From Trichomonas vaginalis G3 (lineage: Eukaryota > Parabasalia > Trichomonadida > Trichomonadidae), in the NCBI RefSeq assembly GCF_026262505.1, contig NC_067203.1, forward strand, positions 1,674,001 to 1,738,000: a stretch of DNA of 64,000 nt, written 5' to 3'. Under the pieces are notes generated by a model, which saw nothing but the letters and a program-made list of their open reading frames with translations, made no database searches and had not been told where the DNA came from. Within the stretch, counting starts at the first letter, position 1; each line of letters begins with the position of its first letter. Made by a program: the position numbers and the translations under genes. Below, in pieces: positions 1 through 64,000 of the stretch.

Positions 1-80
1 ATCTTTTTCATCGATTTTTACACCACATAAAATAAGAATTTCGGCTGTTTCTTTATCTGTTGCAAATGGATGTTTATGTT
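1..80 (-). pseudogene. Ankyrin-repeat fragment running off the window edge
   Basis: Read on the minus strand, this stretch encodes part of an ankyrin repeat: a helix of the ETAEILILCG type followed by VKIDEKD. This matches the 'AELLISHGANINEKD' pattern of the DUF3447-type ankyrin genes elsewhere in the window. The reading continues out of the window. On the upstream side the similarity stops at about position 80 in plain AT-rich sequence. The gene is either a truncated remnant or is broken near here. Only about 25 codons are visible, so gene status is inferred. Confidence 0.5.
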
Positions 81-463
81 ATACATTCGAAAAACAATTT
101 CAGATATAAACTATGAATTATAATTATGTTTATAGTTATAAATGGCAAAATAATAATAGGAATGTCAAAAGCAATACGATATTCAATCAGAATCAAGTCT
201 ATGTTGTTAATCTCTCATTTTCTTGATGTGATTTTACATTTATTAAGAGATCAAGATCGTTAATACCTGACTGTGATCAAACTATGTTTTATTTTCTTTT
301 TTGCAATAAAGTGTATATCAAATTTATATTAATGTTTCAATGAATAATACGAATTAAGTGATGATGCAATATATATACTTCTCAATTAACTGCTAACATA
401 TAAGGTGAATCAAAATATAACAGATAATGAATAAATATTAATACTCCAGGGAGCGCAGATGAA
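81..463. other. Intergenic, nothing recognised
   Basis: AT-rich sequence between the ankyrin fragment and the 3' end of the glycine-rich gene. I see no open frame, repeat or RNA-like structure. Confidence 0.6.
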
Positions 464-1336
464 TTATTTAGGCATAATCATATAACTATACAAAAATGGC
501 GCAGCATGGATATCCCTAGGAATTATATAATCATATGAGCACTTGCAATCGTTATGAGATAATGACGAAATGATAGCATATCCAGGACCTCTATTTGTGG
601 AATAACTAAACTGAGAATCTTCGATCTTTATCCATGATGGTAATTGGTGAATTTTATCAGTCTCTCTATTCTCAGAATAAACAAAACCAGATCCACCGGA
701 ACCAGGACCACCGCCAAATAGGCCTCCCCCACCTCCTGGAGAGTTACCAGGCGCTGAATATCTATTTCCATATCCACTGCCAAATGATCCATCAAAGCCT
801 GGATTGGTTTGGTTTGCGCCGGGGAGTCCACAAAAATCCAAACTTTTCAATCCACCACCAGATGTGCCAATATCATGTACATTCGCAGAACCACCACCGC
901 CGCCGGCAATCAGAAATCTCGATTCTAAATTGTCTTCTGAACGAAAGTCAGTGGCGCCGCCACCGGAATATACAGAACCGCCCCAACCGCCACCATTAAA
1001 GGTCTCGTAAGGTGTTTCTGGTCTAATTTCTCCCTTACCGCCTATATATAGAAATAAAGGATTTTCCTCAAGCAAATTAATTATCATTGATGCATAACCG
1101 CCAAAACTACCACTGTCATAATCACTGCCTGACGCACCATAAACTTCTAAAAAATATTTTCCAAGTTTTAAATGTAACTCAACAGGGGTGCAATATACGC
1201 TACTTTGGCATGGATATAAAAATCTACATGTGGATCCACTACAAATTGGCTGATAACCAGGTCGCTGTGCTCCACGGAAAAGCCCATATTTTCCAAACTG
1301 GAAATAAAATTCCTCATATGGAACTGATTCTGACAT
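464..1336 (-). CDS. Glycine-rich protein (ALK/LTK-type Gly-rich domain)
   Basis: A 290-residue protein. Residues about 55-250 are glycine-rich, with runs such as GGGGG and alternating beta-type segments (YFLEVYGASG, FLIAGGGGGSA, GFVYS, GYAIIS). This pattern resembles the glycine-rich domain of ALK/LTK receptors, which is common in trichomonad surface proteins. The first 50 residues hold three or four cysteines (PICSGSTC, FLYPCQSSVYC). I see no signal peptide and no membrane segment, unlike the related larger protein at 44169-46646, so this may be a 5'- and 3'-shortened relative or an intracellular copy. The start is the only ATG before the domain. Identity of the domain class is moderately sure; cellular role is unknown. 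Confidence 0.65.
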   Translation of the reverse strand: MSESVPYEEFYFQFGKYGLFRGAQRPGYQPICSGSTCRFLYPCQSSVYCTPVELHLKLGKYFLEVYGASGSDYDSGSFGGYASMIINLLEENPLFLYIGGKGEIRPETPYETFNGGGWGGSVYSGGGATDFRSEDNLESRFLIAGGGGGSANVHDIGTSGGGLKSLDFCGLPGANQTNPGFDGSFGSGYGNRYSAPGNSPGGGGGLFGGGPGSGGSGFVYSENRETDKIHQLPSWIKIEDSQFSYSTNRGPGYAIISSLSHNDCKCSYDYIIPRDIHAAPFLYSYMIMPK

Positions 1337-1522
1337 TTAATTTACTAATCTTTTGGCAGTAAAAGCAGAGCATGAAATTTATCAAATCAGAAATGCATTG
1401 TGCAGGCAAGAGAGCATCTAGATTTATTCACGTATGTATTATTTAGATAAAAAAAATTATGTCAAAATAGGGAGAGAGGGAGGGTGACCCCCTTTTTCTT
1501 GAATAATTTTTTTTACATTAAA

Positions 1523-2731
1523 ATGTTTCTTTATTCTCTTTTTTTAGCAGCAACAGATTCAGAATATCAACTCTCAGTACCATTCTTGAGAACCCTTCCT
1601 GGTGAGATTGGAAATTGGACACTTCGTGGCCAGGCTGTGGCACAAAAAAGAGTTATCCACCTCACTACTGCAATACCTTCTGTTTTTGGTGGCATTTGTT
1701 CGAGAACACCAACGAATGCCAAAGATTGGTCTACAAATCTCGATTTTTCACTCGACCAAGATGAATTTTATATAACTCTCAGTAGAAACGTATGCCCTGA
1801 TCCGCAATCATGGTTCAGCGGTATGAACATCACATTTGTTCCTTTAGAAAATGGATCTGTTTCATTTTCAGTCAAAGGAAACGAAGTTATTCCTCCACGC
1901 ACAAATATCATAGACAATTTCAACTTCTCGAAACAGCATACCGTTCAAATTGTCAAAAAAGGTAGAAATATCGAAATATCATACGAAAATGAACTTCAAT
2001 TTAATGTTTCAACATTTGGAGCTTATGATCAAACATATTTTTCATTTTTCGCGCAATCCCCTGTTAAATGCAATCGATGCATAACAAATATTCACGGATT
2101 TACATACATTCCTACATCAGAAAGAAGAAAAATTGACGAATCATTAGATCAAAGGAACAGAAAGGCCTTACGCACTACAGCGAATAAAAGAGAGACAATG
2201 AAAATGATGAGAAGAGCTGTGATGCAGGTTGTTTCTCAATACATTGAAGAAGCTCTCGGAAATGATGATAATTTTACCGGCCAAAGTGTTCAATTAAAGG
2301 ATTCTCTGGCAGAAATCAAAGAAACTATACTCAGAGCTAACCATACTGTGTCGTCAAAGCAATTAAAGCAGTTAATTGATGAAAAAATCTCTCCTGTTTT
2401 AGAAAAGTCATATCACAGGTTCGAAAATGTCGCAAACGCAATGTTTTCGACCAAAATGGATATGGTCAACATATGGAGAGACACAGGAAACCAACTTCGC
2501 CAAATTAGATCAGATTTGAGCTTGAATTGCGTTCAAATCGAAAATGAAGCGAGAAAATATATCTTCCAGGTATTCAAACTCGCTCCTGAAGAGTTTCATG
2601 AGGATAATCATGAAAATGAAAAAGAAAATTTATCTTTTTATCTCGGAATCATTTGTTTAATAGAATTTATTGCTTATTGCATCTTTTTCCTTAGATATCA
2701 CTTTGTTGTTTTATCAAAGAAACGCGAATAA
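1523..2731 (+). CDS. L-type lectin cargo receptor, ERGIC-53/VIP36-like
   Basis: A 402-residue type I membrane protein. It starts with a short hydrophobic signal (MFLYSLFLAATDS). An L-type-lectin-like luminal domain follows (about 15-200), with the family's layout: a 'TTAIPSVFGGICSRTP' strand, a tryptophan in KDWSTNLDF, and a closing YFSFFAQS / FTYIP segment. Residues about 210-360 form a helical stalk. A transmembrane helix lies near 370-390, and the chain ends in KKRE. Lysines at -3 and -4 form a classic KKXX dilysine ER-retrieval signal, as in ERGIC-53. In this family the luminal domain binds high-mannose glycoproteins and shuttles them from ER to Golgi. The open frame extends upstream to a GTG at 1484, but the first ATG (1523) directly precedes the signal peptide and is the better start. 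The lectin assignment is by pattern; the tail motif is seen directly. Confidence 0.7.
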   Translation: MFLYSLFLAATDSEYQLSVPFLRTLPGEIGNWTLRGQAVAQKRVIHLTTAIPSVFGGICSRTPTNAKDWSTNLDFSLDQDEFYITLSRNVCPDPQSWFSGMNITFVPLENGSVSFSVKGNEVIPPRTNIIDNFNFSKQHTVQIVKKGRNIEISYENELQFNVSTFGAYDQTYFSFFAQSPVKCNRCITNIHGFTYIPTSERRKIDESLDQRNRKALRTTANKRETMKMMRRAVMQVVSQYIEEALGNDDNFTGQSVQLKDSLAEIKETILRANHTVSSKQLKQLIDEKISPVLEKSYHRFENVANAMFSTKMDMVNIWRDTGNQLRQIRSDLSLNCVQIENEARKYIFQVFKLAPEEFHEDNHENEKENLSFYLGIICLIEFIAYCIFFLRYHFVVLSKKRE

Positions 2732-3207
2732 TTTTATTTTTTATAGAGATTTTAAAAAATGTTTTTTATTTTTCAATATAACAACTAAAGCCTTGTTTTT
2801 AATTTATTGTTCGTATATGTAGGATTTCAATTTGATCTGATAAATCTTTCAAAATATTATTTTTCCAACTCTCGAAGTTTGCTCCAAATATATGTAATTT
2901 TCATTCAATACTACCAAAAATTTCTTCTTGTTTGTCATATATTGAAAGAAATTGTAAATATCTCAATTTTAATATCCTATTTAAGACTTATTAAGTTCAC
3001 AAAACATATTGTATTTATATTTTATGTGATTTCAAACTGAAAATATTATATAAATTCATTATTTAATCAATTGTATTTCAATTTTATTGTTCATTTTGAT
3101 AAAAAAGTATGATTGTATACATAACAATTCACAAGTAAGATGATGGTTAAAAAGAATTCAAATAAAACATTTAATTAAATAAACATAAAAAAACATAACA
3201 ATAAAAA
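2732..3207. other. Intergenic between convergent genes
   Basis: Very AT-rich 3' flanks of two convergent genes. A 77-codon open frame at 2807-3040 lacks an ATG at its start and has the composition of random AT-rich DNA. Nothing else is seen. Confidence 0.6.
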
Positions 3208-5316
3208 TTATTCTGGAAATGCAGGTAATACTCTATTAGCGCTCTTTCTTGCATTCTTTGCCGTAGCTGTGTAAACATTAGGTCTAACAAGTAGTCTTTT
3301 TGCTGGACTTTCGTTTCTAAAACTTTTAAGTTGTTTAACTTGTTGTTGTGACATTTTAGGAACAATTGGCTGCATCTTTGAAACAATTATTTTGGAGTTC
3401 AGACCTTTTCTTTCCCTTATTTGTTCGAGTTCTCTGCTTAAATTTTCAATGTGAGCTTTTAATGCTTGTTCTTCTCTTTCTTTTTGAGCTGTCATTACTT
3501 TTATTTTGGCTGTAGCTTTTTGGGATGCAATGTTTATCTCCTTCTGAAGCTTGGATGTTAAGTTTTGCCTTCGTAAATTCACTTCCATTTCAGCAATTTT
3601 TTGCATCCTTTCCGCTTCTTCTTCTTCCATCTTCTCAGCGATTGACCTTGCAGCAGTGGCCTCTTTGAACTCATTTGCAAGTAACAATGACCTCTCTCTT
3701 TCTCTCATTGACAATAATGCTGGAGATGCTTTGGAAAATTCGCGAAGATTATCTGGATTTTCGTATTTTTCATTGAATTTATCCAATTTTTCGCTATGTT
3801 TGTCCCCTAATTTGTCTAATTTCGCCTGTTCCGTATCTTGATAATTCTGAATTTTCTCTTCCCATGATGCAGTGAGGTTGTGGAGCTGGTGGATTGCGTT
3901 GTCAAGATGTTTTTCGAGTTCAGCTTCACGTTTTTTATAAGCTTCTGCAGTTGCATTTTCTTTCATACTTTTTTGGAATTCTGACTGCAGGATATTCATT
4001 TCCTTGGCCTTCTGGTAGTTTCCATTCATCATTGACTCGAATCCTTTGTGACCAATGTAGACATATAATTCTGACCTTTGTTCTGGATGAGGAAGAGTCT
4101 TATGGACAATATATGTATGCATAGCAGCTGCAAGTTCTTCATCCGAATACTTCTTTGCTGCTGGCTGAGTCTGATTTGCTACATAAGGTTTGTCAATTTG
4201 AGCAATGAATAAACTGTTGTCATTGTTTTCGGATGTGGCAGTTCCCTGACGTGATCCATGTGGAGGAGAATCTGTAGAACAGTTTTTATCATCTGATTTG
4301 TTTTCATTTTCTGAGATTTCGGTAATTTCGTTGCTTGGAGGTTGTTGTTGAGCTTCATCTGGTGAAACTAGGTTCACAATTTCATGTGCTCCTTCGTTAA
4401 ATTTTTCTGAAATTTTTGTATCTTCGTTTTGATTGTCTTCATGAATGATAGTCTCTTCCATTTGCATTACTTTGAATATATCCTCGTTTTTCTCTTCATT
4501 CTTTCCTTCATTTTGATTATTATTTTGATCTTCTGAATTTTCAGGCTTATCTTCTTTCTGAGCTTCTTCTTCATTGTTTTTGTTTTCTGTTTCTTCGTTT
4601 TGTAAAGGTTGGAGAAGATTTTGAAGCTGGTCTTTTCCTAAATTCTCAGAATCATTAGTATTTAACGTTTCTGGCTTATTTTCATTGTCTGGCTGATTAT
4701 CTTGTGATTCATTTTTGTTTTCTTGTAAATTTTCGATTGGAACTTTATTTGAAATTTTTTCTTCGTCCGATTTTTGCTCTGGCTGATCATTTGTTGGCAT
4801 AATAACGTTTTCTAGTTTCTCTTTTGCCTGCTCAACTGATTCGGCCGTATTTTGTGCTAATTCTGATTTTTCTTCCGGCTTTGGTTCAGTATTTGTAGTT
4901 TCACTACCTATAACTAGATTTTCTAGCTTATCATTTACATTTTCGGTTGGTTTGATTTGTTCGTTATTTTCAACAATTTGTTCTTCTTGAGTTTTATCAC
5001 TTGCCTCAGGTTTCTGTTCATTATTAGTTAGTAATGCTTCGACCTTTTCCTTTACTTCATCCACATTTTGTTTGACCTCGGTTTGATTTTGAGTTAATTC
5101 TTTATTTTCTTCTTGCTCTGGCTCTGCTCCAGTACCCACTGATTGAAGCACTTCTTCTGCCTTTTCTTTGAGCTCATTTCCGATATTTAATTCTGAATTT
5201 GGTTTAAATTGCTCAGGTTTATCATTGCGTTCATTCACAAGTATGAGCATCCTGTGCTTCATTGTCTCAGGAAGAATTCCGGGGCTGGAGGATTCCTGAG
5301 ATTCGCCAGTTTGCAT
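3208..5316 (-). CDS. Large charged coiled-coil protein, unrecognised
   Basis: A 702-residue protein in two parts. Residues 1 to about 385 are low-complexity and rich in Glu, Asn, Gln, Lys and Pro, with loose repeats built on NEQKPE and EKLENV-like words. They are probably disordered. From about 390 a more ordered segment begins (SDEELAAAMHTYIVHK..., ELYVYIGHKGFESMMNG). It is followed by a long alpha-helical coiled coil from about 440 to 640 with many Glu/Lys/Arg and a regular Leu/Ala spacing. The last 60 residues are basic (SPAKRLLVRPNVY, KNARKSANRVLPAFPE). I do not recognise a family. The build suggests a cytoskeletal or scaffold protein, but that is inference. The ATG at 5314-5316 is the first in frame. 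Confidence 0.75.
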   Translation of the reverse strand: MQTGESQESSSPGILPETMKHRMLILVNERNDKPEQFKPNSELNIGNELKEKAEEVLQSVGTGAEPEQEENKELTQNQTEVKQNVDEVKEKVEALLTNNEQKPEASDKTQEEQIVENNEQIKPTENVNDKLENLVIGSETTNTEPKPEEKSELAQNTAESVEQAKEKLENVIMPTNDQPEQKSDEEKISNKVPIENLQENKNESQDNQPDNENKPETLNTNDSENLGKDQLQNLLQPLQNEETENKNNEEEAQKEDKPENSEDQNNNQNEGKNEEKNEDIFKVMQMEETIIHEDNQNEDTKISEKFNEGAHEIVNLVSPDEAQQQPPSNEITEISENENKSDDKNCSTDSPPHGSRQGTATSENNDNSLFIAQIDKPYVANQTQPAAKKYSDEELAAAMHTYIVHKTLPHPEQRSELYVYIGHKGFESMMNGNYQKAKEMNILQSEFQKSMKENATAEAYKKREAELEKHLDNAIHQLHNLTASWEEKIQNYQDTEQAKLDKLGDKHSEKLDKFNEKYENPDNLREFSKASPALLSMRERERSLLLANEFKEATAARSIAEKMEEEEAERMQKIAEMEVNLRRQNLTSKLQKEINIASQKATAKIKVMTAQKEREEQALKAHIENLSRELEQIRERKGLNSKIIVSKMQPIVPKMSQQQVKQLKSFRNESPAKRLLVRPNVYTATAKNARKSANRVLPAFPE

Positions 5317-5477
5317 ACTTCTAATAACGATTAATTTTCTCTCAAAAATAATTTTAAAGTGGAGTCATTCCTTTTATAGATAATATACGGTGTGCATATG
5401 ATCTGACATTTAATCATTAACTTTTACATGGACATGGAATAATCATGTACAAGAAGTAGATCAGTATTTTATCATAA

Positions 5478-5486
5478 AATGGATCA
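5478..5486. repeat. 9-bp target-site duplication (left copy)
   Basis: AATGGATCA, repeated exactly at 6464-6472 on the far side of the inverted-repeat element. A 9-bp duplication fits Mutator-like transposition. Confidence 0.65.
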
Positions 5487-5496
5487 CGCGTGTGGG

Positions 5497-5748
5497 CAAT
5501 TTTAACGACATTTTTTAACGCGATACGAGCGTAAGTCCATAGAATGTGTTTTGAGGGAAACTATAAAAATCCAAAATAGAGGTAAGTGCGCCATTATTAC
5601 CTGCGAAGTTACATGGAATAAATCGAAGAGTAAGTACAAGATGATCTTGCATCTTTCCAAGTAAATGAAATTTATTAAAATTAAGATGATAATATTCATT
5701 TATAGTATGTGTATGATGTTTTTTCAAAATTTCTTCAAATAAAATGCA
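5497..5748 (+). repeat. Left terminal inverted repeat of MULE-like element
   Basis: Begins CAATTTTAACGACATTTTTT and ends ATAAAATGCA. The reverse complement is found at 6203-6454. Confidence 0.8.
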
Positions 5749-5821
5749 GAGAGAGGGTCAAAGTTGCTATTTGTCACTTTTCCACAAGTTGCTATAGTTG
5801 ATCTCATTCACTGAGGTGAGA

Positions 5822-5893
5822 GACGCATCTAGTGTAATGGGATAAACAATGGGATTGCTGCTCTAAGTCCTAGGTTCGAGACACATTGGCTTC
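5822..5893 (+). pseudogene. tRNA-like sequence (A and B boxes, T-run) inside the MULE-like element
   Basis: TAGTGTAATGG at 5830-5840 fits the Pol III A box exactly (TRGYNNARNGG). GGTTCGAGACA at 5873-5883 fits the B box except at its last positions. The boxes are 32 bp apart, as in a tRNA gene, and T-runs follow at about 5895 and 5904. The T-arm stem and the acceptor stem do not pair, so this is not a working tRNA as written. It is best read as a tRNA-derived or SINE-like fragment, possibly still transcribed by Pol III, captured inside the transposon. Isotype cannot be assigned. Confidence 0.5.
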
Positions 5894-6202
5894 ATTTTTC
5901 TCTTTTTTATTGACGTAAACTATTCAATTTTTGTGTTCTCCATTCAAATTTCAGAATTTTTTTTGCAGATTTCACGCTACATTCGAAGTTACCTTTTGTA
6001 ACAACCACCACTGCCTACGAAAGACGAAAGTGTGTCACGATTTCACCCGGAAATCCGACGGTTGTTTAAGAGTAAGCACTTTTGGTCGTATATTAATTTA
6101 ACTAATATGAATTTGGATTGTGCTTTCCTTATTGATGTAATGATATTTTCACTAATAAAAAATGAAATATACACAAGAAAAAAATTATTCAAAAATTATC
6201 AT

Positions 6203-6454
6203 TGCATTTTATTTGAAGAAATTTTGAAAAAACATCATACACATACTATAAATGAATATTATCATCTTAATTTTAATAAATTTCATTTACTTGGAAAGAT
6301 GCAAGATCATCTTGTACTTACTCTTCGATTTATTCCATGTAACTTCGCAGGTAATAATGGCGCACTTACCTCTATTTTGGATTTTTATAGTTTCCCTCAA
6401 AACACATTCTATGGACTTACGCTCGTATCGCGTTAAAAAATGTCGTTAAAATTG
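6203..6454 (-). repeat. Right terminal inverted repeat of MULE-like element
   Basis: Inverted copy of 5497-5748. The mirrored open frames in both arms are by-products of this repeat. Confidence 0.8.
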
Positions 6455-6463
6455 AACCGCGCC

Positions 6464-6472
6464 AATGGATCA
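6464..6472. repeat. 9-bp target-site duplication (right copy)
   Basis: AATGGATCA, identical to 5478-5486. Confidence 0.65.
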
Positions 6473-7105
6473 TGTTTAAAAACACTGAAGAAGAATTGAT
6501 TTTTTATTCTGAAATTTACAGGGGCTCAGAAAACCTGATGGTAAGACTCAAACCTGACTTATACTATCAAGAATAATGGTTTACGTGACTTATACTATCA
6601 AGAATAAACTCTCTATAATAATTCTGTAATAGTTTAATCAGTAATAGCATAATTGTGAATGCTAGAATGTTTTCAGTTAAATCGCAAAGAATAGAGTTAT
6701 AATTTCTATTCATAACTGTTATATTGCCTTTAGTTTATAATAGCCTTGAGTTGAGCTCCAAAAAATGTGTGTGACCATACTTTATATAATGAAACTATCA
6801 TCTTATAAGCTGTTAGATTTATTATTAAAGTAATCATCTTGCATTCTTACCTTTGTGAGGACATTTTGTGGTATAATAATGTCCGATAATATAAATATAA
6901 CTAAATCCACTATATCACTGATAAATTTCATTCAAAATTTTAAAAAAGTTTATATTTGATCTATAATTATGCTGTCAATAATATTTTTAATTGACCAAGC
7001 AATACATTCAAATCCAAAAATTTGGCGATCATTTTCGATTCAAATATTTTTGAATAGTTTATTTTGCATCAAAAATAAAAGAATTCAAAGAGTAAAAGAT
7101 TTTTG
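6473..7105. other. Intergenic, short direct repeat
   Basis: AT-rich. The 20-base word GACTTATACTATCAAGAATA occurs twice, near 6557 and 6588. No gene is seen. Confidence 0.5.
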
Positions 7106-8419
7106 ATGCTGGATTACAAAATTCAGCAATCCAATCATGATGAAATCGAGAAACTTATAAATCCACAAAAAACTTCTGCTGATAAAGGCCTCCGTGATGG
7201 ATTTTATCTCGATTCTTTACTAAAAATTCTTTATAATTACTCAGAAAACATCAAAGAGCTAACTACTACCTTGCAAGACATTCAAATATCGATTGCAGGT
7301 GCATCCGAAAAAGATTTAGAGGTCGTAAACGACGATGAGTTCATTTTATATCTTTTTCGACTGATAAACGAACATGAAGAATGCGCCTCTCCATCATTAC
7401 AGATACTGAGTTTCCTTTCAGCGAAGTTCCCCGATAAAAGCCATTTCCTTATTGAAGAAGATAAAATTCAATTGTATTTAGAGATTTTGAACTCAACGAA
7501 CTACTACGCCATCAAATCCTGCAAGGATCTTGTTGCAACACTCTCTGAATTACATCCAAAACTTTTTTTACAATTTTTTGAATTTTTTATTCCGAAAGAT
7601 ACAGAAGAAGTTATACCATCAGACATCAAATACATCAACAGTATACTCGAGTTACTGCCGCAAGACGACGAAAACGTCATGGAAGACCTTTGGACATTTT
7701 TCAAGTCAAAAACAGGAACTGACATCGATTTAAGCATCAACGATGGAGTTATTTATATACTTTCCCGTGCAATACAGCTCAATATGCAGCCAATTATCAT
7801 AAGATACTTGAATGACCCTGAATATCACCAAAAAAACGTTTTGGCGTCACTTTTTTCCACATTAGCCATGCATATATCTGTTGCATATTCTGTTCTTAAC
7901 TCTCTTTTGTTTGTTTTACCCGATGACTTTGATTTTGAAAATTTTATTCCTTTTCCACGCGTGCAAGTCAACATTTCGACTGCTAAAAGCGATTTATGTC
8001 GGTATATATTGATTTTCTTGAGTCATCTCCTTGAAAGAGCTCCTTTTCTCGCTCATACTTTTTTTATCAAAGACGGATTAGTCTTTAATGTCATTGATTT
8101 CATGTCGTATGCACAGTTCAGCATACAAGAAGCTGCTTGCGCGTTGATGTCGAGGTTAATTCAAGTTTCTGATCCTTCATTTTTCGAAAATCTCGATCAA
8201 ATGAAGATAATCAGCGATTTGATTAATGTTTTGGATGAAAACAGACAAGATCTGACTGAATTCATACTTGTTTCTATTTCTATACTGTTTTTCAGGCTGC
8301 CAATTGAGTTATTAAGAGAAAATTTGGATGTTGACATTCTTTTATCACTTTATGATGCTGATTTATCAGAGAAATCGTTATTGATACTTAAAGACATCCT
8401 AACTGCGCTTAATCCTTAA
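7106..8419 (+). CDS. Armadillo/HEAT-type alpha-helical repeat protein
   Basis: A 437-residue protein made almost wholly of amphipathic helices of 12-16 residues. There are repeated 'FLSHLLERAPFLAHTFF'-like and 'ALMSRLIQVSDPSFF'-like segments, typical of armadillo or HEAT solenoids. No catalytic motif, signal peptide or membrane span is visible. It resembles in style the protein at 20493-21884, and such solenoid proteins form large lineage families in trichomonads. They normally act as protein-binding scaffolds, so any specific role here is unknown. The frame also opens with a TTG just before, but ATG 7106 is the real candidate start. The fold call is by pattern only. Confidence 0.7.
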   Translation: MLDYKIQQSNHDEIEKLINPQKTSADKGLRDGFYLDSLLKILYNYSENIKELTTTLQDIQISIAGASEKDLEVVNDDEFILYLFRLINEHEECASPSLQILSFLSAKFPDKSHFLIEEDKIQLYLEILNSTNYYAIKSCKDLVATLSELHPKLFLQFFEFFIPKDTEEVIPSDIKYINSILELLPQDDENVMEDLWTFFKSKTGTDIDLSINDGVIYILSRAIQLNMQPIIIRYLNDPEYHQKNVLASLFSTLAMHISVAYSVLNSLLFVLPDDFDFENFIPFPRVQVNISTAKSDLCRYILIFLSHLLERAPFLAHTFFIKDGLVFNVIDFMSYAQFSIQEAACALMSRLIQVSDPSFFENLDQMKIISDLINVLDENRQDLTEFILVSISILFFRLPIELLRENLDVDILLSLYDADLSEKSLLILKDILTALNP

Positions 8420-8737
8420 AATTATTTTGTTTTTTTGTTATAAAAAAAATATATTTATAAAATATCTTCAAAATTGATTGTAGGAAAAGCATCAATTTCA
8501 GATAATCGTAGCCTTTCTTATAGTCAATATACATTGTAACATGGGTGATTTCACCCAGCAATAAGGGGCTCAACTTTTGAGAGTTTTACATGGCATTTGA
8601 CGACAAATGCCATGTAATTTATTCTCAGTGTATTGAATGTTTTGCGGACAAGTCATATAAAAATGTAATCGGAAATAAATGAATATTCATAATTATCATT
8701 ATGTGGATTCCATAAATTTACCACTTTACAAATTTTA
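8420..8737. other. Intergenic with two hairpins
   Basis: Contains GGGTGA-tt-TCACCC at 8543-8556. It also contains a perfect 14-bp stem with a 4-base loop at 8586-8617 (TTACATGGCATTTG, loop ACGA, then the inverted copy). Together they could act at the RNA level, as a 3' end element of the upstream gene or a leader of the next. The function is unknown. Confidence 0.5.
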
Positions 8738-10117
8738 ATGAGTCAGGGAATTGTTCTGAACTACGAATATATTGGCTCACATATCAAAGATTATATTGAA
8801 GCGGATAATCTCTTTAGCACATTCGAAGTCGAAGATATCGAATCAATCATGAAATTCGCGAATTTAACACCTGACGAGTTCAATTCTCTTCTTGCGCAAT
8901 CCCATTCTGTCATTTCAGCACGTGAATTGTATGCCTGCACTCGAAATGCAAATGTTTCAATAAACAACCTACAAGATGCCGTTTCAACACTTAAATCAGT
9001 TCAAAAGTACATGAAGATGCGAGTTTTCGAAGGAATTATTGTCTTTTTAGAACAATTGCAAAAGGATCAATCCATTACAACAAATAAAATCGAAAAACTT
9101 CAAGCAGATTTAATTCGGATCCAAAAAGAAAAAGAAAACGTTGAGAAAGAGATGCAAACTCTTCACTCTCAACTCAAAGCGAAAGAAGGAAACGATTTAC
9201 CAAAAGAATTTCTTTCGAAAATTTCGGAACTTAAAAATTCTGAAGATTTCGATCAAATCTACAAATTCTTTGAAGAAATTTCAGAAAAAGGAAATCAAAA
9301 AATGATGCAAAAAGCATGTGACGAAGAACTTTGGAAAAAACAAGATGATGATTATGGTACAAATGTACTTCATGAAGCATCTGTTAAAGGAAATCTGAGA
9401 CTTGTTAAATCTCTCATTGAATATGGCTGTGACAAAGAAATCAACAGCAAATATGGTGGTACAGCTCTAATTTGGGCATCAGATTGGGGTAAACTTGATG
9501 TTGTTCAATATCTTATCTCAGTTGGAGCTGATAAAGAAGCAAAGGATAATGATGGAAATACTCCACTCATTGAGGCATCAATTAATGGTCATCTTGAAGT
9601 TGTTAAATATCTTATCTCAGTTGGAGCTAATAAAGAAGCAAAGGATAAATATGGATATACTCCGCTCATTTTTGCATCACAAAAAGGTCATCTTGAAGTT
9701 GTTAAATATCTTATCTCAGTTGGAGCTAATAAAGAAGCAAAGACTAATGCTGGATATACTTCACTCATTTTGGCATCATCATATGGTCATCTTGAAGTTG
9801 TTCAATATCTTATCTCAGTTGGAGCTAATAAAGAAGCAAAGGATAATTATGGACGTACTCCACTCATTTGGGCATCAATAAGTGGTAAACTTGAAGTTGT
9901 TCAATATCTTATCTCTGTTGGAGCTAATAAAGAAGCAAAGACTAATGCTGGATATACTCCACTCATTATAGCATCATCTAATGGTCATCTTGAAGTTGTT
10001 AAATATCTTATCTCTAATGGAGCTAATAAAGAAGTAAAGGATAATAAAGGAGAAACAGCACTTGATTGTTCGAAAGGAGCAGTAAGAGAATATTTATTAT
10101 CAATTGCAAGAAAATAA
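8738..10117 (+). CDS. Ankyrin-repeat protein with coiled-coil N-terminus
   Basis: A 459-residue protein of a family typical of Trichomonas vaginalis. Residues 1-110 form a helical N-terminal domain. Residues about 115-155 form a coiled coil (KIEKLQADLIRIQKEKENV). From about 205 to the end there are seven full ankyrin repeats plus a partial one, each 33 residues (…TPLIxAS…GHLEVVKYLISVGANKEAKD…). In the DNA the repeats are a tandem 99-bp array with very high identity between units, which points to recent duplication or gene conversion. Ankyrin repeats bind other proteins; the partner is unknown. No signal peptide or membrane span is seen. The frame is intact with a clear ATG start. The C-terminus (GETALDCSKGAVREYL) is the family's usual cap. 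Confidence 0.85.
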   Translation: MSQGIVLNYEYIGSHIKDYIEADNLFSTFEVEDIESIMKFANLTPDEFNSLLAQSHSVISARELYACTRNANVSINNLQDAVSTLKSVQKYMKMRVFEGIIVFLEQLQKDQSITTNKIEKLQADLIRIQKEKENVEKEMQTLHSQLKAKEGNDLPKEFLSKISELKNSEDFDQIYKFFEEISEKGNQKMMQKACDEELWKKQDDDYGTNVLHEASVKGNLRLVKSLIEYGCDKEINSKYGGTALIWASDWGKLDVVQYLISVGADKEAKDNDGNTPLIEASINGHLEVVKYLISVGANKEAKDKYGYTPLIFASQKGHLEVVKYLISVGANKEAKTNAGYTSLILASSYGHLEVVQYLISVGANKEAKDNYGRTPLIWASISGKLEVVQYLISVGANKEAKTNAGYTPLIIASSNGHLEVVKYLISNGANKEVKDNKGETALDCSKGAVREYLLSIARK

Positions 10118-10734
10118 TTTGTTGATGTATTTGGTTATTATCTCTCAATCATTGTTACAAAAGATAAAGTTAATATTTTTTCCCTATATATAATATAAGT
10201 ATTTGTTTCCTTAAAACTGGAGCATACTGAGACTGTAAATTTCTTTATTTTATAGGTGGTTGAGCTGAATCATAGTTGCTCAATTTGAATCATAGCGTGC
10301 TCTCAATTTTGTTTGAATCTTTGAAATTTTTATATGTGCTATAATATTTCCTAAATTATTTTCACCTCGAATTTTTTATTTTGTAAAAAAATTGAATTGT
10401 GGTAAAAAAGAGTAGTGGCAATTGCTTTTTTTTTTTGAAAAAACTTTTAGAAACTATATGAGTGGAGTAGATCCATTATTACGAGATAGTTGCCAATTGT
10501 AGTAATAAATTATTCTACACCAATCATTTCTTTCATTTCTGGCATGACGAGCAGAAAGGAAGCGATCAGTAACCCTAGGAAAAAAGAAGAGGGTGTTACT
10601 TTTCGTGCATGTAACTTTTAGCAAAATTAAAAAATTTGTAACCAATTGATTAATCAGAAAAATAGCATCAAATAAAATAATTTTGCTATTTTGACACCGC
10701 CAGAAAAGAAAAAAAAATCGAAACGAATTAAAAA
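10118..10734. other. Intergenic with a short dispersed repeat
   Basis: No gene is seen. The segment near 10198 (GTATTTGTTTCCTTAAAACT…) recurs almost unchanged near 30707, so it is a short dispersed repeat. The last part is the upstream region of the YIF1-like gene. Confidence 0.5.
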
Positions 10735-11535
10735 ATGCTTTCAGGCGGATATTATCAAGGAAGTGGTGATCCACAAGATCCTCAACAGCAACAGCCGCAA
10801 CCACAAAGTGGAAATCCATTCATGTCACCAGAAGTTTTTAAATATGCCCAAATGTTAACAGGTGGAATTCAATTACCACCTCAATTTCAACAATTAAATA
10901 CAGATAAGCTTACTCAACAATTCCAGCAAAGTCAGTCCTTAATTCCACCTTATTTTGCAATTACAAGAGCTTCTTTTCTTCATAAAATTAAGAATTTAGC
11001 ATGTCCATTTATTGTTAAGCAATGGTCTCGCTCTGTACCTGAAGGACAAACATGTTCTCCAATTGATAATCCAAACGCTCCAGAATTATACACACCATTA
11101 GTTTTTACGTTTATTTTCATGCTAATCACATCTCTCATAAAAGGAGCTGAGAAGGGCTTTTCAATGGACTTCTTATACATCTGTATTCTTAAATTTATCT
11201 GCATCTTGTTCTTCGAGATAGTAATTTGCAAATTATGCTTCTCCAACTTTGGTATACAAGGAACATATCCAATTCTCTCCCTTCTTTCAGACTTTTCATC
11301 GATATCATTTTATCTTACAATTATTTCACTATTTTCCTGGAACAGAGCCCTTTTCTACGTATCTTACTTATACTGTGCTGCAGCAGCCTTCCTTTGGACC
11401 CTCAGAACCTTAAATAGTGAACAATGCATGGCTCAGCGCCAAACACAGAGTACACAAATAATTACTTACTTCCTGCTTATTTTGGCAGCAATACAAATTA
11501 TTCTCTTGTACTTGTTGGCTCCAAAATGCTACTAA
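10735..11535 (+). CDS. YIF1: YIF1 family Golgi membrane protein
   Basis: A 266-residue multi-pass protein. The first 50 residues are rich in Gln, Pro and Gly and probably cytosolic. The segment IPPYFAITRASFLHKIKNL, then KQWSR, then a Pro/Asp/Asn stretch and ELYTPLVFTFIFMLI, closely follows the conserved YIF1/Hrf1 core (…YFxVTxxYVxxKLxxLLFPFxxKxWxR…PDLYIPxMxFxTYxL). About five transmembrane helices follow (near 120-137, 152-170, 182-202, 206-222, 243-262). In yeast and animals YIF1 partners with YIP1 and Rab/Ypt GTPases in ER-to-Golgi vesicle traffic. Together with the ERGIC-53-like lectin and the Sec23/24-like protein it is one of several early-secretory genes in the window. The length matches the family (about 260-310). 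Confidence 0.85.
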   Translation: MLSGGYYQGSGDPQDPQQQQPQPQSGNPFMSPEVFKYAQMLTGGIQLPPQFQQLNTDKLTQQFQQSQSLIPPYFAITRASFLHKIKNLACPFIVKQWSRSVPEGQTCSPIDNPNAPELYTPLVFTFIFMLITSLIKGAEKGFSMDFLYICILKFICILFFEIVICKLCFSNFGIQGTYPILSLLSDFSSISFYLTIISLFSWNRALFYVSYLYCAAAAFLWTLRTLNSEQCMAQRQTQSTQIITYFLLILAAIQIILLYLLAPKCY

Positions 11536-11935
11536 TTGAAAAAAATATTCCAAATTTTGTGTTTATTCGTTGATTATTTTATTTTTTTATTCTTTATATT
11601 GTAGGATAATAAATTTATTATTATTGTATCTGATTATTTCTTATTTATTTCCTTAATTTATTAAATAATTTAAGCATCTGGGTGAAAATAATATTACCTT
11701 CGACTATTTTATTGTTATTGCTTCATTTCAAATATATGAACTTAAGCAAAATTCATAAATTTTATCGGAAATCTTTGAGAACATAGTTTTCCAAAGGGTA
11801 TATTACAAAAGTGTGCTTTGTAAAGTTTGTAAAGTGTCAGAATTTAGTATTTTTGACATTGTAAAGTCTGCATTAGTGAGGGTTATTTCACCAACACATA
11901 TTCACAAAATTACTGAGAAATATGATGTAATATAG
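11536..11935. other. Intergenic, nothing recognised
   Basis: AT-rich sequence after the YIF1-like gene. No open frame or strong structure is seen. Confidence 0.6.
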
Positions 11936-12016
11936 ACTCAATCCAGCTCTGGAAGATATTTTGAACTCTATATTAGAAGAGTAGAGTTCAAAATATTTAA
12001 CAGAGCTGGATTGAGT
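11936..12016. repeat. Long imperfect hairpin (about 36-bp stem)
   Basis: ACTCAATCCAGCTCTG…AATATTTTGAACTCTA is followed, after a short loop near 11972-11980, by the inverted copy ending at 12016 (TTGAGT). Only a few bases at the centre and one bulge fail to pair. It lies next to a second hairpin and a hairpin-bearing tandem repeat. Confidence 0.75.
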
Positions 12017-12032
12017 GCACATTAAATTTATT

Positions 12033-12060
12033 AAAGCCTGTTCCCAAAAGAACAGGCTTT
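12033..12060. repeat. Perfect 11-bp hairpin
   Basis: AAAGCCTGTTC, loop ccaaaa, then GAACAGGCTTT. GC-rich for this genome. It begins the palindrome-rich block that continues to about 12617. Confidence 0.7.
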
Positions 12061-12107
12061 AACAAATCGAAAGTGAGGAACTCCATCACTCCTGATCTTG
12101 AGGAAAC

Positions 12108-12617
12108 GGAGTTCTGGAGCTCCTGAAGAGGCAGAATGGCTGCCTTATTCTTCTGATCAGCAGAGGCCCAAATGGTAAAGGGCCTCTGCTGATACAGATT
12201 CAGGAGCTCCATTTCGTAGGGATTAGGAGCTCTGGAGCTCCTGAAGAGGCAGAATGGCTGCCTTATTCTTCTGATCAGCAGAGGCCCAAATGGTAAAGGG
12301 CCTCTGCTGATACAGATTCAGGAGCTCCGGAGATCCATTTCGTAGGGATTAGGAGCTCTGGAGCTCCTGAAGAGGCAGAATGGCTGCCTTATTCTTCTGA
12401 TCAGCAGAGGCCCAAATGGTAAAGGGCCTCTGCTGATACAGATTCAGGAGCTCCGGAGATCCATTTCGTAGGGATTAGGAGCTCTGGAGCTCCTGAAGAG
12501 GCAGAATGGCTGCCTTATTCTTCTGATCAGCAGAGGCCCAAATGGTAAAGGGCCTCTGCTGATACAGATTCAGGAGCTCCGGAGATCCATTTCGTAGGAT
12601 TGGAAGCTGAGGAGCTC
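12108..12617. repeat. 126-bp tandem repeat, four copies, each with a strong hairpin
   Basis: The word GCAGAATGGCTGCCTTATTC recurs at 12131, 12249, 12375 and 12501, giving periods of 118, 126 and 126 bp. The first unit lacks an 8-bp piece (CGGAGATC). Each unit contains ATCAGCAGAGGCCC, loop aaatggtaaa, and the exact inverted copy (14-bp stem), plus a smaller AGGCAG/CTGCCT stem and GAGCTC palindromes. Units are nearly identical and much more GC-rich than their surroundings. A degenerate fifth start follows. The open frames crossing it look incidental. It could be a satellite seed, a structured RNA array or a remnant of a hairpin-type transposon. Confidence 0.85.
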
Positions 12618-12817
12618 CTGTAAGGGAATAAGGTCTCTCACACAACCATTAAAATTTTTTTGAAACACGTCCCCTGCAATTGCACTGGATGTCAAAAAAA
12701 CTACTTTACAAAATGGTGGCAATTTGGCCGCACAATTTTGTAGTCTTCCCGTTTTCCAAATGTATAACATTACATTTTTTTCTTCTAATGAATTTAAATG
12801 ATATCCTATATGGTAAA

Positions 12818-13656
12818 ATGCAATTCACTGATCAAGACATTCACCCAAATAAATTCAGTGAATTGTGAAGTATTTTCAAATCCTACATTGATTCATACAA
12901 TGCAATTTATCAGCTAAAAACCCAAAATGAAGAAGAATTAAATAAAATTTACAAAATGATCGAAACAGAATTGATTCAAAGAAATATCTACCTACAAGTG
13001 TTATAAATGACATTTTAAATATTATTCCATATAATAATCGCTATACAAAGTCGTATTTATTTCTTGCCAAACTCATATCTGATGATTATCATATCACAGA
13101 GGCAAGCAGTATTCCAACTATTCCAAATTTCCTGTTTTATAAAGAATATGGAATTAAGTTAAACAAATCTGATGATTTCAAAGAAATTCATTTTATAAAT
13201 ATCGATATTCATGCAGAAAATACAATTTACAGAGCAATTATGTATAATAACCTAGAAACATTCATCTCGTTCACTGAAAGAGAAGGATTTGATAAAGAGC
13301 AAACACTTGAAAGCACATTATATCCATATCAACTTTTTATTGAAGGATATTCATTACTTGAATTATGTTGTTACCATGGAGCAGTTGATTGTTTCAAGTT
13401 TTTAAGAACGAAATTCAATTCAGAAATAACTCAAAAATGTCTAAATTTATCATTTTTAGGAGGAAATCAAGAGATCATGAGTGAATGTTTGAAATATCAG
13501 GAACCAAATAAAGAATCCATGGAATATGCGATTGTTTCACACAACATTGATTTTGTTACATTCTTGATGAATGAGTACAATTTAGAGATCAAATTATCTT
13601 ATTGTGGTATAATAATCTTGAATCATTTTTAGTTTATTTCGATCAAACTAATGATA
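12818..13656 (+). pseudogene. DUF3447/ankyrin gene, 5' part, disrupted by mariner and point lesions
   Basis: The sequence begins MQFTDQDIHPNKFSEL, the usual opening of the DUF3447-ankyrin family. It then meets an in-frame TGA at 12866-12868 (the arginine codon CGA is expected), a 2-base frameshift near 12975, and another shift near 13610. Between the lesions the family's helical core is well kept, for example LLELCCYHGAVDCFKFL and FLGGNQEIMSECLKY. The gene is then cut at the TA dinucleotide by the mariner element at 13657-14960. Reading across the empty site restores …QTNDINKCFINS… in frame. The other lesions show the gene is dead independently of the insertion. Confidence 0.85.
13655..13656. 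repeat. TA target duplication (left) of mariner
   Basis: TA, matched by TA at 14961-14962. Keeping a single TA restores the ankyrin reading frame across the insertion. Confidence 0.75.
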
Positions 13657-14960
13657 TAGGGTGTCCAAAGGTGCGTTTAGCACAGCGCTCTATATGAGAC
13701 TATTAAAGGAGATATATGCTGATTATAAATATATAATAAAAAATATGAATATATGTATATGATGAGTATGTTGTATTTTGGCGCCATGCCGGGATATAAA
13801 ATGAATTTTGAGACAAGAGGCGGTTTCGCGGGAAATTTTGGCGGGATTTTTTTCATTTTTTTAATGAATCATAAAGAAAACATCCTCGCTCTTGCAAAAA
13901 AATGCAAAGACTGTAAAAAAATCTACGAGACATTGGTAAAGTGCTTCGGTATGGATGCTCCTAGCTATTCCACTGTAACGTATCATGTTAGGATGTATCA
14001 CTTCATGAACAAAAAGGCGCCCATCATAAAAATTGACAAAAAATCGCCGGATCAAAGAAAAATCAAAGCAATTCTTCAAGCGCTAGATGAAGACCCAAGA
14101 GCATCACTCAGAAGGATAGAGGAGATGACAAAGATACCACGTACAACAGTCAGTTATTATCTGCACAATTATTTGAACTACAAACTAGCGTATACACGTT
14201 GGGTTCCGCACAACCTTAATTCAGTTCAAAAAAAATCTAGAGTCCAATCTTCGAAAGAGCTCCTCTCTATATTGGGTGCGTATCAATCCAAGAAGTTTCG
14301 CTTTTTAGTAACAGGGGACGAGTCTTGGTTTCAATATGCAACAGAAGCCAAAATCATGTGGATCCCGAAGGATGAAAATCCGCAAACATTCCCGAAGAAA
14401 AAAATTGACACACCAATGATGATGTTGTCGGTTTTTTGGGGCGTGAATGGCATCATCGCAATTGATATTCTTCAAAAACCTAATACGATGAATGCTCAGT
14501 ATCTAATTGACAATGTTCTTACTCAAATTATCAATTCTGATGAGTTTGAGAAATCCAAACAACAAAAACAAAAGTTTGCAATTCATTTTGATAATTCAAG
14601 AGTTCACAAAAGTCATAAGGTAATGAATTACTTGGTGGAAAACAATGTCAAAGTTGTTCCAAACCCAATTTATTCACCTGATATTGCACCCTCTGACTTT
14701 TATTTATTCGGCACGCTAAAAAAGAGAGCTGAAGGACGCGAATTCGCGAGTCCAGATGATCTTGAAAATTTTGTAAGAGAGCAATTTGAGCAATTTTCTC
14801 ATGATGATTTAAAGCGTGTCTTTCAAGCCTGGATCGATCGCTGCGAACGCGTGATTGAATCCAATGGTGATTATATTTAAATAAACTTTATATATATGTA
14901 ACTTGTTTATTTCTATTCGCAGTATTCAGGTTTGTGCTAAACACACCTTTGGACACCCTA
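13657..14960 (+). mobile_element. Complete mariner transposon, Tvmar1-like
   Basis: A 1304-bp element flanked by TA duplications. Its 28-bp terminal inverted repeats (TAGGGTGTCCAAAGGTG…TTAGCACA at 13657-13684, and inverted at 14933-14960) differ at one position. It holds one intact transposase frame. Size, ends and host genome type fit Tvmar1, the mariner family described in Trichomonas vaginalis. The intact frame and ends suggest a recent and possibly mobile copy. It sits inside a DUF3447-ankyrin pseudogene in the same orientation. Confidence 0.9.
13753..14880 (+). CDS. Mariner-family transposase
   Basis: A 375-codon intact frame. The N-terminal half has two helix-turn-helix-like regions that bind the inverted repeats (…SYSTVTYHVRMYHF…, and SLRRIEEMTKIPRTTVSYYL). 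The linker and catalytic half carry the mariner signature: first Asp in VTGDESWFQYA, second in FAIHFDNSRVHKS, and third in YSPDIAPSDFYLFG. Exactly 34 residues lie between the second and third Asp, giving DD34D. The triad is complete, so the enzyme should be able to cut and paste the element at TA sites. The first ATG is at 13753; several in-frame ATGs follow, and the conserved protein could start as late as MNHKENILAL near 13864. Confidence 0.9.
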   Translation: MYMMSMLYFGAMPGYKMNFETRGGFAGNFGGIFFIFLMNHKENILALAKKCKDCKKIYETLVKCFGMDAPSYSTVTYHVRMYHFMNKKAPIIKIDKKSPDQRKIKAILQALDEDPRASLRRIEEMTKIPRTTVSYYLHNYLNYKLAYTRWVPHNLNSVQKKSRVQSSKELLSILGAYQSKKFRFLVTGDESWFQYATEAKIMWIPKDENPQTFPKKKIDTPMMMLSVFWGVNGIIAIDILQKPNTMNAQYLIDNVLTQIINSDEFEKSKQQKQKFAIHFDNSRVHKSHKVMNYLVENNVKVVPNPIYSPDIAPSDFYLFGTLKKRAEGREFASPDDLENFVREQFEQFSHDDLKRVFQAWIDRCERVIESNGDYI

Positions 14961-15475
14961 TATTAACAAATGTTTTATTAATTCAGTGAACTTTAACTTT
15001 CCACCCCTTTTGGAATATTTCATTTCACTTGGTGCAAATATCAATGAAAAAGATAAAAATGGAAACACAGCACTTCATAATGTAGTAGCATGGAATTATG
15101 ATGAAATGGCAGAAGTTCTTATTTCACATGGTGCAAATATCAATGAAAAAATAAATATGGAGAAACTGCACTTCATATTGCAGCTAAAATTATAGTAAAG
15201 AAACTGTTAAATTTCTTATTTCACATGGTGCAAATATCAATGAAAAAATAAATATGGAGAAACTGCACTTCATATTGCAGCTAAAAATTATAGTAAAGAA
15301 ACTGTTAAATTTCTTATTTCACATGGTGCGAATATCAATGAAAAAGATGAAGATGGAGAAACCGCACTTCATAATGTAGTAGTATGGAATAGTAAAGAAA
15401 TGGCCGAAATTCTTATTTTACATGGTGCAAATATCCACGAAAAAAAAAAATAAATATGGAGAAAACACACTTCAT
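14961..15475 (+). pseudogene. DUF3447/ankyrin gene, 3' part after mariner insertion
   Basis: This continues the interrupted gene: NKCFINSVNFNF, then ankyrin repeats of the type LEYFISLGANINEKDKNGNTALHN and AEVLISHGANINEK. The frame breaks several times where a GA is missing in GAAAAAGATAAATATGG-like sites (near 15153 and 15247). There is also an A-run expansion near 15441. At least four or five repeats are recognisable before similarity fades near 15480. Confidence 0.8.
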
Positions 15476-15479
15476 ATTG

Positions 15480-16157
15480 GAGCGGCATGCTGCGAAAGAA
15501 TATTCTTTTTCTGATATTGAGTCTAAATTATTTCGATAAGATTTTTAAAATAATGTTTTAAAAATACTTTTCTTCAATTGGCAATCTTGTTTCAATATAA
15601 TAAATAATTTACAGAGAATTCTAACTAGCTTATGCATATGATCGGAGGATTTGATCATTCAAGACTAGTTAAGTCCTTTTAGTATTATGTACAATTTGAC
15701 TAATTTGAGTCTCAGAATTTGAAAAAATTCGAGTTGAACTAAACTTGAAATCATATTCTTTGTGTGTAAACCTTTCAATTACCTCGAATTTTGAGATTAA
15801 AGTTTACTTCTTTGAATTTTTGGATTCAATTCTTTGAAAATTTTAAATTAATAATTAATGATGTACTTTACTTTTTATGAGCATTCTAAATTAATGCCTG
15901 GAAAATTTAGTTATTTGGTACAACCCAATTTATGAAGACCAAATAGATATCATGTTAAATTTTTCCTAGTTATTCTATGTTTCGCTGTTGACTTCTTTAA
16001 TTCCGATCTACAACAGAAAGGATCAATCAAAATTCATAACGTAGATATATGTTCCAAAAATTAATGACTTTTCACATGGTTTGGTAAAAACATATAAATA
16101 AAAATAACAAACATTTATTTTATACAAACAAATATTAAATTATTTCGAAAATCTGTA
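15480..16157. other. Intergenic with a dispersed inverted-repeat relative
   Basis: No gene is seen. The segment at about 15745-15800 (TTGAAATCATATTCTTTGTG…CCTTTCAATTACCTCGAATTTT) matches the reverse complement of 30600-30680 over roughly 45 bp with a few changes. It is therefore part of a dispersed MITE-like repeat. Confidence 0.5.
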
Positions 16158-18812
16158 TCAATTTTCTTCTGTATCTTCAGATTGCTCGTTGTCTGTAGCT
16201 TTTTGGAGTCCAGCAAGTAGTTCTGTAACTTCCATTTCTTCAGCTGCTTCTGAGTCAATTGAAATAATTTGTTTCAAAAATTCGACAACAGCAGGTAATC
16301 TTGTACTATCTGGTATCAAAGGCACTGTTTCTATACTGATTTTCATGGCTTCAATATCATGGTCGTTGTAATTAATTGGTTTTGTGATATTTTCTGGAGA
16401 AAATCCTGGAACAGCGCTGGCCAAGTACTTAAATATGTCCTCTTTATGAAGGAATGGCCCGAGACATTTAATGACATATAAGGGCTCGATTGGCCTTGGA
16501 GCGCAGCCAGAGTAAGACGTCATGAGTATATCCATTAGTTCTTCACCAAGGAGTGATAGGGCTTCTTCAGGATAAAGAGCAAGAAATGCGAAAATTATAT
16601 TTTCCATTTCTTCGAAGAAATCAAAGGCACTGCCATCATCTTCTAATTCATCAACTTTTTCGTTGATGATTCCGGCAATGTTTGACATGATTTCCTGGTG
16701 TAACTCGGAATCTTGAGGAGATAAAAAGAGAATTGCAGCTGCCATGTTGGAAAATGACTCTACATAAGATTCATTTTGACTCATCATGGCAGAAATGATC
16801 TGAAATAGCTGATGGAAGAATTCCATTTGAGATAATGCAGATTCTGGATCCAAAACAGCAAGATTATTGAGCATAATTGAAAACTTACTCATCTGGTCTA
16901 CACTTAGTTTCTGTTCTCCAAGCTTATTTGCAATTACTTGAACTAATGACCAAAATTCTTGACAAGATTTGGAAGAAAGACCAATAATTTGGCAAGATAA
17001 GTCTAGTGCTGGCTCAAGTGTAGCATCATTATCAAAGAAATCAACATTCTCAAAGAGCTGTGCAGCAGAAACAGCCAAAATTTCATTTAATGCTTCAGGA
17101 ACAGCCTTCATTGAATCGATTAGGTTCATAACAGGGTTAAAGATTAGCTCCATTTTACCAGCATCCTCTTTTTTAGTGTTCAAAAGCATTCCTTTCGCGT
17201 TATTGAAGTAATCCAAAACAATTTCAGTGGCGACAGGGCTAATTGCAGTCAAAAATCCTGGCATTCTGATACATGCTGTGATAATTCTCATGAAAGCGAT
17301 ATCATTAAACTCAGAGCTTATTGCCATAACCATAGAAATGAACTGAGAAGTATCGAAATCGACCATTCCTTCGAACTCAGCTGTTGTTCCTGGTTCTCGA
17401 GCAATAGAATCGAGCAAATTAATAAGGGAATAGCATGAGAAATATTGTAAAATCAAATTATCTTGATCGCATTGGAGAATTACTTCATGAATTAGTTCAA
17501 TAGGAAAACCTGCTGGAAGAGGTTTCAAATCATCTATTGATCCTAATAATAAAATAAAACCGCACCTTGGCAAAAGTGAATCTTCATTCAATAAAACCGC
17601 CGTGTCCCTCAGAAATTCAATAGCCTTTTCCGAAAATTCGATTGTTTTATACAATTTCGCCCATGCCGCTGAGCAGAAGTGGAGTGCGGAGTAAAGAGCG
17701 CATGGATCTTTATTAGCTGCGTAATTTTCAACGGCTGTTTGCGCATAAGGAATAATATATGGCAAAATTAGTGGGTGAAGAATGGTAATACACCAATAAG
17801 CCCTACTGTATTGATCTTTTAGATCACCTCCTGCATATATATTTTCGATACAAAACTGATTTGGATCAGATTCTATTTTTGATTGAGCTTCTTCTGATAA
17901 AGCAAACAAAGGAATGAGAATATTCTCGAGAATATATTTAATATTTTCTTCTTCTTGTATAAAACTATCCCAAATACTTGATTTCACCTGTAATAATTGA
18001 ATGAATTTGTAATTTACGGAAGAGTCATTTAATTCGTGTGTGGTAAGTACAATCTTTTCGAACAAGGCCTTGAAATTAGGATAATTTGGCTCTTGAGCGA
18101 AATATAAAAATCTATAAACAAAGAAAATAAAGTGTCCGACAAATTTTGAATAGTATTCAGATTCCTTGTTTTGTAATAGTGCAATAAGATAATCAAAAGC
18201 TGTTGAAATCGTGTCATAAACTGAATTTTCAATTTCATTGTTTAATAAATACCTGATTGAATCGATAAGGTTACCAATAAAGTATAAGTCGTTTGTATTC
18301 TGAATAACTTGAAAGATAACTTCAAGAGAATTAGCCAATAAAAAGTTTTTCTTTTCTGCATCGTCTTGAGTTGCTTTAGTGAAGTACTTAAAGAGAATTG
18401 ACGCTGGTTGCATAATATGAGGATTCTGAAGAAAATCTAAAAACTGAAGATGAATATTATTTGATTGGATCATGTTTATATAGAATTTATTGGATAGAAC
18501 ATAAGAAAACTTCCTAAAATAGTTGTATAAAGCAGGTTCAACTTGGAATAATAATTGTGGAAATTGAGAAATGATTAAATCAATTGATTCTGGTGGTATT
18601 TTGTCATGTTCTTTATCGCATTTTACGCATAAAAATGATGCTGCTGATGTTCTAACGCTTATGCTTAATTCTTTGTTTAATATTATAGAAAATAGGATAT
18701 TAATAAAATCTTGACTCATTCCGAAGTTATTAAGTGCTTCATTGGCACCATCGATCTCTTCTTGTGACTTTGCTTGGAAAGTTACACTTAGTAAATTAAC
18801 TATTTCATCCAT
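16158..18812 (-). CDS. Importin-beta family karyopherin (importin-7/8-like)
   Basis: An 884-residue all-helical protein from the ATG at 18810-18812. The frame extends to a TTG at 18830, but ATG is the likely start. The N-terminus (NNFGMSQDFINILFSIIL…SISVRTSAASFLCVKC) fits the importin-beta N-terminal domain that binds Ran. The body is a run of HEAT repeats. Two stretches echo importin-7/8: DPNQFCIENIYAGGDLK…(ALHF), and ALDLSCQIIGLSSKSCQEFW. The C-terminal tail is acidic (NEQSEDTEEN). Family members carry proteins through nuclear pores, and importin-7/8 types import ribosomal proteins and histones. The length is slightly shorter than animal importin-7 (about 1040). The karyopherin class is fairly sure; the subfamily is inferred. 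Confidence 0.65.
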   Translation of the reverse strand: MDEIVNLLSVTFQAKSQEEIDGANEALNNFGMSQDFINILFSIILNKELSISVRTSAASFLCVKCDKEHDKIPPESIDLIISQFPQLLFQVEPALYNYFRKFSYVLSNKFYINMIQSNNIHLQFLDFLQNPHIMQPASILFKYFTKATQDDAEKKNFLLANSLEVIFQVIQNTNDLYFIGNLIDSIRYLLNNEIENSVYDTISTAFDYLIALLQNKESEYYSKFVGHFIFFVYRFLYFAQEPNYPNFKALFEKIVLTTHELNDSSVNYKFIQLLQVKSSIWDSFIQEEENIKYILENILIPLFALSEEAQSKIESDPNQFCIENIYAGGDLKDQYSRAYWCITILHPLILPYIIPYAQTAVENYAANKDPCALYSALHFCSAAWAKLYKTIEFSEKAIEFLRDTAVLLNEDSLLPRCGFILLLGSIDDLKPLPAGFPIELIHEVILQCDQDNLILQYFSCYSLINLLDSIAREPGTTAEFEGMVDFDTSQFISMVMAISSEFNDIAFMRIITACIRMPGFLTAISPVATEIVLDYFNNAKGMLLNTKKEDAGKMELIFNPVMNLIDSMKAVPEALNEILAVSAAQLFENVDFFDNDATLEPALDLSCQIIGLSSKSCQEFWSLVQVIANKLGEQKLSVDQMSKFSIMLNNLAVLDPESALSQMEFFHQLFQIISAMMSQNESYVESFSNMAAAILFLSPQDSELHQEIMSNIAGIINEKVDELEDDGSAFDFFEEMENIIFAFLALYPEEALSLLGEELMDILMTSYSGCAPRPIEPLYVIKCLGPFLHKEDIFKYLASAVPGFSPENITKPINYNDHDIEAMKISIETVPLIPDSTRLPAVVEFLKQIISIDSEAAEEMEVTELLAGLQKATDNEQSEDTEEN

Positions 18813-19106
18813 TTTTTTTTCTTTTGACAAAAAAAAAATATATCATTAGTCAACGATATCAACAATTGATAATCCCTTATTCGGATTGGATGAATTGATG
18901 TGTCTCATTTAGTATCCTCTAATTTCTAATCACGGAAATCTTTACTATAAATTAAGACATCTCATACAATAAAGTCGCATGGCTTAGTTTTGCTTGTAGA
19001 ACATACTTAGACATATACATCTATTTATAATTTGAGCATTAATTCATCTTCAAATGAATGTGAATAAATTTTATAAATTTATTTAACAAATACAAACAAT
19101 ACATGA
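18813..19106. other. Short intergenic between two minus-strand genes
   Basis: Promoter side of the importin-like gene contains a long A/T run next to its ATG on the minus strand. Nothing else is seen. Confidence 0.4.
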
Positions 19107-20366
19107 TTAATTAGCGGATCCTATTATAATAGGAAATTGCGGATCCGATGAGTTTTTCACTATTGATACAATATCTTTCATAGACTTAATAATTGGAAGA
19201 CTATCATCAACATCATACCACATATTATTTCTTAGTAACTTTATGGACATATCTCCATGCATAACGAATTTTCCTTGAGTATGATGCCATATTAAAATCG
19301 GAACTTGTGCCTGAGCCTTTTTAACAATATCAATTGCAAAATTAACTCTGGTTAAATACTTTTTTGGTAAGTTTTGCATTTCGAAATGCTTCAAAATATT
19401 ACCATCTCTTTGAACAACCAAAACTGATACATCAGGTAGAATTTTAAGGATCTCATCTCTTCCATCAAGATCTAAAATAAGTTCTCCTGTGGATTTTGCT
19501 GTAACAGTTCCTTTAGAGAATGGGCAGATTAAATCTTTCTTTAATGCTGGATTCTTAAAATTGATTTCTGGTTGTGGATTAAAGAATTGATGCTCTAGCA
19601 CTTTATCAATAGATGGACGAGTTTTTGGTTCAATTGATAAACATTGATTAATTAAATCTGCTGCAACAGGATCTACAAATGAAGGAATGGAATAATCTGC
19701 AGACATCGACTTTTGAGCCATTTCATACTGGCTGTCGGCTTCAAAAGGAAATCTTCCAACTAATAATGTGTACAAAATGACACCAAAACTCCAAATATCG
19801 CATGCACGTGAAACAGCACGCTGTTTAAGAACTTCTGGAGCAATGTAATGAAGAGTTCCGCACATATCCTTCTTGGTCGGATTAACATCTTTTAATGATG
19901 TTGATAATCCAAAATCGCATAGTTTGATATGATTATTTTTATCAAATAGCATGTTCCCTGGCTTAATATCGTGGTGAATAAAAGCTTTATTATGCATATA
20001 TTGGATTGCTTTTCCTAAATCGTTTAAAATGGATCTAGCTTCATCAAGTGAGAATATTTGATGATTTCTATACTTTTCGCTGTCATATAGTGATCCATTC
20101 GGGCAATATTCCATAACAATGTAAGTATAGGATTCATCTGTGTAAGTACCGTAGAACTTAACGATATTTGGATGATTTAATGAACTATGTATATCAATTT
20201 CTTTGTTAAGGCGTGCTTGAGATGTATTTTGAATTTCTACTTGTTTAATGCATACATACTGTCTATTTACTTTGTCAAATGCTTTGAACACTGCTCCAAA
20301 ACTTCCTCGACCGATTTCGCTTTCAATTCTGTAGTTCTCTTTGTGGAGAGAGCGCAAATTCAACAT
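19107..20366 (-). CDS. PLK4: PLK4/SAK-like protein kinase with cryptic polo-box region
   Basis: A 419-residue kinase. The catalytic domain spans about 12-265: glycine loop GRGSFG (19-24), Lys41 in CIKQVE, Glu56, catalytic Asp133 in HHDIKPGN, DFG 151-153 and APE 176-178. The catalytic-loop HRD arginine is replaced by histidine (HHD). Kinase segments FSLDEAR and TLLVGRFPFEAD…ADYSIPSF resemble PLK4. After the kinase, residues about 280-415 (GTVTAKSTGELILDL, then QNLPKKYLTRVNFAIDIVKKA and GKFVMHGDMSIKLL) fit the cryptic polo box of PLK4. That part normally targets the kinase to centrioles. In other eukaryotes PLK4 triggers centriole or basal-body duplication, and trichomonads have several basal bodies. 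The lost HRD arginine predicts activation without the usual loop phosphorylation switch. The subfamily is inferred by eye. Confidence 0.65.
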   Translation of the reverse strand: MLNLRSLHKENYRIESEIGRGSFGAVFKAFDKVNRQYVCIKQVEIQNTSQARLNKEIDIHSSLNHPNIVKFYGTYTDESYTYIVMEYCPNGSLYDSEKYRNHQIFSLDEARSILNDLGKAIQYMHNKAFIHHDIKPGNMLFDKNNHIKLCDFGLSTSLKDVNPTKKDMCGTLHYIAPEVLKQRAVSRACDIWSFGVILYTLLVGRFPFEADSQYEMAQKSMSADYSIPSFVDPVAADLINQCLSIEPKTRPSIDKVLEHQFFNPQPEINFKNPALKKDLICPFSKGTVTAKSTGELILDLDGRDEILKILPDVSVLVVQRDGNILKHFEMQNLPKKYLTRVNFAIDIVKKAQAQVPILIWHHTQGKFVMHGDMSIKLLRNNMWYDVDDSLPIIKSMKDIVSIVKNSSDPQFPIIIGSAN

Positions 20367-20492
20367 TTTCGATTTTTTAAACGTGCACCAAAATCTCTCA
20401 AAAAAAGTTCATGAATTTTTTTACAACCATTGTTTGTACTTGAATAATATTATCCGAAAATAAATGGAACGCATAATTAAATTCAGTTTTCG

Positions 20493-21884
20493 ATGAATTC
20501 TTCCAATTTGAAATGTTCAAAATATAGGAAGTCATCAAAACCAACAAATTTGATAGATCAACTAACAAGTGTTAACATTCCTGATCTAATCAACAACAAT
20601 GATGATGAAGTCACAACAAACAATTTTCAAACAATCTTAAATAAAGCTCATAGCAATTCATTAGAAGAAAAAATCGAAGCTCTTCAGTGGATCTTTGATA
20701 GTTTCGCTCAAATAGCTAATATGTTCCCAATAGAATTCGTATTAAATTTATTAACAGATTACCAAAGTGATTCTGCTGAAATTCAGCATCTTGCATCTGA
20801 ATTAATACAGTTATTTTGTCGTTCTAAGAAATGGACTCTTTATTTAATTCAAAATGGAATAATCCAAATTCTTCAAAATACATTTCCAAGAGAAGACACA
20901 ATTAAATTATGCTGCAAAATAGTACTAAGTCAAGAAGGGAGAAGGAATTTAATCACTTCTCACTTTTTAAATGCATTTAATACTTTATTCACAGAAGATA
21001 TTACATCTAATACAATTGTTTCTGTAGCTGTATTTATTACGAACTGTTTAGGCTCAAGTTTTGTATTTCCAGAATATTATGAAGAGTTATTTTCAGTAAT
21101 GAATAATTTACTTCCTTTTATGGATAAAATTCATCCGCCAGAGTTTGTACAGTTTATCTCTCATGCATGGAATAACTTTGTTTGGGCAAATGGTGAATTC
21201 GTCAAGTTTTTTGTTAGAAATGATTATATTGACATTTTTATTCAATATATTCAAGCAAATTTATCTCAAAACCAAGATCTCTTCAACATATCATCGGATA
21301 CCCTTGATATTATTGAAGGAATTCTTCTTTTTGATCACAATTTTATTGAATATTTTATGAATCATTCAATTTTAGATGTAATCACTATGATTTTCAATAA
21401 TTTCACAAAAGAAGAAAGATCTAATCATTATTCCTTGATTTCTTTGTTAATAAGCATAAATGAAGAATTAGCAATGTATTTCATTTCACAAGACTTCCAT
21501 AAACTTGTAATTGAAGATGGAAAGTTTTCTGTTCGTCAAATCTCGTCAAGATTGACTTTAGCAATAGATTTCTTGAATAATTGCGAAAGTCATAAAGATA
21601 TTCTATTAACATTAAGGGATATTGGCTTTTACGAGTTCATTGTTTCAAATATCTCAATTCTTGGTGAAAAAGACTTTAAATATGCTTTGAACGCATTATT
21701 AACCATTTCTAGGCTTCCTCAGGATGATATTTACTTTGCAAAGCTAAAAGACATGTCAGAGAACTCCGAATTAATGCAATGGATTGAAGAATTAAGGCTT
21801 TCTGATTCACTTGAAGTCGAATCTTTGGCACAGATTCTAGATCAAATCATTGCTTCAGCAAACAGTAATAACAATGATCTATAG
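20493..21884 (+). CDS. Armadillo-type solenoid protein
   Basis: A 463-residue helical-repeat protein. The first 40 residues are polar (NSSNLKCSKYRKSSK). The rest is a string of paired helices such as IEALQWIFDSFAQIANMF, ELIQLFCRSKKWTLYLIQNG and ALNALLTISRLPQDD, with no catalytic motif. It has the same style as 7106-8419 and probably belongs to the same lineage family of armadillo-like proteins. The gene is divergent from the PLK4-like gene, with only about 125 bp between the two ATGs, so the two share a short promoter region. A binding or scaffold role is likely; no partner can be named. Confidence 0.7.
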   Translation: MNSSNLKCSKYRKSSKPTNLIDQLTSVNIPDLINNNDDEVTTNNFQTILNKAHSNSLEEKIEALQWIFDSFAQIANMFPIEFVLNLLTDYQSDSAEIQHLASELIQLFCRSKKWTLYLIQNGIIQILQNTFPREDTIKLCCKIVLSQEGRRNLITSHFLNAFNTLFTEDITSNTIVSVAVFITNCLGSSFVFPEYYEELFSVMNNLLPFMDKIHPPEFVQFISHAWNNFVWANGEFVKFFVRNDYIDIFIQYIQANLSQNQDLFNISSDTLDIIEGILLFDHNFIEYFMNHSILDVITMIFNNFTKEERSNHYSLISLLISINEELAMYFISQDFHKLVIEDGKFSVRQISSRLTLAIDFLNNCESHKDILLTLRDIGFYEFIVSNISILGEKDFKYALNALLTISRLPQDDIYFAKLKDMSENSELMQWIEELRLSDSLEVESLAQILDQIIASANSNNNDL

Positions 21885-22212
21885 AGTATATTTAATGGTC
21901 TCATTCTTTGTATATTAAACGAATATTATATTTTTTGAGAAATCAATAATATTTTATAATTTTTGTTATTTTAAGAGATCACAGCAACAAAACTTAAGAT
22001 ATATAAACTGTTTTAAGGAGATTTATAGGTTAATATAACAATAATAAGTCTCATAATTGAGATAAAATTCATTTCAAATACATATTATTGAAAAATAAAG
22101 TCAATTCCACTAAAATCTAGTGACATAAAAGCAGAATAACCTTGTAAATAAAGGACTAGCCAGAAAAACTGTTGGATCTTCAGAAATAGATGGGTTTATG
22201 ATTTCAAAGTTG
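21885..22212. other. Intergenic, nothing recognised
   Basis: AT-rich spacer between two plus-strand genes. No open frame or structure stands out before the initiator at 22213. Confidence 0.5.
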
Positions 22213-22222
22213 TCACTTTTTC
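22213..22222 (+). promoter_or_regulatory. Trichomonad initiator (Inr) for the 103-aa gene
   Basis: TCACTTTTTC fits the Trichomonas vaginalis initiator (TCA+1(C/T)T(A/T)). The predicted start base A22215 lies 14 bases before the ATG at 22229, the usual very short leader. Confidence 0.65.
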
Positions 22223-22228
22223 AAAAAT

Positions 22229-22540
22229 ATGAGTAGTCTGACTGCTCAGCAAACATCGAACGATGGCAGTGCTAAGGCATTCATTATTACTCAGGCGGCA
22301 TCTAGATTTGAAAATATTGCACTTCAATACTTGAAATTGCAAGAACCAGATACTTCTGAAGAAACCATTCAGAGTAACGAAATTAAGAACAAATTGTCTT
22401 CATACAAAGAACTTATTCAAGCAGCTAATAACGAAATGGAACATAAAATGCATTTACTCGAAATTCAAAAAAGATTCGAAATACAGCGCGCAGATGAAGA
22501 ATTTGAAGAATTTCTCGATTATATTGATCAGAGTAATTAA
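22229..22540 (+). CDS. Small coiled-coil protein, unrecognised
   Basis: A 103-residue, highly helical, charged protein (…NKLSSYKELIQAANNEMEHKMHLLEIQK…). Heptad spacing runs over most of the length, with an acidic C-terminus (EEFEEFLDYIDQSN). There is no signal or membrane segment. A perfect initiator sits 14 bases upstream, which supports this as a real gene despite its size. It could be a subunit of a small helical complex such as BLOC- or Mediator-type assemblies, but I see no motif that allows a choice. Confidence 0.65.
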   Translation: MSSLTAQQTSNDGSAKAFIITQAASRFENIALQYLKLQEPDTSEETIQSNEIKNKLSSYKELIQAANNEMEHKMHLLEIQKRFEIQRADEEFEEFLDYIDQSN

Positions 22541-23255
22541 AATGTTTTTATTTGTTTAAATTCTAATATTAATAAAATTGGATATTGAAAAATATTAATC
22601 TTAATTTACTTTTTATTTAGCATAATTTTCATTTCAATGTATTATTTTCCATGAAATATGTTGATTTGATTACAAAATAATTGATTTAATCTAATATTAT
22701 TTAATCATTCTTGAAATTATTTTCTATTTTTTAGACGATTCTGCATGAAGATGGTCTTACTCCTTATAGACATTTAGGAATCTCATGAATTATGAGTTAT
22801 ATATTGCTTATCTTTTTGAATCCAAAACAAAATAGAAAGCTACCTATTCACTTAGCATGAATATCATAAAAATCATTTATTTATCATAGATAATGAGCTA
22901 TCGTAGTGTAATTTGTAATCTATATGTTCATTTTCCTCAAATTTATTTTAACTAAATAAAAATTTACTATGTTGCATATGAAAATTGATATAAATTCTTG
23001 CAAAACATAGTAAATTTAATTAAATTATAAGATTTGAAAAAAAATGAAATTATATTAAACTTAAAGTTGATATCAATGACCAATAGCTTAAAACTTCTCA
23101 AATATTCCCAAGATCTATTAGAAACATGAAGATAAAAAAAATAATAATTATATTTTTTTAGATTTAGGAATTACATATGTTTTATAAAGGTATGAAGTAA
23201 TCAAAAAGGTAAATAATTCTAAATTTAGTTAAACTTTTATAGACAATAAATATAA
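22541..23255. other. Intergenic between convergent genes
   Basis: Very AT-rich. No supported gene, and nothing structured is seen beyond short A/T runs. Confidence 0.6.
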
Positions 23256-24752
23256 TTACTGGAAGATGATAAATTGTTGGCCGCCACCACCCTGTTGGCC
23301 ACCATTCATTACAAACTGGAATCCTCCACCTCCCTGAGACATTGCTCTGAGGATTTCCTCTATTCCTCCGCCCATTGGTCCACCCATATTTCCGCCCATC
23401 ATGTTTTCAGCGCCAGGGACATATTGTTCCATGTCACCTCCGTTATCGTAGTACTTCCTCTTTCCTGGGTCCATGAGTAGTTCGTAAGCGTAGTTTATTT
23501 CCTTCATTTTGGCTTCTGCGTCTGCTTTCTGCTTCTTGTCTGGGAATTGGTCTGGATGCCATTTGCGGACGAGTCTCCTGTATGTGTCCTTGATCTGATT
23601 TGGAGTGGCCGATCTGTCTACGCCGATAATTGCGTAATAATCTACAGTATTTGCCTTCTTTTTCTCTTCCTGGGCTTGGAGGAGAGCCTTGCGAACGGCA
23701 CCATCATGGGGACGTAATCGCTGGACTCGTGTAAGGTCGAAAATGGCGGCATCGTATTCTTTCATTTTGAGAAGAAGATTTGCGCGGAAAAGAATGTAAT
23801 CTGCGTTTTCTTGATCGACTTCTATGGCCTTGTTAAGAAGCTCGATAGCATCGTCCTTCTTGTCTTGCTTAATAAGCAATTTTCCACGAATGAAATTATA
23901 TTTTGCCATAATTCCGGCATTTGATGTGCAAATCTGGCTGGAAATGTTGTAGAATTCATCGAGAAGGTTTGTCGCATTGTCGTATTGCTGTCTGTCGATG
24001 TTCTTTTGGACATCTGTTAAATATGTGTTAACTTTCGATGCAATCTGTGTGTAAGTGGAAATATTTTCAGGGGGATTCTCCATGTTCTTTGCCTTGTTAA
24101 GGTATCTCTTTCCATCGGCGAATTTTCCATTGCATATCATGGAAACACCGTATTTGAAGTATAAATCTGTATCATCTTGATACTGGTTAACGAGCTTCTT
24201 GGCTTTCTCTTCGTAAACTTTGCTCTGGCCAAGTCTCCATGCAATATCAAGGCGGCGATAGATCAATGAAGTTGCATGAGAACAAGCTGTGAGGATTCTG
24301 TCCAAAATTTTAGCGCATTCGAGGTACTTGCCCTCTTCGTAGAGTTCGTCTGACTGTTTGATGACTTTAGCCATTTCAGTTGTCTGAGTAATGAGATTTG
24401 AATCATCTGCTTGAAGGGCGTACCTGTGAGCTTCCTCTGAATTTCCGAGCTGAATGTGTGCAGTAGCGGCAAGCATGTTAATGTTTTTCATTTCGGTGCT
24501 ATCAGGATCATGGTCGAAGGCTTGTTCGAGGTCATCGAGAGCATCTTCTGGATTACCAAGATTAAGATTGGCTTCGGCTCTCAAACGAAGTATTAATGGA
24601 TCGTTTCCTTTGCCTTGTTCATCAATCATTTGATTTAAAATTTCTCTCTCTTGTTCCCATTGACCAAAAGCTCTGAGTTGCTGGACCATCATGAGTGGAT
24701 CATTCTGACCTCCAAACATATAGTTGAAACAAACGAGAAATAGGAGAAACAT
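23256..24752 (-). CDS. DNAJC3: ER co-chaperone with TPRs and J domain (DNAJC3/P58IPK-like)
   Basis: A 498-residue protein. A hydrophobic signal (MFLLFLVCFNYMFG) leads into about nine tetratricopeptide repeats (17-365; e.g. LNLGNPEDALDDLEQAFDHDP, and NADYILFRANLLLKMKEYDAAIF). A J domain follows at about 372-440 (DYYAIIGVDRSATPNQIKDT…RKWHPDQFPDK) with the HPD tripeptide that stimulates Hsp70 ATPase. The tail is rich in Gly, Met and Gln. Signal, then TPR, then J, then Gly-rich tail is the exact order of animal P58IPK/DNAJC3, which works with BiP on unfolded secretory proteins in the ER lumen. The length is right (about 504 in human). No KDEL-type signal is present, as in the family. Codon use is more GC-rich than its neighbours, which is common for highly expressed genes. 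Confidence 0.9.
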   Translation of the reverse strand: MFLLFLVCFNYMFGGQNDPLMMVQQLRAFGQWEQEREILNQMIDEQGKGNDPLILRLRAEANLNLGNPEDALDDLEQAFDHDPDSTEMKNINMLAATAHIQLGNSEEAHRYALQADDSNLITQTTEMAKVIKQSDELYEEGKYLECAKILDRILTACSHATSLIYRRLDIAWRLGQSKVYEEKAKKLVNQYQDDTDLYFKYGVSMICNGKFADGKRYLNKAKNMENPPENISTYTQIASKVNTYLTDVQKNIDRQQYDNATNLLDEFYNISSQICTSNAGIMAKYNFIRGKLLIKQDKKDDAIELLNKAIEVDQENADYILFRANLLLKMKEYDAAIFDLTRVQRLRPHDGAVRKALLQAQEEKKKANTVDYYAIIGVDRSATPNQIKDTYRRLVRKWHPDQFPDKKQKADAEAKMKEINYAYELLMDPGKRKYYDNGGDMEQYVPGAENMMGGNMGGPMGGGIEEILRAMSQGGGGFQFVMNGGQQGGGGQQFIIFQ

Positions 24753-25065
24753 TCTCGTTCTGGTTAAGTCTGACGATTATTTTTAGTTCAATTTTTGAGA
24801 ATTTGAAAAATTGTGGCCAAACAAACTTGTCATCAAATCAAGTTGGCAGAACAATATATATCATTATTTTGTCTTTAACCTTCTTTTTTTCGGAAAAAAA
24901 TTTTCATGGAGTTCAAAAAATCACATCTCACTTTCTGACATGCTATGGAAAAATCAACAGATCTTTATTTTAATAGCAGAAAAGTATAGCAGTCAAATTA
25001 GGTACTATATAGTAATTTATATTTACTTTCTCCTGACCAAAAATATTAACTATTACCTACCTTCA
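24753..25065. other. Upstream region of DNAJC3-like gene
   Basis: AT-rich. An 87-codon open frame at 24811 has no supporting features and is probably chance. Confidence 0.5.
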
Positions 25066-25116
25066 ACTTTTTGAGAGAAGTCATACAATTAATTATATGA
25101 GTTTCTCTCAAAAAGT
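25066..25116. repeat. Long palindrome
   Basis: ACTTTTTGAGAGAA (25066-25079), then a near-palindromic centre around CATACAATTAATTATATG, then TTCTCTCAAAAAGT (25103-25116). The whole 51 bases fold into one hairpin with two mismatched pairs. Confidence 0.7.
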
Positions 25117-25612
25117 CGATTTCTGCCAGGTACGCCTTTTGGACCGAACAAGCTATTTGCTCTAATTCGATATAACAACAAAGGATCATAAAACAGATAT
25201 AAATATAGGATGAACTGATACGATTTTTTCGGGTCTAACTTCAAAATTTAAGATTTCGAAATTTAATTCAAGCTTCAAACCAGAAATTTAAGCATAAATA
25301 GAAGCTGGTGTGCTACCTATTGCACGTGAAGCTTATTTGAGCTCTAATATTTAATAATTTTCCCTCACTCTCAGTGAAGGCACTATTAGCATTAGAAATG
25401 TAAACTATTCAAAAATTGATAGGTCCGCCTTTTGATTAGCAGTTTAGTTTAATTGTGTGTCAAAAAATTGAGAGAATGTCAGAAAGTGGTAAGTGCACCC
25501 TTAAAAATCTCTTCTTTTTGAAACAGAAAGAAATTGGGAAAAAATAAAAGTAGGAGAAAACAGCTCCTTAATTAATTGGTGGGAAGGAAAAAATTCTAAA
25601 GAAACAACTTAA

Positions 25613-25665
25613 AAATTGTTTGCAATTTGGACGGAGCTTGCCTCCGTCCAAATTGCAAACAATTT
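25613..25665. repeat. Perfect 24-bp hairpin with 5-base loop
   Basis: The arm AAATTGTTTGCAATTTGGAC plus GGAG (25613-25636), loop CTTGC, and the exact inverted arm (25642-25665). A second, imperfect inverted repeat follows at about 25669-25741, built on AATCGTTTGCAA. The GC-rich tip is unusual for the region. It could be a palindromic transposon remnant or a structured RNA. Confidence 0.8.
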
Positions 25666-25750
25666 CTTTAATCGTTTGCAAATTCTAATTTTCATGAACG
25701 TTAAAAGTTCTGAAAATTTGAATGCTTGCAAACGATTTTAGCATTGTACC

Positions 25751-25840
25751 CATGGTGTAAATGTGATTGGATAAATGGCCATGGAAGAATTGCTTTTCAT
25801 CTTGCAGCATTGAAAAATCGAAATTCCTATTTCACATGGA
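25751..25840 (+). pseudogene. Ankyrin-repeat remnant
   Basis: CATGGTGTAAATGTGATTGG reads HGVNVIG. After a one-base shift, NGHGRIAFHLAALKNRN follows. Together this is a decayed ankyrin repeat of the HGANVN…DxxGxTALHLAA type. It is about 30 codons long and flanked by palindromes. Confidence 0.55.
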
Positions 25841-26276
25841 AAATGATGTATACAAACGAAGGAGTTATGTTTACAAATTGTAAACTGTGAGTCGGAATTT
25901 TACCATAGGAGTTTAATCGTAAGCTTTATGATCGATTTTAATTCCAATATGTTCGTTTCCAATAGGATTCTGATTAGAACGCTTTTGTTTTCATACGTTA
26001 ATGTCACTTTTCATCAAATTCTTGATCAATATGGTACTACATAATAAAAGTATTAAATATTTTCATTTATTTTGAGATAAAATGAATTTGATAGAGTTAT
26101 AAAGCTTAGAAGTTTTGAGAGGCTTTTTGAAGGGTTTGTTTGATTAATTAATAAACTTTTCTTTCAGAATTACAATAACCTAATGAATACATGCATGTTT
26201 TATCATTTCCTCACAAAAAATAAACAAAAATTCTTCTTCATTTCATTCAAAATTATTTGGAGTGGTAAACTCATAA
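25841..26276. other. Intergenic, nothing recognised
   Basis: AT-rich spacer before the BspA-like gene. The start TCATAAATG (26271-26279) could double as a very close initiator. Confidence 0.4.
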
Positions 26277-27590
26277 ATGTGCTTTTTCTTGTTTTCCACG
26301 TGTTACATTTGTCCAGAAGGAGCTTATGAAATCGAATCTGGTACCCAAACCATTGAGGTAAGTGCTTTTGAATCGTGTGCCACCCTAACAAGTATTACAA
26401 TTCCTGATAGTGTCACATCAATTGGAAACAATGCGTTTGCAAGTTGTACTGGTCTTACAACTGTTATAATTTTATCTGAGAGCATTCAATTCGGATCGCA
26501 AGTATTTCATAGTTGCACTAGTCTTACAAGTGTATCACTTCCTTCAAAAGTCACCGCACTTCCTAATAATTTATTTTTTGGATGTCAAAGTCTCAAAAAT
26601 ATATTCATCCCTCCCACAGTTACACGCTTTGGAGATAATCTATTTGGTAGATGTTCTAGTCTTGAAAGCATAACGATCCCACCAAAACTTGAATATATTG
26701 CGTGGCAAGCTTTTGATGGTTGCATTAATCTCAAAACTGTCATAATTCAATCCACTGTGAAACCAACTGTCTCGTTTCCTTTTGGCACTTCTCAGGGCTT
26801 CGTCACTGAACTAATATTTGAAAGTGAAGTATTTACATTTTCTGATAATAGTCAATTATATTCATGTGTTAAATCAATAAAATTCAATCTTTCGCACGTT
26901 GACTCGTCCAAAAAACTTTATGAAGTCACATCTTTACCTTCTTTAGAAGGCTTTACAGTACTAGAGAATATTGACATCATTAATATTAATAGTTTGAAAA
27001 TACCTGAAAATTTTATAGGAGCACAAGATGTTAATATAACGATTTATTGTGATGTCAGTGAAATAAGCGAATCAGCATTTTCACGTGGTTCCATTGGAAT
27101 CTTCTATTACAAAGGAACATCTTTTATTGAAGGAGGAAATTTCATCAAAAATTCAATAAATAATATTCGTGAATATTACATCACAGAACTATATACATTC
27201 GAAACTATAGGCGGAAGTCCTGTAGCAGGACATATATATGCACCAAAAGCAACACCAGAACCTACACTTACACCAATGCTATCACCAGAGCCGACATGGA
27301 ATGGAAGATGGTTAGATCCTCCAGGAGAAATTATTCGTGAAAACGATGTCCCAGAAATAAGAGAAACACATCCTCCTTTACAAACAAAGTACTTAAAGAC
27401 AAATGTTCCAAAAAAGACTGCTATAGTTAATATATCGACAGGAACAATCCTGATTGTTATTATTTTGCTCTATTCTGCATTCAGTTTTATGCGACAATGT
27501 AAATTTGTGAGCAGACTTATTCATGCAGATGAAATGGAAGAAAAAACGATGAATTATCATTTTCATCAAGTGATGGATCAATATATGTAA
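26277..27590 (+). CDS. BspA-like leucine-rich-repeat surface protein
   Basis: A 437-residue protein. Residues about 15-190 hold six to seven TpLRR/BspA-type repeats of about 23 residues (LTSITIPDSVTSIGNNAFAS, LESITIPPKLEYIAWQAFDG). A less regular region and a Pro/Thr-rich stretch follow (TPEPTLTPMLSPEPTW, near 330-345). A transmembrane helix lies at about 372-395 (IVNISTGTILIVIILLYSAF), and a 40-residue cytosolic tail ends the chain. The N-terminal MCFFLFSTCYIC is short and hydrophobic and could serve as a signal. BspA-like proteins are the largest surface family of Trichomonas vaginalis and are proposed to bind host tissue or bacteria. It is likely exposed on the cell surface. The orientation (outside LRR, inside tail) is inferred from the single C-terminal span. 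Confidence 0.85.
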   Translation: MCFFLFSTCYICPEGAYEIESGTQTIEVSAFESCATLTSITIPDSVTSIGNNAFASCTGLTTVIILSESIQFGSQVFHSCTSLTSVSLPSKVTALPNNLFFGCQSLKNIFIPPTVTRFGDNLFGRCSSLESITIPPKLEYIAWQAFDGCINLKTVIIQSTVKPTVSFPFGTSQGFVTELIFESEVFTFSDNSQLYSCVKSIKFNLSHVDSSKKLYEVTSLPSLEGFTVLENIDIININSLKIPENFIGAQDVNITIYCDVSEISESAFSRGSIGIFYYKGTSFIEGGNFIKNSINNIREYYITELYTFETIGGSPVAGHIYAPKATPEPTLTPMLSPEPTWNGRWLDPPGEIIRENDVPEIRETHPPLQTKYLKTNVPKKTAIVNISTGTILIVIILLYSAFSFMRQCKFVSRLIHADEMEEKTMNYHFHQVMDQYM

Positions 27591-28245
27591 GTAATGAAGA
27601 ATAGAGATGTATAAAAACTATTCATTGTTAGTTTATTCATGTTTAAAATGTAAAAAATTATGTTTATTCTATAATTATTAATTGAAGCCTCGATGGTAAC
27701 ACATCAAAAGATTTTCTAGCTTGGGAAGCTCAAATTATCTATGTAAAGTTCTAAAATCATTTCTTTTTGACGAAAATTTATTCAAAAATTTGGTAATATG
27801 CATTTATTTTCGAGAATGTGCTTATCATCGGAATACAAACAATAAATGAATAGGAATATGGATCAGAGAAAAGAACAATTAAAATATCTTGCAATAACTG
27901 TACATTAAAGCTTGTAAATTAAAAAATCGATTATCCATTAAAATGTAAGTTATAAGAACTAATTAATATGATAAAATGATTGATTGGATATGAAATGAAA
28001 AAAATACGCTAAGATAAGCAAGCCTTAAAGGTATTTAGATTAGTACGTTGAATTTGATATTATTTGCACTTATTTCGGCATCAGAGCAAAAAAATTGGCA
28101 GAATTGACAACAAAAATGTTCAAAATGAATCAGATTACAAGAAAAATCGACACGCAAATTTATGCGAAGAATAATGGGCAACATAATTCAAAACCCCCTT
28201 CCTGATCTGAATTGTGGATAAAAAAAATATCAAAATAAAATTTTT
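27591..28245. other. Intergenic, nothing recognised
   Basis: AT-rich sequence between two plus-strand genes. I see no gene or structured element. Confidence 0.6.
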
Positions 28246-30042
28246 ATGAATCCGGATCTAGAGAATTGGATTCCGGATTCCATACCTACAAAAGTCGAAT
28301 CCCTAATTTCGAAAGGTGATGAAGGGATGCTAAGGTTCTTAAAACTATGTAGAGTTAATCAAATTTTAAATTCTTTATATTTTTGCAAAAATTTATCGCC
28401 TACAATTGATGTAAATACATTCTTTAAGGTAGCAGGTAACCAGATAGTCGATGCAATGGATGTTTATTCTCCAATGCAAGTCAATGCCGTAAGTTATTTG
28501 ATAAATTCAATTTATGACGATCCTACAGCATTTGCAATTGTAATGGGCGGATTATCAGACTCACCACATTTCAACTATTTGGCAAATATACTTGTACCAG
28601 CAATATTCAACTATTTTTCCACAGAAGAAAGTTTAGAACAAGCAACAACATTTTACATCGCATTAGGAAACCAGCTTAAGTTCGACAAGTATTTATCATT
28701 CACTTCACCGCTATTTGCTTCGACTTTGGCCTTTCCTTTCACAGAAATTGCAATAAAACCAATTTTTTTGCAAATACAAGAAAAAAACTATCCACTTGAA
28801 CTCACTATCGTTAAAATACTTATTAGCGTCTCTACAAATCTTGCTTATTTACCACAAGGAATGTTATACGTTCTTGACTTTGTTTATCAGCATTATGGAG
28901 CTGATTGTGCATATATATTTGTAATTAAAGCTATTGTATACCCCCATCTTGCGATAATCCTTAAAACTACAGAACAAATGCATTCCGATAGTAAACCATG
29001 CAATCCTCAAGAAATTCTTTCAGAAATAGCATCATGCAAGAAACAATGGCAAAGGTACTTCGATTTTAACCCTAAAAATTCGAGATTACAGCCATTACAA
29101 AGATTATTCGTTTTAGAGCAACGAAGAAGGATCAGTTTTATCTTTTCTCCATTCGACATATACCTTATGACACAACTACCCATTGATTACAACGCTATGG
29201 CCACTCCTTTGATGAATGATCAGCTTCCATCGAACCACGACACTCCATTTCAGGTCCAGGTGACGTTAGGAACGAACCACAAGAGGCAGAACGGTGTTAT
29301 TTCGGATGATCCTAAATCAGAAAAAGAAATTTTCTTGGAAACTTATTTGGATTTGAGGGTTTCTTTAGGACAGATCACTAATTTCATTGATATAGCTCTT
29401 AAATATCAAGTTCGATTATCGTTTTGTACAGGATTTACCTCAAGACCTCAAGTTGAACTTCAATTTGTAAAACCAGTGTGGTTAGACTCATTTACAGCAT
29501 CACATCTTGGATCTACAAGGTTCTGGAGAGCTATAAGTGCTATTGATCAGATAGAAACCCATCTTTTGGCGACAATTAAAAGAAAATTATATTTAATTGA
29601 GACTCAGTTGACTTCTGACATATTAATCCTCAAAATGGACTTCAAGGAGACGAAGTACTTGAGCGACGAGCATTATAGAAACGCAATTACTGATATTTCC
29701 TACACTTTAGATCTTGTTAACGTCAAAGCTAAGTTTAGTGACAGATTTATTGTTCTTGTGTCATTCATTACCAAGTTCTTTAATTTCTGCGCGAATGTAA
29801 ATGATATGAACGATATAAATATCCTCAAACTTTGTTTTGTCATTTATGACCCAATTTGGATATTCAGAACATGCGCAATTATAATAGGATTCGCACTCCG
29901 CGAAACGAAATTCTGTATCTGTTGTCCAAAAGACATTTACGACATGTTGATGAAGTTTACTCCAATGCTGATCCAGGTTTTGACACTAAATCCATCAACA
30001 GCTGATCAGTTTACTGAACTCTTGACTACCCCTTTATTATAA
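28246..30042 (+). CDS. Large helical protein, unrecognised
   Basis: A 598-residue protein that is mostly alpha-helical and hydrophobic-polar mixed, without clear membrane spans, signal peptide or low complexity. The N-terminal 250 residues (…VNAVSYLINSIYDDPTAFAI, NILVPAIFNYFSTEESL) loosely recall RasGAP-like helical bundles, but no arginine-finger motif can be pointed to. The region at about 330-400 is polar and probably a linker (LGTNHKRQNGVISDD). The C-terminal 200 residues include LWDSF-like and RFWRAISAIDQIETHL helices. The frame is intact and codon use looks normal, so the gene is real, but its function is unknown. Confidence 0.7.
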   Translation: MNPDLENWIPDSIPTKVESLISKGDEGMLRFLKLCRVNQILNSLYFCKNLSPTIDVNTFFKVAGNQIVDAMDVYSPMQVNAVSYLINSIYDDPTAFAIVMGGLSDSPHFNYLANILVPAIFNYFSTEESLEQATTFYIALGNQLKFDKYLSFTSPLFASTLAFPFTEIAIKPIFLQIQEKNYPLELTIVKILISVSTNLAYLPQGMLYVLDFVYQHYGADCAYIFVIKAIVYPHLAIILKTTEQMHSDSKPCNPQEILSEIASCKKQWQRYFDFNPKNSRLQPLQRLFVLEQRRRISFIFSPFDIYLMTQLPIDYNAMATPLMNDQLPSNHDTPFQVQVTLGTNHKRQNGVISDDPKSEKEIFLETYLDLRVSLGQITNFIDIALKYQVRLSFCTGFTSRPQVELQFVKPVWLDSFTASHLGSTRFWRAISAIDQIETHLLATIKRKLYLIETQLTSDILILKMDFKETKYLSDEHYRNAITDISYTLDLVNVKAKFSDRFIVLVSFITKFFNFCANVNDMNDINILKLCFVIYDPIWIFRTCAIIIGFALRETKFCICCPKDIYDMLMKFTPMLIQVLTLNPSTADQFTELLTTPLL

Positions 30043-30350
30043 TTCTGTTTGTGTTTTATAAATTATATTTTTCTTTCCGTAATAATGCATTTTTTTAAGA
30101 TGTTTAAATCAGAAATGTCATAGGTTAAAAACTATTGCAAAATGAAAGGATATTGATTGGTAATAGATTGATTTCATATTAACAATAATGCAAAATGATG
30201 CGATGGAATGAGGATTAATATTTAAATCCTATTGGAGTTTTAGTGGTTATAATAATGGCCACTAAAATTAATTAACTATAAAGATAATAATAAAATTAGG
30301 AAGAGATTCTCACTTTTTTATATTTGTTCTATTAAAAAATAATTTTATAT
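30043..30350. other. Upstream region of candidate RNA gene
   Basis: AT-rich. TCACTTTTTTATATTTG at about 30310 looks like an initiator, some 40 bases before the structured segment. Confidence 0.4.
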
Positions 30351-30562
30351 TTTAGGGGTCGACGATAGATTGTAAAGTACTTATTTGGTTTGCTCAAACC
30401 GCGTCGTGAGGGCGGGTTGGGAGCGGAAGTTGCATCTCCATTGCATATCGGTGTGCATAATCCGTTGAGCGGTTATGTTTCCACATAACTTCTCCAAATG
30501 AATTTTGTTTAACCGGTACCACCTCGTGTGGCACCACCCCCTTAATTTAGAGTTTTTTTTTT
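30351..30562 (+). ncRNA. Candidate structured small RNA with Pol III-type T-run
   Basis: About 190 bases of clearly higher GC than both flanks, with no open frame. The ends can pair (TTTAGGGG at 30351-30358 with CCCCTTAA at 30538-30545, one mismatch). CGACG (30360-30364) pairs with CGTCG (30402-30406), enclosing the hairpin GGTTT-gctc-AAACC. GTTATG-tttcca-CATAAC forms a hairpin near 30472-30489. GGT-a-CCAC-ctcgt-GTGG-c-ACC forms one near 30515-30535. A run of ten T follows at 30553-30562, fitting a Pol III terminator. I could not match it to tRNA, 5S, U1, U2, U4, U5, U6, U3, SRP, RNase P or MRP hallmark motifs by eye. Divergent RNase P/MRP or SRP RNAs remain possible. Confidence 0.5.
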
Positions 30563-30589
30563 CGTTCTTTCTTTTCTTTCCTCCTAATA

Positions 30590-30690
30590 ATTATAAATTT
30601 GAAATCTTATTCTTTGCGTCTGTCTCTGAAAATTCGAGATAATTGAAAGGTTTGCACGCGAAGAATATGATTTCAAATTTATTTGTTTTG
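30590..30690. repeat. MITE-like inverted repeat, dispersed
   Basis: AAATTTGAAATCTTATTCTT near 30595 is mirrored by AAGAATATGATTTCAAATTT ending near 30683, an inverted repeat of about 25 bp around a 45-bp centre. The right half recurs, inverted, at about 15745-15800. Confidence 0.6.
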
Positions 30691-31402
30691 ATTTCTTAAA
30701 TTTTGAAGTATCTGTTTCCTTAAAACTAGAGACTGCTGAAAACTTAGGTTTGAAAATTCGATGCTATTGTATTTCCCAATTTCTATATTTTTTCGAATAA
30801 ATAAAATTTTCAAAATAATCTTATCGAAAATAGGCTATTGATTTTTTAAAAGATAGCATTGTGCACTTAAGAAATGAAAAATATTGATTTGTTTCAGCTC
30901 CATCTTAATTATTAAGGCTCCAGTCCCACCCTTTCAATTTTTAAAATTGAATATATCCGTCAATAAGAGTTTTCATGACTTATAATTAAAGATATTATAT
31001 TAGTGTAATATAAGCTATAATATTATATTATGACGTAGGGTGTAGCATTGCTAGAACGTTATTTGTAAATTTCACTATTATCAACTTTGAACGACATAAT
31101 TCGTCCTATAAACAAAAGGGCTCTGTCATGTTGTAGGATATTAGTATAGTATATTATTTATATTAGTAAACATGACTTTTACTTCTCCCGGATTGAGTTA
31201 TTTTTTCAACAAAGAAAAATGAAAAAGTTACTTTTTGACAAAATCTAATAATAAGTGATCCATAATTTTATTATTAATAAACATGTTACTACATATTCTT
31301 TAGATATATCTAAACATTGAATAGCATTAGCTTCTTTCGATTTTTATCAAAGTATATAAAATTACCACCTGAAAAAAATTGACATATTTTGACAAAGAAG
31401 AA
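30691..31402. other. Intergenic with a short dispersed repeat
   Basis: AT-rich. GTATCTGTTTCCTTAAAACT near 30707 matches 10198-10222. No gene is seen. Confidence 0.5.
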
Positions 31403-31403
31403 A

Positions 31404-31440
31404 AAACTTTTAGTTCCGCTCTGTCACTTTGTTAGCATGC
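31404..31440 (+). repeat. 36-bp direct repeat, copy 1
   Basis: GAAAAAACTTTTAGTTCCGC followed by TCTGTCACTTTGTTAG. An identical copy lies about 308 bp downstream. It contains TCACTTTG, close to the initiator consensus. Confidence 0.75.
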
Positions 31441-31710
31441 TAGTGATGTTTATTTTTATGTCTTAGTTTAATTTTATATATAAATGAGTAATGAGGAATT
31501 AGATTCGCAATACCATCACGAAAATAGCATTTTTAAAAGCTTGTTATTTTATATGAGATAAATAGACATGAAAAGTAGAATCTGATATGAATATAATTTA
31601 ATATGAACTATTATATAATAGTTGAGATTATTTGTCAAAACGGTTTTTTGACAAGTAAGTATTCAATTTTTCAAAAGTATATTCAAAAAATTGAATGATA
31701 TCTCAACGTA
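31441..31710. other. Spacer between the 36-bp direct repeats
   Basis: AT-rich, no open frame. It could be the body of a small element bounded by the direct repeats. Confidence 0.35.
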
Positions 31711-31711
31711 C

Positions 31712-31748
31712 AAGAAAAAACTTTTAGTTCCGCTCTGTCACTTTGTTA
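31712..31748 (+). repeat. 36-bp direct repeat, copy 2
   Basis: Identical to 31404-31440. The core TCACTTTGTTA also occurs near 32502. Confidence 0.75.
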
Positions 31749-32713
31749 GGAAAATTATATAGTTTCTATCGACACTATCAGTATACCCAGCCGTGAAAGG
31801 TATATTGAGGAATTAGGTTTGCAAGATTGTAATTTTTGTTATTTTTTTCCAAATTGAGAGGATTTTTGACGATAGAGCTGTATTTTTTTTGAACAACAAT
31901 TTCATTACCTTAAACATTATAAAAATATGAACAAATTTTATGACGTAATTGTATAAGTTATAATTTATTAATTCCTAAAAGAAATGACCAAAAAATTCAT
32001 TTCCAATATGTTGAATCAAATCAATTTTATAAATAAAATTTAAACCTTAAACTTGATTTTTATTAATGTGACATTTTTTAACTTTCAATAACTTAATCCC
32101 ATGGTAAGAAGCTAATCCAATCATATAAAAATGTTATAATTAACCACATGTTTATTCATTTATGATATCATTATGCTTCAAAATCTATAATTATAAAATT
32201 CAAATTATCAATTATCAAAAAATATTTATTTGTCATATATCAAATAGAAAAGTTAACATAAATCATCTTTCAAACTATAATATAGTTAAATTAGAAAATT
32301 TCGAAATCAGATATTATTTAAATTTCTGCCATGGTGGATGTATAAACAATCTAATGGTATATTTTTGCTCCTAATTATCCACTCGTTCTAACTACATACA
32401 ACAATCATGTGGGACTAGAGCCTTAAATGAGAATTTGATAATATCGTTTCAAACTATGACATAGCATTTAAAAGCTTCGGTATCTGATATTCCGGATTTT
32501 TCACTTTGTTAAAAAAATTGTGTAAAAAAATTGGGGTATTATTATTGTCGTCTGGTGGTTTTAGACGACAATACGAATTTTCGAATAATAGAGTTTTTGG
32601 CCAGATAAAGAGCTACTCCATATATCTTGCGTGTTTACATACTATATACATAGATGGAATTGATGTTCTTCCTTTATTTAGGTACCAAAACATGCTTGTA
32701 AAATCTCTTTTTT
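31749..32713. other. Intergenic; hairpin sharing a 10-mer with the next repeat
   Basis: No gene is seen. At 32541-32571, ATTGTCGTCT and AGACGACAAT form a 10-bp stem with a 9-base loop. The same AGACGACAAT begins each unit of the tandem repeat at 32714. Confidence 0.5.
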
Positions 32714-32840
32714 AGACGACAATGATAATTTTGTCACTTTTCCAGACGACAATGATAATTTTGTCATTTTTCCAGACGACAATGATAATTTGTCACTTTT
32801 TAAGACGACAATGATAATTTTGTCACTTTTTCCCAACGGC
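32714..32840 (+). repeat. 30-bp tandem repeat upstream of an ankyrin gene
   Basis: Four units start with AGACGACAATGATAATTTTG at 32714, 32744, 32774 and 32803. Each ends with TCACTTTT(C/T)-type sequence, except one with TCATTTTT. A degenerate fifth start (AACGGCAATAAAAC) follows. Every unit therefore carries an initiator-like TCA(C/T)TTTT. The array ends about 150 bp before the next gene and could act as a multi-start promoter or be a simple minisatellite. Confidence 0.75.
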
Positions 32841-32988
32841 AATAAAACATCCTCAAAAAAATTTGAATTGTGGGAAAAAAATTGAATTGTGTGAAAAATG
32901 AATGTAGTAGCAATTTCTAGTTATATTAATAGTTATGATTAAAATTTTAAAAAAAATGTTGGCTTTTTTTCCAAAAAAATATATTGTT

Positions 32989-34272
32989 ATGGCAATGAAT
33001 CAAGACATTACACAAGAATTCAAAGGAGCTGATTTAATTAGAACATATGCTGATTATATTGATGTAATGAGAAGTATATATCAACTCACAGATAACAATG
33101 TAGAAAGCACTTTTATCAAAGTTAAAGAAATCTTACTGAATAAATATAATTTAAGAACATGGGAGATTCTAAATACGGTGGGGAGATGTCTTTATTTTAG
33201 GTACCGTTACATGAAGACATATATAAAACTTTATGACTTGATTAACCGTCTTGAAAATAACAAAATAAATTTTTTATATGTAGAACAAATCAAAGGTGTA
33301 ATCTCTGCAATTCAAAATAACAAGCAAATAAAAGACAATTTTTTTAGAGACTACCATGAACTTTTGAAACCAAAATCATTATTTAATTCAATCATGAATG
33401 ATGACCTCGAAACAATGATATATATTGTCAATCAGCCAGGTTTTGACATCAATATCAAAATGAAAAAATTTTTATTTAACATTAAGATGCAATTCAATCT
33501 TTTAGAAGTTTGTTCTTATTATGGTTCAGAAAAGTGCTATTTATATTTAAAACAGAACTATAATTTCGAACCTTCTGATCTTTCGATTGCATTCTCGTTC
33601 TTAGGTGGAAATCCAAAGATTATTCATGAATCATTACCTTTAATAAATTCTTCAAATATTCTTCAAAGTGTTGAATATGCAATTATGTCCCACAACATTG
33701 ATTTCTTCAACTACTTAAATAGCAACTACCCACCTCAAAATATTTGTGAAATAGTCGCAAACTACTATAATCTTGAAGCATTTTTGATAGCAATTGATTC
33801 GGGACAAATATCTTCTTTTGATAAAATTATACTCAAATTCAATATTGATGATTTGCTCGTATATATATTTAAAAAATTCAAGCAAAGTGCAGTCGAAAAA
33901 TTTAATATTATACGTGCAATTAGATTTTATAATATTCCAAAAACTATTAAATACGCCATCGAAAGTGGAGTCAGTATCACAATAATGGATTTGAATAATG
34001 TAGGAGCTCTTCATTTGGCTGCAAAATATAAATTGAAAGAAATAGCCGAACTTTTGATTTCGCACGGATTAGATATCAACGCAAAAGATAATACTGGAAG
34101 GACTCCACTTCATTATGCAGCAGAGGAAAGTTTAGATATGGTAGAACTCCTTATTTCACGCGGTGCAGATATTAATGCAACAACACACCGAAGCGAAACT
34201 GCCCTTTATTTGGCACAATGTTCTCGTAAAAACGATATAGTAGAATTCCTTATATCACATGGTGCAAAGTAA
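32989..34272 (+). CDS. DUF3447-type ankyrin-repeat protein
   Basis: A protein of about 427 residues. I start it at MAMNQDITQEF (32989), the family's usual opening; the frame extends upstream to an ATG at 32935 with atypical lysine-rich sequence. Residues 1-330 are the helical DUF3447 region (e.g. LLEVCSYYGSEKCYLYLKQN, FLGGNPKIIHESLPL, SVEYAIMSHNIDFF). About three ankyrin repeats end the chain (GALHLAAKYKLKEIAELLIS, TPLHYAAEESLDMVELLIS, TALYLAQCSRKNDIVEFLI…HGAK). After the TAA (34270-34272) the same frame continues as an acidic stretch to 34347, so the stop may be recent. No signal peptide is present. Such proteins are thought to mediate protein contacts; the specific role is unknown. Confidence 0.8.
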   Translation: MAMNQDITQEFKGADLIRTYADYIDVMRSIYQLTDNNVESTFIKVKEILLNKYNLRTWEILNTVGRCLYFRYRYMKTYIKLYDLINRLENNKINFLYVEQIKGVISAIQNNKQIKDNFFRDYHELLKPKSLFNSIMNDDLETMIYIVNQPGFDINIKMKKFLFNIKMQFNLLEVCSYYGSEKCYLYLKQNYNFEPSDLSIAFSFLGGNPKIIHESLPLINSSNILQSVEYAIMSHNIDFFNYLNSNYPPQNICEIVANYYNLEAFLIAIDSGQISSFDKIILKFNIDDLLVYIFKKFKQSAVEKFNIIRAIRFYNIPKTIKYAIESGVSITIMDLNNVGALHLAAKYKLKEIAELLISHGLDINAKDNTGRTPLHYAAEESLDMVELLISRGADINATTHRSETALYLAQCSRKNDIVEFLISHGAK

Positions 34273-34374
34273 AAATCGGGAGAACAAGAAGAAGATGATG
34301 AAAATGATGAATATGGTGAAAATGATGAATATGGTGAATATGATTAAGATGGTGATTTTGATGAAGATGATTAA
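34273..34374 (+). pseudogene. In-frame acidic extension after the ankyrin gene's stop codon
   Basis: After TAA the reading frame continues KSGEQEEDDENDEYGENDEY, then GEYD and a second TAA (34345-34347), then DGDFDEDD and a third TAA (34372-34374). The coding-like GAT/GAA repeats suggest a former acidic tail, or a short acidic repeat grown past the stop. Confidence 0.5.
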
Positions 34375-34521
34375 ACAAGAACGAGAAGATGACAATTATA
34401 CAATAGAAAATTGAGATATAATACTCGGTTGGCAAAAATTGAGAGAAGGTCAGAAAGTTATAACTTATTCGATTTTATTCTTATTATTATAAAAAGTTAT
34501 TTTTAATGCAAAATAATGAAT

Positions 34522-34830
34522 TTATAAATTTGATAAGAGCATATCCTCTAACTTCTCGCTGTCAGCTGCGAAGTTACGAATGTCTTGTGCGAGTATCTCA
34601 ATTGCCATTGCATCCATGTAATGTTACCGAAGGAATTCTGCCTCTGTAATTGGTTCTTGATGTGGAAGGATCTAACCTTTATACTCGGACTTGCGTGGAA
34701 GTTCTGCGTTTGACTCCTGGAGTTTCTAAAGAAGGGCTGGAGAGATTGTAAGGCTGTCGCAGCCAGCGAGTTCTGTGATTTCGTTTGTATTACTGAATGA
34801 TACACCCATAACGACTGTCTTTTTTTCATC
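34522..34830 (-). pseudogene. Transaldolase C-terminal remnant
   Basis: On the minus strand one frame reads [34 protein letters not shown], then a TAG, KLQESNAEL…, a second TAG, then TEAEFLR, a TAA, and HYMDAMAIEILAQDIRNF and AADSEKLEDML before the natural TAA. This matches the last ~100 residues of transaldolase (…VMGASFRN…LAGCDxLTISPxLL…FR…AxxKLxxGIRxFAxDxxxLE). Transaldolase is the pentose-phosphate enzyme that moves a three-carbon dihydroxyacetone unit. Three in-frame stops and the missing N-terminal two-thirds make it dead. No frameshift occurs in the kept part, so decay is mild. An open frame in another phase over the same DNA is a shadow. Confidence 0.85.
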
Positions 34831-35210
34831 CTCTAATAATAATATCCATCAATAAGGTATAGTTTGAGTATATGTATATTTAAATGGATGCATAAATTTA
34901 TTTGATGTGAATTTCATAAGTGAAAATTTAATTTGATTTGATTAAGGAGCGAAATTGAAATTGATATAGATGTATAGATTTTGATTTTATGTAAAAAATG
35001 GATGAATTTAAAATCTAGTCAAGAATTTTTTAAATTTACAATTTTTTATTTTCACGAAAATATAAATAATATGATATAAAATGTCACTTATATTCATCTA
35101 TTTTCATTCTATCATGATACAGGATATAAAAATTCTATCGTTCTGAAAATACCAAATTGGTAATTTTTTTGAATGTTTCAAAAAACAAATCTTGGTATTT
35201 CTCCAAACTT
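34831..35210. other. Intergenic, nothing recognised
   Basis: AT-rich spacer between the transaldolase remnant and the next ankyrin gene. The transaldolase similarity may extend a few codons into it with a frameshift. Confidence 0.5.
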
Positions 35211-35216
35211 TTCATT
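35211..35216 (+). promoter_or_regulatory. Initiator overlapping the start of the ankyrin gene
   Basis: CTTTTCATTATG: TCATTA fits the initiator and places the start base only about 3 bases before the ATG at 35217. This supports that ATG over the upstream alternatives in the same frame. Confidence 0.5.
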
Positions 35217-36882
35217 ATGAGTTCTGGCTATTCGAGGCAATATGCAGACTTCATAGGAGCATTTGAAAAACTCTTTAGCATACAATCTAGCGAGTCTGTT
35301 GAAGAAATATGCAATATTATTTCAAATGTTTTGATATCGAAGTATAAACTTTCCGTAAAGAAACTTACAAAGATCACTCTCATGGCACTTCAATACAACT
35401 ATGCATCTGCAGAGAATTACGCCAAAATATTCAAGCATATTGGATCTAACTTTAAAAGAATATCTGAATTGATATTTCCATCGGAGAATTCAATCGAATA
35501 TATTGTTATGCATGATCAAATTGAAAAGTTCAAAGAATATATTTCTCAAAAGAGAATCGATAATGATTGCGTTTTTCTTGAAATTCCTGATTTAGTGAAA
35601 TATGAAAAAATCAAAAATTATGAATATAGACCTTTCGTCAAGCTATCATTAATTGAAGCATGTGCTTATTTTGGTTCTGTTAACATTTTCTTTTTCTTGA
35701 TTTCAAATCAAGGCTGTAAAAGAACAAACAATTGCCTTCGATACTCAATAATAGGAAGAAATGCTGATATTATCAATGAATGTTTGAAAAACAACAAAAT
35801 GGACATTTATACACTCAGAGACATTGTAATAACACATAATAATGAAATGTTGAAATATGTTTTAGAAAGGAAAATATTCACATATAAAGATTTCGAAGTT
35901 AACGAATCAATTTTTTATCCCTTCTTCAATAAGGATTCGTGTAGAGCTATTTATGAAGATATTATTACATATCAAAACCTTAATGCTGTATTCTTGCTTT
36001 TCGAGAGAGAAAACAAAATTATTGCTCCATTGTTTGCTGCATTTCCACAAACACTAGATATTCTCAGAAACAATATATTTCCTGATAAAGCTGATTTTCG
36101 TGGAAGGCATATTATACATTTTGCATGCAAATCACGAAATTCAGATATCTGCAAATTTTTACTTGACCAATGGAGCATGATTCATGTCAATGATACTGAT
36201 GACAACAATGAAGAATCTATTGAAGAATATTCTGATGACAATACCATTGTCAACATTGTAGATGTTATCGATGAGAAACATTTAACTCCACTTCATTATG
36301 CTGCAAAGAGAAATTCCAAAGAAATAGCAGAACTTCTTATTTCTCATGGTGCAAACATTAATGCAAAAGATAGAAAGGAAAAAACACCTCTTCATTATGC
36401 AGCAAAATATAATAGTAAAGAAATAGCAGAACTCCTTATTTCTCATGGAGCTAGTATCAATGCAAAAGATAGAATTAATAGAACTCCTCTACATTTTGCA
36501 GCAGGGAATAACTCTATTGAAATTGTCAAACTTCTAATTTATAATCATGCAGCTCGTGAAGTAGAAGATGAAAAGAAAAAAAACCCTTCATTATGCAGCA
36601 AAAAATAACAATAAGGAAATACTCGAAATTCTTATTTCTAATTGTGCAGATATCAATAAAAAAGATATAAAAAGCAAAACACCCCTTCATTATGCAGCAA
36701 AAAATAGTAGTAAAGAAATAATTAAAATTCTCATTTCTCATGGTGCAAATATCAATATAATAGATGAACATTTAAAAACAGCAATCTATTATGCAACAAA
36801 ACGATTTGGAAAAGCTTTACCAATCTTTTTTTCTCCCATGGCGATGTTGCATGATAAGAATGGAAAAACAATTGTTTTATAA
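35217..36882 (+). pseudogene. DUF3447-type ankyrin gene with a single frameshift
   Basis: The first frame runs from MSSGYSRQYADFIGAFEKLF (35217) to a stop at 36608. It covers the DUF3447 helical region and about four ankyrin repeats (HLTPLHYAAKRNSKEIAELL, SHGANINAKDR…). At the run of eight A (36576-36583) the frame slips by one base. The other frame continues without a break as TLHYAAKNNNKEILEILIS…DINKKDIKSKTPLHYAAKN…, to 36882, giving three more repeats. One base difference in a homopolymer separates an intact protein of about 555 residues from two pieces. It is either a recent loss, a phase-variable tract or a sequencing error. The protein would have no signal peptide. Confidence 0.8.
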
Positions 36883-37776
36883 GCCATTTCAATTAAAATA
36901 CCTTTTAGTATTAATTTTAAAATGACAAAGCATTATGGATGCGTTTACATCTACTTAACGAACTCTCAAATATGAATAATGTTTGACATCATATGCTATC
37001 TGTACAATCTACTCGATATATTAATCAAGTGAAAGTTATTTATAAACTATCTGTGAATAACATCGCAGTTATTTATAAATTATTTGTGAATTTTGAAAAT
37101 TTTATACTAATAATTTAGGAAATTCCTTTTAGACATTCTGAAAGTGTGTTAGGCAAGGTTCTAAAGCCCGATGTACTGATAAGTCTTTTTGAGAAATTTT
37201 ATCGGATAAAATTATCATCATTCTATAGCCTTCAAATATTTTGCAAAAGTTTTCTGGAACTTTTTCTCTCAAATTTTTTGTCAAAATTAGAAAAAAAGTG
37301 ATAAAATCGAATGTCTTTAAAAATCATAAAACCAATTTTAAAACCATTTCAAAAATTAAATTAGTATTCAAAATCATTCTACGGAAGAAAGAAGATCTAA
37401 CTGATCCCCGAATTCTCCACTTGAAACAGTCAATACAGTTACGCCCAGACCATTTATTAAGGAAATGTTCTAGGAATCCAAGAGCTCGAAGCACTGTTTC
37501 CCAAATTAATTTCCATTCCAAAATAAATTTCCTTGGTAATCCAAAAATACCATAACATGATAGTAACCCTACACCCCTTACTAAGTTATTAATGGGGATT
37601 TGTTATTAATTCCGAGTAAAGACTTCGACTTTTATCACTTATTTTTCAGATGTTTACAAAAAATTGAGGGAAAAAGTGTAAAATTGCTATTTTCAAAATT
37701 TCCTCATTTTTAAATAATGATTTGCATTCTAAAGATTTGCTTTTGAATTATTTTGAATAGTTCTCAAAAAATATAG
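36883..37776. other. Intergenic, nothing firm
   Basis: An imperfect direct repeat around GTTATTTATAAA(C/T)TAT lies at about 37026-37090. Open frames at 37241-37555 have no family resemblance. Confidence 0.5.
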
Positions 37777-38682
37777 GACAAATTATTTGGAAAAGAGTTA
37801 CAAGAGATATTCAAAAGGGATAGCTTATGGAGACTAACATCTGTAAATGCTGTTAGTCAACAGGTAAACAATTATCTTGTTAATAATAACCTATTTTCAA
37901 ACTACGCGGGTGAATCTCCTGTTTACTTTACTAAATCATCAACAAATGTTTTCATTGAATCTTCAGTATTCGACACTGTTTCAACAACTAATTCAGGATC
38001 ATGCTTATATCTTGATCCAGTTAATTCATGCAAACAAAAATCTATTTGTTGTACTGATTGTTGTTCAAATACTAAAGCTCATTACTGTTATGTTACTATC
38101 AAACCCACTCAAAATTCATCTAATTGGGCAGAATTAATTTCAATTTTCAATTGTCATCGACAACCGACTAAACCAGATGTCATGCATCACATGAATGGAA
38201 ACATTGATATAAAATATATAAATAGTTCTTCTAACTCTGTTTATGAAACTGCATCTGCCTACATTCGTGAAGGAATTGCCACTTCAAATATTTCATATTC
38301 TAATTGTCTAGCAAATGATTATTCTATACATGGTGTTGTGAGATTAATTAGTAAACCAAAACTTCAAAATATAAATTTTGTTAATAATGCGTGCCAAAAT
38401 GGGTATATTATCGATGGAAATGAAAGAAACATTTTCCTTTCTTCTTGTGTGTTTTATAGAAATAGTGCAATTTCATTATCCCCATCAACATTAAGTTTGC
38501 AACTCTGTTCATTTGAACAAAACTCTTTCGAATCTGTGCAGCCATATGTTCCATATTCTGGAACTCATCTCTTTTATCTTAATGATGATTGTCGCCTTCA
38601 AAACATTTTTGATATTTGCAGCAGTGTTTATCCTATAAGTAACACATTTGTGTTAACCTTTCTTCAATTGTTGCTTAATTAA
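37777..38682 (+). pseudogene. Fragment of a beta-helix-like cysteine-containing surface protein
   Basis: One frame is open from 37777 to a TAA at 38680-38682 (301 codons) but has no ATG in its first part; the first in-frame ATG is at 38182. The reading (…NYAGESPVYFTKSSTNVFIE, SSVFDTVSTTNSGSCLYLDP, CCTDCCSN…, ISYSNCLANDYSIHG, IFLSSCVFYRNSAIS) has short strand-turn repeats with Asn, Ser and Cys at regular places. This is typical of right-handed parallel beta-helix surface proteins of trichomonads. There is no signal peptide at the start and no membrane anchor at the end, so both ends seem lost. I infer a truncated gene copy; the 86-codon frame at 37877 is a shadow. Confidence 0.6.
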
Positions 38683-39141
38683 ATCCCATTCAATAAATCC
38701 AGATCGGTAAATATGATTTTTTTTTTCATTTTTCTGATTTGATCTCTTAATCTTTGCCTTGCTTATATCTTATAATAATTCATCTAAGCTTATTAAGCTT
38801 GAGTATAAATATGATTGGTAAACTAAGGATTTAAATTGAAAGTTTGCCTAAATTTTCAAACAATGAAATGAATACGATCAGATAAAAGTATAAAAATCGA
38901 ATAAATATTAATTGTTAGAGTTTCTGATACCAAGGTATTTCATTGAGCTTCACGATGCAGTCCAGGAATGGTGAATTCTAAAACGGTAAGCAACCGCTTT
39001 AATCGTTTTCATTTCATATCACATGGCTGTAAACTAATCCACTTTTTGCAACCTTACTTTTCTGGAACTTTTGAATGTAAATAGCTGCAATCGTGCAATT
39101 ATTTAATTTTTACCATTATTTGAGAATTATTGTGAATTCTG
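38683..39141. other. Intergenic, nothing recognised
   Basis: AT-rich spacer. The in-frame ATG at 39093 lies before the predicted transcription start of the next gene. Confidence 0.5.
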
Positions 39142-39151
39142 TCACTTTTTC
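39142..39151 (+). promoter_or_regulatory. Trichomonad initiator (Inr)
   Basis: TCACTTTTTC with the start base at A39144, 12 bases before ATG 39156. It fixes the start of the following gene, because the upstream ATG would lie outside the mRNA. Confidence 0.7.
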
Positions 39152-39155
39152 AAAG

Positions 39156-39818
39156 ATGTTTTTAACTTTAATTTCTTCTGTTTCATGCGATATTTCCGAG
39201 AATGCATATCCAGTTTTTAAAGGAAACTGGTCTGTTAAATCAGAATATCTATTTAATAACACAAAACAAGAAAATTCCTATTATATTCATTGCGATCAAT
39301 TTAGGGATAACGAAAACTATCTCACGTTCTCAGTCAAAGATATAAATGAATCAACAGAAGTAATTGATAAATTTAATATTCGTTTTACTTCAAATGGTAG
39401 ATTTAGATTTTCGGTTGCTGAAGATAACTCTCAAGATTATATCAAAGTTGATTTATTTTATAATATAAGACCGCATGCCAGTGCTACAGGAGTTTATAAT
39501 GAAGATTATATTTACAATCTTGATGTTATTACTTTTAAGAAGATTCAATTAACTGTTTTCAATCAAAGAACAGGAGAATTATATGTCTGGAATCTTTTCA
39601 AGATCCTAGAACCACAAGTTAATTTGTTTGAAAAATATAGATTTTTCTTTTATGCAGGAATTCTGTTTATTATTACTAATCTTGCATCTCAGACTGCAAT
39701 TAAGAGATACGAGAAGAAAATGCGAGCTCAGCAACAAGCCCGTCCAAAACCAAAACAAAATACTCCAAACAATAAAGATAATAAAGCCAAAACACCTTCT
39801 AAACCAAAAACTGAATAA
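39156..39818 (+). CDS. Type I membrane protein of the secretory pathway, unrecognised
   Basis: A 220-residue protein. Signal peptide MFLTLISSVSC is followed by a luminal or external beta-rich domain (about 15-165) with N-glycosylation sites (NWS, NNT, NES). One transmembrane helix lies at about 170-190 (FFFYAGILFIITNLASQT). The cytosolic tail is basic, about 30 residues, rich in Lys, Pro, Gln and Asn. Topology and size resemble small ER proteins such as TRAP or EMC subunits, but no diagnostic motif is seen and I do not name it. The longer frame from 39093 is rejected because a clean initiator lies between that ATG and 39156. A lysine-rich tail would suit contact with ribosomes or coat proteins, as inference only. 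Confidence 0.7.
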   Translation: MFLTLISSVSCDISENAYPVFKGNWSVKSEYLFNNTKQENSYYIHCDQFRDNENYLTFSVKDINESTEVIDKFNIRFTSNGRFRFSVAEDNSQDYIKVDLFYNIRPHASATGVYNEDYIYNLDVITFKKIQLTVFNQRTGELYVWNLFKILEPQVNLFEKYRFFFYAGILFIITNLASQTAIKRYEKKMRAQQQARPKPKQNTPNNKDNKAKTPSKPKTE

Positions 39819-40089
39819 AGATATATACTATATTATGCTATTAATTTAAAATAATTTTATATTTTTTTTATATTAATCCGAAATAATAGTGTTTACACAT
39901 AATTCAAGAAATACATGATAACCGTAATAGACATGGCCTTGTTATCATTTGTAAATTTGATACCTCAAAAAAATGTTAAGGAAAATACAAAAATTATATA
40001 AGCCATGATTTAATTTGTTGGAGTTATATTTAAAAAGTTATGTAAAATTCAAATTAAAATAAAAACAAATTTTATTTCTATAATATAAT

Positions 40090-42105
40090 TTAATTGGTGT
40101 TGGTTAACGTATTAAGTTTGTTAAGTAAAAGGTTGTGTGTTGTGTTCTGAAAGTCCTTTTCTTGTTCAAATGACTGTTCTAAATCTGAAATTTCTTTTTT
40201 CAGAGATTCGATATCAGGAACTGGCTGAGAGCTTAAAATTTGCAATTTTTGGGCTAAATCCTGGGATTTCTGTGTCAATTGCTTCGATGTTTCCTCTAAA
40301 TTTTTAATATTATTCAAATAATTTGCTTTCAACTCTTTATTTTTGCCGATTTCGGTTGTCAAAAACTCCAGTTCCTTTGTGAGCTTCTCAATTTCTTGAT
40401 TTTCTTCCTGTTCGTTTGGATCGTCGTTTTCGTCGACAACTTTCATTTCTTTCAGCTTCTGAGAGTAGATCTTAGCCTGTTCAGCTGCAACCATACCTTT
40501 GTATGTTGTCAAATCAGTAGCTTTTTCCATTTTTTGGATTAAATTTTTCGGATCGATGGAAATTGGCTGATTTTCATAAGAAATGTTCAATAACGATGTA
40601 TCAAGAGTTGTTATTACGGGATCTTCGAACTCATTGACTGCTCTTAATATTCCATTCAATCTATAAGCGCATTCAAGTGTTGGATCTTCTCCTAAAGGCT
40701 CTACATCAGTAATACTGGAGTTTGTGTCTTCATCTGATTCGTTATCGTTGAACTCTTCCACTTTGTTTCGTCTTTCAATGAAATTTACCATTGATTGCGG
40801 TAATTTATCAGCAACAGTGAGTCTAAAGTCTTCTATGAATGCTGTATCAAACTCTGGGCGTTCGAATTTCTTGTTATTTTGCTTGGATTCGCGTTTTTGG
40901 TGAAAATCATCAAATTGTTTTTCGGAAATAATGGCTTTATACGACTCTGCTGCTGACAGACGTTCTGCTTCTGGTATGTATTCACCACTTTTGTCAATAA
41001 GTTCTTGAATTGAGTGATTAAACTTTGTTATCGAATTATCAACGACGGGTCTCTTAAGAGATTGGATTTTTGGCACGGATCCTGATACGCATGACTCTAT
41101 GGAATGTAGGAATTGATTTTCCATTGATTCCAAGTTTGTATTTAAATTAATTTTATTTTCATCGAGAAATTGTTTGAAATTTATAGTCAATTGTGAAAGT
41201 ATGTCGCTATTATCTTCCGTTTCATGTTGTTTGATGTGTAATGGCTCGATTTCGCCTAAGGAATTCATAGATCTGATTCTTGAAAGTAAATATTCTTCGT
41301 ATTTGGACAAATCTTTAATGGAAGTCTTTTGATTATCGAGTACTTTGTATAAATTTTCGAAAGAACTTATTTGATCGTCATAAACTGACTCTGCAAATTG
41401 TCCTGAGTGTTTTAAGCTGTTTATGAAAGAAATAATCTGTGATCTTATATCTTGTATTGAACTAGCTTCTGTTTCTTCTATAGGAAGTTCTGTTTCTGTT
41501 AGAGTTGGAGAATTTCCAAAATTAAAATTGAAATTCCCTGAAAATTTTGTAAGTTCTGCATTAATTTCTTGTTCTTCACCATCAAGTATTGATTCATATG
41601 TATTCTGTGAATGTTTTTTATCACTAATTGACGATAAAATATCTATTTCTATGTCAGCTTTCTGAATTAAAGTATAAAACTGATTCAAAACTTCTTGGTA
41701 TTCGTTTTCATCAAAGTACTGTGTTTCATTCTCGAGATTACTGCAAATTTGTTCAATTTGATTTTTAATTTCAGAAATTAATTGGGGTGAAACGTTGTCT
41801 GTTGATGTCTGTGGCATGCAATTATTAGAATTATCAATTGCATTTCGCAATTCATTCATTGATTGAATTTGCCTCTTCAGCCATTGACATTTTTGGTTAT
41901 TTTCGTCAATTATTGCGTGTAAATCTGAATTTGATTCTTTGAGAGAGTTGTATTGTTCTTGTAGATGCTTTGCTTTTGGAAATAAATCTTCAATCTTTTT
42001 TGCTGATTCTTCTGCTGGCTTTTCAAGTTCATTAATAGCATTAATAGAGTTTTGTAATTCAAATTTAACTTGTTCTGTGACCATTCCATCATAAGGAAAG
42101 ATCAT
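40090..42105 (-). CDS. Long coiled-coil protein, unrecognised
   Basis: A protein of about 671 residues from the first ATG in frame (42103-42105, MIFPYDGMVTEQ). The open frame reaches a TTG at 42165. Coiled-coil helices dominate: about 10-90 (EESAKKIEDLFPKAKHL), several short helices in the middle separated by acidic, Asn/Ser-rich linkers (DNESDEDTNSS), and a strong coiled coil at the end (NEQEENQEIEKLTKELEFL…). There is no signal, membrane span or known catalytic motif. Kinetochore, cytoskeletal and intraflagellar-transport proteins look like this, but nothing allows a choice. The gene is head-to-head with 42728-43765 across about 620 bp. Confidence 0.7.
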   Translation of the reverse strand: MIFPYDGMVTEQVKFELQNSINAINELEKPAEESAKKIEDLFPKAKHLQEQYNSLKESNSDLHAIIDENNQKCQWLKRQIQSMNELRNAIDNSNNCMPQTSTDNVSPQLISEIKNQIEQICSNLENETQYFDENEYQEVLNQFYTLIQKADIEIDILSSISDKKHSQNTYESILDGEEQEINAELTKFSGNFNFNFGNSPTLTETELPIEETEASSIQDIRSQIISFINSLKHSGQFAESVYDDQISSFENLYKVLDNQKTSIKDLSKYEEYLLSRIRSMNSLGEIEPLHIKQHETEDNSDILSQLTINFKQFLDENKINLNTNLESMENQFLHSIESCVSGSVPKIQSLKRPVVDNSITKFNHSIQELIDKSGEYIPEAERLSAAESYKAIISEKQFDDFHQKRESKQNNKKFERPEFDTAFIEDFRLTVADKLPQSMVNFIERRNKVEEFNDNESDEDTNSSITDVEPLGEDPTLECAYRLNGILRAVNEFEDPVITTLDTSLLNISYENQPISIDPKNLIQKMEKATDLTTYKGMVAAEQAKIYSQKLKEMKVVDENDDPNEQEENQEIEKLTKELEFLTTEIGKNKELKANYLNNIKNLEETSKQLTQKSQDLAQKLQILSSQPVPDIESLKKEISDLEQSFEQEKDFQNTTHNLLLNKLNTLTNTN

Positions 42106-42727
42106 TTTTTCGACAAGTTTTTTTAGTTTCGAATTTTTTTTTCTAAGTCCTATCAATGATGTCAATTAGATAAAAGAAATTAAAAGAACAGTCAATAGGG
42201 TGTATAATATATCCTTTCTGCCTCAAATTTGATCGCATTAAATCTTATTATGGGTACAATAACGCTTTTGACAGTTCAGGAACTAAGAGTATAATTATTG
42301 TCATTATTTTGTTAGATCTCCTCATTGACTACTCAAAATTGATGGATATTAAAGAGATATATCTAGAATAATATTATAAATCATACATTCAAAGCATGCG
42401 CATGATTTATGCATCGAGTATTCTCTTATTCCATTGACGAATGGATTTCATAGAAATATATTTTGAAACTTTCAAATATAAGCAAATCTTTCATAGCTAT
42501 TTAAGCGAACATTAAAGTGCGATGTAGATTTCAATAATTTGGTATTGTTATATCTCCAATTCCATTATGAGTCCATTCTACCGCGATTATTATTCCATTT
42601 TTGATTAGTAGTTAGATATTTGGATGTCTTAAAGTTTTATTTGCATGTGTCTAAATCTCCTTTGCATGAAATAAATTTGAGAGGAAATGATAAATCTTTT
42701 TCTATTCAATTTCATAAATACGTTTTT
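42106..42727. other. Divergent intergenic region
   Basis: It lies between two divergently transcribed genes, so it should hold both promoters. AT-rich; the TTCAATTTCATAAATAC stretch near 42708 may be an initiator for the plus-strand gene. Confidence 0.4.
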
Positions 42728-43765
42728 ATGTCTGCCCCTCCGAGTTCTCTCGGGGAGAGTAATACAATTTCAGAAATATTGATACCTGATGACTTCTTTA
42801 AGTACCAGCTTGAGTCACAGACAGAAATTCGGCATTTGATTGATGATATTTTGGCAAAAAGTCTTTTTATCGCTAGAAAACATGAGTTAATGAATGAAAA
42901 AAGCAAATACGCTGCAAAAACAATTGCTCAGGAACTCCTTTTGAATGCAACTGCCGCGGCATTTACTTTAGATACAGAAATTACAGATATTGATGCGGAT
43001 GAAGACATAGAATTACCAAAACCAGATCAATGGTGTAGTGGTGTTATCCCTCTTATCACTCCGGATTCGATTAATTTCAGAACTACAGTTTTACCAGAAA
43101 GAAATAATCCTCATGTCAATTTGCCAAAGCCACAGAAGAAAGAACCTGCTGCAACTCCATCCCAAAATCAGCCAAAGCAAACTTCTCAGCAGTCATCGCC
43201 TTCGAGACCTCAAAAACTTACAAAAGAAATGAAAACTCCAACAATGTCTAAACAGGATGCAACTCGCTCCAGGTCAATGTTATCACAAAGCTATATCAAA
43301 GCGAATATTACGCCTGCAACTCAAATTCTTAAAGCATTTGAAATATCCAAGAAACAAACGCAAGGATCCGGTCGAAACTTTACAGTGGATCAAGAGAACA
43401 ACATAATACCTATCCACGATCCCAAGCAGCTAGCCAACGTGTTGATTGTACCAAGAATTGCCGCAAAACGATCAAAACCTGAAGAAGTTGTTGCTCAGCC
43501 ACGAAAATACAAGCCTCCACCTCCGATGACCAGGATCAGTAACAAGAAGAAAAAGGCTGTTTCGAAGCTTATTAGCCCCGATCAGCCGATATTTGACGAA
43601 GATATTCCGGATTACTCGCTAGACAAGATAGCTGTGAACCCTGGCGTTACTATAAAAGATGGCCAGAATGTAAGGAATATTCCGAAGCCAGAAGTTGAAG
43701 ATAAAATTACAAAAGCTCAATATGACGAATATATTAAGACTTTGAAAGCTTCACAAGATGTTTGA
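42728..43765 (+). CDS. C2orf81-like (DUF4639) protein, probable flagellar/basal-body protein
   Basis: A 345-residue protein from ATG 42728 (MSAPPSSLGESNT). The longer frame from 42620 begins with TTG and has no ATG. Residues about 25-110 (EIRHLIDDILAKSLFIARKH, YAAKTIAQELLLNATAAAFT, DADEDIELPKPDQWCSGVIP) follow the order of the C2orf81/DUF4639 domain: a helical pair, an acidic stretch, then 'DxWxxGxxPV'. The remainder is disordered, rich in Pro, Gln, Lys and Ser, with a basic stretch KKKKAVSKL. C2orf81 relatives are found mainly in organisms with cilia, so a flagellar or basal-body role is plausible. The assignment is from memory of the family pattern and should be treated as tentative. Confidence 0.5.
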   Translation: MSAPPSSLGESNTISEILIPDDFFKYQLESQTEIRHLIDDILAKSLFIARKHELMNEKSKYAAKTIAQELLLNATAAAFTLDTEITDIDADEDIELPKPDQWCSGVIPLITPDSINFRTTVLPERNNPHVNLPKPQKKEPAATPSQNQPKQTSQQSSPSRPQKLTKEMKTPTMSKQDATRSRSMLSQSYIKANITPATQILKAFEISKKQTQGSGRNFTVDQENNIIPIHDPKQLANVLIVPRIAAKRSKPEEVVAQPRKYKPPPPMTRISNKKKKAVSKLISPDQPIFDEDIPDYSLDKIAVNPGVTIKDGQNVRNIPKPEVEDKITKAQYDEYIKTLKASQDV

Positions 43766-44168
43766 ATAAAAATTGTTTGTTATGTTATTATATATCTTTG
43801 TTTGTTTTTGATTTACATAATTTTTTTATTTTTCCAGCAATTTTTATACAAGAATCGATCACATTACAGATTTGGATCTAAATAATTAAGGAAAAAAACA
43901 GCACTTAATTCAATTGATAAAAGAATATTTATTATCAATTGAATTAAATTAATATCTAGTCATATCTTGATATTATTACCATTGTTGCAAAATATCTTTA
44001 TTGTGGTGCTAAATAACACGTTGAACAACCTCCGAAATCATTATTTTATCACGTAATTGCCAAAATAATTTTGTAAAAAAATATTGTTAAACAATAGTTC
44101 AATAAAGATTTCAATTTTAATCAAAATCCGCATAATAGTAAGAAACAAAAATATTAAAAACAATGATA
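43766..44168. other. Intergenic with a perfect 16-bp palindrome
   Basis: TTAATTCAATTGATAA (43905-43920), an 11-base loop, then the exact inverted copy (43932-43947). The same bases (ACAGCACTT…GAATATTTATTATCAATTG) echo the 3' end of the ankyrin gene at 10060-10105, so this may be a tiny ankyrin-gene remnant turned palindrome. Confidence 0.5.
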
Positions 44169-46646
44169 TTACAAGAATAATTCAACTGCTTCTTCATAAT
44201 CTTGTCTGAAAACATCGTCAGTATCATCTGCTGCAAATGATTCACTCCATAATGGATTATCCATTGTGACATCTGTTTGCGGACACGATGTTGTCTGAAT
44301 GACTGTTTCGACATCCATCTCGTGAGATTGACTTTCTTCTTCCTCTTCCTCATCTTCAGCTCCTTTCTTGTAGTGAATAATGAGAACAATGATTATAATG
44401 AGAACGATTAAGAATAGGATTCCACTTCCGATTCCAATATACATATAAAGATTCTTCTTATTCTTATTCGATGTAGTCTGTCCGTTACCTGAGTCGATCT
44501 TAGCGTTGTTTGTTTGAGATGTTGTTGATTGTGGTGTTGATTCACTAGGTGTGATGAAAGGAGTAAAGAAAGGTGTTTCGAATGCTGTTTCTTTCTCTGT
44601 CATGAATGGTGTGTCGTATGGTGTATTGAAAGCTGTTTCTTGTTCTGTGTAGAAAGGTGTTTCGAATACTGTCTCTTCTTCGGTCATGAATGGTGTGTCG
44701 TATGGTGTATTGAATGCTGTTTCGTCTGCGGTAGAGAATGGTGTTTCGAAAACTGTTTCATGTTCTGTCATGAAAGGTGTATCGAAAGGAGTGATATGTG
44801 CTGTTTCAAATTGTGATTCGAAAGGTGTGTTGAATGGTGTTTCGAATACAGTTTCCTTTTCTGTAACAACAGGAGTATCGAATGGTGTCTGATCTGATGT
44901 CGAGAATGGTGTATCATATGGTGTTTCGAATGCTGTTTCTTTTTCTGTGATCAGAGGAGAGTCGAATGGTGTTTGATCGGACGTTAAGAATGGAGTATCA
45001 TATGGAGTTTCATCTGAAGTCAAGAAAGGTGTATAATATGGAGTTTCAAATGCTGTTGATTCTGCAGTGATAAATGGAGTTTCAAAAATAGTTTCTTGAG
45101 ATGTGATGAATGGAGTATATGAAACTGTTTCGAATGGAGTCTCATGAGCTGTTGAGAAAGGAGATTCAAACTGTGTGACATAAGGTGTTTCATGTGCTGT
45201 TGAATATAATGTTTCAAAAGGTGTTTCTGAAAATGTCTGGTGCTCTGTCATATAAGGTGTAATATATGGTGTTTCATGTTCTGTGAGATATGGTGTATCA
45301 AATGGTGTTTCTGAAAATGTTTCTTGTTCTGTGATATAAGGTGTGATATATGGTGTTTCATATGCTGTTGAATATGGTGTTTCGAAAACTGTTTCATATG
45401 GTGTCTCTTGTTCTGTTAAATATGGTGAATCAAATGGTGTTTCATGGGCTGTAGAATATGCTGTTTCGAATGGTGTTTCTGATAATGTTTGATGTTCGGT
45501 GAGATATGGTGTTTCGAATAATGTGTATGATGCTGTCATATATGCTGTTGTGAAAGGTGTATCGAATGGAGTATCAACAGGCGTGTTCATCATTGTTTGG
45601 AATGCAGTTAAGTATGGTGTTGATACTGGTGTGATGAGAGGTGTTGTCTGAGGTGTTGGAACAGGAGTATTTAATGGCATGCATCGACCATTCCACAAAA
45701 CTTTGCCTGATGGACATGATGTGCATCGTGATGCACCTGCACCATCACATGTCTTACAACTGCTATCACATTTAGAACATGTTCCTTTTCCTGTATCATA
45801 TGTTGCATCTGGTGTTTTATCACATGATAAGTAGCACTTTCGATCATACAACTTCTTCCCTGAATTACACTGATCACATGTTGATGCACTTGAACAAGCA
45901 TAACAATAATCCATGCAATAAAACTCGGTTTCAACAGAAAAGCATCCATGTCCTGTGTAATTAGTTTTGCTTCCATCTTTTACGCTTGCACCTCGAACCA
46001 TTGAATTATTAACGTATGAAGATCCACCATAACCACAAGCTACGGTATCAGATTGGTATAAATAAGTTCCTTTCCCTCCCGGACCTCCACGCCACCCACC
46101 ACCACCACCGGCCCCAGGAGTTGTAGCACTTTTTTCTCCATCACCTCCTTTCCTTGAGCTGCCATGTTCATTCATCTTGGCATTATTGTAACTTAGAAAA
46201 TAGCCAACACCACCTGCATTACCACCTTTATATCTGCCACAACCTCCAGAGCCAGCTCCGGCAAGCATGATGATAGAACCTGTATTTTTTACCTTAACTT
46301 CACTATATCCTCCTCCACTTCCAGAAAAATCACCACCAAAAGAACCAACCATCCAATCATTACCACCATTTCCACCACCAGGTTTTCCGCCTATGGCAGC
46401 TCTTTCACAATCTCCATATATCATCTCCCCAACGTTTACGACAATATAATGGCCGCCTTTAACATCAATTGATCCAGAAATTTGAGCTCCATTTCCACCA
46501 TAACCTGCATGTTTCCATTGTTTACAGCCACGACCTCCATTGGCTCCTTGGATTGTAATTTTATGGCGGCCTGCAGCCAAATACACTTCTTTATTTCTTT
46601 CTGAGATACAACTCCATGGAATTGTTACAGATAGGAAAAACAACAT
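44169..46646 (-). CDS. Glycine-rich, cysteine-rich, Thr/Pro-repeat surface protein
   Basis: An 825-residue type I membrane protein. Signal peptide about 1-14. A glycine-rich ALK/LTK-like domain spans about 20-240 (GANGGRGCKQW, MLAGAGSGGCG, GAGGGGGWRGGPGGKG). A furin-like cysteine-rich region follows at about 243-330 (YCYACSSASTCDQC, CSKCDSSCKTCDG). Then about 370 residues of imperfect repeats on TPFxT/TPYxTEHET/SETPFET themes form a Thr/Pro/Glu stalk. The DNA there (about 44530-45660) is a degenerate minisatellite with a 24/36-base rhythm. One transmembrane helix (about 733-758) leads into a 65-residue acidic tail with EEEEEE and DNPLWSESFAADDTDDVF. NPx(Y/F/W) tails occur in trichomonad BspA-type proteins and suggest endocytic sorting or signalling. 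It is probably a surface adhesin-like molecule. TCAATTTATTTTTATTAAATG on the minus strand may be the initiator. Confidence 0.85.
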   Translation of the reverse strand: MLFFLSVTIPWSCISERNKEVYLAAGRHKITIQGANGGRGCKQWKHAGYGGNGAQISGSIDVKGGHYIVVNVGEMIYGDCERAAIGGKPGGGNGGNDWMVGSFGGDFSGSGGGYSEVKVKNTGSIIMLAGAGSGGCGRYKGGNAGGVGYFLSYNNAKMNEHGSSRKGGDGEKSATTPGAGGGGGWRGGPGGKGTYLYQSDTVACGYGGSSYVNNSMVRGASVKDGSKTNYTGHGCFSVETEFYCMDYCYACSSASTCDQCNSGKKLYDRKCYLSCDKTPDATYDTGKGTCSKCDSSCKTCDGAGASRCTSCPSGKVLWNGRCMPLNTPVPTPQTTPLITPVSTPYLTAFQTMMNTPVDTPFDTPFTTAYMTASYTLFETPYLTEHQTLSETPFETAYSTAHETPFDSPYLTEQETPYETVFETPYSTAYETPYITPYITEQETFSETPFDTPYLTEHETPYITPYMTEHQTFSETPFETLYSTAHETPYVTQFESPFSTAHETPFETVSYTPFITSQETIFETPFITAESTAFETPYYTPFLTSDETPYDTPFLTSDQTPFDSPLITEKETAFETPYDTPFSTSDQTPFDTPVVTEKETVFETPFNTPFESQFETAHITPFDTPFMTEHETVFETPFSTADETAFNTPYDTPFMTEEETVFETPFYTEQETAFNTPYDTPFMTEKETAFETPFFTPFITPSESTPQSTTSQTNNAKIDSGNGQTTSNKNKKNLYMYIGIGSGILFLIVLIIIIVLIIHYKKGAEDEEEEEESQSHEMDVETVIQTTSCPQTDVTMDNPLWSESFAADDTDDVFRQDYEEAVELFL

Positions 46647-49008
46647 TTAATAAAAATAAATTGAGTTCTCAAAGTTTTTGAATCAAAATTGATTTACATA
46701 ATTTAATAATGAAAATATTTTAAAAAAATATTATGCTTTTAAAAAGGTTATTTTACTTTAAAAAATGTCAGCTCCTTGATTGAAATTTGATAGAGATTAT
46801 TTTAAATACGATAATAAAAAAAATCTAACCCAAAAGCAGATCAATAAGTTATAATATTACAATGATTTGATTTTGAGCAAAGTCGGCTTTTCAGAGTCTC
46901 AGAATCAAAATCCTGGAAATCTTATTCAAAAGAATATATTGTTTGATCATTTGTAATAAACAGAAATTCATCAAAAGTGACAGCCCTCAATTTTTTGACA
47001 TTTGTAAATTCTAAATTGAATGAGAAAAATGAAATAATACTAAGCATAATACAATATTCTAGATTTAATTATAATTAGGAAAACGTTAGTTTTGAGAGTA
47101 TTTTTCATAGGCATATAGAATGAAATCTTCTGAAAAATAATATCACATAAACTCATATTATTTTCTAATATATAACTATTTTATATAAAAATCAAATTCA
47201 ATGATCTTAAAAGCGAAGGATAAACCTCAAAATTTACGAATATAACGAGTGGGAATATAATGCTTATCTATCATAAAACCATATGAAATATCAATTTTTG
47301 CTTTACACCTAATTTTTGACGACAATTAGCAAAAAATGTTAAATGTTAACACTCAGTCCATTTGAATATGAAAAATAAAATTGACTTTGATTAAATGTTT
47401 TTATTTATCATGCAATTCTTCTTGCGACCAAAGATTTGAATAAAAGTTCAAAAAATAAGATAGCTTAAAAAATAATATACGGTAGTGTTTACTAATAGAT
47501 GAATAGTATATAAATTCTATTAAAATGGATTTGATCCAAAAAAATATAAAACCAAAAATAATTGTTATAATTTAAATGAAGAAGTAATTTAAAACGATTT
47601 TATTTATGATCAAATTTTATACCCTATATTTCCAACTCTTGGAAAATTTTCATGACCCCCTACCCAGGGTCCTAAAATGGGTATTTTCCTCACACAGACA
47701 CCGTGGTTTTTTGAGCCGGGAAATAAATAGCGCAGACAGTTTCTACATATAGAGACATGCTTATACTTAGAGTTTGACGGGAATCTAAAGTGATTTTTTT
47801 CTGCATCGCGAAATCTAATGCAATCTCAAAATCATGAAGAAACTGCGAATCGGAGCGCAATTTTTAATATGTTAATATATAAAGGTACCCCTACTACTGC
47901 AAATGCTTCAAATGAAAATCTAAGAAATCAGATTAATTTGATCACATTAGTATAGTATTGGTCAAACCAAAAACTCATATGTTGATATATAGCCTATAGA
48001 TATTCATATTATCTACTTTTCATTGAATTACATAAGATTTAATAATCTCATAAATATTCTTTTTAATTTTCCGAATTCCGTGTGCATTTAGATTGCCCAT
48101 ACCTGTATATAATAATTCTAGAATGGTTTGGTTAGATATTAAGTTTTTTAGATTAATATTTTAACATTTTGATAAAACAAGCATTTGTTCCATTTTAGAA
48201 TCGCCATTGAACTCTGGTTTGACTAACATGATGTTGTATGATCAAATAAATTCTAACTTCATGAGATAAATTTTGAAATTAGAAAATGCGATATCTGACT
48301 CAAATATTTATCTGAACACATTTAACATTCAATGATAAACTAAAGTACTATACAGCAGATTCGATTTGGCTTATATTTTATATAATCAACTAATAATCCT
48401 ATAAAATTGTGCTATTCACGTTGCTCAAAGATGTATTGAACATTCCCTACTTGTGTATTGATAAAATTAGATATAGATTCTAATGTAAATCGATATTTTG
48501 AAAATTCATATATATTTTGTCTTGGTTTGGCATTTGATCGTGTTGAAACCGGAATTGCAATATATATCATCTAAATATATAACTATCAAAATATGAGCTA
48601 TAGATTTTTAAATTATTCTCCTGAATATGAGTGACTAACATAATTATATTGAATTGAGTAGTAAGAATCATAAATATTAGAATCTGACGATAATTTATTA
48701 TAACTTTATATAGGAACAAGATTATAAATGATGATGAAAATAAAGATTAAATTTAAATCTGAAAATTTGAAAACATTAAGTGTATATGATAGCATTACAA
48801 AATTAAATTTTATGTGGAAGAGGAAATAGAGGAATTAGAAGTATTATGAGAAAATAATAAGATATAAAAACAAGATTCTATTAAAGGAGTTAATTTATAG
48901 AAAGGAATAACAGTGTGAATGTAGTAAATGAATGTTTTCATGATGTATTATTGAAATCTTAAGTTTTGTTAAGAAGATAATAAGGGAATCAAATTTTGTA
49001 TTAGGAAG
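46647..49008. other. 2.4-kb gene-poor region
   Basis: AT-rich with no supported gene on either strand. A slightly GC-richer patch at about 47650-47720 (CCCCCTACCCAGGGTCCT…GAGCCGGGAAATAAATAGCG) has a weak GACCC/GGGTC hairpin. I could not identify it. Confidence 0.55.
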
Positions 49009-49293
49009 TTTGACCGACAAGAGTGTATTGTGCACTCTTGTCGGTCTGCATGTCTCATTCCGGGAGATATTGTCACTGCATGTCTCCCAGAAAGAGACAA
49101 ACTTCTGCAATCACAATGTGATTACAAAACTTCGACCGACAAGAGTGCACAATACACTCTTGTCGGTCAAACTTCCGCATTCAAGTTATGAATGCGGAAG
49201 ATTGTCTCATTCTGGGAGACATGCAGTGACAATATCTCCCGGAATGAGACATGCAGACCGACAAGAGTGCACAATACACTCTTGTCGGTCAAA
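49009..49293. repeat. Nested palindrome cluster (92-bp inverted arms)
   Basis: The arms 49009-49100 and 49202-49293 are inverted copies with one mismatch by eye. Each arm itself holds the hairpin ACCGACAAGAGTG…CACTCTTGTCGGT and a second hairpin GTCTCATTC(C/T)GGGAGA…TCTCCCAGAA(A/T)GAGAC. The 101-base centre has a third copy of the first hairpin (about 49135-49168) between two others (GCAATCAC/GTGATTAC and CTTCCGCATTC/GAATGCGGAAG). Another hairpin (TTTTGCAAT/ATTGCAAAA) follows at about 49294-49322. The block is GC-richer than its surroundings. Confidence 0.85.
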
Positions 49294-49501
49294 GTTTTGC
49301 AATTGCGTTGTGATTGCAAAAGATTGTGCTATTCCTGCATATTTTCTACGAGCCTGCTTCATAAAATTGAATCCTTCTATCCAAATTAAATGCGATTTCG
49401 CTAATCTTTCATCTAAAATCACTAATCAGAAGCATATTGCAAGTTAACTTGAACCGGCATGTTCCTCCTATCCTGTCTTTCAGTTCTTTCTATCAGCCAT
49501 G

Positions 49502-49709
49502 GTTCACAAGGAGGAGAGCTTTGCGCACAATCAGACATAAGATTGCGGCAGAGGAACCGGGAAGAGAGCAGCTTGAAGCGGTAAGATGTCCGAATGCTGT
49601 CTCCCAGGTGTATCTGTCAGGCAAAGTTCACAAGGAGGAGAGCTTTGCGCACAATCAAACAGAAGATTGCGGCAGAGGAACCGGGAAGAGAGCAGCTTGA
49701 AGCGGTAAG
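49502..49709 (+). repeat. Direct repeat of an 84-bp GC-rich unit
   Basis: GTTCACAAGGAGGAGAGCTT… at 49502-49585 recurs at 49626-49709 (period 124) with two or three changes. Both copies end …GAAGCGGTAAG. It is much more GC-rich than the flanks. Frames through it do not resemble a known protein; it may be a fragment of a repeated element. Confidence 0.75.
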
Positions 49710-49779
49710 CTGTTTTCAAGTCTTTAGTTAACAAACTTTAACAAAAGACATCTAAAAAATTTGAAATAATTGCAAAATA

Positions 49780-49930
49780 ATGCCGTCAGGTAATGCGCAC
49801 CTAAGGGAGGTGTTTTGCGGGAGCTGGGGGTATCTTGGTGAGTACTCAGGAGGCCAAGAAGGGCACCCCAACCGACATTTTGCTGACGCATTGTGTAAGC
49901 AACCATTTTGATAACCGCTCAAACCGTCGG
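49780..49930. other. GC-rich patch, possible element remnant
   Basis: TGCCGTCAGGTAATGCGCAC…GGAGCTGGGGGTATCTTGG… CCCCAACCGACATTTTGCTG. A 60-codon minus-strand frame covers it (QQNVGWGALLGLLS). The composition differs sharply from surrounding DNA, so it may be part of a dispersed repeat or an imported sequence. Confidence 0.4.
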
Positions 49931-49960
49931 GACAAAATAATTTATGAAATTATAAGTCAT

Positions 49961-50210
49961 CTTTCTAATACATATTTTTGGAAGGGCGTAAGATACGCCA
50001 ACTTAAATATATTATTAAATATGAGAAAATCGCTCAACAAAAAAACAATTCTTTCAAAAAGTTTAAAATTTATCTTTCTAATACATATTTTTGGAAGGGC
50101 GTAAGATACGCCAACTTAAATATATTATTAAATATGAGAAAATCGCTCAACAAAAAAACAATTCTTTCAAAAAGTTTAAAATTTATCTTTCTAATACATA
50201 TCCTATGGAA
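49961..50210 (+). repeat. 113-bp tandem repeat, two copies plus a partial third
   Basis: CTTTCTAATACATATTTTTG starts units at 49961 and 50074, and a partial one at 50187 (CTTTCTAATACATATCCTAT). The two full units look identical. Open frames of 89 and 84 codons here are products of the repeat. Confidence 0.85.
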
Positions 50211-51337
50211 GGAGTTTACATTCACAAAATAAAAACCAGTTCAAAATCTTATTACTCCTTGAATTAAAATCATTTAATTTCAAATCCATTCCAAATCCTT
50301 AAATCTGTATTAAAATCATTTTGCCAACAACCAACACAATACAAATTACATTTCCATATATCTTCTTGTCCATTTTAATTTTTTATCTCATTTTATTTAA
50401 TTTTATTTAAAGCATATAGACATCGAGATCCTTTACACATAGTTATATAAAAGTCAAATACATAATAAATTCTTAATTCTAGAGATATCTCAAAATCTCA
50501 ATTTTTTAATTTAAAATACCTTTCATTTTTCACAGTACGATCACAACAAACAAGCCATTTACTAATTAACACATATAAGAAAAATATCAAATTACAAAAC
50601 AACTTTCAATATCATTCGCATCGAATTCTATTTTTTCATAATTATCAACTACATGTTATTATATAATATATGTCGGCGCATATTCCACTCTATACAAGTG
50701 TCAGACACACTCACACAAAGCTGTGAGATTCATACCTCTATCAGTAGGACTTCTCAAATCAAGAACACATATGTTTCACTATCGCACATCTGTGTAGGAT
50801 CTAATTAACCCTTTGGACTGGTACTTCAAAATTTGATAATTTGATAATTTCATGTGATATCATCATTTGCCTTTAAAACAACTGTGCGTTAAACTAGACA
50901 CGTTTCTCTATCATAATGCAAAATATCAAAGTTTGGGAGACTCCCAAAGTGTCTGAAACTGATCATAAGGGTGAAAAACCGTTTTCCAGAAGTTGGGAAC
51001 GTAGGGTATTCTTATTTGAGGATTTCGCTACATTTACATTAAATCAGTATTATCACGTCCATTTTGATTAAGATTTTTATTGCCTGTCTTCAGAAATGAA
51101 GTTTTAATATGTTGAAGATAAAATATCGATTAAATGGATTGTCAACTATTTGAATTGCATTGTAATATGCTATGCATATCATTACTATTTCCAAGGTGCA
51201 TTACGGTGAATAATGAAAAATTCAATTCGATCGATTTAGCCACAAATTGAAAAAATGTAGGATGACCTCGCTGTTATTTAAGAAGTACTAACTATTTTCA
51301 TTAAAAAGACCCCGAAAAAAATATTGTTTTAGAATAA
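50211..51337. other. Intergenic before the sirtuin gene
   Basis: AT-rich, no gene seen. TTTTCATTAAAAAG near 51296 may be the sirtuin initiator, about 40 bases before its ATG. Confidence 0.5.
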
Positions 51338-52252
51338 ATGGTTTCATTGGATGTAAACTATTCAAAAATAGCCAAAAAAATGGGAGGGGTCTTCTCAATT
51401 AACTTCAAGGTTGATTGGGACCCCAGGTCGGTTGGGTATCGTGAGACGATGGAATCAACTCACGAGAACCTTGCCAATTTAATTCGCGAAAACAAAGGAA
51501 ACATCTGCATAATAACTGGTGCTGGAATCAGCGCGCACGTACTTCCAACATTTCGATCGTCTGACTCCAAAGGTTTATGGGATGTTGTCGCTGACAAATC
51601 ATTGGACAAGTTTCAATTTTATTCTCAACCCGACGTTTCATGGAAACTTTGGGCAAGTATAAGAGATTTACAAAAACAAAAATTCTTATATCCTTCAAAA
51701 GCTCATCGTGTGATACATTATTTGATGAAATACGGTTACATAGACACATTATTAACTCAAAATATAGATTCTCTTCATAGCTTCCAAGGGGATGAGTCAA
51801 AAATCATTGAGCTTCATGGGAAGGTCACAGAATTCGGTGAATGCGAAAAATGTAACAGAAAAACGCCTGTTGATCATCTAAAAGTTCTCCAGTCTGGAAA
51901 ATGCCCGAAATGTCCCGTATGTAACTCGAATTTAAGGCCTACGGTTGCATTTTTCCAAGATCTAATTCCTAAAGCACTCAGACAGAAGGCAACAAAAATT
52001 TGCCAGACTACTGACCTTTTAATACTAATTGGCACTCACTGCGTGGTCGATCCTGTTGTTACACTAGTTGCAGAGGCTTTTCAAAGCGGAGCGACCGTCG
52101 TGGAAATAAATCCTGATGAGACGCGAATATCTGACAAATGTGATATGAAATTCTATGAAAAAGCAGATGAGGCGCTAGTGGCTGTAGGAAATATACTATT
52201 CCCTGGTGTAGATTTTGAAAACAAAACTGATGTAGAGCCTATTATTCAATAA
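51338..52252 (+). CDS. Sir2-family NAD-dependent deacylase (sirtuin)
   Basis: A 304-residue enzyme. The Rossmann NAD site begins with GAGIS (61-65) and continues PTFRSS (FR at 72-73). QNID is at 141-144, and the catalytic histidine is H160 in ELHGKV. The structural zinc module has C169 and C172 (CEKC) and CPKCPVC at 189-195. The NAD-binding ends GTHCVVDPV and VVEINPDE follow. All catalytic parts are present. Sirtuins remove acyl groups from lysines using NAD+, and in protists they often act on chromatin. An internal ATG at 51380 would give MGGVFSINF, a good N-myristoylation start (Gly2, Ser6), raising the possibility of a membrane-bound form. The zinc cluster has five candidate cysteines, one more than needed. 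Subclass is not assigned. Confidence 0.92.
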   Translation: MVSLDVNYSKIAKKMGGVFSINFKVDWDPRSVGYRETMESTHENLANLIRENKGNICIITGAGISAHVLPTFRSSDSKGLWDVVADKSLDKFQFYSQPDVSWKLWASIRDLQKQKFLYPSKAHRVIHYLMKYGYIDTLLTQNIDSLHSFQGDESKIIELHGKVTEFGECEKCNRKTPVDHLKVLQSGKCPKCPVCNSNLRPTVAFFQDLIPKALRQKATKICQTTDLLILIGTHCVVDPVVTLVAEAFQSGATVVEINPDETRISDKCDMKFYEKADEALVAVGNILFPGVDFENKTDVEPIIQ

Positions 52253-52523
52253 TCTTTTATTTTTTTCTATTTCCTTAAATGTTTTGTATTTAGCTTTCAT
52301 GAAACATCTTAGTTTTTATCAGCAACTTTCAGTTTGATGTTGATTGGGTTTGAATTTTTTTTTTGCCATTTTAAAAAGGTACCATAACTAGTATCAAATT
52401 CCAAAATCAAAATGATTTACGTCGATAATTCATGTTGATTTTTCAATTATTCCAAAAAGATACAAGAAAATTGGCGCCTGTTTGGCTCCAATTTAAGCCA
52501 TTTCTATCTATAACTATCTTCTA
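52253..52523. other. Intergenic
   Basis: 3' flank of the sirtuin gene; AT-rich, nothing recognised. Confidence 0.4.
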
Positions 52524-52724
52524 ATGAACTCGTCTGTTGATCAAACCAGGAAAAATTGCAGTCTTCTTGATTTCAGAATTTATTCTGATATGAAGAACCG
52601 CAAAGTTTCTTTTTTAAGATCAAAGTTTATTGAGAATGATCCAAAATCACTTCTAACGGTCGGAAAAGAAGGAATGTGGAGATTATTTACTCAACCAAAC
52701 TTATATCTGATGGTAAATGGCTAA
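52524..52724 (+). CDS. Small open frame, possible gene fragment
   Basis: A 66-residue frame with mixed, protein-like composition (FRIYSDMKNRKVSFLRSKFI, GKEGMWRLFTQPNLYLMVNG), unlike the random AT frames around it. It has no clear initiator and no recognisable domain. Reading continues in another phase with similar composition (about 52728-52860), so it may be the start of a broken gene. Low confidence. Confidence 0.3.
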   Translation: MNSSVDQTRKNCSLLDFRIYSDMKNRKVSFLRSKFIENDPKSLLTVGKEGMWRLFTQPNLYLMVNG

Positions 52725-53192
52725 TTTTACGCATATATCATACGTTTTAATGCTCCACTTTCAACGCAATGGATTTTTTTACAAATCTCAATATTATATT
52801 TTCGGTACCAGAGAAACTATGTATATCCAAAGTTTATGAGAGAGGAAAAACTTTTTCTCTAGATTTTTATTACGGGATGGTGAAAATTGAGAACTTTAGT
52901 AAAGAAATTGGGAAGTTTTGCAAAAAAAAATGAGGGGAAAATCTGGTGAAAGAATCACAGATCTTTTGATATTAGCTGCCAGAGGGTTTTTCCAATTGCA
53001 ACTGTTTTTCAAATTGAACTTTATTTATAAATAGGTCTTATGAATCTAACAAATCTCTCAGAGTTCAAACATATTAACCAAATAACATCGTATAGAAACT
53101 AAATTTTCATGTTTCAAACTCCTTTACCACAAATGTTGAGTGGGATCATATTAATGAGACCAAAAGTGTCACATCCAAAATTTTTACAAAGC
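52725..53192. other. Intergenic, nothing firm
   Basis: Possible decayed continuation of the small frame, then AT-rich upstream sequence of the large ankyrin locus. Confidence 0.4.
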
Positions 53193-56100
53193 ATGACAAG
53201 CTCAGAGCAGCCAAAAAATGAAAATTGGAGCAATTATAGTGACCTTAAGCCAAATAAAGTATTCGAATACCCAGATCAAGCATCAAAAATTATTTGGAGC
53301 GTCAATTCCAATAATATTATACAAATTTCTTCACAAATTATCGAATTAATAACAACTCACAAAATATCTATCCAAATAGCACTTTATTTGATTAATGTTT
53401 TTTCACAAATTCGTGTTAAAGAAATTAAATTATTTGCAGAACTTTATCAAAGGATATCAAATGTATTTTCATACATCCATAAACCGAAAAATATGAGATT
53501 AGCGACGCTTCTACATTATCAAGGTTTCGAATTCGAATACTTCCAACCTAAAATGATAGAAGATGAAATTCTGAATTTATATTCAACAGAATCTCCTTTA
53601 TACTATATTGCATGGGATAAAGTTGATGATCTTAAGAGTAAATTCCCAAATCTTGATATTGATGAGGAAATTAATAAAATCACACCACTTGACTGGGCAA
53701 TTAAATATGGATCAGAATTGTGTTTCATTTACTTGAAAAATTTAGGATCTCAATACACCGAGGACTCAGCAAAATATGCTGTTCAAGGCGGAAATAAAGA
53801 GATTTTTATGCAAATTATAGAAGAAGGTGAATCATTTAATAAAGAGATTAATACAGCATTGGATTATCGAAACAATGAAATTGCTGAATATCTTAAATCA
53901 CATTTAGGACAAACTCCTGATTCAATAGCAGAAAGTATGCATTTCGGAAATTATGAAATTGCATCTTATTTACTTTCTAATGGAGAAGATATCAACAAAA
54001 TTTATAATCTCTTTCATTTAATATTTATCATTGTTTGATGACATTATCTTTAATTTAATATTTATCATTGTTTTATGGCATTCTCTTTCATTTCATATTT
54101 ATCATTGTTTTATAGAATTCTATTTCTTTTCATATTTATCATTGTTTTATGGCATTCTCTTTCATTCCATATTTATCATTGTTTTATGGCATTCTCTTTC
54201 TCTTCATATTTATCATTGCTTTATTACATTATCTTTCATGTCATATTTATCATTGTTTTATGACATTCTCTTTCTTTTCATATTTATTATTGTTTTATGG
54301 CATTCTCTTTCTTTTCATATTTATTATTGTTTTATGGCATTCTCTTTCATTTCATATTTATCATTGTTTTATTACATTATCTTTAATTTAATATTTATCA
54401 TTGTTTTATTACATTATCTTTAATTTAATATTTATCATTGTTTTATTACATTATCTTTCATTTCATATTTATCATTGCTTTATTGGATTATCTTTCTTTT
54501 CATATGTATCATTGTTTTATGGCATTCTCTTTCATTTCATATTTATCATTGTTTGATGACATTATCTTTCATTTCATATTTATCATTGTTTTATAAAATT
54601 CTTTTGATATTAATGAATGCCCTCTTAGTATTGCAATCGAATGGAAATCAATAGAAATTGTCCAATTCCTAGTTGAGCATGGTGCTGATGTTAACATGAA
54701 ACTTATTCTCTTTCTTTTCATATCTATTTTTATTTTATAATATACTCTTTCATTTCATATTTATCATTGTTTCATGAAATTCTCTTTCATATCATATTTA
54801 TCATTGCTTTATTGGATTATCTTTCATATCATATTTATCATTGTTTTATTACATTCTCTTTCTTTTCATATTTATCATTGTTTTATTACATTATCTTTAA
54901 TTTAATATTTATCATTGTTTTATTACATTATCTTTCATTTCATATTTATCATTGTTTTATGGCATTCTCTTTCATTCCATATTTATCATTTTTTTATGGC
55001 ATTCTCTTTCTCTTCATATTTATCATTGCTTTATTGGATTATCTTTCTTTTCATATTTACCATTGTTTGATGACATTATCTTTCATTTCATATTTATCAT
55101 TGTTTTATAGAATTCTATTTCTTTTCATATTTATCATTGTTTTATGGCATTCTCTTTCATTTCATATTTATAACTGTTTTATATTATTCTCTTTCATGTC
55201 ATATTTATCATTGTTTTATTACATTATCTTTCATTTCATATTTATCATTGTTTTATTACATTCTTTTGATATTAATGAATGTCCTCTTAGCATTGCAATC
55301 GAATGGAAATCAATAGAAATTGTCCAATTCCTAGTTGAGCATGGTGCTGATGTTAACATGAAATTTATTCTCTTTCTTTTCATATCTATTTTTATTTTAT
55401 AATATACTCTTTCATTCCATATTTATCGTCGCTTTATAGAATTCTATTTCTTTTCATATTTATCATTGTTTTATTACATTATCTTTCATTTCATATTTAT
55501 CATTGTTTTATAACATTATCTTTAATTTAATATTTATCATTGTTTTGTAACATTCTCTTTCTTTTCATATTTATCATTATTTTATAGAATTCTATTTCTT
55601 TTCATATTTATCATTATTTTATTACATTGTCTTTAATTTCATATTTATCAATGTTTTATAAAATTCTTTTTCTTTTCATATTTATTATTGTTTTATTACA
55701 TTATCTTTCATGTCATATTTATCATTGTTTTATAAAATTCTCTTTCATTTCATAATTATCATTGTTTTATGACATTCTTTTGATATTAATGAATGCCCTC
55801 TTAGTATTGCCATCAGAGAGAATTCAATAGAAATTGTCCAATTCCTAGTTGAGCATGGTGCTGATGTTAACATGAAACTTATTCTCTTTCTTTTCATATC
55901 TATTTTTATTTTATAATATACTCTTTCATTCCATATTTATCGTCGCTTTATAGAATTCTATTTCTTTTCATATTTATCATTGTTTTATAAAATTCTCTTT
56001 CTTTTCATATTTTTCATTGTTTTATGGCATTCTCTTTAATTTCATATTTATTGTTGTTTTAATTAATTCTTTTTCTTTTCATACTTATCATTGCTTTATT

Positions 56101-58927
56101 GTATTCTCTTTCATTTAATATTTATCATTGTTTTATGGCATTCTCTTTCATTTAATATTTATCATTGTTTTATGGCATTCTCTTTCATTTAATATTTATC
56201 ATTGTTTAATGGCATTATCTTTCATTTCATATTTATCATTGTTTTATGGCATTCTCTCTTCTTTTCATATTTATAACTGTTTTATATTATTCTCTTTCAT
56301 TTAATATTTATCATTGTTTAATGGCATTATCTTTCATTTCATATTTATCATTGTTTTATGGCATTCTCTCTTCTTTTCATATTTATAACTGTTTTATATT
56401 ATTCTCTTTCATTTAATATTTACCATTGTTTTATGAAATTCTCTTTCATTTCATATTTATCATTGTTTAATGACATTCTCTCTTCTTTTCATATTTATCA
56501 TTGTTTTATGGCATTCTCTTTCTTTTCATATTTATTATTGTTTTATTACATTATCTTTCATGTCATATTTATCATTGTTTTATAAAATTCTCTTTCATTT
56601 CATATTCATCATTGTTTTATGAAATTCTCTCGATATTAATGAATGCCCTCTTAATATTGCCATCAGAGAGAATTCAATAGAAATTGTCCAATTCCTAGTT
56701 GAGCATGGTGCTGATGTTAACATGAAACTTATTCTCTTTCTTTTCATATTTATCATTATTTTATTACATTGTCTTTAATTTCATATTTATCATCATTTTA
56801 TAGAATTCTATTTCTTTTCATATTTATCATTGTTTTATAATATTCTCTTTCATTTCATTTTTATCAATGTTTTATAAAATTCTTTTTCTTTTCATATTTA
56901 TAACTGTTTTATATTATTCTCTTTCATGTCATATTTATCATTGTTTTATGAAATTCTCTTTCATTTCATATTTATCATTGTTTTATTACATTCTTTTGAT
57001 ATTAATGAATGCCCTCTTAGCATTGCAATCGAATGGAAATCAATAGAAATTGTCCAATTCCTAGTTGAGCATGGTGCTGATGTTAACATGAAATTTATTC
57101 TCTTTCTTTTCATATCTATTTTTATTTTATAATATACTCTTTCATTCCATATTTATCATTGTTTCATGAAATTCTCTTTCATATCATATTTATCATTGTT
57201 TTATTACATTCTTTTGATATCAATAAATGCCCTCTTAGTATTGCAATCGATGTGAAATCAATAGAAATTGTCCAATTCCTAGTTGAGCATGGTGCTGATG
57301 TTAACATGAAACTTATTCTCTTTCTTTTCATATCTATTTTTATTTTATAATATACTCTTTCATTTCATATTTATCATTGTTTCATGAAATTCTCTTTCAT
57401 ATCATATTTATCATTGTTTTATTACATTGTCTTTAATTTCATATTTATCATTGTTTTATGGCATTCTCTTTCTTTTCATATTTATCATTGTTTTATAAAA
57501 TTCTCTTTCATTTCATATTTATCATTGTTTTATGGCATTCTTTTGATATTAATGAATGTCCTCTTAGTATTGCAATCGAATGGAAATCAATAGAAATTGT
57601 CCAATTCCTAATTGAGCATGGTGCTGATGTTAACATGAAACTTATTCTCTTTCTTTTCATATTTATCATTATTTTATAGAATTCTATTTCTTTTCATATT
57701 TATCATTATTTTATTACATTGTCTTTAATTACATATTTATCATTGTTTTATTACATTATCTTTCTTTTCATATTTATCATTGTTTTATTACATTCTTTTT
57801 CTTTTCATATTTATCATTGTTTTATTGGATTATCTTTCTTTTCATATCTATTTTTATTTTATAATATACTCTTTCATTCCATATTTATCATTTTTTTATT
57901 ACATTCTCTTTCTCTTCATATTTATCATTGCTTTATTGGATTATCTTTCTTTTCATATTTATCATTGTTTTATTACATTATCTTTCTTTTCATATTTATC
58001 ATTGTTTTATAACATTCTCTTTCTTTTCATATTTATCATTGTTTTATGACATTATCTTTCATTTCATATTTATCATTGTTTTATTGGATTATCTTTCTCT
58101 TCATATTTATCATTGTTTTATGACATTAATTTTCTTTTCATATTTTTCATTGTTTTATGAAATTCTCCTTCATTTTATATTTATCATTGTTTTATAACAT
58201 TATCTTTAATTTCATATTTATCATTGTTTTATAACATTATCTTTAATTTCATATTTATCATTGTTTTATAAAATTCTTTTTCTTTTCCTATTTATCATTG
58301 TTTCATGAAATTCTCTTTCATATCATATTTATCATTGTTTTATTACATTCTTTTGATATCAATAAATGCCCTCTTAGTATTGCAATCGATGTGAAATCAA
58401 TAGAAATTGTACAATTCCTAGTTGAGCATGGTGCTGATGTTAACATGAAACTTATTCTCTTTCTTTTCATATCTATTTTTATTTTATAATATACTCTTTC
58501 ATTTCATATTTATCATTGTTTCATGAAATTCTCTTTCATATCATATTTATCATTGTTTTATTACATTGTCTTTAATTTCATATTTATCATTGTTTTATAA
58601 CATTCTCTTTCATTTAATATTTATCATTGTTTAATGGCATTATCTTTCATTTCATATTTATCATTGTTTTATGGCATTCTCTTTCATTTCATATTTATCA
58701 TTGTTTTATTACATTCTCTTTCATTTCATATTTATCATTGTTTTATTACATTATCTTTCATTTCATATTTATCATTATTTTATTGGATTATCTTTCTTTT
58801 CATATTTACCATTGTTTTATGAAATTATCTCGATATTAATGAAAATCCTCTTAGTATTGCAATCAAATTTGAAGCAACAAATATTATCGCTTTCTTAGTT
58901 GAACATGGTGCTAGAAATCTCAAATAA
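53193..58927 (+). pseudogene. DUF3447/ankyrin locus split by nine minisatellite arrays
   Basis: The locus opens with MTSSEQPKNENWSNYSDL (53193; the frame reaches ATG 53109) and a DUF3447-type helical region, including PLYYIAWDKVDDLKSKF, ending at …SNGEDINK near 54010. Nine separate 32-codon ankyrin units follow at 54606, 55268, 55782, 56632, 56998, 57216, 57545, 58355 and 58832. Each starts DIN(E/K) and ends GADVNMK, except the last, which ends GARNLK and a TAA at 58925-58927. All nine units are free of stops. Between them lie arrays of a ~37-bp T-rich repeat (122 to about 754 bp), always entering after the Lys codon and leaving before the Asp codon. Spacing between units is not a multiple of three in several cases, so the locus cannot be one continuous frame. 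If the arrays were removed, a regular ankyrin protein of about 560 residues would result. I see no Trichomonas splice signals. Confidence 0.75.
54010..58831 (+). repeat. 37-bp T-rich minisatellite arrays interleaved with ankyrin units
   Basis: The unit runs TATCATTGTTTTATGGCATT then CTCTTTCATTTCATATT (37 bp). Common variants change GGCATT to TACATT, AACATT, AAAATT or AGAATT, and CATTTCATATT to TTTTCATATT. The plus strand is very poor in G and rich in T. As 37 is one more than a multiple of three, three units encode a 37-residue hydrophobic stretch (FIIVLWHSLSFHIYHCF…). This yields many spurious frames of 60-211 codons. Arrays restart with CTTATTCTCTTTCTTTTCAT after each ankyrin unit. Blocks around 57100-57420 and 58290-58570 are near-identical, showing duplication of array plus ankyrin unit together. 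Confidence 0.9.
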
Positions 58928-58984
58928 TCCTATTTCCAATAGCATTATATTATATTGAAAAAAAAAGATATAAACTGCTTGCCC

Positions 58985-59190
58985 TATAGTGGATAATGTT
59001 CTTTTTTATCAATGGAATGAAGACACTACTTGTTTTGATCAAAATAAACTAAGATTCTGCAATCATTTAAGAATGTAACAAAATCAATGTTTTGTAAAAA
59101 AATGCATGATTTAGGCGTTTCATTAGGTTTTTTGATATTTCAAACATTCATTCATGATCTCTTGATTTCTTCCTAATAATGAAAAGCTTA
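58985..59190 (-). pseudogene. DUF3447 ankyrin-gene remnant B
   Basis: On the minus strand, LSFSLLGRNQEIMNECLKYQ, followed by a shifted CIFLQNIDFVTFLN-like piece and VYFDQNK, matches the middle of DUF3447 proteins (SFLGGNQEIMSECLKY…SHNIDFVTFL…YFDQ). There are several stops and shifts. It lies directly downstream of remnant A. Confidence 0.6.
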
Positions 59191-59876
59191 GTCAACTGTC
59201 AGTGATTTCAGCTGTTTCTTTGCTATTAGCTTTTGCTGCAAAAAGAAGCGTAGTTTGACCCAATTTAGCTCATTCTTTGGGATTTGCACCAAAATGAAGA
59301 AGAATCTCGACAATTTCTTTACTGTTATATTGAGTTGCAAGATGATGAGGCGTTTGTCCATTAAAGTCTTTTTGAGATATAGTTGCGCCATGTGAAAGAA
59401 GAAATAGGACTATTTCTTTACTATTTCTATCTATTGCGTAATGTAATGCTGTTTTTCCTTTTTTCTCTCTTTCATTGATATTTGCACCGTGGGGAGTAAA
59501 AAGTTCGATTATTTCTTTTCTACAAAATTTAGCGGCATAATGAAGAATAGTTTTCCCTTCATCATATTTGAAATAGAAATTTACACTGCGCTAAAGGAAG
59601 TATTCGCACAGAGATGTATTATTGAACATTGTTGAATAAATAAAGCACTCTTTAATATGATTAGGTTGATCGAAATAAACTAAAAATGAATCAAGATTTT
59701 AATATAATCCACAATATTCTAAATTGATCCTTAAAAGGTATTCATTCATTAAGAATGTAACAAAATCAATGTTGTGGGAAATAATTGCAGACATTATGCA
59801 TCTATAATATGGTGTTCTATATTTCATGCATTCACTCATGATCTCTGGATTTCCACCTAAAAATGATAAATTTAGA
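59191..59876 (-). pseudogene. DUF3447 ankyrin-gene remnant A
   Basis: The minus strand reads LNLSFLGGNPEIMSECMKYR, SAIISHNIDFVTFLMNEY, NLDSFLVYFDQPNHIKECF. Ankyrin repeats follow: KTILHYAAKFCRKEIIELF, HGANINEREKKGKTALHYAI, SHGATISQKDFNGQTPHHLA and GQTTLLFAAKANSKETAEI. The N-terminal part of the gene is missing. A TGA follows GANPKE (near 59265), and other stops lie near 59595 and 59685. It is a dead copy in opposite orientation to the large ankyrin locus. Confidence 0.75.
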
Positions 59877-60291
59877 AATAAACAAAATGAATAACTCTAT
59901 TGTTTATATTGCGATATAAATAGGCAAAATTATTTCAATAAACAAATATTAATTTCCCAGAACTGCCATATAATAAAAGATATACTCCAATACATAATTA
60001 TTTCATTTATCATACTTAGATGCAAAAATAAATCACAGGAAAATCTCCGAATCTCCACAGATTGGATATTCCTCAAAAAAGTATTGAAAAAATCTCTAGA
60101 GATTTCTTCGAGGTGATTCTTTTTATTTTGGAAGTTCTGGACAAGCTAAGATGCACGAAACTAGATCAGTAGATTGTATTTTTATGAATGTTCATAAAAC
60201 AATCATGTGATATTATTTCAAAGTGTACAAATATGCAAACTATGACATTGAAGAAAAAAATTAAAAATAAATGTGACAAATTTTTTGATAA
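59877..60291. other. Intergenic, nothing recognised
   Basis: AT-rich upstream region of the NOT-type gene. Confidence 0.5.
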
Positions 60292-60879
60292 ATGAAAAAT
60301 ACGAGACTTGATGAGGAATTTCCAGCACTTTCCTCAATATCACGTGGCCCAAATTCTCTTCCAACGAATCCACCAATACCAGCATCTCCTCCACCATCTA
60401 AAATTGCTCAGGAACAGCAACAAATGATAATAGATTCAGAAATATATAAAGACTTCACGCCAAACAGCGACAGTCAATCAACTCTTATACCAGATGACTT
60501 TGGCTATGCTTTAGACTCTGTAATGAATTTTATTCCAGAAACACCATACGAAAGCGACGGATTAATCGACGATTGCTCAAATGATCAAATGTATCCAAGA
60601 CCATCTCACACCAAATTTATTCAGCCGGAATTTTTCAAGAAATATGACAACGATACGCTATTTTTCATATTTTTCTACAGCCCAGGTACTCCTCAACAAT
60701 ATTTCGCTTCAAAAGAGCTAAAATCGCGCGGTTGGGCATTCAATATTACACAGAAAACATGGTTCAGAGCTGTAGGAGAGCCTACAGATAGTGAATCAGA
60801 TTTTCAGACAGGAAAGTTCGAATACTTTGATCACAAGAACCCTGAAAGTTGGATGATACGTCAAATCGAAAAGAATTAA
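60292..60879 (+). CDS. CCR4-NOT complex subunit with NOT box (NOT3/5-like)
   Basis: A 195-residue protein. The N-terminal LDEEFPALSS and a Pro-rich linker recall NOT2. Residues about 105-185 (FIQPEFFKKYDNDTLFFIFF, GTPQQYFASKELKSRGWAFN, TQKTWFRAVGEPTDSESDF, GKFEYFDH) match the C-terminal NOT box of NOT3/NOT5 (PxxFxDPxFFxKLDxDTLFFIFYYxxGTYQQYLAAxELKK…WRFHxKYxTWFQRHEEP…GTYxYFDY). In the CCR4-NOT deadenylase complex this domain pairs with NOT2 and docks on NOT1 to control mRNA decay. The long N-terminal coiled coil of animal and yeast NOT3 (over 600 residues) is absent, so the protein is a minimal form. It may fill both the NOT2 and NOT3 roles or be one of two short paralogues. Confidence 0.85.
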   Translation: MKNTRLDEEFPALSSISRGPNSLPTNPPIPASPPPSKIAQEQQQMIIDSEIYKDFTPNSDSQSTLIPDDFGYALDSVMNFIPETPYESDGLIDDCSNDQMYPRPSHTKFIQPEFFKKYDNDTLFFIFFYSPGTPQQYFASKELKSRGWAFNITQKTWFRAVGEPTDSESDFQTGKFEYFDHKNPESWMIRQIEKN

Positions 60880-61005
60880 ATATATTGTTTTGCATTGAAT
60901 AAAATCATAAACTTTTGTTGTTTTTGCACAAATATTCTAACTCGTTTTGATTCATTAAGTTAAATAATAACAATAATATTTATTTCAAACAAAAAAAATT
61001 CTATA

Positions 61006-61704
61006 TTATGGTTTTTTAATTTGTACAAGTTTCATATTCAAATTTCTTATTGGTATTTTAAGTGGTTGTGAGTCATTCATTATTATTGAAATGCCATCTT
61101 CTGAAATTTCTTGAATTGAACAAGAAAAATCACCAAAATTTCCTAATTTTATTATACAACTTTGGCCCACTTCAAATATATCATTTCCTAACACCAGTTT
61201 CCCTTCATTTACTTGATAAAATTGATTTTCAAGATTTAATTCAATTAAATCTTTTTCTATTTGCTCTTTATCAAGTAAGAGCTCATCAGTGTTTTCTAGT
61301 CTGAGAATTGTTGATTTTGATGCTTTATTTTGCCCAGTAATTTCATTTTTAAATGTTGAATCAAATTCTAAAAAATGTTTATGAAATTGAGGAAATTCCG
61401 CACCTAAAGCCTGAACTTTGTATTTTATTGCATCTAAAATTTGATTATTGACTATTTGCATTGCATTCTGATAATCTGCTTCAATTGATTCGATTTGTGA
61501 GTTATATTTTGCCTCCTCAAGCTTTAATTGTTCATCTAATAAGTTTTTCCAGTGCTCTACTCGCCGTTCTGCTTCGACAGCCAAATATTCTATTCCTCTT
61601 TGATATTCATTGTGAAAAGTAGGAAAGAAAAGATGAAAGAAGTCTTCTCGTATATCAACGAGCTTCTGACCTTTGATTTCAGAATGTTCACCACCTTTTT
61701 TCAT
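61006..61704 (-). CDS. SDS3/BRMS1-like Sin3-histone deacetylase subunit
   Basis: A 232-residue protein. Residues about 25-110 form a helical domain (FHNEYQRGIEYLAVEAERRV, LLDEQLKLEEAKYNSQIESI) with the Sds3-like order 'HxEYxxxLxxLxxxxxxRxxxaELxxxxxLExiexeY'. Residues about 165-232 (EGKLVLGNDIFEVGQSCIIK, SCSIQEISEDGISIIMNDSQ, LKIPIRNLNMKLVQIKK) match the C-terminal beta-domain of SUDS3 (…KLYYDKRWYxxGQxIxVE…I…EIWV…IxLxQLxRGxxxIxRR). In other eukaryotes the protein bridges the Sin3 scaffold and the HDAC. Together with the sirtuin it makes two deacetylation-related genes in the window. The call rests on pattern in two separate domains. Confidence 0.6.
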   Translation of the reverse strand: MKKGGEHSEIKGQKLVDIREDFFHLFFPTFHNEYQRGIEYLAVEAERRVEHWKNLLDEQLKLEEAKYNSQIESIEADYQNAMQIVNNQILDAIKYKVQALGAEFPQFHKHFLEFDSTFKNEITGQNKASKSTILRLENTDELLLDKEQIEKDLIELNLENQFYQVNEGKLVLGNDIFEVGQSCIIKLGNFGDFSCSIQEISEDGISIIMNDSQPLKIPIRNLNMKLVQIKKP

Positions 61705-62088
61705 TCAAAATTTGTCACTTTTTGGAAATTATCATATAATTATTATTGAGCATTCATACCTCTGATGATTTATTATTTAAAAACATCAGAAATTTTTTCT
61801 CATTCTGGCAAATTTTCTGATAAAAATTGTTCATAAATATAAATAATCGTACATTTTAGTATGTTATCATGTAATTCAGTTTTTTGTCTATCAAGAAATG
61901 ATTATTTCTTGTTATTGAAATTGAGATATTGAAAATTATGGCTTAATGAGCAAGATTTATCAAATAATTTTAAAGATATAAATCAATTCATTTCAAAAAA
62001 ATCATGAAAAAATTATAAAATTAAAATAAATTTGGAAAAAGTTCTGATTTTTGAGATAGAAATAGTCTAATATAGCTTTATTAATCTT
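61705..62088. other. Intergenic, nothing recognised
   Basis: AT-rich spacer between two minus-strand genes. Confidence 0.5.
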
Positions 62089-63738
62089 TCAAAAAACATA
62101 ATTCATAACCTGAGCCAACAACCAATAGTGATAATTACTATCTCTCGTTGGATCCTTACAACCATCGAGATAAGGACATTTTCCCATTTGGTCTGTTATT
62201 TCTACGGTTGATGGAGTTCCTGGTTCGTCGTAGCATAAAAAGTATTGGCTTTTCTGCTGAATTGCAACGGATCCGTTCCTAAAAACGTCAGGAAACAGAA
62301 TTGTTCGTTGTTGTGGGTTTGTTGTGAATATACAAAGTGGAGACAATAAGTCAAAAATGTCTTCATCGGTTCTAGATAAAATTTCGTGAGCTCCAACTTG
62401 AGTTGTTGCCAATTTCAGGGCATTGGCAGCAATCTTGAGTCTCTCGAATGTTCCTTGATCTAAAACTGTCCTGAAATAATCCGATTTCAGTGAAATTTCG
62501 AAATTATTTCTTAATTCTTCGGTTTGTTCATTATTTATGGTCTTAAATGCCAATATCGATGTAGCAGCTCCAACAATAGCGTTCATGTTCAACGTTCTGC
62601 TGATCTGATATGAATCATTTGAAGGAATAATTTTAATTGGAATTATTCTTTTGTATCTGACCACATTTGCGTCAAAATATTGAACAACGAAGCGTATTTC
62701 GGGTGGAACCTTCTTCGCTTTGTTTCTATCTATGTCTACAAAGAAATGCATCGTATCTCCCGCGATTAACTTGTTAAAAATGTATCTGTTGTCGATACAT
62801 GTGCAGTAGTTACCGATACATTTAGAAATATGGACGGAATCGGTGCCGATCGCGTATAAACAACAAAATCTGACATAAGGAAGTTGAATTAGGTCAATTA
62901 GATCGAAAAACAGGAGTTGGACTTGAGAAAATCCGTAGTATCTGATATGTGTGTTTGTTTCTTTAACAAGCTTCGAAATATTTGGAAGATTTACGTCTCC
63001 AAACAAAGCAAGCTCAAAAGAGACGTGTGGCTGCTTGCAGCTCTCTATTATTTGCTCTATTTGGGTATCTGATGCATCTGAGGTCTCTGATGAGATAATA
63101 AGTGTTGGATTTCTTAAATCTTTGATAAAATCGAAAAAGTATTCAATAATCGAGCCATACGAGAATGACATTGTTTCTGGTTCGAGGTTTTCAAGTAAAT
63201 CGAGGTATTTTTCAAAGAGTTCGCTCTGAATATTCAGATCAAAATAGACCATTTCAGGAATTAATGGACAATTATCGGATATATCTGGTAGCGTTGACAA
63301 GAAGAACGAGTTCCTATCCTTTTTGAAGATAGGCGCGTAAACATTATGGCCATAAGCTAAAATTGTAATCAAAATTGAGGCTTTTGTTTTAGCTAGGCCT
63401 CTCATTCGTTGGCAGAACTCTTTAACAGCTCCTGAGTTAACCATTTTATGTGAGATTTCTAGTAAAATTAGATATGTTTTCTGTGATAATTTTGGACTAT
63501 AAATTGTTTGGGTCTGATTGAACTCATTGAGATCAAAAGGATGGTATATATCGCATATCTCATTGATTTTTGTAAAGTTTATCTTCTGGAAAGGCTGAGT
63601 TAAAGTGGGAACTTTTGGATTGCTGACAGGAAAAGGAGTAAGTGAAAAATAATGTGAGCTGCCTATTATAGGTACTTGAATAGGTGCTTCTGTCAATATT
63701 GAAGGCGCTTGAATGCAGAATTGAGACTCTTCTGACAT
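62089..63738 (-). CDS. Divergent Sec23/Sec24-type COPII coat protein
   Basis: A 549-residue protein. The first 60 residues are polar. A vWA-like trunk spans about 85-290 (KTYLILLEISHKMVNSGAVK…CQRMRG; NPTLIISSETSD; FELALFGDVNLPNISKLVKE, then THIRYYGFS), in the order found in Sec23/Sec24. A beta-sandwich region follows (CIGNYCTCIDNRYIFNKLIA; FVVQYFDANVVRYKRIIPIK), then NAIVGAATSILAFKTI helices and a C-terminal part ending NYHYWLLAQVMNYVF. Sec23/24 form the inner COPII coat that buds vesicles from the ER, with Sec24 selecting cargo. The N-terminal zinc finger and clear cargo-site motifs are missing and the protein is shorter than Sec23 or Sec24 (about 750-1000), so it is a reduced or specialised member. 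The family is fairly likely; which of the two is open. Confidence 0.6.
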   Translation of the reverse strand: MSEESQFCIQAPSILTEAPIQVPIIGSSHYFSLTPFPVSNPKVPTLTQPFQKINFTKINEICDIYHPFDLNEFNQTQTIYSPKLSQKTYLILLEISHKMVNSGAVKEFCQRMRGLAKTKASILITILAYGHNVYAPIFKKDRNSFFLSTLPDISDNCPLIPEMVYFDLNIQSELFEKYLDLLENLEPETMSFSYGSIIEYFFDFIKDLRNPTLIISSETSDASDTQIEQIIESCKQPHVSFELALFGDVNLPNISKLVKETNTHIRYYGFSQVQLLFFDLIDLIQLPYVRFCCLYAIGTDSVHISKCIGNYCTCIDNRYIFNKLIAGDTMHFFVDIDRNKAKKVPPEIRFVVQYFDANVVRYKRIIPIKIIPSNDSYQISRTLNMNAIVGAATSILAFKTINNEQTEELRNNFEISLKSDYFRTVLDQGTFERLKIAANALKLATTQVGAHEILSRTDEDIFDLLSPLCIFTTNPQQRTILFPDVFRNGSVAIQQKSQYFLCYDEPGTPSTVEITDQMGKCPYLDGCKDPTRDSNYHYWLLAQVMNYVF

Positions 63739-64000
63739 CCAAATTTTAAAAATTTTTTAGTTTACGGGCGCGATTTACCGATAAAAATGAATGGTTTTGA
63801 AGAAAAACACCGGAAGTGATATAGTATCATGACAAACTGAATATCGCAATGTAATAGGTATCTGCAAGTCTACAAAAATAATGAGATAACATGAAATAAA
63901 ATCACATTATGAAAATATATTTTTATTAAACTGAATTGACACCTCAAAAACCCAAAAACTGGTATTTATATGGCGAGTACATTCGAAATGCTTATACTTG
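63739..64000. other. Upstream region of Sec23/24-like gene, window end
   Basis: TCATTTTTATCGG on the minus strand (near 63780) may be an initiator about 50 bases before the ATG. Nothing else is seen. Confidence 0.35.

What the first reader, a model, noticed from the sequence alone, without database searches (positions are those of the whole stretch)
54010..58927. Ankyrin gene whose repeats are separated at one fixed codon position by 37-bp minisatellite arrays
Nine 32-codon ankyrin units stay open and well conserved, yet every pair is separated by 122-754 bp of a T-rich 37-bp repeat. The array always enters after the Lys codon of GADVNMK and leaves before the Asp of DIN. Joining the units would give a regular ankyrin solenoid. 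Distances between units are 662, 514, 850, 366, 218, 329, 810 and 477 bp, so the frame is not kept. This could be a duplicated dead locus, or a gene whose arrays are removed or skipped at the RNA level by intron-like behaviour without the known Trichomonas splice motifs. Conservation of all nine units as coding is what makes it worth testing.
Basis: partly seen in the sequence, partly recalled or inferred. Interest (0 to 1): 0.85.

Follow-up and report, generated by a model that had tools for sequence, protein, structure and literature searches.

The report
Ankyrin exons split by 37-bp arrays
In the parasite Trichomonas vaginalis, a large ankyrin-repeat gene family has its repeats separated by out-of-frame tandem DNA, yet the repeats still look protein-coding, so either the parasite removes this DNA from its RNA in an unknown way or the repeat part of a gene family is turning into satellite DNA.

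Summary
It belongs to a genome-wide Trichomonas vaginalis family: 86 of 90 tested paralogs carry 37-bp arrays right after the same N-terminal exon. Gaps between ankyrin units are 37n+11 nt with n random modulo 3; 0 of 87 unit-unit and 0 of 29 N-terminal-to-unit junctions can be read through.

The units nevertheless evolve as protein: omega-like ratio 0.51 (325 changes, no stop against 12.7 expected; other frames 1.6-2.0), while interior array units look neutral (0.96). One frameshift was seen where about eight were expected. A distinct last unit keeps its stop at codon 31 in 28 of 39 loci. N-terminal exons are open from a conserved ATG in 27 of 30.

No frame-keeping GT/AG pair or known Trichomonas intron motif marks the array edges, no array-less junction was found by exact pattern, and no RNA data were available. 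Against a live array-split gene: within-locus constraint is marginal, several loci carry insertions, and the same composite forms stretches of 50 kb or more.

I favour expression with removal of the arrays from RNA (0.45) over a recently dying family becoming composite satellite (0.28). One long-read RNA experiment would decide.

The parts
53193..54038 (+). N-terminal exon/ORF: 281-aa ankyrin-like domain as in the database (P0002); coding homology ends at about 54008, the last ~9 codons and the stop are array sequence
   Evidence: 133 genome matches; ATG conserved in 30 of 30 aligned loci
54009..54605 (+). 37-bp array between N-terminal exon and unit 1
54606..54701 (+). ankyrin unit 1 (32 codons)
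54702..55267 (+). array, 566 bp (n=15)
55268..55363 (+). ankyrin unit 2
55364..55781 (+). array, 418 bp (n=11)
55782..55877 (+). ankyrin unit 3
55878..56631 (+). array, 754 bp (n=20, with a few units of 38)
56632..56727 (+). ankyrin unit 4
56728..56997 (+). array, 270 bp (n=7)
56998..57093 (+). ankyrin unit 5
57094..57215 (+). array, 122 bp (n=3)
   Evidence: no unusual fold of this array with its edges
57216..57311 (+). ankyrin unit 6
57312..57544 (+). array, 233 bp (n=6)
57545..57640 (+). ankyrin unit 7
57641..58354 (+). array, 714 bp (n=19)
58355..58450 (+). ankyrin unit 8
58451..58831 (+). array, 381 bp (n=10)
58832..58927 (+). last ankyrin unit, a distinct type that ends with an in-frame stop; homologous last units with 3' flank in other loci

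Best explanation
The locus is one member of a large T. vaginalis family of ankyrin-repeat genes with an N-terminal ankyrin-like exon, a variable number of 32-codon ankyrin exons and a distinct last exon with the stop codon. The exon-exon boundaries are occupied by a 37-bp minisatellite of random length (37n+11 nt). Because the arrays break the frame and carry stops, and the exons still evolve as protein, I infer that a long transcript is made and that the arrays are excised between fixed edges, so that 32-codon exons join in phase 0. Shown here: the anatomy, its recurrence in the family, the frame breaks, and frame-specific constraint on inner and last exons. Inferred: transcription, removal of the arrays, and the joined protein. 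If removal happens, it does not use a conserved frame-keeping GT..AG pair or the known Trichomonas branch-site motif at the array edges, so it would be an uncatalogued splicing route.
For: Exon constraint: over 69 minimum-spanning-tree edges among 70 distinct inner units, 133 synonymous, 192 nonsynonymous and 0 stop changes against spectrum-matched expectations 81.9/230.4/12.7 (ratio 0.51); the other two frames give 1.58 and 2.00. Codon maximum likelihood prefers omega about 0.3 over 1 by about 26 log units. Interior array units, one per locus, give 0.96 in the unit's phase. At adjacent C's of one codon pair, the synonymous C-to-T variant occurs in 31 units (8 clusters of loci), the stop-making C-to-T in 0, the unchanged form in 516, genome-wide. 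Indels: 28 of 1092 array spacings depart from 37, which predicts 8.2 indels in the unit sequence; one frameshift was seen. Last unit: ratio 0.73, P(syn) 0.0145; stop at codon 31 in 28 of 39. N-terminal exon: ATG in 30 of 30 and no stop after it in 27 of 30, so the family is not generally dead. Arrays follow the N-terminal exon in 86 of 90 paralogs down to about 50% identity, and no contiguous unit-unit junction (0-30 nt) exists by exact pattern (the same pattern with 70-100 nt finds 6), so no array-less relative was found to which the constraint could be assigned. Reading through the arrays is excluded in the sample: 0 of 87 and 0 of 29.
Against: No RNA evidence. No conserved GT/AG pair keeps the frame and known motifs are absent; no special fold, no Rfam match. 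Published RNA-seq finds only 63 introns of 23-196 nt in this species (PMC12316389). No initiator-like motif stands at a conserved place upstream of the ATG. Within-locus constraint alone is weak (0.73, P 0.051). At least four of 30 loci are interrupted by other sequence after the first array or unit. The composite forms very large stretches, which looks like satellite growth. Paralogs are mosaic and N-terminal and unit distances correlate only weakly (r 0.18, P 0.10), so homogenisation could carry an old signature.
Confidence: 0.45

Rival explanations
1. Recently dead repeat part turning into composite satellite. The ancestor carried a short in-frame spacer at this site (n=1 gives 48 nt = 16 codons, in frame). 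Minisatellite expansion then broke the members, and [ankyrin unit + array] blocks now spread and homogenise by unequal exchange and gene conversion. The coding signature is left over from the time before expansion.
For: Array length is random modulo 3; loci interrupted by other sequence; large stretches with many near-identical units; mosaic paralogs; no splice motifs; within-locus ratio 0.73, only marginally below 1; three of 30 N-terminal exons with a stop. Large, pseudogene-rich families with gene conversion are known in this species (PMC2914791: 46% of transmembrane cyclase genes; 227 ankyrin-repeat genes among those annotated as pseudogenes in GenBank).
Against: Arrays sit in 86 of 90 members while 27 of 30 N-terminal exons are still open and the units show 0 stops of 12.7 expected, so expansion would have to have hit nearly all loci very recently and in parallel. 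Single-step differences between units still show constraint (9 syn, 9 non, expected 4.3 and 13.0, P 0.006; only 18 changes). No array-less source was found.
Confidence: 0.28
2. Only the N-terminal ORF is a gene: a 281-282-aa ankyrin-like protein with a short hydrophobic tail read from the first array unit, as current annotation has it. Everything downstream is untranslated.
For: 61 of 92 database relatives end in a hydrophobic stretch of the array-tail kind (examples); 27 of 30 exons open from a conserved ATG; N-terminal omega about 0.54 (ratio 0.63 by the tree-edge test); the model folds confidently to about residue 260.
Against: The tail itself shows no significant constraint (0.74, P 0.24) and has low model confidence; the downstream units are at least as constrained as the N-terminal exon (0.35 against 0.54).
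Confidence: 0.15
3. The arrays are coding: some copies keep all arrays in frame and stop-free and make a protein with hydrophobic spacers; the rest are decayed copies.
For: P0093, from an ENA contig, reads N-terminal end - array (79 codons) - ankyrin unit - array (57 codons) in one frame.
Against: 0 of 87 and 0 of 29 sampled junctions are readable; arrays evolve neutrally; openness like that of P0093 is expected by chance in a family with very many units (downstream 14 of 109, upstream 4 of 113).
Confidence: 0.05
4. Silent archive of ankyrin cassettes: the arrays promote recombination that delivers units to an expressed gene.
For: Mosaicism between paralogs; similar edges of arrays and units at all junctions.
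Against: No recipient with contiguous units of this type found by exact pattern; strong constraint is not expected in a silent archive.
Confidence: 0.05

Closest known systems
Spliceosomal introns of Trichomonas vaginalis (63, PMC12316389)
   Same: Non-coding stretches inside reading frames; T-rich (type B introns have a polythymine interior).
   Different: Those are 23-196 nt with GT/AG, a 5' motif and ACTAA fused to the 3' site, one per transcript. Here 48-1084 nt, tandem 37-mers, no such motifs at the edges, several to tens per locus.
Array-less ankyrin genes of T. vaginalis (e.g. window 8738-10117 and 35157-36608)
   Same: Ankyrin repeats behind an N-terminal domain.
   Different: There 33-residue repeats run on without interruption by arrays; here 32 codons per unit and an array at the junctions.
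Pseudogene-rich duplicated families of T. vaginalis (transmembrane adenylyl cyclases, PMC2914791)
   Same: More than 100 dispersed copies, gene conversion, signs of purifying selection.
   Different: There 46% are pseudogenes; here 3 of 30 N-terminal exons carry a stop, and the disruption is at one fixed position in nearly all tested copies. No internal minisatellites are described in the passages I read.
Composite (higher-order) satellite DNA that includes gene exons (kind named from recall)
   Same: Head-to-tail repetition of [unit + array], homogenised within loci, very long stretches.
   Different: Here the exon part keeps frame-specific constraint, and many loci keep a distinct first and last exon.

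Membership tests
T. vaginalis spliceosomal introns | GT..AG ends that restore the reading frame | tested here: not met
   Dinucleotides present at one position in at least half of the locus-weighted junctions: GT at -30, -20, -12, +30 and AG at +23; all four pairings break the frame (from 30 nt inside the unit to 60 nt inside the array)
T. vaginalis spliceosomal introns | 5' GYAYGY/GTWYWD and branch site [AT]CTAA fused to the 3' site | tested here: not met
   A simplified 5' pattern (GT[AT][CT]G) near the edge in 3 of 83 junctions, a simplified 3' pattern in 0 of 83; motifs from PMC12316389 sections 6 and 8
T. vaginalis spliceosomal introns | Length 23-196 nt | tested here: not met
   Gaps 48-1084 nt, median 343; only the shortest fall in range
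T. vaginalis spliceosomal introns | Spliced transcripts | not testable with these tools
   No RNA reads available; the published pipeline discards junctions without the motifs (PMC12316389 section 6)
Ankyrin-repeat proteins | Match to Pfam Ank above the cut-off | tested here: met
   PF00023 26.9 bits against 21.1 for unit 1; N-terminal ORF PF12796 29.0 against 27.3; the last unit alone is below the cut-off, 14.9 bits at best
Ankyrin-repeat proteins | Consecutive repeats in one continuous frame | tested here: not met
   0 of 87 unit-unit junctions readable in DNA
Pseudogenes | Relaxed constraint (ratio near 1) and accumulation of stops and indels in the units | tested here: not met
   Ratio 0.51, 0 stops of 12.7 expected, 1 frameshift of about 8; within a locus alone 0.73, P 0.051
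Pseudogenes | Disabling lesions in the N-terminal exon | tested here: not met
   3 of 30 loci have an in-frame stop after the conserved ATG, 27 do not; the window's own copy is intact
Composite satellite DNA | Long head-to-tail stretches of a repeated [unit + array] element | tested here: met
   34 listed units over 50 kb below an N-terminal exon at C1:4.49-4.54 Mb; further dense stretches on C2; continuity between hits was not read

The most novel reading that the evidence does not exclude
T. vaginalis removes hundreds to thousands of 37-bp minisatellite arrays from the transcripts of one ankyrin family by a splicing route that uses neither GT/AG nor its known branch-site motif, so that minisatellite length is free to drift and exon number is set by unequal exchange.
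Probability: 0.35. Interest if true: 0.95.

Novelty: new variant of a known kind. Interest (0 to 1): 0.7.

Why it matters
Trichomonas is held to be nearly intron-free, with 63 short introns that carry strict motifs, and its published intron survey used those motifs as a filter. A family with coding constraint on exons that no known route can join would mean either an uncatalogued RNA-processing route or a clear case of a gene family whose repeat part is turning into satellite DNA with its coding signature still fresh. Either outcome can be tested with one long-read RNA experiment. It also means that many annotated proteins of this family (61 of 92 database relatives end in a hydrophobic array-type tail) may be truncated gene models.

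Tried and rejected
Corrected on recheck: my first count of 13 of 30 N-terminal exons with stops included codons upstream of the conserved ATG; counted from the ATG it is 3 of 30, L053, L056 and L061. The split of units by 'broken' and 'intact' N-terminal exon (0.60 and 0.43) used the wrong groups and is withdrawn. Because the family is thus less decayed than I had thought, I moved the odds in this recheck: array removal 0.40 to 0.45, dying family 0.38 to 0.28, N-terminal ORF only 0.12 to 0.15, novel case 0.30 to 0.35.

Reading through the arrays: rejected. A per-unit programmed frameshift: rejected by arithmetic, since 37n+11 minus one base per unit always leaves a remainder of 2. Pairing between the end of one unit and the start of the next, suggested by the fold: full pairing in only 13 of 87 junctions. 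Array units in viral contigs: none. Dating the arrays by their divergence between loci: not usable, since units differ almost as much within a locus (0.150) as between loci (0.179). Distances of the N-terminal exon correlate with those of the first and second array unit (r 0.24 and 0.46) but hardly with those of the ankyrin units (r 0.18, P 0.10), and quarter by quarter the signal is uneven, so vertical descent of the arrays is only weakly supported. A permissive array census (56 of 56) was dropped because 23% of its control stretches also passed; the strict census is used (52 of 56, control 1.5%). L164 was left out because its match stops at residue 233. In the last-unit test L098, L113 (both with an indel) and L119 were left out. 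In the inner-unit test four damaged or cut units and all units with a stop (11, all last-type) were left out. PDB fold search: weak ankyrin-type matches, none at or below E 0.001. Search for six TVAG identifiers: no paper. Literature searches in whose listings I saw no description of these arrays: (open-licence library only).
Full report
What is there. The window lies in the genome of Trichomonas vaginalis G3: its contig has the length of the contig that holds the window's own protein in the database, and its close paralogs are TVAG proteins. Between them, and between the N-terminal ORF and unit 1, runs one 37-bp minisatellite. The ninth unit is of a different type and ends in its own stop.

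It is a family feature. The N-terminal exon has 133 matches in the genome, a lower bound, two of the loci appearing as two pieces. With a strict test (an array unit at the expected place, at most 7 of 23 mismatches; 1.5% of random stretches pass) 30 of 30, 52 of 56 and 4 of 4 pass (the 57th stretch, L164, ends early and was left out). That gives 86 of 90, down to about 50% amino-acid identity. Of the four failures, three (L168, L173, L174) are among the more divergent members and one (L126, 74% identical) has array-like units out of the expected register.

Arithmetic of the arrays. Of 87 gaps between successive units, 70 have length 37n+11 modulo 37, 48-1084 nt, n from 1 to 29 (one gap, in L078, holds mostly other sequence); lengths modulo 3 are 25, 32 and 30. 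None of the 87 junctions, and none of 29 N-terminal-to-unit-1 junctions, is both in frame and free of stops. So the sampled units cannot be translated together from an unprocessed transcript. With n=1 the spacer would be 48 nt, in frame; this is the root of the main rival explanation.

The units evolve as protein. A gapped search at E 0.01 finds 126 unit matches in the sampled loci: one with a 1-nt deletion (last unit of L050), one running into other sequence (L060), two cut off by the end of the stretch; badly broken units could be missed. Array indels (28 of 1092 spacings) predict 8.2 indels in the unit sequence; one was seen (Poisson P about 0.002, my arithmetic). In the separate set of 39 last units two carry an indel, L098 (the same unit as in L050) and L113. 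Among 70 distinct inner units in 36 loci, tree edges carry 133 synonymous, 192 nonsynonymous and no stop changes, against 81.9, 230.4 and 12.7 expected when each change is dropped at random on a like base; the other frames give ratios above 1.5. Between-locus NG86 omega is 0.29 (37 loci), and 0.35 for the 29 loci whose N-terminal exon gives 0.54. A codon model prefers omega near 0.3 to 1 by about 26 log units. Interior array units, one from each of 32 loci, give 0.96 in the unit's phase and 1.77 and 0.80 in the others; the array-coded tail of the N-terminal ORF gives 0.74, P 0.24. Weakest part: differences within a locus alone give 0.73 with P 0.051 and 0 stops of 3.3. Single-step edges give 9:9 where 4.3:13.0 is expected (P 0.006), but they are only 18 changes; edges of up to three steps give 0.64, P 0.054.

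A whole-genome count. In the codon pair GTC CAA two adjacent C's can turn to T, one silently, one into a stop. Exact 23-mers: unchanged 516, silent 31 in 8 clusters of loci, stop 0. If both were equally free, 8 to 0 clusters has P 0.004 (my arithmetic; two of the clusters may be sister copies). Units with another difference in the 23-mer are not counted.

The last unit. A search with the window's last unit and 3' flank gives 47 matches, 40 candidates scored. I read 38 stretches plus the window: the stop is at codon 31 in 28 of 39, at 30, 32 or 37 in six, early through a deletion in one, not in the stretch in four; 25 carry a double stop. The test on 36 gives 0.73 (P 0.0145) with 2 stop changes against 5.4 expected; the other frames give 1.39 and 1.69. 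A C-terminus has thus been kept at the far end of loci whose middle cannot be read through.

The N-terminal exon. Its ATG is present in 30 of 30 aligned loci and no stop follows in 27 of 30; the tree-edge ratio is 0.63. An earlier count of 13 loci with stops included codons before the ATG and is wrong. The family is therefore not generally dead at its 5' end.

Signals for removal. The dinucleotides conserved near the edges are GT at -30, -20, -12 and +30 and AG at +23; every combination breaks the frame. Simplified forms of the known 5' and 3' motifs are found in 3 and 0 of 83 junctions. No stable fold of the one array tested (z 0.24), no Rfam family. So if arrays are removed, it is not by the catalogued route. 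The published survey (PMC12316389; abstract, sections 6, 7, 8 and passages read) kept only junctions with the known motifs, filtered out 99.7% of questionable junctions and ended with 63 introns up to 196 nt; it neither supports nor excludes what is proposed here.

No array-less relative found. The exact pattern for two units 0-30 nt apart has no match in the genome; the same pattern with 70-100 nt finds six n=2 arrays. A diverged array-less member, among the 40 unread matches or beyond, cannot be excluded.

Signs of disturbance and of satellite growth. In L056, L060, L064 and L071 other sequence takes over after the first array or unit, but units of the same type, or a last unit, lie 2-8 kb further on the same strand, so these look like loci with insertions; for L075 none was seen in the capped lists. 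An initiator-like TCAYW (motif from recall) occurs within 60 nt before the ATG in 12 of 30 loci, at different places. An N-terminal exon at C1:4539202-4540053 is followed by 34 listed units over 50 kb, all free of stops (the list holds the 150 best matches only), and C2 holds further dense stretches at about 6.52-6.63, 7.02-7.16 and 19.62-19.69 Mb; their continuity was not read. N-terminal quarters are largely uncorrelated between loci, a sign of mosaicism. T. vaginalis is known for such families: 46% of its transmembrane cyclase genes are pseudogenes, with gene conversion, and 227 ankyrin-repeat genes are annotated as pseudogenes (PMC2914791, passages read).

Weighing. Constraint on units that cannot be read together, in nearly every tested member, behind an N-terminal exon that is mostly intact, with no array-less source found, favours expression with removal. 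The lack of any signal, of RNA data and of clear within-locus constraint, and the large stretches, favour a repeat part that died recently. I put 0.45 on the first and 0.28 on the second. The structure model shows an ankyrin-like N-terminal solenoid, confident to about residue 260, with a low-confidence array-coded tail; it fits both.

Noticed in passing
G000:C1:4488632-4540053; C2:6516288-6630296; C2:7015809-7164128; C2:19622673-19686763: Very large stretches dense in ankyrin units and 37-bp arrays, up to about 150 kb; the C1 stretch lies below an N-terminal exon.
   Followed up: partly
P0093 (ENA contig of 1275 bp): One copy reads N-terminal end, array, ankyrin unit and array in a single open frame; consistent with chance but worth a complete survey.
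   Followed up: partly
L051-L080, N-terminal exon: Distances in different quarters of the exon are nearly uncorrelated between loci, except quarters 1 and 2, which points to gene conversion among paralogs.
   Followed up: partly
L056, L060, L064, L071: Other sequence interrupts the locus after the first array or unit, and units or a last unit resume 2-8 kb downstream; the inserted elements were not identified.
   Followed up: partly
G000:C1:3661825-3675798: A 14-kb cluster of array units on both strands, not fetched.
   Followed up: no
13753-15449: A mariner-like transposase ORF followed directly by broken ankyrin repeats in changing frames; part of the same ORF text occurs near the array locus L082. 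The naming as mariner is from recall.
   Followed up: no
35157-36768: An ankyrin gene with uninterrupted 33-residue repeats whose frame breaks inside the repeats at about 36.6 kb.
   Followed up: no
44563-45560 (- strand ORF 44169-46646): Nested 12-, 24-, 36- and 84-bp repeats, all multiples of three, inside an 825-codon ORF.
   Followed up: no
12108-12620 and 49959-50201: A 126-bp GC-rich tandem repeat (4.1 copies, 96%) and a perfect 113-bp tandem (2.2 copies).
   Followed up: no
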